Notes: generated from the sequence alone by a model not told the origin. A stretch of DNA of 35,523 nucleotides from Candidatus Peribacteria bacterium RIFCSPLOWO2_12_FULL_55_15 (GCA_001789045.1 MFYG01000012.1:1-35523); one strand, 5' to 3'. Shown: positions 1 to 35,523, counted from the first letter of the stretch. Numbers and translations are program-made.

Positions 1-2
1 TC

Positions 3-296
3 CAAGAAACACAGGCACCTCTATTACCCCCTCCACCACAGCAGCAACGGCAAGCTGCCCCAGTTCAACAACCCCAAGAAATTAGGCAGCCACAAGTGGA
101 CGCCGTCCCCTTATTTCCCCTCGTCCAACCTGTCCGAGAAATGCCGGCTCAACCTGCTCCCCAAGCTCGACCTGTTCAACCTGCTCCCCCAAATCCCAAA
201 CCACGAAGGTTACCGCCTAGTTTTCAAGAACAGTCTCTTATAGGTAAGTTTTACAATTCTGTAAAAACATTCTTTTCCGGCTTCCTGAATAGATAA
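3..296 (+). CDS. C-terminal part of a Pro/Gln-rich protein (5' end outside window)
   Basis: The frame is open from the window edge to TAA at 294-296 and no ATG is needed inside it, so this is the 3' end of a longer gene. The visible 97 residues are dominated by proline, glutamine and alanine (runs such as LLPPPPQQQ and PVQPAPPNPKP). They end in a short conventional segment, SLIGKFYNSVKTFFSGFLNR, that could form an amphipathic helix. Pro/Gln-rich stretches of this kind are usually linkers or cell-wall-spanning regions. No family is recognised. A promoter for the next gene starts 19 bases after the stop, so the two genes are probably transcribed separately. Confidence 0.6.
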   Translation, partial: QETQAPLLPPPPQQQRQAAPVQQPQEIRQPQVDAVPLFPLVQPVREMPAQPAPQARPVQPAPPNPKPRRLPPSFQEQSLIGKFYNSVKTFFSGFLNR

Positions 297-314
297 ACGT
301 GTGTTCACTGGGAT

Positions 315-342
315 TTGCATTTTCCCATAAAAAATGTATAAT
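315..342 (+). promoter_or_regulatory. Sigma-70-type promoter of the secreted Gly/Met-rich protein
   Basis: TTGCAT at 315-320 and a perfect TATAAT at 337-342 are 16 bases apart. The predicted transcript would start near 349, leaving a leader of about 30 bases before the ATG at 380. The leader has no Shine-Dalgarno sequence but contains AACACACAT, which also occurs in the leader of the related gene at 29053-30918. Confidence 0.65.
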
Positions 343-379
343 ATACATGTCACATTTATTTCCTAACACACATACCTCT

Positions 380-1429
380 ATGAATAGACAATCACAGCAA
401 CTCGTCGTTGCAGGCGTCGTTGCTTTCCTGACCTCGGGGGTCATCACCCTCGCAGGTTTAAGCACGGCACAGATGTCCATGCCTCCGATGGATGGCGGCG
501 GGGGCGGTGGTTACATGCCTCCTGCCTGGGGAGGCGATATGGGGGGAGGCGGGGGATTCCAGGGAGGTGATATGCAGGGAGGCGGGGGATTCCAGGGAGA
601 CGGTATGGATTTCCAGAGAGATGGAGCAACATTCCAGAAAGATGGGGCCGGATTCCGTCCGGGTGCTCCGGATTTCGAAGGGGAAACGGGGGCTGATCGT
701 GGTTTCAGCAAAGGCTTTGAAGGGAAGGAGGGGATGGAACGCGCCGGCGGGAGATTTGAACGCAAGCCTATGGGAGGATCAGATAACATGAAACAGTTCG
801 GTGGACAGAAGATGCAAGGCGAAGGAGAGGATGGGGTCTTTGGTAAGGGCACAAGCTACCCCATGAAGGGTGGGCAGGGAGACAAGGATGGAATCTTCGG
901 CAAAGGGGGCCACTCTATGAAGGGTGCAACAGGAGGATTCAATGGTGAGGATGGTCCACGCTTCGATATGAATGACTTCGATCAGTTTGTTCCAAAGAAA
1001 AGCAGCGCGAACGTCGACTCCTTACTCGATAGCCTGCCTGAAAGCGATAGTGACGCCGCCTCCACATTGACGGCGGCACAGGAGAGTAAGGTGGAGAAAA
1101 CACTCGATAAAGCAGACGCTGCAGAGGAAAAGGCAACGAGCGGATTGCAGAAGATATTTGCGAAGAAGCCGACGAAGTCTGCGGCAACGAAAGCAACGAA
1201 CCACATTCTAACACTGGTGAAGCAGTGGGTGAGTGTTCAGAAACTCGCGGATGGTCTCGGTGATTACGAGAGCGATGTTGTTGACCACGCAGAGGGTTCC
1301 GCTGCATCATTCTCCAACACTATCGTCGAGGCATGCGACGCAGCCAGTGACTTCTTCGATGGTAAATGGAAGGGGGAAGCGGTATGTGACAAAGTCATGG
1401 ATCAGATGGATGTAGTGGGAGAGGAATAA
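380..1429 (+). CDS. Secreted Gly/Met/Phe-rich low-complexity protein
   Basis: This is a 349-residue protein. I chose the ATG at 380, not the longer open frame from 299, because it follows the promoter at 315-342 and begins directly with a signal peptide (MNRQSQQLVVAGVVAFLTSG, ending near LAGLSTAQ). Residues 35-210 are low-complexity: Gly-rich repeats with Met, Phe, Gln, Asp and Lys, such as GGGGFQG and FGKG. About residues 220-349 are more ordinary, acidic and Ala-rich, probably helical, with two Cys (in VEACDAAS and EAVCDKV) that could form a disulfide. The leader resembles those of the proteins at 27540-28790 and 29053-30918, so I infer a family of exported surface proteins. No known domain is recognised. 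A strong terminator follows, so the gene is probably monocistronic. Confidence 0.8.
   Translation: MNRQSQQLVVAGVVAFLTSGVITLAGLSTAQMSMPPMDGGGGGGYMPPAWGGDMGGGGGFQGGDMQGGGGFQGDGMDFQRDGATFQKDGAGFRPGAPDFEGETGADRGFSKGFEGKEGMERAGGRFERKPMGGSDNMKQFGGQKMQGEGEDGVFGKGTSYPMKGGQGDKDGIFGKGGHSMKGATGGFNGEDGPRFDMNDFDQFVPKKSSANVDSLLDSLPESDSDAASTLTAAQESKVEKTLDKADAAEEKATSGLQKIFAKKPTKSAATKATNHILTLVKQWVSVQKLADGLGDYESDVVDHAEGSAASFSNTIVEACDAASDFFDGKWKGEAVCDKVMDQMDVVGEE
544..599 (+). repeat. Direct repeat, 23 bp with 33-bp period, coding
   Basis: A 23-base sequence beginning GGGAGGCGGGGG and ending TTCCAGGGAG occurs at 544-566 and again at 577-599. The 33-base period keeps the frame and yields an 11-residue repeat (GGGGFQGxxM type) in the secreted protein. 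It looks like a recent in-frame duplication. Confidence 0.85.
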
Positions 1430-1450
1430 TTCTTCTCTTGTGTCCAAAGA

Positions 1451-1483
1451 AAACCACCCAGCGCATGCGCTGGGTGGTTTTTG
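1451..1483 (+). terminator. Rho-independent terminator, perfect 30-bp palindrome
   Basis: Positions 1451-1480 form a perfect palindrome (left arm AAACCACCCAGCGCA, right arm its exact complement) followed by a short T stretch. It lies 21 bases after the secreted protein stop. The A-rich left edge means it could work in both directions. Confidence 0.85.
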
Positions 1484-1586
1484 CAGTAGAGAGGCTGTTG
1501 ACTGATATCTATACTATGGCAATCTATGTTTCAAGCAGTTCTCGCTCTTTACATCATCGGCTTTAACGCACCCAGGAGGATTTGTC

Positions 1587-3491
1587 ATGACCAGTTCCAG
1601 AATTGTCGTTGTACTCATGAAACCCACGCACTACGACGAAGATGGCTTCCCGTACCGCTTTCTGCGCGGCGTGTTGCCAAGTAACAGCCTCGCCGTGATG
1701 TACGCGCTCACGCGCGATGCGCTCGACCGGATTCTTCCAGCGCACATCGCGCGGGAAATCCACGTCCTCGAGGACGGCATCGAACGACACGCGCGGCAGC
1801 TTGAGCGGCTCCGGCAGCGGTTCCCTGAGCAGGGAACGCAGCTCATCGTCGCCATGGTCGGCGTGCAGACCGCGCAATTCCCGCGCGCCTGCGATCTCAT
1901 CGATCGTTGGCAGAAGCGCGGCGCTGTCTGCGCCATCGGCGGCTTCCACGTCTCCGGATCGGTGGCCACGATGTTCGATGGCATCAACGACCGCCGCCGC
2001 ACCGCTATTCCATGTCCGCATGTGATGCCTTCTGAACTTCAGACGCTCATGGACAATGGCGTCGTGGTGTTTGCAGGAGAGGCTGAAGACCTTTGGACGG
2101 AAGCGCTCCGCGACATCATCGCTGGGAGCCCCAAGGCGCTCTACCGCGGCGGCTCCCCGACGCTCGCGACCGCACCTCTCCCTGAGTACCCGCCGGGATA
2201 CTTCTCTGGGAGCTTCGTCACGAAAATACGGACATTCGACATCGGCCGGGGCTGCCCATTCCTATGTAGTTTCTGCTCTGTCATCAATGTACATGGACGC
2301 CTGTCACGCTGCAGGAGCCCCGATACCATTCTGACCGCAGTGCAACATCTATGCCTGAAGGATGGGAAAGCGACGTTTTTCTTCACAGACGACAACTTCG
2401 TACGAAGTCCCGTGTGGGAGGAAATCCTCGACGGACTCATTGCACTGCGGAAAAACGGCTGCGACGTGAGCTTTATGGTCCAGGCGGACCTCGCATGCCA
2501 CAAGATTCCACGCTTCCTCGCAAAGCTAGGGCAGGCTGGCTGCAGTCAGATCTTCATGGGCGTGGAGTCCGTGAATCCAGAGAATCTACTGGCTGTCGGG
2601 AAGCGACAGAATAACGTCGCTGAGTACGAACACATGTTGCGCGCGTGCCACGATCACGGCATCGCCGTGCACGCGGGCTACATCATCGGATTTCCCGCCG
2701 ACACGTCGGCATCCGTGGCGCACGACGTGGAAACTCTGAAAGCGCTCGGCGTCGATCAGGCGTCGTTCTTTATCCTCACACCGATCCCCGGGAGCGAGGA
2801 CCACGCGCGCATGGTGGCAACAGGCAGAGTAATCGATCCGGACTTCAATGAGCAGGATTCCTTCCACCCCGTTTTTGAGCATCCGCTGATGACCCGTGCC
2901 GAGTGGTTCGCGGCCTACGGGCGCGCATGGCGGCAGTTCTACAGTATCCCGCATATGCTCGCCGCGCTCGGGCGGTGTCTCACGCGCACGGCGCGGTTCT
3001 ACCTTCTCATCAATTACTTCTGGTACCGCTGGTCTGTGGTAACGGAGGGGGCCCACCCCATGCTCTCCGGCTTTTACCGGATACGGCCGTACCGTGACCG
3101 CAGGCCGGGAGCTCCGTACCTTCCGTACCGTCGGTATTGTATGAGCGAAGTGTGGCGCCACATGCGCTACGTAGGACGTTTCTTTGCAGAATTCTTCCGG
3201 TTCCAGTACCTCGTGTTCGAGTCCGAGTATGCGGCGTTGCCAACAGAGGTACAGGAGAAATGGGCCGGACCACTCCGCGGTGTCACAGACTGGTTTCGCC
3301 GCACATTTTGCGTCGCTGCGTCGCGCAAATGGCTCAACGGTTTCTGGCGCACATATGCCGGCAAGCGCTGGCAGTTGCTCTGGAACCCGTTCCCACACGT
3401 CAAGGCGATTCCATTCGCTCTGACAGAAATAATCTATGCGCTGCGCTTCGCCGCACGACTCCCCAAGTTCGTGCGGATGACGACAGCGTGA
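1587..3491 (+). CDS. B12-binding-type radical SAM protein
   Basis: This 634-residue protein has an N-terminal Rossmann-like region (about 1-200, opening IVVVLMKPTHYDEDG, with IGGFHVSG near 118-124) like the cobalamin-binding domain of this superfamily. I see no DxHxxG base-on motif. The radical SAM core follows, with the [4Fe-4S] motif CPFLCSFC (C223, C227, C230). The C-terminal 200 or so residues are rich in Trp, Tyr, Phe and Arg, perhaps for membrane or substrate contact. The family acts on unreactive carbons of lipids or other small molecules, but the substrate cannot be read here. The start is secure: AGGAGG at 1574-1579 sits 7 bases before the ATG, unlike almost every other gene in the window. 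Codon use is visibly richer in G and C than in the neighbours, which with its private terminator suggests transfer. Confidence 0.88.
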   Translation: MTSSRIVVVLMKPTHYDEDGFPYRFLRGVLPSNSLAVMYALTRDALDRILPAHIAREIHVLEDGIERHARQLERLRQRFPEQGTQLIVAMVGVQTAQFPRACDLIDRWQKRGAVCAIGGFHVSGSVATMFDGINDRRRTAIPCPHVMPSELQTLMDNGVVVFAGEAEDLWTEALRDIIAGSPKALYRGGSPTLATAPLPEYPPGYFSGSFVTKIRTFDIGRGCPFLCSFCSVINVHGRLSRCRSPDTILTAVQHLCLKDGKATFFFTDDNFVRSPVWEEILDGLIALRKNGCDVSFMVQADLACHKIPRFLAKLGQAGCSQIFMGVESVNPENLLAVGKRQNNVAEYEHMLRACHDHGIAVHAGYIIGFPADTSASVAHDVETLKALGVDQASFFILTPIPGSEDHARMVATGRVIDPDFNEQDSFHPVFEHPLMTRAEWFAAYGRAWRQFYSIPHMLAALGRCLTRTARFYLLINYFWYRWSVVTEGAHPMLSGFYRIRPYRDRRPGAPYLPYRRYCMSEVWRHMRYVGRFFAEFFRFQYLVFESEYAALPTEVQEKWAGPLRGVTDWFRRTFCVAASRKWLNGFWRTYAGKRWQLLWNPFPHVKAIPFALTEIIYALRFAARLPKFVRMTTA

Positions 3492-3501
3492 GAACTGCCC
3501 T

Positions 3502-3535
3502 GGGGAGACGCACATCGCGCGTCTCCCCTTTTTTT
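3502..3535 (+). terminator. Rho-independent terminator of the radical SAM gene
   Basis: Arms GGGGAGACGC (3502-3511) and GCGTCTCCCC (3519-3528) enclose a 7-base loop and are followed by seven T residues. It lies 10 bases after the gene. Confidence 0.93.
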
Positions 3536-3605
3536 GCTACAACAAACATACTTTTCCTCTCCTGTCCGCCAACCGGTTTGTCGCGCGTGAAGCTCCCCTC
3601 CCTCT

Positions 3606-4116
3606 TCATAGAGGAAGAGTAACACTCGTTTCCTCCTGCATCCGACGCCGGACTTCGGCGGCACGCGGATCAGAGAGTGGCGATCCACACAGCTTCATGC
3701 TTTCAGGCTGGCGCGGGGCTTCCGCGCGGAACCACCGGCGCGTGTGCGGCAGGGAGAGAAATTCCCCCCGCGCGATGCCCTCCATAGAGGAGGGCAACCG
3801 CGAGGCGGTAGCTGTCGGCGATTTCCGGCGGGACGTCGCCGGGGACGAGGGCGGTGCTCTGCGCGGCGCAGAGCGGGAGAGCGTCTGAGAGTTCCGCGAA
3901 GGCGATGAGATCCGCCGTTGCCAGCGCGCGTTCGATTAGCGCGTGCGGCAGGCGCACCCGCCCATCATTCCCCACCTCCGCTCCCGCCCCGGAGAGGATC
4001 TCCCGTGCTTCCGCATGCTCCATGGCAAAGCCATCCTCTTCGAGCAGACGCAGCGCCGCATCAAGGATATTCCGGCGCGTATCCTCTTGCGTGAATGGGG
4101 ACATACTGACATTCAT
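3606..4116 (-). pseudogene. Decayed MttB-family (trimethylamine methyltransferase-like) gene
   Basis: Reading leftwards from ATG 4114-4116, the first 50 or so residues (RRNILDAALRLLEEDG, then AREILSGAGAEV and RVRLPHALIERALATA) match the N-terminal pattern of the MttB superfamily. The sequence then jumps to a pattern normally found far downstream (DVPPEIADSYRLAVALL). Near 3790 the frame changes: the other minus frame (to a stop at 3606) continues with GEFLSLPHTRRWFR, like the family's C-terminal end. So about 170 codons remain of a gene usually near 480, with two internal deletions and a frameshift. MttB-type proteins move methyl groups from quaternary amines to a corrinoid protein. No corrinoid partner gene is visible. 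A longer open frame upstream of 4116 runs through the tRNA gene and is an artefact. Confidence 0.72.
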
Positions 4117-4142
4117 GAGAGCATGGTATGGTACGCATGTCT

Positions 4143-4217
4143 TGGGGAGTAGCCAAGTGGTAAGGCAACGGGCTCTGGACCCGTCATGCGGGGGTTCGAA
4201 TCCCTCCTCCCCAGCCA
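4143..4217 (+). tRNA. tRNA-Gln (anticodon CTG), CCA encoded
   Basis: The acceptor arms TGGGGAG (4143-4149) and CTCCCCA (4207-4213) pair fully, followed by G and an encoded CCA (4215-4217). The D arm contains AGCCAAGTGGTAAGGC. The anticodon arm ACGGG/CCCGT encloses the loop CTCTGGA, giving anticodon CTG for the Gln codon CAG. The T loop is TTCGAAT with a mostly G-C stem. A weak promoter (CTGACA at 4106-4111, TATGGT at 4127-4132, 15-base spacing) is possible. It marks the left edge of the AT-richer restriction-modification island, a common integration position. Confidence 0.95.
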
Positions 4218-4298
4218 TGAACTTTTGGGCTTCACAGAGCCATTTACTAGGGTAAAGACCTTGTTCTAAAGCGACCCATAGTCTTTAGGCTTCGGTGA

Positions 4299-7250
4299 TC
4301 ATTCCTCTTCCATCAACTTCTTGTAGATGAAGTCGAATATGCGAGTTTTGACGTAGTCATCCACTTCCTTGTTTCGGTCGAGCTTTGAATAGAGGTTGTA
4401 ATGGCTATTAAGCATGCCGATTTTCTCATCCTGATACATCTTTTCATAGCGGATCATGGCTGCGTCTTTTGGGTTATTGGTCATGGTTCCCTGCAATTTC
4501 TTATTCTGAAGGAGACGATTGCTCAAAGAATTAAGAATGAGACGGTCGTCTTCGGTAAACTCAGTTCCAAATCGCTCATTTACTTCTTTCAGGATTTTGG
4601 AAAGGAAATCCCGGTCTACATTGCCCCTGCCACGCTTGCTGCCTTCCATTGGTTCCAAGCCTTCGCCATCGATTCCCAATTGAATGGAACCCATCGAAAT
4701 TTTAGGGATTTTGATCGACTCCAGATCAATTTGCTCGAGAACTTCCAATGGTAATTCGGTTGGAATAATCGGCAGTTTCAGCCTGAGGAGACGGAGGAAT
4801 ATATAGAGCTTTTCCAAGCCCGTATCTGTGAACGTAAGAATCTGTGCTAAAAATGCGTACTTCCGGACGTAATCAAGAATCTTTCCACGCAGATTTTCCT
4901 GCCTCTCAGGATCAAGAGCCTTGAAACGTTCGACTATCTGGTCGAGGAAACTGTTGATCGTTCCAGGTGAAGCATCCCGAAGATACATCTTCGCAAGCTC
5001 AGCGACCTCTTGCTCCGTAAAGAGATGTAATTGCAGAATATCGTGCTGAAGATTGTGGAGAAGATTGGCGTCCGTTCCTTCGGAAAGAACAGTGGTTTGG
5101 TAATACGGTTCGAAAGATTTCTTGATGTCATCCGTCTCGTTCACAAAATCCAGTACGAATGCCTCCTCTTTGTCCGGGTGCGTGCGATTCAGACGGCTCA
5201 ACGTCTGCACTGCATTTACCCCGGAGAGCTTCTTATCGACATACATGGCTGTAAGGAGGGGCTGGTCGAAGCCTGTCTGGAATTTCTCCGCAACAATAAG
5301 AAACTTCGATTCCTCCTTCGCAAATTCATGCCCGGTATTCGCCTCTGGAATACCGTTATTCATCCCACTCTCCGTGTAATCCAGTCCGCCGTCGCGCACC
5401 GTGCCCGAGAAGGCCACCAGCGCCTTGATTGGCAAATTACTTTCACGCAGCCAGCTATCCATTGCGATCTTGTAGCGCACGGCATGCAGGCGGGATTTGG
5501 TGACGATCATCGCCTTTGCTTTCCCACCCGTCAGTTTCACGATCTGCGAAAGGAAGTGTTCGCCGATGATTCGCACTTTCATGCCGACCGTATGTTCGTG
5601 CAAATCAACATAATTCACCATAAGCCTCTGGGCTTGGGATTTTTGATATTCCGGGTCATCTTGAGCCTTTTTCAAAAGATTGAAGTACGTCTTGTAGGTC
5701 GTGTAATTCTTGAGGATATCAAGAATGAATCCTTCCTCAATGGCTTGTCGCATGGAGTACACACTGAACGGCACAAAGCTTCCGTCAGCCTGCTTTTCTC
5801 CGAAAAGCTCCATCGTCTTCTGCTTTGGTGTCGCTGTGAAAGCGAAGAAGCTGACATTCGACAGGCTCCCGCGACTCTGCATCTCTTTGAGGATCTGATC
5901 CTCAAAATCCGCCTCGTGCATGGCCTCGTCCTCTTTTTCTGCCTTCTCCAAGGTCGTTGAGAGCACTTGCTTGAGGCTTTTGGTACTTTCACCCGATTGC
6001 GACGAATGCGCCTCGTCAACGATCACTGCAAAGCGTTTGCCGGGTAGCTGGCCGATATCCGCGACGATCACTGGGAATTTCTGCAACGTCGTGATGATGA
6101 TTTTCTCTCCGGCTTCCAATGCGCTCTTGAGTTCCTTCGATCCCTCCGTGATCGGCTTTACTACTCCAAGCACCTGCTCGAATTGTTGTACTGTCTCGCG
6201 CAATTGACGGTCGAGGATCCGCCTATCCGTAATGACGATGATCGAATCGAAGATTTTCTGATTCTGTGCATCATGAAGCTCTGCCAAATGGTGCGATGTC
6301 CATGCAATGGTATTGCTCTTGCCGCTTCCCGCACTGTGCTCGATCAAGTACTTCTGCCCCGCACCCTTGCTTCGTGCATCGGCAATGAGCGACCGTACGG
6401 TTTGTAACTGGTGGTAGCGAGGGAAAATCAGCTTCTCTTTGCGGGTGGTTTTTCCCTTTGCATCCGTCTCATCAATTTTCTGCAAATGCATGAATCGCCC
6501 GATGATTTCGAGAATCGTTTCCCTGCTCCAGATGTCCTCCCACATGTAGGCTGTCTTGTATTCCCCCTCGCGAACAGTGTTACCTGCACCTCCATTATTG
6601 CCCTTGTTGAAGGGGAGAAAATACGTGCGTAGTCCCTCCAGCTTCGTCGTCATACGTACTTCCTCAGTATCCACGGCCATGTGTACCAAGCAGCGGCCGA
6701 AAGACAGGAGCTTCTCCTTGGGATCGCGGTCAGTTTTGTACTGCTTCATGCCTTGCAGAATCGACTGCCCGGTGAGCTGATTTTTGAGTTCCACGCTGCA
6801 GAATGGCAGTCCATTGAGAAACAACACCATGTCGACGCAATTTTCGTTCACCACCGAATACTTGAGCTGGCGCATGACGCTCAGAATGTTTGCCTCAAAA
6901 AGCTGCTCAATCTCTTCGTTCCGTGAGGATGTGGGCTGGAAGTAGGCAAGTCGGAAAAAGCAGCCGTTGTCCTTGATACCATTACGTAGGACTTCGAGTA
7001 GTCCCCGTGCGGTAATTTCCTCATCCAGACGCTTGAAGAATTTTTCTTCCAGCAGATCGCCATGATGCTCCACGAGCTTCGCCCATTCGTCCGGCTGTGT
7101 CGCTGCGATGAACTGCTTCAGAAGGTCACGATCCACGCACAGCGCTTTATCGTAGTACTCGTGTGCGGAGCGTTTGAGGAAGCCCCTTTCTTTGATCAGG
7201 AATTTCTCGATGTGTGCTTCGAAGCCGGATTCGCGAAGGTTAGTAGCCAT
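4299..7250 (-). CDS. hsdR: Type I restriction enzyme, R (HsdR) subunit
   Basis: This 983-residue protein is the DNA translocase and nuclease of a type I restriction-modification complex. The PD-(D/E)xK nuclease is visible as D140 with E154-L-K156 (VELK). The SF2 motor carries Walker A (SAGSGKS, 306-312), the DEAH box (412-415), motif III TATP (472-475) and a motif VI-like QTLSRLNR further on. The length is normal for the family and nothing is missing. I start at ATG 7248-7250, because the family begins about there; the longer open frame to 7322 overlaps the preceding membrane gene. It is the last gene of the hsd operon, only 2 bases after the membrane protein's stop, with no Shine-Dalgarno, so translation probably depends on coupling. 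It converges on the tRNA gene; the 81 bases between hold no clear terminator. Confidence 0.96.
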   Translation of the reverse strand: MATNLRESGFEAHIEKFLIKERGFLKRSAHEYYDKALCVDRDLLKQFIAATQPDEWAKLVEHHGDLLEEKFFKRLDEEITARGLLEVLRNGIKDNGCFFRLAYFQPTSSRNEEIEQLFEANILSVMRQLKYSVVNENCVDMVLFLNGLPFCSVELKNQLTGQSILQGMKQYKTDRDPKEKLLSFGRCLVHMAVDTEEVRMTTKLEGLRTYFLPFNKGNNGGAGNTVREGEYKTAYMWEDIWSRETILEIIGRFMHLQKIDETDAKGKTTRKEKLIFPRYHQLQTVRSLIADARSKGAGQKYLIEHSAGSGKSNTIAWTSHHLAELHDAQNQKIFDSIIVITDRRILDRQLRETVQQFEQVLGVVKPITEGSKELKSALEAGEKIIITTLQKFPVIVADIGQLPGKRFAVIVDEAHSSQSGESTKSLKQVLSTTLEKAEKEDEAMHEADFEDQILKEMQSRGSLSNVSFFAFTATPKQKTMELFGEKQADGSFVPFSVYSMRQAIEEGFILDILKNYTTYKTYFNLLKKAQDDPEYQKSQAQRLMVNYVDLHEHTVGMKVRIIGEHFLSQIVKLTGGKAKAMIVTKSRLHAVRYKIAMDSWLRESNLPIKALVAFSGTVRDGGLDYTESGMNNGIPEANTGHEFAKEESKFLIVAEKFQTGFDQPLLTAMYVDKKLSGVNAVQTLSRLNRTHPDKEEAFVLDFVNETDDIKKSFEPYYQTTVLSEGTDANLLHNLQHDILQLHLFTEQEVAELAKMYLRDASPGTINSFLDQIVERFKALDPERQENLRGKILDYVRKYAFLAQILTFTDTGLEKLYIFLRLLRLKLPIIPTELPLEVLEQIDLESIKIPKISMGSIQLGIDGEGLEPMEGSKRGRGNVDRDFLSKILKEVNERFGTEFTEDDRLILNSLSNRLLQNKKLQGTMTNNPKDAAMIRYEKMYQDEKIGMLNSHYNLYSKLDRNKEVDDYVKTRIFDFIYKKLMEEE

Positions 7251-7252
7251 AG

Positions 7253-7837
7253 TTAAAATAGATGAGAGATCAAAAGAATCAATAAAAGAACAAATGTCGC
7301 TAAACCAATAACCGTGTACCAAAATAAGGCTTTAAGTTTTTTTGCATTGCAATGTTCGGGTATCTCAATATGAGAATACTGATCTCCAAAGATGGATACT
7401 CTCAGAACCAATAGTAGAAGAAAAACCGCAAAATTTCTGAGCCAGTATGCACCGCGTTTGGGCCTCACCATTGGCATATTGTTGTTATCTGCACGAATGT
7501 AAGTCTCTAATAGCTTCAATTTGACGAGCTCTTGATCAATAGCAGAAGTTTTTCCCGCTCTGGAGTCCCAGTTGTTCTTTGTGAGCACATTTTGACATTG
7601 TACATCTGGAGAACTCCATCCTCCCAGCATCCATACATCCATGAACCGATCCGCCTGTGCAATTTCACAATAAATATTTCTCCCTAATGGACGATTACGG
7701 CGAATCAGACGTACAGCGAGGAAAGGGGCCTTGAAAGAAAAAGTGAGCGCAATAATCGCAGGAAGAATCACCAGCGATCCGATCACCAGCCAAAACAGGT
7801 TGATGCCGATGGATGAGAGTGTAAAAGCTTCAGACAT
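7253..7837 (-). CDS. Three-helix membrane protein inside the hsd operon
   Basis: This 194-residue protein is not recognised as a known family. It has one N-terminal membrane helix (about 10-33, from NLFWLVIGSLVILPAIIAL) and two C-terminal ones (about 133-150 and 170-192). A polar region of about 100 residues lies between, with RLIRRNRPLG next to the first helix and a hydrophilic, probably cytoplasmic middle containing one Cys. The ATG at 7835-7837 overlaps the last codons of hsdS by 8 bases, and its stop is 2 bases from the hsdR start. It is therefore an integral part of the operon and is presumably co-expressed with the restriction enzyme. A role in anchoring the complex at the membrane or in abortive infection is speculation. 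Confidence 0.82.
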   Translation of the reverse strand: MSEAFTLSSIGINLFWLVIGSLVILPAIIALTFSFKAPFLAVRLIRRNRPLGRNIYCEIAQADRFMDVWMLGGWSSPDVQCQNVLTKNNWDSRAGKTSAIDQELVKLKLLETYIRADNNNMPMVRPKRGAYWLRNFAVFLLLLVLRVSIFGDQYSHIEIPEHCNAKKLKALFWYTVIGLATFVLLLILLISHLF

Positions 7838-9125
7838 GATCGTGGGTGGGAGCTTTTATCTTTCCCGTCACCATGTGGGAGATAAGAGAGTTTTTGTATT
7901 CGTTGAGAAGAGAGATTGAACGCTCAATCTCTTTTGAAAATTCATCTATAAATTTTGTTTTTTCCTCAATGTAATTCGCAATTTTTACTTGTTCTTCGTA
8001 AGCTGGAAAAGCAATAGAATACTTATTGAGATCGGAAACTCTCAGGGATGGCTGCATATGTGATGGGATGCTGTCTTTCTCCCATTTGAACATTGGAAAT
8101 AGCTGGTAATAAAAATATCGAACGTCGATCTTCTTATCTTGTTTGATAAACAGAACGCAGTTTTGCGAGAGACTGAACTTTCCGCCGATAATCATTGGCG
8201 TCATTACTTTGGCGCCTACCGTCGTAGTAAAAATCGTGTCATCAAGGTCATAAATATATGAATTGATCCTACCCATCACTCCTTCATCTTCTGTTTGGCC
8301 GCTGTAAACCGGATATTCACCAATATTTTTTTGGTCACTCACATACTCCTTTGTAAATAGCCCTGCCCTTTTGCCTTTTTCGAATCGAAATACCGTTTTG
8401 AGTTTCTTGATGTCCCAAGGCTTTGGCATTTGTCCAATCCATTCCACCCCACTCTCCTTCATCTCCACCTTCTCACCTAACCCCTTTGTGACCGCTTGAT
8501 TGATAATTGCCGCACGTTGCTCCTGAAGAATCTCAATCTGCTTCTTTTTATCTTCGATAATACGATCGATGAGAGCACATTTTTCGTCGAGGTAGGATGC
8601 AATAAGAGATTGTTCATGCCTTGAAAAAATAGGCAAAAATAACTCTGCAAATTCTTTAAATCTAAAATCGGTCGACCTTTCTCTAATACCTTTAGCCAAG
8701 GAGAGCAAATAGTTGTTCTTGGCCAAATACCTGAGAAGATAGGAATAATAATTATTAGACACATCAAGAATGGCTGAACAGACTGAATAAACGGGGCTTG
8801 CCTTGCCATCCGAATCAGAAACACCAATCGCGCCTGCAAATCCGTCCATTCCATGAATAACTAAATCGCCGCTTCTGATGCCTTGATAGCCTATTTCTTG
8901 AATCGCATTTGTAAAACCTTCTTCTCGCCTGTTTTTTCTTGCTGTCACTACCCCATCCCTAAAGGCAGTTATGATTTCATCATTTTCATTTGCTTGCCTT
9001 CTCATTTGTCGAAAAATAAATTTTGCGCGACGGAATTCCCATGAATTTGGAATCTGTTCCAACCATTGGACTGAGGCGTTCTTATATTTCTCATATCCCT
9101 GATGCTGTTTCTTAAGAGTGATCAT
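7830..9125 (-). CDS. hsdS: Type I restriction-modification specificity subunit (HsdS)
   Basis: This 431-residue protein chooses the DNA target of the R-M complex. It has the classic two-part build: target recognition domain 1 (to about 190), a conserved coiled spacer (KKKQIEILQEQRAAIINQAV, about 194-213), target recognition domain 2 beginning ESGVEWIGQMPKPW, and a second conserved helix at the C-terminus (SISLLNEYKNSLISHMVTGK). Both halves open with a similar pattern (VQWLEQIPNSWE and VEWIGQMPKPWD). The length is normal and both domains look intact. The ATG at 9123-9125 overlaps the stop of the preceding gene as ATGA. The target sequence cannot be deduced by eye. Confidence 0.95.
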   Translation of the reverse strand: MITLKKQHQGYEKYKNASVQWLEQIPNSWEFRRAKFIFRQMRRQANENDEIITAFRDGVVTARKNRREEGFTNAIQEIGYQGIRSGDLVIHGMDGFAGAIGVSDSDGKASPVYSVCSAILDVSNNYYSYLLRYLAKNNYLLSLAKGIRERSTDFRFKEFAELFLPIFSRHEQSLIASYLDEKCALIDRIIEDKKKQIEILQEQRAAIINQAVTKGLGEKVEMKESGVEWIGQMPKPWDIKKLKTVFRFEKGKRAGLFTKEYVSDQKNIGEYPVYSGQTEDEGVMGRINSYIYDLDDTIFTTTVGAKVMTPMIIGGKFSLSQNCVLFIKQDKKIDVRYFYYQLFPMFKWEKDSIPSHMQPSLRVSDLNKYSIAFPAYEEQVKIANYIEEKTKFIDEFSKEIERSISLLNEYKNSLISHMVTGKIKAPTHDHV

Positions 9126-9586
9126 GGATGCTTAAAGAATTGGAGAACCGTGAAGATTGCAGAAATAAGAACGGCAATTTCAATAATGATGCCCCACCAT
9201 TTCTTGTACCACGGAGTTGGTTTGGGGATGTCATTGATCTTTCCTCCTTTTGCTTCAATGGTTGGTCTTCCATTCATCGATCCGGTATGGATTGCCACAT
9301 TGCCGCCTCTTCCCGGCTTACCACCGGGCCCCGCATCCCCACCGTTCGACAAAATTTTTCCTGTAAATCCGTCCATGTTTCCGGCAGCAATAAAAATATT
9401 GCCACCATCTCCACCGTCCGCTGGATTCCCTTTCTGATTCCCTTGATACATCTGCATAGCGGCCTCATGCACTTTTTCCTTCAACGTAAGCCTGCTGCCA
9501 AATTGCATGCCGTCAATGATCCTGATTTGCTCGGACGTCAGTTGCCCTCGCAATTCGGCCGACAGAAATTCTTCACTATTCTTCAT
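9122..9586 (-). CDS. Gly-rich (collagen-like or beta-helical) protein with C-terminal membrane anchor
   Basis: This 154-residue protein is not recognised. About residues 1-50 are helical and charged (LTSEQIRIIDGMQ). Residues 55-115 are strikingly rich in Gly, Asp and Asn with patterns such as GGDGGNIFIAAGNMDG, GGDAGPGGKPGRGGN and VAIHTGSMNGRP. Alternating Gly with aliphatic pairs suggests a beta-solenoid or polyglycine rather than strict Gly-X-Y collagen. The C-terminus has a Trp/Lys-flanked membrane helix (WWGIIIEIAVLISAIF) ending FFKHP. I start at ATG 9584-9586, which overlaps the stop of the 116-residue gene as ATGA. The longer open frame starts inside that gene. Its own stop overlaps the hsdS start. 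A tail-anchored accessory of the R-M operon is inferred. Confidence 0.75.
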   Translation of the reverse strand: MKNSEEFLSAELRGQLTSEQIRIIDGMQFGSRLTLKEKVHEAAMQMYQGNQKGNPADGGDGGNIFIAAGNMDGFTGKILSNGGDAGPGGKPGRGGNVAIHTGSMNGRPTIEAKGGKINDIPKPTPWYKKWWGIIIEIAVLISAIFTVLQFFKHP

Positions 9587-9933
9587 GAAGCTGGGTGGAA
9601 GTATTTCCAGTATTCGAGGCCAACGCTCAATGCTGCAATCAGCATTGATCCGAGCGCGATGATTGTGCCCCAAAGCGTGATGTTCTTAATGGCGCTAGTG
9701 AGCTTTCCCGATGATTCGTCCGCTTCCTTTATATTTTCGTTCAACTGAACGAGCTGTTCATTTAAAACAGGAAGTGACTCGCTCACTTTTTTTAGGTTCA
9801 TGCATATCCCTTCTGTAAAATGCAACAGGGTATTGTCCATCGTTCCTCCAGAGAAAAAGCCAGTGAGGGTCCTATAGAATGACTCCTGTAACACACGTAG
9901 TCTCTCCTGCGGATCATCGGGTAGCTTGTTCAT
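9583..9933 (-). CDS. Small coiled-coil membrane protein in the hsd operon
   Basis: This 116-residue protein has no recognised family. The first 40 residues are charged (LPDDPQERLRVLQESFYRTL). The middle has a heptad-like helix (LPVLNEQLVQLNENIKEADE) suggesting oligomerisation. A single membrane helix (LWGTIIALGSMLIAALSVGL) lies near the C-terminus, followed by EYWKYFHPAS. The start at 9931-9933 overlaps the fic stop as ATGA, and the stop overlaps the next gene's start in the same way. The topology of cytoplasmic coil plus C-terminal helix matches that of the next protein, so the two may interact. This is an inference from context. Confidence 0.75.
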   Translation of the reverse strand: MNKLPDDPQERLRVLQESFYRTLTGFFSGGTMDNTLLHFTEGICMNLKKVSESLPVLNEQLVQLNENIKEADESSGKLTSAIKNITLWGTIIALGSMLIAALSVGLEYWKYFHPAS

Positions 9934-11084
9934 TGGTTTGAGCGGGAATCAAACAGTGCGATATATTCTTGGAACGAGAAAATCCGATTTTTCTCCTTGC
10001 CCGTTGTCTCTTTCAGGATGCCCGCGCCCGCGAACTGATCGACGAGTGTGTGCGCAGTCGGCTTCGTCACGTTCATCGCGTCAATCACATCCTTCACCTG
10101 CAAAGTCGGATGCGAGAAGAGGTACGTCAGGAATTTGTGTGCAAGCGGGGTACGCTTACCAAACGACGAGGTGATTTGGTCGGCGTACTTCTTATGGAGC
10201 ACGGTGATTTTCTGCATCGTGTCCTTGGCGCTCTTGGCCGTCACAGCCACTCCGGCAAGGAAGAAGAGAAGCCACTGATCCATCTCGCCGTGCGTGCGCA
10301 CGCGCTCCAAGCAGTCGAAATATTCCTGCCGATGCTCCTCCAGATAGGCAGAAAGGTACAAGACGGGTTTGCCGAGCAGTTGCTCGTGCATCAGGTGCAG
10401 TGTGATCAGGAGACGCCCCGTGCGGCCGTTGCCGTCGAGGAACGGGTGAATCGTCTCGAATTGGTAGTGGCTCACGGCCGTGCGGATGAGAGCAGGCGTG
10501 ATAATTGCAGAGCTGTGCCAGTAGCGCTCGAGATCGGTAAGGAGGTCGGGGATTTCCGTAAACGGCGGCGGCACAAAACGCGCTGTGGCGGGCGCGGGTC
10601 CTCCAATCCAGTTCTGGCTGGTGCGTACTTCGCCGGGCAACTTTCCTTCTCCGCGTACGCCCTGCATGAGGACACGATGAGCGCCCTTGAGCACGCGCAT
10701 ACTAAGCGGGAGCCGCTTGAGTTCATCGATCGCCCATGTGAGGGCATCCATATAGTTTCGCACCTCCCGGTAGTCGTCACGTCGCTCTCCTGAGATTTCC
10801 TCGGGCGGCAAGAGAGCCTCCTCCACATTCGTCTTGGTGCCTTCGATGCGGCTACTCGTGACGGCTTCCTTGGCGATGTAGAGCTCGAGAAACGCGGAGC
10901 TATCGGGAACAAGCTGTGAATAGGCATTCAACTCACCAAGAGCATGCATAGCCTCAGCCAGTGCCGGAACGATTCGCTCATCCTGCCATACATAGTGGCT
11001 ATTGAGCAGATTCGATGGAATAAAGGCTTTAAAGCCCTTTTCCTGCCTGTATATTCCTGCTTGGTAGGCCATCTCGCTGAACAT
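9930..11084 (-). CDS. Fic-domain protein with autoinhibitory motif and C-terminal winged helix
   Basis: This 384-residue protein has a complete Fic active-site motif HPFLDGNGRTGR (about 213-224). Fic proteins transfer AMP or related groups to hydroxyl side chains of target proteins. The N-terminal SSRIEG (about 77-82) fits the inhibitory helix motif [S/T]xxxE[G/N], so activity is probably held in check. The C-terminal 100 or so residues look like a winged helix (VKDVIDAMNVTKPTAHTLV, then AGILKETTG), as in many Fic regulators that bind DNA. I start at ATG 11082-11084, which has AAAGG 6 bases upstream; a TTG at 11111 is possible. The gene lies between hsdM and two membrane genes. An inverted repeat just upstream may be its own operator. 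Confidence 0.92.
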   Translation of the reverse strand: MFSEMAYQAGIYRQEKGFKAFIPSNLLNSHYVWQDERIVPALAEAMHALGELNAYSQLVPDSSAFLELYIAKEAVTSSRIEGTKTNVEEALLPPEEISGERRDDYREVRNYMDALTWAIDELKRLPLSMRVLKGAHRVLMQGVRGEGKLPGEVRTSQNWIGGPAPATARFVPPPFTEIPDLLTDLERYWHSSAIITPALIRTAVSHYQFETIHPFLDGNGRTGRLLITLHLMHEQLLGKPVLYLSAYLEEHRQEYFDCLERVRTHGEMDQWLLFFLAGVAVTAKSAKDTMQKITVLHKKYADQITSSFGKRTPLAHKFLTYLFSHPTLQVKDVIDAMNVTKPTAHTLVDQFAGAGILKETTGKEKNRIFSFQEYIALFDSRSNQ

Positions 11085-11109
11085 AGTAGCCTTTACCCAA
11101 TACTCAGTC

Positions 11110-11139
11110 AAGTAATAGTTACTCTATTTTCTATTACTT
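11110..11139. promoter_or_regulatory. Inverted repeat upstream of fic, candidate operator
   Basis: AAGTAATAG (11110-11118) and its exact complement CTATTACTT (11131-11139) are separated by 12 bases in the short gap between hsdM and fic. It is AT-rich with no T tract, so it is more likely a protein-binding site than a terminator. The winged helix of the Fic protein is a candidate binder, by inference only. Confidence 0.5.
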
Positions 11140-11153
11140 GTGTATCCTCTTGG

Positions 11154-13157
11154 TTAGAGCTTTTTCAAGAGGCCTAAAAGTTCATTTTCCACCTTTTCCA
11201 GATCAGATTCGATCTCTTCCAGTGGACGCGGCGGGACGTACTTGTAGAAATAGCGGGTGAAAGGAATTTCATAGCCCACCTTTCCGACTTTGTTGTCCTT
11301 GTGATCGCGCACGCTCTCATTGATCCATGCGTCTGGAACGTACGGCAAAACTTCTTTTTTAAAGTAGTCTTCGATTTTTTGATCGTAGGGAACGTTCTCG
11401 GTGTCGCGGAACTCGCTGTCGGATTCGGGCCTCCCGTCTTCGTCTTTGCATATCTCAGCAGATTCGTCGCGCTCGGATAGGGATTCGATGATCGCTTTCT
11501 TAAGAGGGGCTTTGATTTTCAGATCTTCGGTCTTCAAAAGTTTTTCCAGCGCAGCGGTGAATGTCTCGCGATTGTTAAAACTCTTGGTTCCAAGCGACAA
11601 GAGAAGCGCAAGAATCTTCTTCTGAAGTGTCTCGTCGCCCTTCTTGCTTTCCGCGATGGCTGCAAAAGCCTTGTGTTCTTTCAGGCGGTCTATGCGCTCA
11701 GGAGATGCTTTAAAGTTCAGGCGTAACGGGCGTTCAACGGTGATCTGCCTGAAGGCAAAGTCTGTTGCCTTAAAGATCTTGCAGTGGTCACTCTCTTTGA
11801 ACGCGCTGAATTCCTGGAGTACACGGCTTCGATCTTCGTCCGTGATCTCATTGCGTTTATTACCGAGACTTTTTCGCATCTTATGAAAGAACGTCCGCGC
11901 ATCGATGAGCTGCACTTTCCCTTTGCGCTTCACGTCCTTCCTGTTGGTGAGGAACCACAGATACGTGGAAATACCCGTGTTGAAGAACATTTGATCGGGC
12001 AAGGCGACGATGGCTTCCAGCCAATCATTTTCCAGTATCCAGCGCCGGATTTCGCTTTCACCCGATCCCGCGTCTCCCGTGAACAAGGGCGATCCATTCA
12101 TGACAATAGCCATACGGCTGCCTCCATCAGACTCGTTCTGCATCTTGCTGACGAGGTGTTGGAGGAAGAGGAGCTGGCCGTCGGAGATACGTGGAAGTCC
12201 TGCGCCGAAGCGTCCGGCGAAGCCGCGCTCCGCCTCACGTTCCACGGAATCTTTGTCGCGCTTCCAGTCCACGCCGAAGGGGGGATTAGTGAGAAGATAG
12301 TCGAATTTTTTCTCATGGAATTGATCATTGCTGAGTGTCGATGCCTGAGCAGCGTCTTTTTCGCCTCCTTTGATATTGTCGACATCTTCGCCTTTGATCA
12401 GCATTTCCGATTTGCAGATTGCGTATGTGGCGGGGTTAATTTCCTGGCCGAAGAGATAGACGCCTATATCGGGATTGATGACGGAAACATGATCTTTGCC
12501 TACGGTAAGCATGCCTCCGGTGCCGCAGCAGGGGTCATAGATCGTTTTCACGAGATGCTCTTTTTTGAGGCGGTCCTTTTCCGGCGTGAAAAGAATTTCC
12601 ACCATCAATTTGATCACTTCACGCGGTGTGTAGTGTTCTCCGGCTGTGTCGTTGCTCTGTTCTGCAAAGCGACGGATGAGTTCTTCGAAAATAGATCCCA
12701 TTTCGTGGTTGTCTGTAGCTTCAATCGAAAGATCAACTTTGTTGAATTCCTGGATGATTTTGAACAGCAAATTGCCCCCCCAGAGCCGCGAGAGATGCTT
12801 TTCAAAATCAAACTTCTCCAAAATTTCCTGTATGGCGGGACTGAATCCATGGAGATACTTTTTGAAGTTCTTCTCGAGATGTGTCTGTTCATCCAGGAGA
12901 TTCTTAAAAGTGAATTGCGACGTGTTGTAGAAACCGACTTTCGTAATATTGCGAAGGATCGGATCTGGGTTCACTCCTCTCTCCTCAAGCAGATGACTTT
13001 CTCGGAGAACTTCTTGCTTCGTTTTTTCCAAGACCGAATCAAGGCGCTTCAGAACAGTAAAGGGCAAAATCACGTCCTGATATTCGTGCTGTTTCCAGCT
13101 TCCACGGAGAAGTTCCGCGATATTCCAAATCAGGTTGGCTTTTGGCGTGAAATTCAT
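11154..13157 (-). CDS. hsdM: Type I restriction-modification methyltransferase (HsdM)
   Basis: This 667-residue N6-adenine methyltransferase subunit has the HsdM N-terminal helical domain (about 1-150, NLIWNIAELLRGSWKQHEYQ) and the family signature GEHYTPREV (173-181). The SAM-binding motif I follows (DPCCGTGGM, 208-216), then catalytic motif IV NPPF (291-294). The C-terminal part is long and charged, and ends in helices (LEEIESDLEKVENELLGLLKK) that would contact HsdS. I chose ATG 13155-13157 because the family begins with this helical domain; the longer frame adds residues with no homology pattern. It is the first R-M gene, 64 bases downstream of the recombinase stop, with an inverted repeat in that gap. 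Nothing is missing. Confidence 0.96.
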   Translation of the reverse strand: MNFTPKANLIWNIAELLRGSWKQHEYQDVILPFTVLKRLDSVLEKTKQEVLRESHLLEERGVNPDPILRNITKVGFYNTSQFTFKNLLDEQTHLEKNFKKYLHGFSPAIQEILEKFDFEKHLSRLWGGNLLFKIIQEFNKVDLSIEATDNHEMGSIFEELIRRFAEQSNDTAGEHYTPREVIKLMVEILFTPEKDRLKKEHLVKTIYDPCCGTGGMLTVGKDHVSVINPDIGVYLFGQEINPATYAICKSEMLIKGEDVDNIKGGEKDAAQASTLSNDQFHEKKFDYLLTNPPFGVDWKRDKDSVEREAERGFAGRFGAGLPRISDGQLLFLQHLVSKMQNESDGGSRMAIVMNGSPLFTGDAGSGESEIRRWILENDWLEAIVALPDQMFFNTGISTYLWFLTNRKDVKRKGKVQLIDARTFFHKMRKSLGNKRNEITDEDRSRVLQEFSAFKESDHCKIFKATDFAFRQITVERPLRLNFKASPERIDRLKEHKAFAAIAESKKGDETLQKKILALLLSLGTKSFNNRETFTAALEKLLKTEDLKIKAPLKKAIIESLSERDESAEICKDEDGRPESDSEFRDTENVPYDQKIEDYFKKEVLPYVPDAWINESVRDHKDNKVGKVGYEIPFTRYFYKYVPPRPLEEIESDLEKVENELLGLLKKL

Positions 13158-13164
13158 AATCAGT

Positions 13165-13186
13165 GCCAGTGTACAGCGATACTGGC
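13165..13186. promoter_or_regulatory. Inverted repeat in front of hsdM, candidate operator
   Basis: GCCAGT (13165-13170) and ACTGGC (13181-13186) form a perfect 6-base inverted repeat with a 10-base spacer, 8 bases before the hsdM start codon. AAGGAG lies next to it, but too far from the ATG to act as its Shine-Dalgarno. A regulator-binding site or a start-site hairpin are both possible. Confidence 0.35.
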
Positions 13187-13221
13187 TCCTTGCGCAGAGG
13201 AATTTGACGACTGCCGAACTA

Positions 13222-14604
13222 CTACTCGATACAAAGTCTTCCATCCTGAAGTGTGATTTTGCTTTTAAGCGAACTGAGCATCAGACGTTTTTCTTCGATG
13301 GCTCCATTTTTCAGCACGTACTTTGCATAGCCCCGCACATCCATCTTCGGAATCTTGATCTCACTTTGCATTCCAAGAACGTCTGCGGTGAATTTGTTCA
13401 TCCGCCCCACTTCGGCTTCCAACTTTTTCCTCATGCCAGTCTTGTCGAGATCAATCTGATCAATGAGACCGAGGAGTTGGGCGAGCAGTTCATCCTCACG
13501 CACATACGGCTGCTTGCAGCTCTGATCGAACCGCGAGCAGTGATAGTAGACGTACTTTTTGATCGTTCCATCGCGGAGGGTCTTGAACTTCTCCTCGGCA
13601 GTGATGCCATTTCCGCAGTTGCCGCATTTGATCATTTTCGTAAATGCGAACTCTTTTGTCCCTGGTCTCATCTTTGGGGCAACAGCGAGGAGAGAACGCA
13701 CTTCGTCAAAAAGTTCTTTGGTGATGAGCGGCTCATGCGTTCCTTTGTACAGATTGCCGCTGCCTTTCGGATACTCGAAGTAGCCATAGTAGAAGGTACT
13801 ACTCAGAATTCTGTAGATGGCCGAGAGCGCTATCCGCTTGTTCCCTCTCGTCTTGAAATTCAGTTCGTCATTCAGCCATCCGAGAAGTGTCCTCCCGCTC
13901 GCTCCGCTCTCTGCAACGTAGTGGAACATTCGCTTAATGATTGGGGCACGGAGAGGATCGATGATGATTCTGCCCTTGTTTCGTTCCAAGCTTCTCTCGT
14001 TCAAATATCCAAGTGGTGCGACGCCCGGACGCACGCCCATCTCGCACTTGTTCTTGAGACCGCGTTTCACATTGATTCCTCGATTGTCATTTTCCAGCTT
14101 CGCCTGCGAGCAAAGGATCATGAGAAGAAATTTCTCATTTGGAGAATTTGTGAATTTCTGTCCGGTCGTTCGGATCTCTTTGAGGAACCCTTGATCCATC
14201 AAGTCCACAAGTGTTCCCAAATCTCCGGCATTCCTACTCAACCGATCCGGTGCCCACGTGACCACTCCGGTGAACACTCTGCTTCTGATATCTTTAAGGA
14301 GTTGATTGAAAACCGGACGCTGACCGGAGTCTTTTGCCGAGTGACTTTCGCGCCGAATTTCCGCGATGTCCAGACCGTCCCTTTTTGAGACTGTCTGCAT
14401 CTCCTTGATCTGGGAATCGATGCTGAGTGCCTGCCTTTCGTCATCCTCGGAGGACTTCCGGGCATAGAGGCAATAACGGATCGGTTCAGCTTCCTGTTTT
14501 TGTTCTCCATGCCACGAAGTTGATGGTCTATCAAGAATGGTCTGTGGTGACTGTTCTAGAAGTGTAGGAATGGGAGTCATATGGGACAGTGGGGTATGTC
14601 TCAT
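13222..14604 (-). CDS. Large serine recombinase (resolvase/integrase family)
   Basis: This protein of about 460 residues cuts and rejoins DNA through a serine. The resolvase domain opens YCLYARKSSEDDERQ, with the likely nucleophile Ser near 51, and carries APDRLSRN. It is followed by the recombinase domain (about 190-290, GVRPGVAPLGYLNERS) and a zinc ribbon (CGNCG, later HCSRFDQSC). A C-terminal coiled region ends the protein. All parts of a large serine integrase are present, so it may be active. The start is uncertain: ATG 14604 or ATG 14580 are both in frame and neither has a Shine-Dalgarno. It points the same way as hsdM, 64 bases downstream. A nested repeat array lies just upstream of its start. 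Confidence 0.92.
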   Translation of the reverse strand: MRHTPLSHMTPIPTLLEQSPQTILDRPSTSWHGEQKQEAEPIRYCLYARKSSEDDERQALSIDSQIKEMQTVSKRDGLDIAEIRRESHSAKDSGQRPVFNQLLKDIRSRVFTGVVTWAPDRLSRNAGDLGTLVDLMDQGFLKEIRTTGQKFTNSPNEKFLLMILCSQAKLENDNRGINVKRGLKNKCEMGVRPGVAPLGYLNERSLERNKGRIIIDPLRAPIIKRMFHYVAESGASGRTLLGWLNDELNFKTRGNKRIALSAIYRILSSTFYYGYFEYPKGSGNLYKGTHEPLITKELFDEVRSLLAVAPKMRPGTKEFAFTKMIKCGNCGNGITAEEKFKTLRDGTIKKYVYYHCSRFDQSCKQPYVREDELLAQLLGLIDQIDLDKTGMRKKLEAEVGRMNKFTADVLGMQSEIKIPKMDVRGYAKYVLKNGAIEEKRLMLSSLKSKITLQDGRLCIE

Positions 14605-14639
14605 CAATGCCGGAACGATTCGCAAAGGCTAGGCAAAAA

Positions 14640-14905
14640 GTCTCCGAATGGGACACAAAAAGACACCCCCTGTTGTACTGTCCCATTTGTCTCATTTGTC
14701 AGATGAAATTCCTATTGTCCAGTATGAGTCTGGAAGCCACCGAAGTACTGTAACATTTGTCACATCTATCCCCCCGCTACTACTGTTCGGATTGTTCGGT
14801 TTACCCCCTCAAAGTACTGTCCAATTCTGTCCAATTCACCCCCCCTGAAACCGCCCGAATTTGCCTCCGACCCGCCCTCCTGAGCCGACCCATTTCGACC
14901 CCCTG
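14640..14905. repeat. Nested repeat array, about 35-bp units each with two half-repeats
   Basis: Units begin at about 14675, 14711 (degenerate), 14745, 14780 and 14814. The clear ones read TACTGT-NNN-ATT-TGT-NNN-ATT and then a run of C. Within a unit the variable bases of the two halves agree: CCC/CTC, AAC/CAC, CGG/CGG and CCA/CCA. More decayed units seem to follow to about 14905 (GACCCATT then TCGACCCCC). AATGGGACA at 14647-14655 is the exact complement of TGTCCCATT at 14679-14687. The period is not a multiple of three, so it is not coding. It lies directly upstream of the recombinase gene. Confidence 0.75.
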
Positions 14906-15062
14906 AAACGGCCCTCAAAATTCGCTGCGGGGGTGGTTCTGGATCCGTATGCTCAGCCAATCGGAACAATTTGGTCGCTGGCGCAGTAGCCATCATATCC
15001 ACACGACCTACACCAAATCCCACTGATGTTGGGCAAGCGTAGGCGATGAATTTGCGCACGGC
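14906..15062. other. Intergenic stretch, nothing recognised
   Basis: Together with the array to its left, this makes about 430 bases with no convincing gene between the recombinase and the small protein at 15063. A minus-strand open frame from a GTG at 15059 crosses it and the array, but its translation is Gly/Arg-rich and simply follows the repeats. I see no RNA gene or terminator. Confidence 0.5.
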
Positions 15063-15389
15063 TTACTCTGTTTCCATCGACTTCACGATTGCGTCGGCAT
15101 CTTGGTAAAACTGCTTCAATGTCTTTTCGTTCGGATACAAGGCTATAAGGCGCTGAATGGGATTTTTCTCATACTCACGCCAATCGCCGCCTAGATCTCT
15201 CTGCACCATATCGGAAATAGAATCGCTGGGCTTCATCTTCCCTTCATAGAAAGCTGGAACCACATCGTAATGGGCATACACCGACACGCGGTACTTTCCG
15301 GTGTAGAGCACGTAATCCCGAGAGAGATTCCCACCCTCGGCTGCGTACACATCTTTCTTTGTCACGTTCTTCGCTCTACTATCATTCAA
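15063..15389 (-). CDS. Small hypothetical protein, possibly truncated at its N-terminus
   Basis: This frame of up to 108 residues is not recognised. It has ordinary composition, including YVLYTGKYRVSVYAHYDVVP and a helical, charged C-terminus (LKQFYQDADAIVKSMETE). It has no good start: the only upstream option is TTG at 15387-15389, just after an in-frame TGA, and a GTG lies seven codons further in. Gene scraps lie immediately upstream, so it may be the remaining 3' part of a longer gene. No signal peptide or membrane helix is visible. Confidence 0.5.
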   Translation of the reverse strand: MNDSRAKNVTKKDVYAAEGGNLSRDYVLYTGKYRVSVYAHYDVVPAFYEGKMKPSDSISDMVQRDLGGDWREYEKNPIQRLIALYPNEKTLKQFYQDADAIVKSMETE

Positions 15390-15391
15390 AG

Positions 15392-15543
15392 CTCAAAGTT
15401 CGAGATCAGTCTCTGAAGGAGAGCATTCTCACGGCTCTTTCGGAACACCCTGCATATGGACACAGGCGTCTTGCCATGTGGAAAAAGGTCTCGTCAAAAA
15501 GCACGGAGACAAAAAAGGCGCGACATACACGCTGATCGGGTAA
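15392..15543 (+). pseudogene. Scraps of an IS3-type transposase and of a winged-helix protein
   Basis: Plus frame 2 at 15398-15481 reads VRDQSLKESILTALSEHPAY and then GHRRLAMW, which resembles the start of the IS3-family OrfB region (HPxYGxRR). In frame 1, 15481-15543 reads EKGLVKKHGDKKGATYTLIG followed by TAA, which resembles the C-terminal wing of a winged-helix domain. Neither piece has a start codon or the rest of its gene. They look like deletion debris at the right edge of the island. Confidence 0.45.
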
Positions 15544-15570
15544 TTGGATGTGTTCCTGGATGGGAAGCCA

Positions 15571-16566
15571 TTATGTTGCCACCATCATCCTCCGCAATTC
15601 CTTAATGCGGTTTTTGGTGGATGGATGCGTTCCGAATAGACTTTGGAGAGAATCGAGGAGCGACTGATTGCCTGCCTCCAGCGGGTCGGCGATGCAAAGG
15701 GCGGCAATGCTGCGCTTGCCGTCGAGCTGCTCCACTCTGGGATCTGCGGTGATTTTTTCAAGAGCGGTGATGAGGCCTTGAGGATTGCGGGTGAGATAGG
15801 CGGACTCCGCATCGGCCAGAAGCTCGCGCTTCCGCGAGATGCCCAGCTGCACGAGGATCGCGCCGATGAAGCCGATGATCCACACGGCGATGATGGCGAG
15901 AAAGACAATGGCGCCGGATTTGTCGTCTCCATGGCTCCTGCCACCGCGCGAACGGCCGGAGAACCAGAGCGATCGCAGGATCATGTCGGCAATAAGTTGG
16001 ATGATGCCGGTCATCGTGATCGCGACAAGCATGGTGCGCGTGTCGCGATTGATGATGTGCCCGAACTCATGGGCGAGTACCGCTTCCAATTCCGCGGGGA
16101 TAAGTTTCTTAAGAATTCCACGCGTGACAGTCACGGCCGCCTTGTCGGGCGAATAACCCGTAGCGAAGGCATTCAGGCTGTCATCCTCCATGACAAAGAC
16201 CCGCGGCGTCTTGATGCCAGTGCGGATGGCGAGGTTTTCGACGATGCGATAGAGTTCAGGCGCATCAGATTTCTTGATGGGATGCGCGCCGGAAAGCGAG
16301 AGAATCATGTTCTTGCCGCTGAAGACCATGACGATCATCCAGAGGATGGATCCTCCGATGATCCAGGGGCTCAGTGTGAAGAACAGATTGCCGGTTTGCG
16401 TGGTTGCATCGCCGTAGCCTGATCCGCTGAACGCCATCAGGATGAAACTGCCCAGATACAGAATCGCGAGCAGCATCGCCGGAAAGAGTGTAAACAGGAA
16501 CGCGGTGCGCCACCGGTTCTTGGCAATGGCATCGTAGAAGGTCTGTGAGAGCTTAGTATCGGCCAT
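15571..16566 (-). CDS. htpX: M48 family membrane metalloprotease HtpX
   Basis: This 331-residue protease removes damaged membrane proteins. Two N-terminal membrane helices (about 21-45 and 62-82) precede the zinc site HEFGH (166-170) in the context VLAHEFGHIINRD. A further pair of helices lies around 180-240, and the third zinc-ligand region is RELLADAESAYL. Length and order match HtpX. The start at ATG 16564-16566 has no Shine-Dalgarno. It follows lemA by 15 bases on the same strand, a widespread pairing in which both respond to envelope stress. Confidence 0.95.
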   Translation of the reverse strand: MADTKLSQTFYDAIAKNRWRTAFLFTLFPAMLLAILYLGSFILMAFSGSGYGDATTQTGNLFFTLSPWIIGGSILWMIVMVFSGKNMILSLSGAHPIKKSDAPELYRIVENLAIRTGIKTPRVFVMEDDSLNAFATGYSPDKAAVTVTRGILKKLIPAELEAVLAHEFGHIINRDTRTMLVAITMTGIIQLIADMILRSLWFSGRSRGGRSHGDDKSGAIVFLAIIAVWIIGFIGAILVQLGISRKRELLADAESAYLTRNPQGLITALEKITADPRVEQLDGKRSIAALCIADPLEAGNQSLLDSLQSLFGTHPSTKNRIKELRRMMVAT

Positions 16567-16581
16567 ATGACAAACGGACGC

Positions 16582-17139
16582 TTAGAACTGCACCTTCGGG
16601 ACCGCCGTCTCCGTCGTCTCGATTTGGAAGAAGTCGCTCTTCTGGAAGCCGAAGCGACTCGCGATCAGATTACTCGGAAACTGCTCGATCTTCGTGTTGA
16701 GCTGCTGCGTCATCTGATTGAAGAAGCGGCGGGCGGCCTGGATCTTGTCTTCGGCATCCACGAGTTCCTGCTGTAGGTGGAGAAAGTTCTGGTTCGCTTT
16801 GAGTTCTGGATAGTTCTCCGCCACCGCGAAGACTGTCTTCAGTGCGCCCGAGAGCGCCGTCTCCGCGGCCTGCATATTGTTGAGGTTCCCCGACTGTCCG
16901 GCAGTGATGGCACGCGTCCGCGCATCGGTGACCTTCGTGAAGACCTCTTTCTCGTGCTTCGCGTAGCCCTTCACGGTCTCGATCAGGTTCGGGATCAGAT
17001 CCCATCGACGCTTCTGCTGCACGCTGATATCTGACAGCGCCTCCCGCATGCGATTTCGGAGTGTGACGAGTCCGTTGTAGACTCCCATGAAGTACAGGCC
17101 GACGATGATGATGCCGATCAGGACATAGAGGATAGTCAT
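16582..17139 (-). CDS. lemA: LemA family protein
   Basis: This 185-residue protein has one N-terminal membrane helix (TILYVLIGIIIVGLYFMGVY), the family motif NGLVTLRNR, and the conserved YxxxxKxE-type segment in VKGYAKHEKEVFTKVTDAR. The rest is a helical bundle with NYPELKANQNFLHLQQEL near 110. I start at ATG 17137-17139; the longer frame overlaps the divergent typA start. LemA proteins are membrane proteins with the bulk outside the cell. Their exact role is unclear, though pairing with HtpX is common. It is divergent from typA, with only about 55 bases shared for both promoters. Confidence 0.94.
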   Translation of the reverse strand: MTILYVLIGIIIVGLYFMGVYNGLVTLRNRMREALSDISVQQKRRWDLIPNLIETVKGYAKHEKEVFTKVTDARTRAITAGQSGNLNNMQAAETALSGALKTVFAVAENYPELKANQNFLHLQQELVDAEDKIQAARRFFNQMTQQLNTKIEQFPSNLIASRFGFQKSDFFQIETTETAVPKVQF

Positions 17140-17194
17140 GGTAGTTGGAGGAACGTGGGCAACAGTGTACACCACATGTATGCTCTCGCAACAC

Positions 17195-19003
17195 ATGAGC
17201 ATCAGGAATATCGCGATCATCGCGCACGTTGACCATGGAAAGACGACGCTCGTCGATGCCCTCCTCAAGCAAGGTGGAGCCTTTGCTGCTCATGAGAAGG
17301 TTGGCGAGCTTGTGATGGACAGCAATGCCCAGGAACGCGAACGAGGCATTACGATTTATGCCAAAAACGCTTCCATCCAGTATAAGGATTGTCGCATTAA
17401 CATCGTGGATACACCCGGTCATGCGGACTTCGGATCCGAGGTGGAACGAGTGCTGCGCACGGTCGACTCTGTCCTCCTCCTTGTCGACGCACAGGAGGGT
17501 CCAATGCCACAGACGAAATTCGTCCTCAAAAAATCCCTGGAGTTGGGATTGCGGCCGATCGTGATCATGAATAAGATTGATAAGCCTGCCGCAAATCCTC
17601 TGAAGGCGGTCGATCGCGTGTTCGATCTCTTCGTCCAGCTTGGGGCAAGCAATGAACAGTTGGATTTCCCATGCCTCTTTACGATCGCGCGCGAAGGTAT
17701 AGCGAAGCGTTCCCTTGAGGACGAAAGTAAGGATCTCACTCCGCTCTTTGAGACCATCATGACGCATGTGCCTGCAGCCGCAGAGAACACGGAGGTCCCT
17801 TTTCGCATGCAGCCAAGCAATCTTGTATACGATAACTTCGTCGGGCGCCTCGCCGTCGGGCGCGTGTACGAGGGAATGGCCAGAGCCGGAGACAAGGTAT
17901 GGGTGAAGAGCGCAACATTGGAAATGCGTGCAGGAAAAATCACAAAGATTTTTGTGTACCGTGGCATCGAACGCATGGAGGCAGAGGAAGCGGCGGCCGG
18001 GAACATCGTCATCATCGCCGGCATCCCCGATATCAATGTTGGAGAAACGATCACCACGAACGAATGGGCAGAGCCCTTGCCCGCCATTCGGATCGATCCC
18101 CCGACGGTCTCTATGACGTTCAGCGTAAATAGTTCACCTTTCGCAGGCCGCGACGGGAAGCTCCTCACAACGAGGCACATTCGTGAGCGTCTTCTTCGGG
18201 AAGCGGAGACGAATGTTGGACTGAGGATGGAAGAGATTCCCAACAGTGACAGCTACAAAGTTTCCGGGCGCGGCGAGCTGCATCTCTCCGTGTTGCTCGA
18301 ACAGATGCGCCGCGATGGATTTGAGCTGGAGGTCGCGCGGCCTGAGGTGATCTTCCGCGAGGAAAATGGTGTAAAAGAAGAACCCGTTGAACATGTGGTG
18401 ATCGACGTTCCGGAACCTTCGGCAGGAACTGTCATCGACCTGCTCAGCCGCCGCAAGGGCGAGCTCATGGAAATGCGAACAGAGGCAGCGCACACACGCA
18501 TGGAGTTCACTGTCCCTACACGGGGGCTCCTTGGGTTTCGTGGGGCATTCATCATCGAAACCCGCGGTGAAGGGTTTCTCAATCATTCGTTCCTCCGCTA
18601 CGAGCCGTTCAAAGGGGAACTCCCGGGTCGCAATGTTGGCTCGATCATCTCGATGCTTTCCGGGACGGCAACGGCCTATGATCTCTGGAAACTCCAGGAA
18701 CGTGGACAGCTCTTCATCGGGCCGCAGACCGCGCTGTACGAGGGCATGATCATCGGCGAGAACGCGAAGGATCAGGATATCGTCGTCAACGTCACGCGCG
18801 GGAAGAAACTCACGAACATGCGCGCGTCCGGGAGTGACGAGGCGATCAATCTCACGCCCGTAAAACCCATGATCCTCGAACAGGCCCTAGAGTACATCGG
18901 CGATGACGAACTGGTTGAAATCACACCGTCAAATGTGCGTCTGCGGAAAAGACTCCTCCTCGAACATGAGCGAAAGCGTTCGAGGAATGCGGGGAAAGGT
19001 TGA
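17195..19003 (+). CDS. typA: Ribosome-associated GTPase TypA/BipA
   Basis: This 602-residue translational GTPase binds 70S ribosomes and aids growth under stress and ribosome assembly. G1 is AHVDHGKTT (10-18). The switch I/G2 region is ERERGITI, G3 is DTPGHADF and G4 is NKID. Domains II, III and V follow, and the BipA-specific C-terminal domain ends with a basic tail (RKRLLLEHERKRSRNAGKG). I chose ATG 17195 because the family starts M-x-x-RNIAIIAHVDHG; an ATG at 17180 is possible. TATGCT lies 10 bases before this ATG and no Shine-Dalgarno is present, so the mRNA may be nearly leaderless. Its TGA stop abuts the stop of the convergent NYN gene (TGATCA). Confidence 0.97.
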   Translation: MSIRNIAIIAHVDHGKTTLVDALLKQGGAFAAHEKVGELVMDSNAQERERGITIYAKNASIQYKDCRINIVDTPGHADFGSEVERVLRTVDSVLLLVDAQEGPMPQTKFVLKKSLELGLRPIVIMNKIDKPAANPLKAVDRVFDLFVQLGASNEQLDFPCLFTIAREGIAKRSLEDESKDLTPLFETIMTHVPAAAENTEVPFRMQPSNLVYDNFVGRLAVGRVYEGMARAGDKVWVKSATLEMRAGKITKIFVYRGIERMEAEEAAAGNIVIIAGIPDINVGETITTNEWAEPLPAIRIDPPTVSMTFSVNSSPFAGRDGKLLTTRHIRERLLREAETNVGLRMEEIPNSDSYKVSGRGELHLSVLLEQMRRDGFELEVARPEVIFREENGVKEEPVEHVVIDVPEPSAGTVIDLLSRRKGELMEMRTEAAHTRMEFTVPTRGLLGFRGAFIIETRGEGFLNHSFLRYEPFKGELPGRNVGSIISMLSGTATAYDLWKLQERGQLFIGPQTALYEGMIIGENAKDQDIVVNVTRGKKLTNMRASGSDEAINLTPVKPMILEQALEYIGDDELVEITPSNVRLRKRLLLEHERKRSRNAGKG

Positions 19004-19672
19004 TCATTTTCTCCCCTTTTTCCTTGCTTCGGATGATGGGGGATGATACTTTCTCTTCACTAAACCCACCCGTCCCTCGCGCTCTCCCCGACTCTGTCGG
19101 GAAGGAACGCGACGGCGGGTCTTTTCGTGAACAGGTGCGTTCTTGAGAAAGCCCATAAGATCCCGACGACCTAGTGTCGTTACGATATCAACATTCTTGA
19201 TGAGTCCGAAGGATGGACGATGCGCAAAGCCGATATATTCGACTTTCTTTTTCTTGTGACGGACACTGTGCACAGCAGGAATGAGATCCGTATCGGAACT
19301 CACGAGCACCGCCGTGTCGTACACATTGTCGTACGCTCCAGTGAGGAGATCAACGGCAATGTGTACGTCGACGCCCTTCTCCTGGAATACACCGTTGTTC
19401 TCTAGCATATGACCGAACTCCACATGCCATCCCATATTTTCTAAATGGGCGAGAAGGCGCTGCTGCCCCCGGCGAAGCTCCTCACTCTTCGCATCGCCAC
19501 GCGCACGGACCTTGCCGATGTAGTAAGTTGATGAAACAACAGTGCGCCCACTCGCAAGAAACTGCGCAAAAGCTTTATAGTCAAACTCCGACAGCCTCTT
19601 AAAATCCAGCTCTCGCAAATAATGGTACATGTTACTGCCGTCGACAAGAATGACGATGCGTTCTGTGGGCAT
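19004..19672 (-). CDS. NYN-domain (LabA/DUF88-like) putative ribonuclease
   Basis: This 222-residue protein has a PIN-like NYN fold. The acidic residues expected at the metal site are visible in ILVDGSNMY, EKGVDVHIAVD and SSDTDLIP. These domains are predicted RNases. The last 50 or so residues are a highly basic tail rich in Arg and Lys (EKTRRRVPSRQSRGEREGR), probably for RNA binding. The ATG is at 19670-19672 with no Shine-Dalgarno. It converges on typA with zero intergenic bases, so antisense overlap of the two transcripts is likely unless transcription ends inside the genes. The biological target is unknown. Confidence 0.88.
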   Translation of the reverse strand: MPTERIVILVDGSNMYHYLRELDFKRLSEFDYKAFAQFLASGRTVVSSTYYIGKVRARGDAKSEELRRGQQRLLAHLENMGWHVEFGHMLENNGVFQEKGVDVHIAVDLLTGAYDNVYDTAVLVSSDTDLIPAVHSVRHKKKKVEYIGFAHRPSFGLIKNVDIVTTLGRRDLMGFLKNAPVHEKTRRRVPSRQSRGEREGRVGLVKRKYHPPSSEARKKGRK

Positions 19673-19789
19673 GACAGGAAAAGGAGAAGCTGAACCGGAG
19701 TGTACCTGAAAATTGCGAGTGGCGCCGCCGAGAGATGGAGAGCAGACAATGGTCTTGCGCCAGCCCTGTATGCTAAACGTGTGCCAGAA

Positions 19790-20572
19790 ATGATTTTCCT
19801 TATGACTCCGCTCTCAGCCCTCCTCCTCGGTCTCATTGAAGGCTTCACGGAATTCCTTCCGATCTCCTCCACTGGTCATCTCATCATTGCAGAGAAACTT
19901 CTCTCTCTCCATTCATCGCCATTTGTCACGAGCTTTACGATCGCCATCCAAATCGGCGCCATACTTGCAGTCTTTGTGCTCTACGGACAGAAGCTCCTCG
20001 TCTCGCGGATACTGCCACTCCGCATCTTCGCGGCGTTCATCCCTACCGCCATCTGCGGAACCATTCTCTACGGTGTCGTAAAGAATCTATTCCTCGGGAA
20101 CTCGACCATCACACTGGCAGCCATGTTCCTCGGTGGCATAGTGCTCCTCCTCTTTGAGCTCTTCCTACTACCACAAGCCCATTATCCTAACTCTCTCGAT
20201 ACGATCACCTATCGTCAGGCCATCGGCATCGGCCTCATTCAATCTTTCGCCATGGTTCCTGGTGTTTCTCGTTCCGCAGCAAGCATTATTGGAGGTCTTT
20301 CGTTGGGACTTCCACGCAAAACCGCCGTCGAGTTCTCTTTCCTCCTCGCCATCCCCACAATGGTCGCTGCAACCAGCCTTGACCTTGTGAAGAGTGGCGC
20401 CGCCTTCTCTAGAAATGATTGGTTTCTCCTCGTGGTCGGCGCCATCACAGCCTTTTTCACTGCCCTCGCTGCAATCCGATGGTTTCTCCGATTCCTCCAG
20501 TGCCATACCTTCATCCCTTTCGCTCTCTACAGGATTCTGGCAGCCCCGGTGTTCTGGTGGTTCTTGCTGTAA
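19790..20572 (+). CDS. uppP: Undecaprenyl-diphosphatase UppP (BacA family)
   Basis: This integral membrane protein of about 260 residues recycles the lipid carrier of cell-wall synthesis. The first catalytic motif is EGFTEFLPISSTGHL (about 14-28 from this start) and the second is PGVSRSAASIIGG (about 160-172). Eight or so hydrophobic helices span the sequence. I chose ATG 19790 (MIFLMTPLSALLLGLIEG); the ATG at 19802 is also possible, while the longer frame from 19700 adds residues unlike the family. TATGCT at 19769-19774 could be a -10 box. No Shine-Dalgarno is visible. It shows that the cell makes or handles polyprenyl-linked envelope polymers. Confidence 0.95.
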   Translation: MIFLMTPLSALLLGLIEGFTEFLPISSTGHLIIAEKLLSLHSSPFVTSFTIAIQIGAILAVFVLYGQKLLVSRILPLRIFAAFIPTAICGTILYGVVKNLFLGNSTITLAAMFLGGIVLLLFELFLLPQAHYPNSLDTITYRQAIGIGLIQSFAMVPGVSRSAASIIGGLSLGLPRKTAVEFSFLLAIPTMVAATSLDLVKSGAAFSRNDWFLLVVGAITAFFTALAAIRWFLRFLQCHTFIPFALYRILAAPVFWWFLL

Positions 20573-20626
20573 GGGCAGCACACAAGCTCTTCCATTGTGT
20601 ACCTCTCTACTGACATACTTTCCTCA

Positions 20627-22063
20627 ATGCTGTCCGAAAATCATAGAATTGGCTTTCTTTTCCTCTCTTCCCTTCTTGCCATTCTCCTGACAGGAGGAGT
20701 GGTACTCGCCCAGACCACAACAATCGATGCCTCCCGCCTCACTGCTCTCTACGAGACAGCGCTGAATCGCCCGGCTGACATCTATCTCCAATCCCGCATC
20801 GAGGAGGAACGAGCACGCATTCGATCCGCAATCAACCAGGAAATCACGGTCGCTATTGCCCAGATGGAGAAGGAGAAAGAAGGTGTAGACCTCGACACGG
20901 TGTACAGGCGCCAGGAAAAAGTCGTGCGTTTCCTCGAAGAGGAACGCCAGGAAACTCAGGTGGATTTTGCTCTCCTCCAGGACGAAGAGAAAGCCTTCTA
21001 CCTCAACCCCGAAACTGCCAGTGGAACCATCGATGACTACCGCCTCACACAGAGTCATGCCGACCTCCTCGCCAAAAAGGCTGTCTATGAAGAGCGCATC
21101 ACGGCCATCGAGTCCCTCCTCCCTCTCCAGCATGAACGCCTGCAGAAATTGAACACCCGGCAGTGGATCGAGCGCTTCTCCCTCCTCATCCGCATCGCGT
21201 CCATCGGGGGCATGTTCCTCGCGTTCGTCCTCCTCGAACGGTTCCTCCGCTTGCTCCTCCTCCGCCGGTTCAAGCAGCCGAACCAGCGCTATCTCTTCTC
21301 CAAGATTTTCCCGGGCATCGTGTACACCGCTCTGGTCATGTGGGTCATCGGACTCCTCTTTGCCAGCTTTCCCGGCGCCATCACCTCCCTCGGCATCGTC
21401 GGCGCCGGCCTCGCGGTGGCGCTCCAGGACGTCGTCAAAGACCTCGTGGGATGGTTCGTCATCGTCCAGCGCCGCCCCTTCACGCTTGGCCACCGCATCG
21501 CCATCGGCCCGTACACCGGCGACGTCATCGACATCGCCGTCCTGCGGACCACACTCCTCGAAGTAAGCCATCCGTGGAGCGCCACGGCGGCCAGCCCCCT
21601 CGATTCCCTCGAGCGAACGGGAAAAACGCTCCTCGTCCCGAATTCCCTCATTCTCACGCAACCCGTCCTCAACTACCACGCGACCTCCGATTACCTCAAG
21701 GCGGAGATGCAGGTGACGATCACGTACGAGTCCGACTGGAAGAAGGCGGAACAGCTCCTCACCAGCCTCGTCGAGGAAGTAACGGCGCCATACACGGAAG
21801 AGGCGCGGAAGCAACACCAGCACCGGATGTGGATTTACCACGAGGCGAAGGAACCGACGGCCGCCACGGTGTATATGGAGGCCGGAGCGAGCGGCGTCGT
21901 CTTCACGCTCCGGTTCCTGCTCCCAATCGGCGCCCGCCGCTTCGTCACCACCATTATCACGCGACGCGTCCTCGAGGAATTTACGAAGGAGAAGATCGAT
22001 CTCGCCTACCCGACCTCGCGGGTGATCCCGACGCCACCTTTCCCTCCCCCGGCGGAGGGGTAG
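20627..22063 (+). CDS. MscS-family mechanosensitive channel with long N-terminal domain
   Basis: This 478-residue protein begins with a signal peptide or first helix (about 8-28, FLFLSSLLAILLTGG, ending VVLAQ). A mostly helical, charged extracytoplasmic region follows (30-180, many Glu/Arg heptads). Membrane helices start near 190. The pore helix is VGAGLAVALQDVVKDLVGWF, followed by the MscS beta domain (FTLGHRIAIGPYTGDVIDI) and PNSLILTQPVLNY, then the C-terminal alpha/beta domain. It releases solutes on osmotic downshock. I chose ATG 20627; a GTG at 20597 is in frame. CATACT lies 7 bases before the ATG, fitting a leaderless start. The last residues (TPPFPPPAEG) and the stop are encoded by a GC-rich hairpin element, and the 3' end overlaps ogt by 58 bases. 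Confidence 0.93.
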   Translation: MLSENHRIGFLFLSSLLAILLTGGVVLAQTTTIDASRLTALYETALNRPADIYLQSRIEEERARIRSAINQEITVAIAQMEKEKEGVDLDTVYRRQEKVVRFLEEERQETQVDFALLQDEEKAFYLNPETASGTIDDYRLTQSHADLLAKKAVYEERITAIESLLPLQHERLQKLNTRQWIERFSLLIRIASIGGMFLAFVLLERFLRLLLLRRFKQPNQRYLFSKIFPGIVYTALVMWVIGLLFASFPGAITSLGIVGAGLAVALQDVVKDLVGWFVIVQRRPFTLGHRIAIGPYTGDVIDIAVLRTTLLEVSHPWSATAASPLDSLERTGKTLLVPNSLILTQPVLNYHATSDYLKAEMQVTITYESDWKKAEQLLTSLVEEVTAPYTEEARKQHQHRMWIYHEAKEPTAATVYMEAGASGVVFTLRFLLPIGARRFVTTIITRRVLEEFTKEKIDLAYPTSRVIPTPPFPPPAEG

Positions 22064-22554
22064 GGAGAGGAGGTTTTCACTCCTTCATGACGGAGGAGCC
22101 ACCGTTTTCGCCATGCCCCCCACGCATACCCGCCGACGGCGGCGCCGGTCGGAACCACACGATGGCACGGGATGACGATTGCAAGGGGATTGCAGGCAAC
22201 GGCGGCGCCCACCGCCCGCGCCGCCCGCGCATACCCGCACCGCCGCCCCAGCTCCCCGTAGGTCATGCTCTCTCCCCATGGCACTGCGAGAAGCGTCCTC
22301 CAGACGGATCGCTGAAATTCCGTGCCCGTCGGAGCTATGCGGAGCGCACGTAAATCCCTCCGCTTGCCACTGAAGTACTCCTTTAACTGTTCCGAGCATT
22401 CGCTCAGCACCGATGGACACACGGTGCGTGCCCGGAGACATGCGTGGTTTTCCTCCCACCCCTCGAGAAACGTGACACTCGTCACACAATCCATTGTACC
22501 ACTGACACGAAGAATCCCAATTGGTGATGCGCAGTAAATGACAAAAATATCCAT
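22006..22554 (-). CDS. ogt: Methylated-DNA--protein-cysteine methyltransferase
   Basis: This 182-residue protein removes alkyl groups from O6 of guanine onto its own cysteine. The active-site motif is IPCHRVV (Cys130), preceded by RAVGAAVACNPLAIV and the helix-turn-helix segment TEFQRSVWRTLLAVPWGESMTYGELG. The family usually ends near residue 160. The extra tail (PYPSAGGGKGGVGITREVG) is encoded by the GC-rich hairpin repeat at 22037-22076 and overlaps the end of the MscS gene. The ATG at 22552-22554 is preceded on the minus strand by TACTAT and TATAAA with 5-8 bases to the ATG, so this may be a leaderless message. It is divergent from the small membrane gene. Confidence 0.95.
   Translation of the reverse strand: MDIFVIYCASPIGILRVSGTMDCVTSVTFLEGWEENHACLRARTVCPSVLSECSEQLKEYFSGKRRDLRALRIAPTGTEFQRSVWRTLLAVPWGESMTYGELGRRCGYARAARAVGAAVACNPLAIVIPCHRVVPTGAAVGGYAWGAWRKRWLLRHEGVKTSSPYPSAGGGKGGVGITREVG
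22037..22076. repeat. GC-rich hairpin repeat element, copy 1
   Basis: TTCCCTCCCCC, a short loop, GGAGGGGTAGGGAGAG and GGAGGTTTTC. The arms CCCTCC (22042-22047) and GGAGGG (22054-22059) pair. It is shared with 22773-22808 and, in its right part, with 22831-22870. It supplies the stop codon of the MscS gene and the tail of ogt. Confidence 0.6.
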
Positions 22555-22573
22555 AGCACTTTATAGTATTCTC

Positions 22574-22759
22574 ATGTTTATCTCTTTTGGCAATCGCCCC
22601 GGCTCTCCCATCGGTTCCGCCTTTCTCTTCTTTGGAGGTCTCTGCATCGCATTCGGGTTCGCGATCCTCGTGGCCCCCAACCTTCTCGCATACTTCGTCG
22701 CGAGCCTCCTCATCATTCTCGGCATCTCGCTCCTCGGAACAGGATGGAAATTACGATGA
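22574..22759 (+). CDS. Small membrane protein (DUF3096-like)
   Basis: This 61-residue protein is almost wholly hydrophobic, with two helices (FLFFGGLCIAFGFAILVAP and LLAYFVASLLIILGISLLG) and a short basic end (GWKLR). The pattern of a Gly-rich helix, then P-x-LL-x-Y, then a second aliphatic helix with IxLIxxG resembles DUF3096 proteins, whose role is unknown. I start at ATG 22574 to avoid overlap with ogt; an ATG at 22538 in the same frame would add 12 residues and overlap the ogt start by 17 bases. Two hairpins after its stop may end transcription. Confidence 0.6.
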   Translation: MFISFGNRPGSPIGSAFLFFGGLCIAFGFAILVAPNLLAYFVASLLIILGISLLGTGWKLR

Positions 22760-22772
22760 CCGTTCTAGTCGC

Positions 22773-22808
22773 TTCCCTCCCCCGTGTGGGGAGGGCTAGG
22801 GAGAGTGA
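22773..22808. repeat. GC-rich hairpin repeat element, copy 2 (possible terminator)
   Basis: CCCTCCCC (22775-22782) pairs with GGGGAGGG (22788-22795) around a 5-base loop, followed by CTAGGGAGAG as in copy 1. It sits 15 bases after the small membrane gene. No T tract follows, so terminator function is uncertain. Confidence 0.6.
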
Positions 22809-22822
22809 GTAGAGGAATTTCT

Positions 22823-23209
22823 TTAAACCCCCTCTCCTGTATCCTCTCCCCAAGGGAGAGGAGGTTTTTCCCGCCCATCGCAAAATTTCCGAATTGCCTG
22901 CGCACGCTTTGCTCTCTTGAGAGCACTTGCACGAATGGCGAAGAGGAGAACCTCCTCTAGACGACCTTCGAGATTGTGAGTCTCCTGTCGGAGCCAATTT
23001 TCCACTGCCCAATAAGAAGATGGATCCCGCTCCAGGTTCACCGTTGCCACTTGGGCCAGCCGATGGACTACCTCCTGACGCAGACGATGGAGATCGCGCT
23101 GGATTGCGGCAATTTCCGTGTGGTAACGGCTCCAGCTTGCCTCGAATAGATCATCCTCGAGTGAGAGTTTCTCTCTTTCCTCTGGAAATTCCTCGACAAA
23201 TGCACCCAT
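22823..23209 (-). CDS. Hypothetical helical protein
   Basis: This 128-residue protein is not recognised. It is highly helical and charged, with conserved-looking Trp and Tyr (DDLFEASWSRYHTEIAAIQR, then HRLRQEVVHRLAQVA and NWLRQETHNLEGRLEEVLLF) and no membrane helix or signal peptide. The ATG is at 23207-23209, 20 bases from the divergent zinc-ribbon gene. The last 13 residues and the stop lie in the GC-rich hairpin repeat, so the natural C-terminus may have been lost and replaced. A real gene is likely but not certain. Confidence 0.55.
   Translation of the reverse strand: MGAFVEEFPEEREKLSLEDDLFEASWSRYHTEIAAIQRDLHRLRQEVVHRLAQVATVNLERDPSSYWAVENWLRQETHNLEGRLEEVLLFAIRASALKRAKRAQAIRKFCDGREKPPLPWGEDTGEGV
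22831..22870 (+). terminator. GC-rich hairpin with T tract, terminator-like (repeat copy 3)
   Basis: CCTCTCCC (22843-22850) pairs with GGGAGAGG (22854-22861) around CAA, followed by AGG and five T residues. In the plus direction it could end the transcript of the small membrane gene. It overlaps the 3' end of the minus-strand gene at 22823-23209. Its right part matches copy 1 at 22064-22077. Confidence 0.5.
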
Positions 23210-23229
23210 TTTCCCTGATACTACCAGTC

Positions 23230-23406
23230 ATGGACGCTCTGGCAACAAAACATCACTTGCCACATGCGCAGGAAACGTCTCCGCCCCGGGAATCATGTCC
23301 TATCTGCTGCGGAACCCTCGTCGAACAACGCCTGAAATCTTCGTGTTCGCGGTGCGGCCTTCTCTATGAAACCTGCTGTGAGCTCGATCCGCCGCCGGAG
23401 GTGTAG
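23230..23406 (+). CDS. Small zinc-ribbon protein
   Basis: This 58-residue protein has two Cys pairs, CPIC near 23-26 and CSRC near 39-42, spaced as in a zinc ribbon, plus extra Cys in CPICCG and YETCCEL. The first 20 residues are polar with two adjacent His. The end is DPPPEV. It has no other domain, and such proteins usually bind nucleic acid or another protein. The ATG at 23230 follows GATACT by 8 bases with no Shine-Dalgarno. A longer open frame upstream is the antisense of the neighbouring helical gene. A dispersed repeat begins 24 bases after the stop. Confidence 0.65.
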   Translation: MDALATKHHLPHAQETSPPRESCPICCGTLVEQRLKSSCSRCGLLYETCCELDPPPEV

Positions 23407-23430
23407 GAACTGATGGAAAATGTCGGTGTG

Positions 23431-23473
23431 TGTCATGGTGAGGTGCAAAGCGGACGTTGTCACCCTGAGGTGC
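23431..23473. repeat. Pair of dispersed repeat motifs TGTCAnnnTGAGGTGC
   Basis: TGTCATGGTGAGGTGC (23431-23446) and TGTCACCCTGAGGTGC (23458-23473) match at 13 of 16 bases in direct orientation. The same 12-base TGTCATGGTGAG recurs at 35152-35163, and GTCACCCTGAG in reverse at 35175-35185. The remaining bases up to the next gene hold nothing I recognise. Confidence 0.6.
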
Positions 23474-23522
23474 GAGCCTCAGCGAGCCACGACGCCACCT
23501 TTTTCACAGGTCGTTCCTTCCG

Positions 23523-23708
23523 TTACTTCCTCTTCAGCGGCGCGAGGAATAACTCCTCCGAGAGCCAGGGGGCGACACGCGCCTGGAAATCGAGGATTTT
23601 CTCCTTCTGAATCCCTGTTTTCGCCGTTGTGTACTTCTGCCGAAGTTTCCGGAGCTTCATCCGGCGCGTGCGACGGGTATGAATTTCAGTCTGTCGAATG
23701 CGAGCCAT
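23523..23708 (-). CDS. Small basic protein of unknown function
   Basis: This 61-residue protein is strongly basic in its first half (ARIRQTEIHTRRTRRMKLRK, then LRQKYTTAKTGIQKEKIL) and ends with an ordinary folded-looking segment (ARVAPWLSEELFLAPLKRK). The composition suggests nucleic-acid or ribosome binding. I chose ATG 23706-23708; the longer frame starts within polX. It follows the polX stop by 32 bases, and that gap is entirely a heptamer repeat array. I have an impression of similar small proteins elsewhere in candidate-phylum genomes but cannot confirm it here. Confidence 0.65.
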   Translation of the reverse strand: MARIRQTEIHTRRTRRMKLRKLRQKYTTAKTGIQKEKILDFQARVAPWLSEELFLAPLKRK

Positions 23709-23743
23709 GGCGGCAGCGTACAGGTACGAGGCGCTAGGCGCTA
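23709..23743. repeat. Heptanucleotide tandem repeat, five units
   Basis: Five consecutive 7-base units read GGCGGCA, GCGTACA, GGTACGA, GGCGCTA, GGCGCTA. The last two are identical and the others diverged. The array fills the gap between polX and the small basic gene. The polX stop codon (23741-23743) is inside it. Confidence 0.6.
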
Positions 23744-25453
23744 GATTTTTCTGGCTCCCGTATTGGCCACGTCTCCTTTCTCCAACCATCCCCTCCTTGC
23801 CTGAGAAATCCCGAATTCGTAGGAAAAACCATGAATGGAATGGGCATCGGAGTTGATGCAGATTTTTACACCGAATTCCTTGGCGTGCCGGAGGTGGATA
23901 TCGGGAAGATCTAATCGTTCTTTAGAAGCATTCAGTTCGAGGTATTTTCCCTGTTTTTTTGCTTCTTTGAGCACCGCTTCCACATCGAAATCGATCCCTT
24001 CCCGCTCCCCGAGCATCCGCGTAGTCGGGTGGCCGAGGACTTTCACGTAAGGATTCTCCAGAGCACGAAGTAGGCGCTTCGTTGTGATCTCCCGCGACTG
24101 GCGAAAATGAGAGTGAACGGCGGCAACAACCCAATCCAGTTTCGCGAGGATGTCATCCGGAAGGTAGAGTCTGCCGTCTGCAAGGATATCCACTTCGGCG
24201 CCAGAAAGAATATGTATGCCGCGCACGGCCTTCCGCGCTTCCTCGATCTTCTTCAGGTACTGGCTGATATTCTCCTTTTTGATTCCCTTCACCATTCCCA
24301 TGGGTGATGAATGATCAGTAAGAGCAATGTACAGAAGGTCTGCTTCCTTCGCGGCCTTCGCCATGTCGATCATGGTATCCGCGCCGTCGCTGAAATTGCT
24401 ATGGCAATGAAGATCGCCGCGGATATCGTTGACCTCAATGAGTTTCGGGAGTTCCCCTTTCATCGCCGCCTCAATTTCGCCACGGTCTTCGCGCAGCTCC
24501 GGCTCAATGTACGGAAGTCCCACTGCTCGGTACACATCCTCCTCCGTGCGCGCCGCGAGGAGACTACCCTTGCGCTTCGCTGTTCCCCGAAAGACGCCGT
24601 ATTCGGAGATCGTGAATCCATTACGGATTCCGAGTTTCCGGATATGGACATTGTGATCCTTACTCCCCGTGAAGTAATGGAGGGCTGCCCCAAAAACTTT
24701 AGGATCAACGACACGAATATCGGCATCTAGTCCTTCTTTGAGGAACACCGTCGACTTCGTTGATCCCTTCGCAATCACACGTGCAACCTGCGGAAGTGAG
24801 CAGAAGATGTCCATGACTTCCTCCGGTTTTGTACTCGTTGCAAGGAAATCGAGATCCCCGACAGTATCCTTCCGCCGCCGTAGTGAACCTGCAATCTCTA
24901 CGCGCTCCACTCCATTCGCTTTCCGCAGGATCTGTAGAATTTCCTCAGCCAGAGGCGACGCATCTCCGATGGGCATGCGCCCATTCATCCTCGCGTGCAT
25001 GGCAATGCCCCTGCGGAGGTTGGCGACGGATTTTCCGCCCCATCCATTCACATCCTCGAGTTTGCCGGATGCAAGGAGTTTGCTGAGGTCTGCGATGGAT
25101 TCCACGCCGAACGTCTTCCAGAGGAACTTCGCCTTCTTTTGTCCTATTCCCTCGATCTCCATGATCGCGAGGAGACCTGCGGGAATGCACTTTTCGAGAT
25201 TCTTCAGGTACTGCAGTTTCCCCGTCTTCAGGAGTTCCTCGATCTTCTGGGCAAGGTCTTCGCCAATGCCCGGCAGCTCCTGGAGTGAGCGCACCCCTCC
25301 GCGGTCGTAAATGTCCCGCAGCGGCGCCGTGAGGTTTCCCACGACGAGAACCGCACGTTCGTACGCGCGGATGCGGAAGGGATTTTCCTCCCCCTGGAGC
25401 TCGAGGAGCATCCCGACACGCTCGAAGACACGTGCGATCTCGGCATTCGTCAT
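23741..25453 (-). CDS. polX: DNA polymerase/3'-5' exonuclease of family X (PolX)
   Basis: This 570-residue repair polymerase has helix-hairpin-helix elements (LPGIGEDLAQKIEEL about 60-74, IEGIGQKKAKFLW about 100-112). The polymerase palm has metal-binding Asp in GDLDF (D200, D202) and DADIRV (D245). The C-terminal PHP domain (DLHCHSNFSDG from 347, LTDHS, HPTTRMLG) carries exonuclease activity in bacterial PolX. All key residues seem present and the length is typical. I chose ATG 25451-25453, the family start (NAEIARVFERVGMLLELQGE). A perfect inverted repeat spans this start codon. The stop lies in a heptamer repeat. It is 55 bases after the decarboxylase gene, same strand. Confidence 0.96.
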   Translation of the reverse strand: MTNAEIARVFERVGMLLELQGEENPFRIRAYERAVLVVGNLTAPLRDIYDRGGVRSLQELPGIGEDLAQKIEELLKTGKLQYLKNLEKCIPAGLLAIMEIEGIGQKKAKFLWKTFGVESIADLSKLLASGKLEDVNGWGGKSVANLRRGIAMHARMNGRMPIGDASPLAEEILQILRKANGVERVEIAGSLRRRKDTVGDLDFLATSTKPEEVMDIFCSLPQVARVIAKGSTKSTVFLKEGLDADIRVVDPKVFGAALHYFTGSKDHNVHIRKLGIRNGFTISEYGVFRGTAKRKGSLLAARTEEDVYRAVGLPYIEPELREDRGEIEAAMKGELPKLIEVNDIRGDLHCHSNFSDGADTMIDMAKAAKEADLLYIALTDHSSPMGMVKGIKKENISQYLKKIEEARKAVRGIHILSGAEVDILADGRLYLPDDILAKLDWVVAAVHSHFRQSREITTKRLLRALENPYVKVLGHPTTRMLGEREGIDFDVEAVLKEAKKQGKYLELNASKERLDLPDIHLRHAKEFGVKICINSDAHSIHGFSYEFGISQARRGWLEKGDVANTGARKI

Positions 25454-25474
25454 GGTATCAGAGATCGTACCATG
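25451..25474. promoter_or_regulatory. Perfect inverted repeat across the polX start codon
   Basis: CATGGTA (25451-25457) and TACCATG (25468-25474) are exact complements with a 10-base spacer; the first arm contains the start codon. It could be an operator or an mRNA hairpin masking the start. Confidence 0.4.
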
Positions 25475-25508
25475 TCCATGAGCCACGGATGCTCCTTTGA
25501 ACCGCGGC

Positions 25509-27062
25509 TCAACCAACACGACACTGAGTATGGGAGCAATGCTCCAGAGAGGAGACAGAAACACCATTCCGCCTCTGTGAGTCGATGCGCACACACATCG
25601 GGACAAAGAACTTCCGTCCTTGTTTCTTCCGCTTTGCCCCCTTCCACACCCTATCGATATTCACGCGATGAAGGTTGGTGTAACGCTCCAATTCATTGGG
25701 ATCAGCAACTTTCAGCACATCAAGCTCCGGCGCAAACATTTCACTGTAACGGTCGCGCCGGCGAATAAGCTTAACTGTGCCATCACTGCGCACCAGGACA
25801 ACTGCCGCGCGCTTGATGGTGTTGAAGTTGCTCGCCATCACTTGTGCATAGCCTCCTGTGTCCATGATCGCCAGGAGATCACCGCTCTCAAGTTTCGGGA
25901 GTTCGCGGTCACGTGTGAGGAGGTCCCAGCAATCGCACGTGCTCCCCCCGATCGTGACCGCGTGGACGCGGGGCGCATTCATTTTCGAAGCCGGTAAAAC
26001 GTCGTACCGCATCTCTTCTTGTATCAATGCATCTGGAACGAAGTTATAGGTGGATCCGTCGACAATGATCATGCGCTCCCGGCACCCGAGCTTTTTGCAT
26101 GCCACCACCTTCATGAGTCCTATACCGGCATTGAGGACAATACTTTTCCCCGGCTCAAAGATGAGCTGCAGTGGTGGAACACCCTGCCGTTCGCGGAGGC
26201 GCTCGAACCACTGGGGAAAATCTCGCATTTCCTCAATAGGAAACGCTTCTCGGTCGCCTATAGCCGCCGGGAACCCCCCGCCAAGGGAAAGCATGCGCAC
26301 CTGAATCCCCCGATCCGTGCAGCGCTTCACGATCTTCAGCATTGCCAGTGCAGCAATGCGAAACACCTCTGGGTTGCTAACGTATCCTCCCATAAAGTGA
26401 AAACCGCGGAAATCGATGTAGGGAGCAGTGGTCACTATCGCAATAGCACGATCTACCATGGGAAGAGGTATCCCGTACTTATTCCTCTTCGTGGAATAAT
26501 TCCCGATATCGATCATTGGATTCACCCGAAGAACGGTGCGGACATGGATACGGAGCTTCCGGGCGACATGGGCAATGAGCAGAAGATCCTCCATACTATC
26601 TGCCGTAACAGACTGCACACCGATCTTTGCGGCGAAATGGATATCTTGTTCGGTCTTCGCGAGATTGGTAAAAGACAACTGTCGCGGTTTGAAGTCCGCG
26701 AGAAGACCGAGGATGATTTCTCCGATACTCGAGCAGTCGAGCTCGAATCCCTCTTCCAGCGCGATGCGGAGAATCTCGAGATTACTATTACACTTCACTG
26801 CGTACTGCAAATGCACCGGTAGAGGGAATGTCGTCCTAAAACGCCGCAGACGCTCCCGAATTTCACTCTCAACGTAGAGATAGAGCGGGGTCCCGTACTT
26901 CTGGATGATACGATCCACGGCGATACCTTCGACCATGAGGAAACCACGGCTATCTTGTGAGAGGAACCGTTCCCACCGCTCTCGCATGTAGCGGGTGGAG
27001 ACTTCCTTTCGACGTCGGCCAATGAGCGGTCGAGATCTCCCTGGAGGTTGTTCGTCGTTCAT
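25509..27062 (-). CDS. Fold-type III PLP-dependent decarboxylase (ornithine/diaminopimelate decarboxylase family)
   Basis: This 517-residue protein has the PLP lysine in YAVKCNSN (K90), then the barrel signatures FRGFHFMGGYVSN, GGGFPA and EPGKSIVLNAG. In the C-terminal domain come GGSTCDCWD with the active-site Cys, and GGYAQVMASNFN. YAVKCN and STCD are closer to ornithine-type than to typical lysA enzymes, so the substrate (ornithine, diaminopimelate, carboxynorspermidine) is left open. It has N- and C-terminal extensions; the end (VRIDSQRRNGVSVSSLEHC) is not family-like. I start at ATG 27060-27062 because a promoter (27087-27114) predicts a transcript beginning near 27080. The ATG at 27083 is the alternative. 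Confidence 0.88.
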   Translation of the reverse strand: MNDEQPPGRSRPLIGRRRKEVSTRYMRERWERFLSQDSRGFLMVEGIAVDRIIQKYGTPLYLYVESEIRERLRRFRTTFPLPVHLQYAVKCNSNLEILRIALEEGFELDCSSIGEIILGLLADFKPRQLSFTNLAKTEQDIHFAAKIGVQSVTADSMEDLLLIAHVARKLRIHVRTVLRVNPMIDIGNYSTKRNKYGIPLPMVDRAIAIVTTAPYIDFRGFHFMGGYVSNPEVFRIAALAMLKIVKRCTDRGIQVRMLSLGGGFPAAIGDREAFPIEEMRDFPQWFERLRERQGVPPLQLIFEPGKSIVLNAGIGLMKVVACKKLGCRERMIIVDGSTYNFVPDALIQEEMRYDVLPASKMNAPRVHAVTIGGSTCDCWDLLTRDRELPKLESGDLLAIMDTGGYAQVMASNFNTIKRAAVVLVRSDGTVKLIRRRDRYSEMFAPELDVLKVADPNELERYTNLHRVNIDRVWKGAKRKKQGRKFFVPMCVRIDSQRRNGVSVSSLEHCSHTQCRVG

Positions 27063-27086
27063 CTCAGGAAAAACAATATGCATGCC

Positions 27087-27114
27087 ATTGTAGTCATTTG
27101 CCCAACCTCCGCAA
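27087..27114 (-). promoter_or_regulatory. Candidate promoter of the decarboxylase gene
   Basis: On the minus strand, TTGCGG (27114-27109) and TACAAT (27092-27087) are 16 bases apart. The predicted start near 27080 lies downstream of the first possible ATG (27083), which favours the ATG at 27062. Confidence 0.4.
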
Positions 27115-27123
27115 GAGATATTT

Positions 27124-27363
27124 CTATTCTGCAGCTTTCCGTGAAAGCGCCAAAACAGCGCGGCAGACGCGTTCTACAGCCGCCTCATCCAGACCCCGCT
27201 CCATTCCCGACTCCACCCACAGATCAACAATCTCCTCATCGTCCACTGTCGCTCTCCCCTTATCAACCTCTTCGCCATAGAGCAGCGCCCGCTGCTCCAT
27301 AAGATCGAGGATCTGCTGATCCAGTTTTTCCATCTGCGCAGTGGAGCTGTTGAATACTACCAT
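27124..27363 (-). CDS. Chorismate-mutase-like (AroQ fold) small protein, active site degenerate
   Basis: This 79-residue protein has the layout of an AroQ-type chorismate mutase: a first helix (MEKLDQQILDLMEQRALLYG), a short middle helix and a last helix (LDEAAVERVCRAVLALSRK). The Arg after helix 1 (EQRALL) and the Lys (VDKGRA) are placed as in active enzymes. The usual Arg-Glu pair is changed (DDEEIVDL) and the N-terminal Arg is missing, so catalysis is doubtful. It lies 40 bases upstream of the decarboxylase gene on the same strand and may be its partner or regulator. The ATG is 27361-27363, with ATG 27333 as an alternative. TTGCAT (27376-27381) and ATGCAA (27394-27399) upstream form a 6-base inverted repeat. 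Confidence 0.6.
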   Translation of the reverse strand: MVVFNSSTAQMEKLDQQILDLMEQRALLYGEEVDKGRATVDDEEIVDLWVESGMERGLDEAAVERVCRAVLALSRKAAE

Positions 27364-27497
27364 GCAGCGTACTCATTGCATACCAGAAAAAAAATGCAAG
27401 AGATTTGCGCTTGTCCATGGAATGATTTATCTTTCTCGATAACTTTTGGAAGATTCCTTCTCCCTCTGGGAAAGGGCAGGGTGAGGAGTCACTCTCA

Positions 27498-27526
27498 AAT
27501 ACCCCCTCCCTACGGGAGGGGGTATT
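27498..27526 (-). terminator. Perfect 13-bp hairpin after the secreted Gln/Met-rich gene
   Basis: AATACCCCCTCCC (27498-27510) and GGGAGGGGGTATT (27514-27526) are exact complements around a 3-base loop. It lies 13 bases after the stop of the minus-strand gene. On that strand only TT follows directly, so efficiency is uncertain. A second CCCTCT/AGGG-rich stretch at 27459-27485 belongs to the same intergenic GC-rich repeat type. Confidence 0.6.
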
Positions 27527-27539
27527 GGGTGATGATGGA

Positions 27540-28790
27540 TTACCAACTTCCGGGACCAAAACTCGGGCCCATATTTCCGCCACCACCACTGTCCCACTCT
27601 CCATTGCCAAAGCCACCGCCATCAAATTCTCCTCCACCGGAATCATCCTGATCCTCACACTCCGCAGCCTTGTCCTCGAATTTTGCGATCTCCTTCTCCA
27701 TCCGCGCTTTCATCTTCGTCATTTGCTTCTCCATCCGCGCTTTCATCTTCGCAATCTGCTTATCGATCTTTCCATTGATCTTTGTAATCTGCTTCTGATA
27801 CTTCGCGATTTTTTTCTCGTCGTCTGTATCGTCAATCTTGTCTTGCAGGCGCTCAATCTGGCCTGCGGCTTTCTCGCGCATATTCTCCTCCATATCACTC
27901 AAGCGATCCGTTTTCTCCTCGTCCATTTCCAGGAGACGGCTCTTCATCTCATCGATGATGTCATCGAACATGTCGCAACTCATCGGACCTCCGCGACCCG
28001 GGCCTCCAGGCCCCATCATTCCAGGCCCCATCATTCCAGGCCCCATCATTCCAGGCCCCATCATTCCAGGCCCCATCCCCTTTCCAAAGCCACCGGGCAT
28101 CATCTGACCACCCGGCATCATTTGCTGCATGGGCATCTGTTGTCCTTGCTGCATCCTACCCTGTCCCATCGGTTGGACACTCGGCTGCGTATACGACCCA
28201 TGCCATTGCCCTTCTTGCTGCGCACAATTATCCGGTGATCCCCCTCCTTCCCACCGACTCCCGAAGAAACACACTCCTCTACCGTTTTGGCGAAGAGCCT
28301 GACTGACTTGTTCCGGCGTGGGACCCTGCTGTTGCTGCCCCTGCCAATCCTGTTGGCCACCACCTTGGCCATCTTTTACGCGGTTCCAGGTTCCATTCTG
28401 GCACTCCCAATGATTCCCAAAGCCCGCCTTATCTTGCTGTGGATTCTCCCCACATTGCCCCCCTCCCTGCGACCACTCTCCCTGCTGTTGCTGTCCCTGC
28501 CACTGCTGCTCACCGGCACCATGTTGATTTGGATATTCACACCAAAACCCTCCATGCCCGTCATCTCTGGCAATGCCATCCGGACAACGACCGGTATCGC
28601 TCTGCTGCGGCGCCGGCTGATCTACCGTTATCGCCGGCTGCACATTTGTCGTCGTAGTCGGTACATCATTGGCGGCGTTCTCTTGCGCCAGCGTGAGCCC
28701 CGCAAGAGCCACGACACTCGAAGCGACGAGCGCGGCGACCCCGGCGACGAGGAGGTGATTGCCGCAACAACTTCCTGAACTTTTACTCAT
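27540..28790 (-). CDS. Secreted Gln/Gly/Met-rich protein with Cys/Trp modules and C-terminal coiled coil
   Basis: This 416-residue protein begins with a signal peptide (SCCGNHLLVAGVAALVASSV, ending ALAGLTLAQ) that resembles the proteins at 380-1429 and 29053-30918. The two Cys before the hydrophobic stretch are unusual. About 60-200 holds three loose modules of Cys, Gly and Trp (CPDGIARDDGHGGFWCEYP, CGENPQQ...HWECQNGTW, GVCFFGSRW...NCAQQEGQW) joined by Gln-rich linkers. Next comes a tandem GPGMM repeat (about 238-262). A long charged coiled coil follows (about 270-380, MKARMEKQMTKMKARMEKEI), then a Gly/Asp-rich end. Function is unknown; Met-rich runs can bind copper, but that is only a thought. 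It is last in a three-gene minus-strand operon, 33 bases after the small gene. Confidence 0.8.
   Translation of the reverse strand: MSKSSGSCCGNHLLVAGVAALVASSVVALAGLTLAQENAANDVPTTTTNVQPAITVDQPAPQQSDTGRCPDGIARDDGHGGFWCEYPNQHGAGEQQWQGQQQQGEWSQGGGQCGENPQQDKAGFGNHWECQNGTWNRVKDGQGGGQQDWQGQQQQGPTPEQVSQALRQNGRGVCFFGSRWEGGGSPDNCAQQEGQWHGSYTQPSVQPMGQGRMQQGQQMPMQQMMPGGQMMPGGFGKGMGPGMMGPGMMGPGMMGPGMMGPGGPGRGGPMSCDMFDDIIDEMKSRLLEMDEEKTDRLSDMEENMREKAAGQIERLQDKIDDTDDEKKIAKYQKQITKINGKIDKQIAKMKARMEKQMTKMKARMEKEIAKFEDKAAECEDQDDSGGGEFDGGGFGNGEWDSGGGGNMGPSFGPGSW
28006..28080 (-). repeat. 15-bp tandem repeat, five units (codes for GPGMM)
   Basis: On the plus strand, CCAGGCCCCATCATT is repeated at 28006, 28021, 28036 and 28051, with a changed fifth copy at 28066. 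The four copies are identical, which implies recent expansion. The 15-base unit keeps the frame. Confidence 0.93.
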
Positions 28791-28823
28791 ATATGTGTTG
28801 GTAAGAAAAAAATAAAGCCATCG

Positions 28824-29042
28824 TTAGAGCACACCCTCTCCCCGGTAAAACACTTGCTCCTCACTCACGTACTGCGGATTGTCCTCCTCTCCTCCATCGC
28901 AGCAGACGACTGGAACATGTTGCAGAGCCGCGACCGGCTCTGCGTTCACACGCGCCTGCACTGCGATGTACCCCACTCCCACACTCCCCGCCATAGCGAG
29001 GAATGCGAGGGGGAGCGTGAGTGGATGACGATGTCTATACAT
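28824..29042 (-). CDS. Small exported or membrane-anchored protein of the secreted-protein operon
   Basis: This 72-residue protein is not recognised. A basic start (MYRHRHP) and one hydrophobic helix (LTLPLAFLAMAGSVGVGYIA) act as signal or anchor. The exported part is short and acidic with two adjacent Cys (VVCCDGGEEDNPQYVSEEQV). The ATG at 29040-29042 follows the upstream gene by 10 bases, so the two are co-transcribed. The longer open frame reads back through the acidic C-terminal coding region of that gene and is rejected. Confidence 0.62.
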   Translation of the reverse strand: MYRHRHPLTLPLAFLAMAGSVGVGYIAVQARVNAEPVAALQHVPVVCCDGGEEDNPQYVSEEQVFYRGEGVL

Positions 29043-29052
29043 AGAGAGAAAA

Positions 29053-30918
29053 CTAGAAATCGAAGTCTTCGAAGTCTTCTTCTTCCTCATCGGTTCCGCC
29101 TTCCTCCACTTCCCATTCCCCCTTATCGACCTCACGGAAACCTTCCTCTTCATCGAATGATTCATCGAATTCCTCCTCAAACCCGAGCTCTTCCATGACC
29201 GCATTGAACCGATTCTCCACTTCGTCCCACTCCTCCTGCGGGATCGTTCCATCTTCTACGGCATTTTCCATCGGCTCACGCATCAGTTCCTCGAGCGCTC
29301 CCATCAGACCACTGCCAATTTCTTCTTCATCCTTCCCGGGACCGGCGCCAAGCGCCTCATCGAGAATACGCCCACATGCCTCAAATTCCTCCCGAATATC
29401 CTCTCCAAAGTCATCCTCGTTGTCGAAGCTCTCACCTTCGTCCTCGTCATCTTCGAATTCATCGTCGTTTTCCTCGTCATCGAAGAGTTGTGCGAGAAGA
29501 CCGCGGATGCCGAAGAAATCTCCTTCCTCTTCGAGATCAGGAAGATCGCTGCATGCCTCCTCCGCCTCCTTCGCCTTTTCCCCAATTTTTACAATGATTC
29601 CTTCGATTTCTTTCACCTCATCATTCGTGAATACATCGTGTTTCTTTGCAACATCGAGCGCAAAGTACACCGGACCCTCTGTGTCAGCGAAGATGTCGAG
29701 CATCTTCACGGCATTCTCCATCATCTCCGGATCCGGCGGCCCACCATCGCCACCCATTCCCGGCCCGCCGCCGCACTCCTCCTGCATCCGGAACCCGACC
29801 TCCTCGAGTTCCTCGAAATCTTCGACGTCGCCGATCTCTTCGACGAAATCCGGACACATTTCTTCCGCCATACCGCGCATCATGTCTTTCGTGCTCTCGA
29901 GTTCGTCCCCCATCCACTCCGGCATGCCATCACCAAAATCATCACCGCTACCGAAGTACTCATCAAACCCTTCCTGCATCATCTCTGGATCGAAATCCAT
30001 ATCGTAGAAGTTCCCAAGATTTCCAAAGTCCTCCATCTGGAATCCAAAGTCCTCCGGGCTATCGTGGAATCCATCGTCGGAGAAATCATCAAACCCGCCA
30101 AAATCTTCGGACCCTCCATCAAAATCACCTTCATCTCCCTCAAAACTCTCATCCTCAAAATTTCGGAAATCTCCCCGCCCCTCAATTGCGGGAGCAGACG
30201 CACGCTCCGTCGTCTCCTCCGCAGGAGCAGGAGTGACTGCAGCAGGTGCTAGTGCTGGCTCCGGTACTGCCGGTGCGGGTGGCGTAGCAGCCTTCAGTTC
30301 ATCGCAGTATTCCGTCCCCGTCTGCATGTTGACGGCCGCATTCTTCACACCACGGGCGGTCGCGGCAGATTTGATATCATCGCACATCTGTTTTTCGCCC
30401 GTCTTCGGGCTACTGCATGCTCCCAGTTCAATGAGACACCGCACGCGCTCCGCACAGTCTTCATTCGCATGTGCACAGCGATCGGTCACGGTCGTGGTCG
30501 TGGTCGTTGATGTCGTTGTGGACGTACTCGTCGGACATGCCTGCGAACACCAATTCATGCAGAACTGGCTCGTACATGTAGCCTGACAGGACTTCAGATC
30601 CGCAGTGGGACACGCAGGTGTTGTGGAGCTGGTCGTCGTTGTGCTCGTCGTTGTGCTCGCTCCAGTAGTACCACCAATAGGCGATCCTCCACTGGGGCTT
30701 CCACCGGAGTAATCGCCACACTGCCACGCATGCGTGGTAAAATCACACCAACAATTCCCTGAGGGAGGTGAGCCGCCACACATGTCTTGGGCGAGATACA
30801 CTGCCCCCCCTACGAGATCATTCTTGTACGTCGTGACACCTGCGATGGCAGCGACACTCGAGGCCACGAGCGCTGCAACGCTCAGGACAAGCAGATTTTT
30901 CTTCTGTATTTTCGACAT
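29053..30918 (-). CDS. Large secreted, highly acidic Cys- and Thr-rich protein
   Basis: This 621-residue protein starts with a leader (MSKIQKKNLLVLSVAALVAS then SVAAIAG) like its two relatives. After it come a Cys/Trp module (CGGSPPSGNCWCDFTTHAWQC), Thr/Ser linkers (STTTSTTTTSST), two more Cys-rich segments (SCQATCTSQFCMNWCSQAC and CAHANEDCAERVRC) and a Pro/Ala linker. From about 230 on it is extremely acidic, with Phe-Asp-Gly patterns (GDFDGGSEDFGGFDDFSDDG) and long Asp/Glu runs to the end (EEEEDFEDFDF). Acidic tracts with calcium- or other metal-binding capacity are plausible, but no known domain is seen. I start at ATG 30916-30918, behind a good promoter. It leads the minus-strand operon with the genes at 28824 and 27540. 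Confidence 0.82.
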   Translation of the reverse strand: MSKIQKKNLLVLSVAALVASSVAAIAGVTTYKNDLVGGAVYLAQDMCGGSPPSGNCWCDFTTHAWQCGDYSGGSPSGGSPIGGTTGASTTTSTTTTSSTTPACPTADLKSCQATCTSQFCMNWCSQACPTSTSTTTSTTTTTTVTDRCAHANEDCAERVRCLIELGACSSPKTGEKQMCDDIKSAATARGVKNAAVNMQTGTEYCDELKAATPPAPAVPEPALAPAAVTPAPAEETTERASAPAIEGRGDFRNFEDESFEGDEGDFDGGSEDFGGFDDFSDDGFHDSPEDFGFQMEDFGNLGNFYDMDFDPEMMQEGFDEYFGSGDDFGDGMPEWMGDELESTKDMMRGMAEEMCPDFVEEIGDVEDFEELEEVGFRMQEECGGGPGMGGDGGPPDPEMMENAVKMLDIFADTEGPVYFALDVAKKHDVFTNDEVKEIEGIIVKIGEKAKEAEEACSDLPDLEEEGDFFGIRGLLAQLFDDEENDDEFEDDEDEGESFDNEDDFGEDIREEFEACGRILDEALGAGPGKDEEEIGSGLMGALEELMREPMENAVEDGTIPQEEWDEVENRFNAVMEELGFEEEFDESFDEEEGFREVDKGEWEVEEGGTDEEEEDFEDFDF

Positions 30919-30954
30919 AGTCCGAAGGGGAAAATGAAATGTGTGTTCCTCTTC

Positions 30955-30983
30955 ACTATAGCACAAGATTCACTGTTCTTCAA
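30955..30983 (-). promoter_or_regulatory. Promoter of the acidic secreted-protein operon
   Basis: On the minus strand, TTGAAG (30983-30978) and TATAGT (30960-30955) are separated by 17 bases. Transcription would begin near 30948, giving a leader of about 30 bases that contains AACACACAT, as in the gene at 380. Confidence 0.65.
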
Positions 30984-31033
30984 GCGAACTTTCGTGCGTG
31001 ATTCAGTTCATCGCCCTTACAATACACTCCGCT

Positions 31034-31810
31034 ATGCGTGTTACCTCCTTCTTCTCTGTCATTGTTTTTTCACTCTTCCTGTCCATATCGCCCGCCTATG
31101 GGTTTTTCCAAATTCTCGATAAAGTACGCCAACAAGAGAAAGGAGGGGATCTCGGGAAAGTGCTCCAACAGGTAGAGGAGGCGAAGAATGCGAGCAAAAG
31201 CGGCTTTAGGGATGTGAAGGAGGGAGATTGGTTCGGAAGCTATGTCTCCTCTGTCGCGAAGTGGGGCATCGTCTCGGGTTACAAAGATAAAGATGGGAAG
31301 TCGACGGGGAAGTACGGCCCAGGCGACCCGGTGACCGTTGCAGAAATCCTCAAAATGACGATGAAGTCGGCAAAGGTGGATGAGAAGGAATGCCCGGCCG
31401 CCGTGAAGCACCCGAAGGCTGGTGCGCACTGGGCAAAGGTCTACATCGCGTGCGGCGAGGCGTGGGGCGTACGCCTTCTGAAAGGAAATCCGGACCTCAA
31501 TCGGGGCGCATCTCGCGCGGAAGTTCTTACGATCCTCTTCGATTTCTTCAAGGACGCCGTCCCCCAGGAACCGTCGGACTTCTCGGATGCGAAGGGGCAT
31601 GCCTTCGAAGCGGACATCGCCTACGCCGCAAAGCTCGGCATTGTCTCCGGCGATGAAGACGCCGATGGCAATCCCAAGGGAACCTTCCGTCCCAATGACA
31701 AGGTGAACCGTGCGGAAGCGGCGAAGATGATCTACCTCAAAGTCGCCGCAGCAGTCGCGAAGAAGAAGGCGGAGGAAGGAAATGCGGAGGAAGGTACATG
31801 GGGAATTTGA
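31034..31810 (+). CDS. Secreted SLH-domain protein
   Basis: This 258-residue protein has a signal peptide (SFFSVIVFSLFLSISPAYG). About 60-120 is the first S-layer-homology repeat (FRDVKEGDWFGSYVSSVAKW, GIVSGYKD, then a YGPGDPVTVAEILKM ending). The middle repeat is weaker (AHWAKVYIACGEAWGV, NRGASRAEVLTILFDF). The last is clear (FSDAKGHAFEADIAYAAKLG, GTFRPNDKVNRAEAAKMIY). SLH triplets bind cell-wall polymer and anchor surface layers. The end is Lys/Glu-rich. I chose ATG 31034. TACAAT at 31018-31023 gives a very short or absent leader, and there is no Shine-Dalgarno. It is divergent from the acidic secreted-protein operon across about 115 bases, consistent with a surface-structure locus. Confidence 0.9.
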   Translation: MRVTSFFSVIVFSLFLSISPAYGFFQILDKVRQQEKGGDLGKVLQQVEEAKNASKSGFRDVKEGDWFGSYVSSVAKWGIVSGYKDKDGKSTGKYGPGDPVTVAEILKMTMKSAKVDEKECPAAVKHPKAGAHWAKVYIACGEAWGVRLLKGNPDLNRGASRAEVLTILFDFFKDAVPQEPSDFSDAKGHAFEADIAYAAKLGIVSGDEDADGNPKGTFRPNDKVNRAEAAKMIYLKVAAAVAKKKAEEGNAEEGTWGI

Positions 31811-31871
31811 GCTCATCTACTCCGTCTCCGCCCATAAAGAACGCGGGATGAAGGGGAAGGTGATCGTAGAA

Positions 31872-33975
<2,104 letters not shown>

Positions 33976-34021
33976 AGTGATTGTGGTGCTGTAATTATAC
34001 ACTTCGCTATATGCCAGGATG

Positions 34022-35523
34022 CTACTTCTTTCCCTGCAAGCGCGAGAGTTTTTCCCGTGCCTCTTGGTCGTATGGATCAAGTTCAAGTGCACGAGTGTAC
34101 GCCTGGCGGGCTCCGTCTTTGTTTCCGAGAGCTTCTCGTGCAAGACCGAGGTTGAAGTAGGCGAGAGCGAAGGTATCGTCAATCGTAATGGCCTTTTGGA
34201 AGGCCTCAGTCGCCTCTATGAACTCGCGTTCTTGGAGAAGGAGGACCCCAAGATTGAGATGAGCATCCCGATCGTTCGGGCGCGAAAGGATTGCGCGACG
34301 GTAGAGTTCCATTGCTTTTTGGATGAGACCTTTCTGGAGGGCGATTTGTCCGAGGTTGAAAAACGCTGCGGCGTTTGGGCGAATCGCGAGGGATCGGTCA
34401 TAGTCTTCGAGCGCTGTTTTTACGTCGCCATGTTCGAAGGCTATGCTCCCGAGATTATTCCAGGCAATATGGGAATCTGGATAGTGCCGAGTGACGTTCC
34501 GGAAGAGTGTTTCGGTGTTGTGCCAAACGTGGGATTGGCGATAGGAGAGGAAGGAGAGAAGGAAAAGAATGGCGAAAATTCCTTTGCGACATAATAAAGA
34601 ACCAATCAAGAGAAAGATCCCGATGGATGGGAGGTATGCGTAGCGATCGGAGGCGAAGTACACATCACGAAGCTGATCGTGGCCCTTTGCGAAATTAGTG
34701 AACGAAGGGAGGAGCATGAGGAGAAAAAATGCCCATCCGTATGCGACTATTGGGAATTTTTTACGGAAGAGGAACGCGAGGGCAGAGAGGATGAAAACAA
34801 GGATGAGTGGGAGAAGGAGATCAGGATTCGACCAAGTAATGGGTCGGGTGTAGGGATAGAGGACAGAGAAGTCGGTCGGCCACATGAGCTTGCCCAGGGA
34901 GAAGACGGCGGCCTTGGCGCCAATGAGGATTTTCTCAGAGAAGAGCTCCGTATTCCCGTGTTTCCCTCCGAGTGCGATGACGCCGAAGACGATGCTGAGG
35001 AGGAAGTATGGAAAGAGAGATCGGAGAACCCTAACCCTGCACCTCCGCGTGAGGAACCAATCAATGAGGAGAATGACCAATGGGAGAGGCGCGATGGAGA
35101 CTTTTGCGAGGAGACCGAGGAGGAAGGAGAGGATGCTGAAGAAGTACCACTTGTCATGGTGAGAAAAAATTTTTCTCAGGGTGACGCTCTCCACCCACTT
35201 CAAATATCCACACACACTGAGCAGGAAGAAGAACCCTGACAGAAGATCTTTCCGTGCTGCTGCCCATGCAACGGCTTCAACGTTGAGAGGATGGACGGCG
35301 AAGAGGAGAGCGACGAAGAGTGGGATCCACGAACGTGTCATGGTATGTGTGTCAGGCTGAGCGTAGTCGAAGCCCGAACGCAAAAGCAAAACCATCAGCA
35401 CGAAGACCAACACCGCATTCAGCGTATGCAATATCAGGTTCGTCAGATGGAATCCCACAGGATTGAGCCCCCAGAGGAGGTGATCCAGTTGATAGCTTAA
35501 AAACGTCAGTGGTATGTAGAGCT
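34022..35523 (-). CDS. Membrane protein with C-terminal TPR repeats (glycosyltransferase-like), 5' end outside window
   Basis: The frame is open to the right edge, so the N-terminus is missing. The visible 500 residues start in a motif typical of large polytopic proteins of the GT-C/PMT-like TPR type (GLNPVGFHLTNLILHTLNAV). They include FAVHPLNVEAVAWAAARKDLL and some eight to ten membrane helices to about residue 330 of the visible part. At least three tetratricopeptide repeats follow (AWNNLGSIAFEHGDVKTALE, AFFNLGQIALQKGLIQKAME, AYFNLGLAREALGNKDGARQ). Such proteins are thought to glycosylate or assemble surface polymers, with TPRs for partner binding. Two loops between helices (SGFDYAQPDTHTMTRS and SVTLRKIFSHH) are encoded by dispersed repeat sequences. 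The gene converges on ligA with a 46-base gap and no clear terminator. Confidence 0.85.
   Translation of the reverse strand, partial: LYIPLTFLSYQLDHLLWGLNPVGFHLTNLILHTLNAVLVFVLMVLLLRSGFDYAQPDTHTMTRSWIPLFVALLFAVHPLNVEAVAWAAARKDLLSGFFFLLSVCGYLKWVESVTLRKIFSHHDKWYFFSILSFLLGLLAKVSIAPLPLVILLIDWFLTRRCRVRVLRSLFPYFLLSIVFGVIALGGKHGNTELFSEKILIGAKAAVFSLGKLMWPTDFSVLYPYTRPITWSNPDLLLPLILVFILSALAFLFRKKFPIVAYGWAFFLLMLLPSFTNFAKGHDQLRDVYFASDRYAYLPSIGIFLLIGSLLCRKGIFAILFLLSFLSYRQSHVWHNTETLFRNVTRHYPDSHIAWNNLGSIAFEHGDVKTALEDYDRSLAIRPNAAAFFNLGQIALQKGLIQKAMELYRRAILSRPNDRDAHLNLGVLLLQEREFIEATEAFQKAITIDDTFALAYFNLGLAREALGNKDGARQAYTRALELDPYDQEAREKLSRLQGKK
35152..35186. repeat. Imperfect palindromic dispersed repeat inside the TPR gene
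   Basis: TGTCATGGTGAG (35152-35163) faces CTCAGGGTGACG (35175-35186), an imperfect inverted repeat around an A/T centre. The left arm is identical to 23431-23442. The core of the right arm is the exact complement of 23459-23469. Confidence 0.6.
35336..35374. repeat. Dispersed repeat pair inside the TPR gene (codes for FDYAQPD)
   Basis: TGTCATGGT (35336-35344) is followed by TGTCAGGCTGAG starting at 35350 and then CGTAGTCGAAGCC. The arrangement parallels the pair at 23431 and 23458. Read on the minus strand it gives FDYAQPD, a peptide I recall from repeat-derived insertions in unrelated bacterial proteins. Confidence 0.6.

What the first reader, a model, noticed from the sequence alone, without database searches (positions are those of the whole stretch)
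7253..13157. Type I R-M operon carrying a Fic protein and three membrane proteins
The order is hsdM, fic, coiled-coil membrane gene, Gly-rich tail-anchored gene, hsdS, three-helix membrane gene, hsdR. From fic to hsdR every junction overlaps by 4 or 8 bases or leaves a 2-base gap. Only hsdM and fic are spaced, with an inverted repeat in that gap. Fic genes near hsd loci are known to me, but I do not know this set of three membrane-anchored partners. A tempting reading is a two-layer defence: DNA restriction plus a membrane-located, Fic-controlled response if restriction fails.
Basis: partly seen in the sequence, partly recalled or inferred. Interest (0 to 1): 0.78.

Follow-up and report, generated by a model that had tools for sequence, protein, structure and literature searches.

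The report
Restriction island with swappable membrane-protein cargo
In a small-genome bacterium, a complete DNA-cutting phage-defence operon carries four extra genes, a Fic toxin-type enzyme and three small membrane proteins; carrying such passengers is normal for these operons, but these three membrane proteins match no known family and only one of them was seen elsewhere, inside another such operon.

Summary
The operon is real and tightly packed. A complete Type I R-M system (hsdM 13157-11154, hsdS 9125-7830, hsdR 7250-4299, all on the minus strand) contains a SoFic-type Fic enzyme, a 116-aa coiled-coil/TM protein, a 154-aa Gly-rich/TM protein and a 194-aa three-TM protein. From fic to hsdR the genes overlap by 4, 4, 4 and 8 nt or leave a 2-nt gap. 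Embedded cargo is the rule in this phylum: 27 of 29 complete hsd loci carried it, 9 of them with a membrane protein. Fic sits in or beside hsd in several others. The full set does not recur. The 116-aa protein has one clear relative in 380 genomes, also between hsdM and hsdS, but next to AbiTii and a GIY-YIG-like gene, not Fic. The 154- and 194-aa proteins are orphans. A serine recombinase upstream, a tRNA-Gln at the other edge and lower GC suggest an integrative island. Best reading: an R-M island with exchangeable back-up defence cargo, in which Fic is one layer and the small membrane proteins a separate, unproven one. 'Fic-controlled membrane response' has no support. This is a new variant of a known kind (C. 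jejuni mlo/rlo genes, PrrC).

The parts
13222..14625 (-). serine recombinase (large resolvase type), 64 nt upstream of hsdM; true start probably downstream of the TTG at 14625
   Evidence: Resolvase, Recombinase and Zn_ribbon_recom Pfam domains; relatives at 50-61% identity in other genomes of the phylum
11154..13157 (-). hsdM, 667 aa, N6-adenine methyltransferase with intact DPCCGTGG and NPPF motifs
   Evidence: PDLC03029 2.4e-281
11109..11140 (.). perfect inverted repeat CAAGTAATAG-12 nt-CTATTACTTG in the hsdM-fic gap, operator-like; not a terminator and no supported promoter
9930..11111 (-). fic, SoFic-type AMPylase (393 aa from TTG at 11111; ATG at 11084 likelier), with HPFLDGNGRTGR active site, class II inhibitory motif SSRIEG and C-terminal wHTH-like end
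   Evidence: (SoFic 8e-116)
9583..9933 (-). 116-aa protein: predicted cytosolic coiled coil plus one C-terminal TM helix
   Evidence: homolog in G076 inside an hsd locus
9122..9586 (-). 154-aa protein: helical N-terminus, Gly-rich segment with two GGN-(I/V)-x-I units, PWYKKWWG + TM anchor; orphan
7830..9125 (-). hsdS, 431 aa, specificity subunit
7253..7837 (-). 194-aa protein with three predicted TM helices and a ~100-aa loop between TM1 and TM2; orphan
4299..7250 (-). hsdR, 983 aa, translocase/nuclease
4143..4217 (+). tRNA-Gln(CTG); its 3' end faces the end of hsdR, candidate island boundary

Best explanation
This is a horizontally acquired Type I restriction-modification island, with the recombinase on one side and a tRNA-Gln on the other, whose hsdM-hsdS and hsdS-hsdR gaps serve as slots for exchangeable defence cargo. 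HsdM2S methylates host DNA, and with HsdR it translocates and cuts unmethylated phage DNA (established for the family). The embedded SoFic-type AMPylase is made with the R-M enzyme and held in check by its own inhibitory helix. It is proposed to be released during infection, or when restriction is blocked, and then to modify a host target and stop growth (shown for other SoFic enzymes; inferred here). The 116-aa coiled-coil protein and the 154-aa Gly-rich protein are proposed to form a membrane-anchored pair whose soluble parts face the cytosol, and the 194-aa protein a further membrane effector; both would damage or signal at the membrane independently of Fic. Shown: gene order, coupling, enzyme motifs and recurrence of the cargo principle. 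Inferred: island mobility, defence role, triggers, pairing and topology.
For: Complete hsdRMS with intact motifs. SoFic match with HPFxDGNGR and (S/T)xxxE(G/N) motifs. Translational coupling across the whole cargo. 27 of 29 complete hsd loci in the phylum carry embedded genes, 9 with TM proteins, and L046 carries three. Cargo elsewhere includes AbiTii, a KAP NTPase, CD-NTase + SLATT_4, 4-fold beta-flower + coiled-coil TM, AlbA, RhuM and DUF4062. Fic is embedded in or adjacent to hsd in L021, L028, L030 and L057, nearby in L033 and L037. The only clear 116-aa homolog is in the same hsdM-hsdS slot. GC is 0.41-0.51 over most of the island against 0.51-0.62 in flanking DNA, fic excepted at 0.58. 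A recombinase relative sits beside hsdM in L032.
Against: The full set recurs nowhere. The 154- and 194-aa proteins have no relatives in any search, so their function rests on position alone. TM proteins are not enriched inside hsd loci (11 of 68 embedded genes against 86 of 268 flanking ORFs). No att repeats or empty site were found. No expression or phage data exist.
Confidence: 0.5

Rival explanations
1. The small membrane proteins, especially the 116-aa one overlapping fic, are antitoxin-like partners that hold Fic at the membrane or inactive, rather than effectors.
For: In E. coli a 47-residue protein encoded downstream of Sofic (AS1) counteracts its toxicity (PMC12249575). The 116-aa gene is immediately downstream of fic with a 4-nt overlap. 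In L030 another small gene (87 aa) follows an embedded fic before hsdS.
Against: The 116-aa homolog in G076 has no Fic in its locus. The fic genes in L021 and L028 have no such downstream partner, hsdM following directly. The Fic protein carries its own class II inhibitory motif.
Confidence: 0.2
2. Passenger or addiction cargo: the extra genes stabilise the mobile island or are recent insertions at a recombination hotspot, with no concerted defence role.
For: Cargo turns over completely between loci. Fic is a toxin-type enzyme. A serine recombinase is adjacent. Two of the genes are orphans.
Against: Tight overlaps keep the cargo co-translated with hsdS and hsdR. Where identifiable, cargo elsewhere is repeatedly of known defence families rather than random genes. 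The 116-aa family recurs in the same slot.
Confidence: 0.2
3. One reading: a single two-layer system in which Fic controls a membrane response carried out by the three membrane proteins.
For: All are in one coupled transcript with R-M. Two-layer designs exist for PrrC and Type I R-M.
Against: Fic and the 116-aa family occur without each other in other hsd loci. The membrane proteins do not recur as a set.
Confidence: 0.1

Closest known systems
Campylobacter jejuni hsd loci with mlo/rlo genes (Miller et al. 2005, as cited in PMC5183652)
   Same: extra ORFs between hsdM and hsdS and between hsdS and hsdR of a Type I R-M operon
   Different: cargo here is SoFic plus three membrane proteins of no known family; host is a small-genome, CPR-like bacterium
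EcoprrI/PrrC and other R-M-embedded toxins (PMC3710099, PMC12707154)
   Same: toxin gene inside a Type I operon as a second line of defence; Fic/Doc-like and RhuM toxins are reported with PrrC/RloC in R-M operons
   Different: no ABC-HEPN nuclease here; the toxin is an AMPylase and the trigger is unknown
SoFic / Sofic defence protein (PDLC03963; PMC12249575)
   Same: Fic fold, active-site motif, N-terminal inhibitory motif, C-terminal winged-helix-like part
   Different: embedded in an hsd operon; score is below NCBIfam's strict SoFic equivalog cut-off (178.6 vs 550)
4-fold beta-flower + coiled-coil TM pair in hsd loci (L025, L046)
   Same: small soluble or beta-type domain plus coiled-coil TM protein, adjacent genes inside an hsd operon
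   Different: no sequence similarity detected to the 154/116-aa pair; the beta domain is a separate soluble protein there
CD-NTase + SLATT_4 nested between hsdS and hsdR (L039)
   Same: membrane effector cargo in the same slot as the 194-aa gene
   Different: a recognised nucleotide-signalling pair; the 194-aa protein has no SLATT match

Membership tests
Type I restriction-modification system | hsdM, hsdS and hsdR with methyltransferase, specificity and SF2-motor/nuclease domains in one operon | tested here: met
Type I restriction-modification system | sequence-specific methylation and ATP-dependent cleavage | not testable with these tools
   needs methylome or biochemistry
SoFic-type Fic AMPylase | Fic_N + Fic domains and PADLOC SoFic profile over the whole protein | tested here: met
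   (8.2e-116, residues 26-388)
SoFic-type Fic AMPylase | HPFx(D/E)GNGRxxR active site and (S/T)xxxE(G/N) inhibitory motif | tested here: met
   HPFLDGNGRTGR and SSRIEG read in the translation
SoFic-type Fic AMPylase | NCBIfam equivalog cut-off for SoFic | tested here: not met
   178.6 bits against 550: same family, not an equivalog
hsd-embedded accessory (mlo/rlo-like) genes | genes inside the hsd operon, co-directional, in hsdM-hsdS or hsdS-hsdR gaps | tested here: met
   phylum survey
PrrC-like R-M guardian | ABC-ATPase/HEPN anticodon nuclease activated when R-M is inhibited | tested here: not met
   no such domains in any cargo gene; the functional analogy remains open
Serine-recombinase integrative island | recombinase gene plus att direct repeats or an empty site in relatives | tested here: inconclusive
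   recombinase and flanking tRNA-Gln present; no att repeat or empty site found
Conserved four-gene Fic/membrane module | the accessory genes recur together between hsdM and hsdR | tested here: not met

The most novel reading that the evidence does not exclude
The 116-aa coiled-coil TM protein and the 154-aa Gly-rich (possibly short beta-solenoid) TM protein form a new two-component membrane effector that plugs into Type I R-M operons and fires when restriction fails, one of several unrelated 'sensor + coiled-coil TM' pairs in these loci.
Probability: 0.2. Interest if true: 0.65.

Novelty: new variant of a known kind. Interest (0 to 1): 0.4.

Why it matters
It adds unannotated membrane proteins to the list of R-M-embedded cargo and shows, within one phylum, that Type I operons almost always carry extra, exchangeable genes, many recognisable as defence genes. 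That makes hsd gaps a practical place to look for new defence proteins that island-based searches miss, and makes 'does R-M failure trigger a membrane response?' directly testable.

Tried and rejected
Pfam, PADLOC, PHROGs, NCBIfam and PDB sequence searches of the three small proteins: nothing credible. Plasmid and phage tblastn: none. The seven genome-contig and one viral hit to the 154-aa protein (L008, L012-L018) match only the PWYKKWWG + TM anchor, which sits on unrelated proteins, and were rejected as relatives. Weak 116-aa profile hits (G226, G047 and others) are coiled-coil/TM noise or outside hsd loci. Single-sequence structure models are too weak to use: pLDDT 49 and 57.5, only the TM helix of the 154-aa protein confident; no fold search was run. 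Terminator or promoter role of the inverted repeat: fold z -1.3, no T-run, promoter-like hits below the shuffles. Att direct repeats between the tRNA side and the recombinase side: none convincing. Empty-site search in the family: flanking genes not conserved together.

Full report
What is there. The window is one contig of a 0.896-Mb, 24-contig genome. Genome sizes of its relatives (0.5-2 Mb) and the titles of some contigs hit by chance suggest a candidate-phyla-radiation lineage, but its name was not established. On the minus strand lie a serine recombinase (14625-13222), hsdM (13157-11154), fic (11111 or 11084-9930), a 116-aa gene (9933-9583), a 154-aa gene (9586-9122), hsdS (9125-7830), a 194-aa gene (7837-7253) and hsdR (7250-4299). 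Pfam and PADLOC confirm the R-M subunits and the Fic protein. The three small proteins match nothing credible in Pfam, PADLOC, PHROGs, NCBIfam or the PDB.

Junctions. The hsdM-fic gap holds a perfect inverted repeat, 10-bp arms 12 nt apart. As RNA it folds no better than shuffles (z -1.3), it has no T-run and no supported promoter, so an operator is the likeliest use (inference). By a rough estimate of mine such a repeat is expected in under 1% of gaps of this size. Codon scores favour the named frame of the 154-aa gene and weakly that of the 116-aa gene. They do not help for the 194-aa gene, which rests on being the only stop-free frame there and on its tight junctions with hsdS and hsdR.

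Fic. The protein matches the SoFic profile over its length (8e-116), aligns with solved SoFic structures, and has the active-site motif HPFLDGNGRTGR and the class II inhibitory motif SSRIEG. It is below NCBIfam's equivalog cut-off. Sofic provides anti-phage protection by abortive infection and is toxic, with a 47-aa downstream antitoxin in one E. coli strain (PMC12249575). SoFIC is among the commonest defence families in groundwater genomes (PMC12259885).

The 116-aa protein. One clear relative was found in 240 and again in 380 genomes of the phylum: 97 aa in G076, 50% identical over 56 residues, in a locus ordered hsdM, GIY-YIG-like (by eye; no Pfam hit), coiled-coil TM, AbiTii (PF18864, 4.5e-36), hsdS, KAP NTPase, hsdR. 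It overlaps its neighbours in the same way and sits in the same hsdM-hsdS slot, although the two HsdM proteins are only 29% identical. So the family recurs in hsd loci but without Fic.

The 154- and 194-aa proteins. No relative was found in 240 genomes of the phylum, in 192 and 145 genomes of the class respectively, or in plasmids; the 154-aa protein was also absent from phages. Genome-contig and viral hits to the 154-aa protein match only its PWYKKWWG + TM anchor, which appears on unrelated proteins. Its Gly-rich part has two similar units, GDGGNIFIAAGNMDG and GRGGNVAIHTGSMNG (3 of 2000 shuffles score as well), as a short beta-solenoid would. A single-sequence model places a strand in each unit, but at low confidence. 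Basic residues before the TM helix suggest the Gly-rich part is cytosolic (positive-inside rule, inference).

How usual is embedded cargo? HsdM was searched in 380 genomes of the phylum and 40 hsd regions were fetched. Of 29 with hsdM and hsdR on one strand, 27 carry at least one extra gene and 9 at least one membrane protein; L046 carries three. Membrane proteins are not enriched there (11 of 68, against 86 of 268 flanking ORFs), so three among four cargo genes is uncommon. Cargo includes CD-NTase + SLATT_4 (L039), 4-fold beta-flower + coiled-coil TM pairs (L025, L046; the TM partners are related, E 9e-9), AlbA, RhuM and DUF4062. Fic is inside or directly beside hsd in L021, L028, L030 and L057, nearby in L033 and L037. 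The closest HsdM relatives (65-69% identity) have fic overlapping hsdM from the upstream side and none of the membrane genes in the stretch held. The tiling of ORFs and a hydropathy threshold set these counts, so they are approximate.

Island character. GC falls to 0.41-0.51 across most of the operon against 0.51-0.62 in flanking DNA, while fic is at 0.58, which suggests a mosaic. A tRNA-Gln ends 82 nt from hsdR. Relatives of the recombinase at 50-61% identity occur in several genomes, two of them (L092, L096) also near a tRNA-Gln whose 3' end faces the recombinase, others next to Type III-like or other methyltransferase genes. No att repeat or empty site was found, so mobility is likely but unproven.

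Mechanism. Established for the families: HsdM2S methylates, HsdR2M2S cuts, SoFic AMPylates and is autoinhibited. Inferred: Fic is released on infection or R-M inhibition; the membrane proteins form an independent layer. Published work already proposes multilevel defence from R-M with embedded toxins, including PrrC and Fic/Doc- or RhuM-type genes, and extra ORFs in hsd gaps are a named feature of C. jejuni. The finding is therefore a new variant of a known kind: familiar architecture, unfamiliar cargo.

Verdict. Observation confirmed; interpretation partly supported.

Noticed in passing
L039:3724-5583 (+): A CD-NTase (SMODS + AGS_C) and a SLATT_4 membrane effector lie between hsdS and hsdR: a nucleotide-signalling defence pair nested in a Type I R-M operon.
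   Followed up: partly
L025:4300-5017; L046:11554-12299: 4-fold beta-flower protein followed by a coiled-coil TM protein recurs as a pair in two hsd loci, once in each gap; the TM partners are related to each other.
   Followed up: partly
L087, L088, L091, L094, L097 and others: Relatives of the window's recombinase often sit by a trio: ParB-N/DNA methylase, small HTH protein and terminase-like ATPase (domains checked in L094). This may be a recurring mobile element of the phylum.
   Followed up: partly
window 14675-14839: Three diverged ~26-nt repeats at 69-70-nt spacing (GTACTGTCCCATTTGTC...) upstream of the recombinase, with inverted copies of TGTCCCAT near its start; possible recombinase sites.
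   Followed up: no
window 4143-4217; L092:12082-12155; L096:6183-6256: tRNA-Gln near the recombinase-bearing element in three genomes, 3' end facing it; no att repeat found.
   Followed up: partly
L012-L018: The anchor motif PWYKKWWG before a TM helix is shared by unrelated membrane proteins of many small-genome bacteria.
   Followed up: no
window 27540-30966 and 299-1429: Long secreted proteins with similar N-terminal signal/TM stretches (VVAGVVAFLTSGVITLAGL, LVAGVAALVASSVVALAGL, LSVAALVASSVAAIAG) followed by Gly/Gln- or Thr-rich low-complexity sequence.
   Followed up: no
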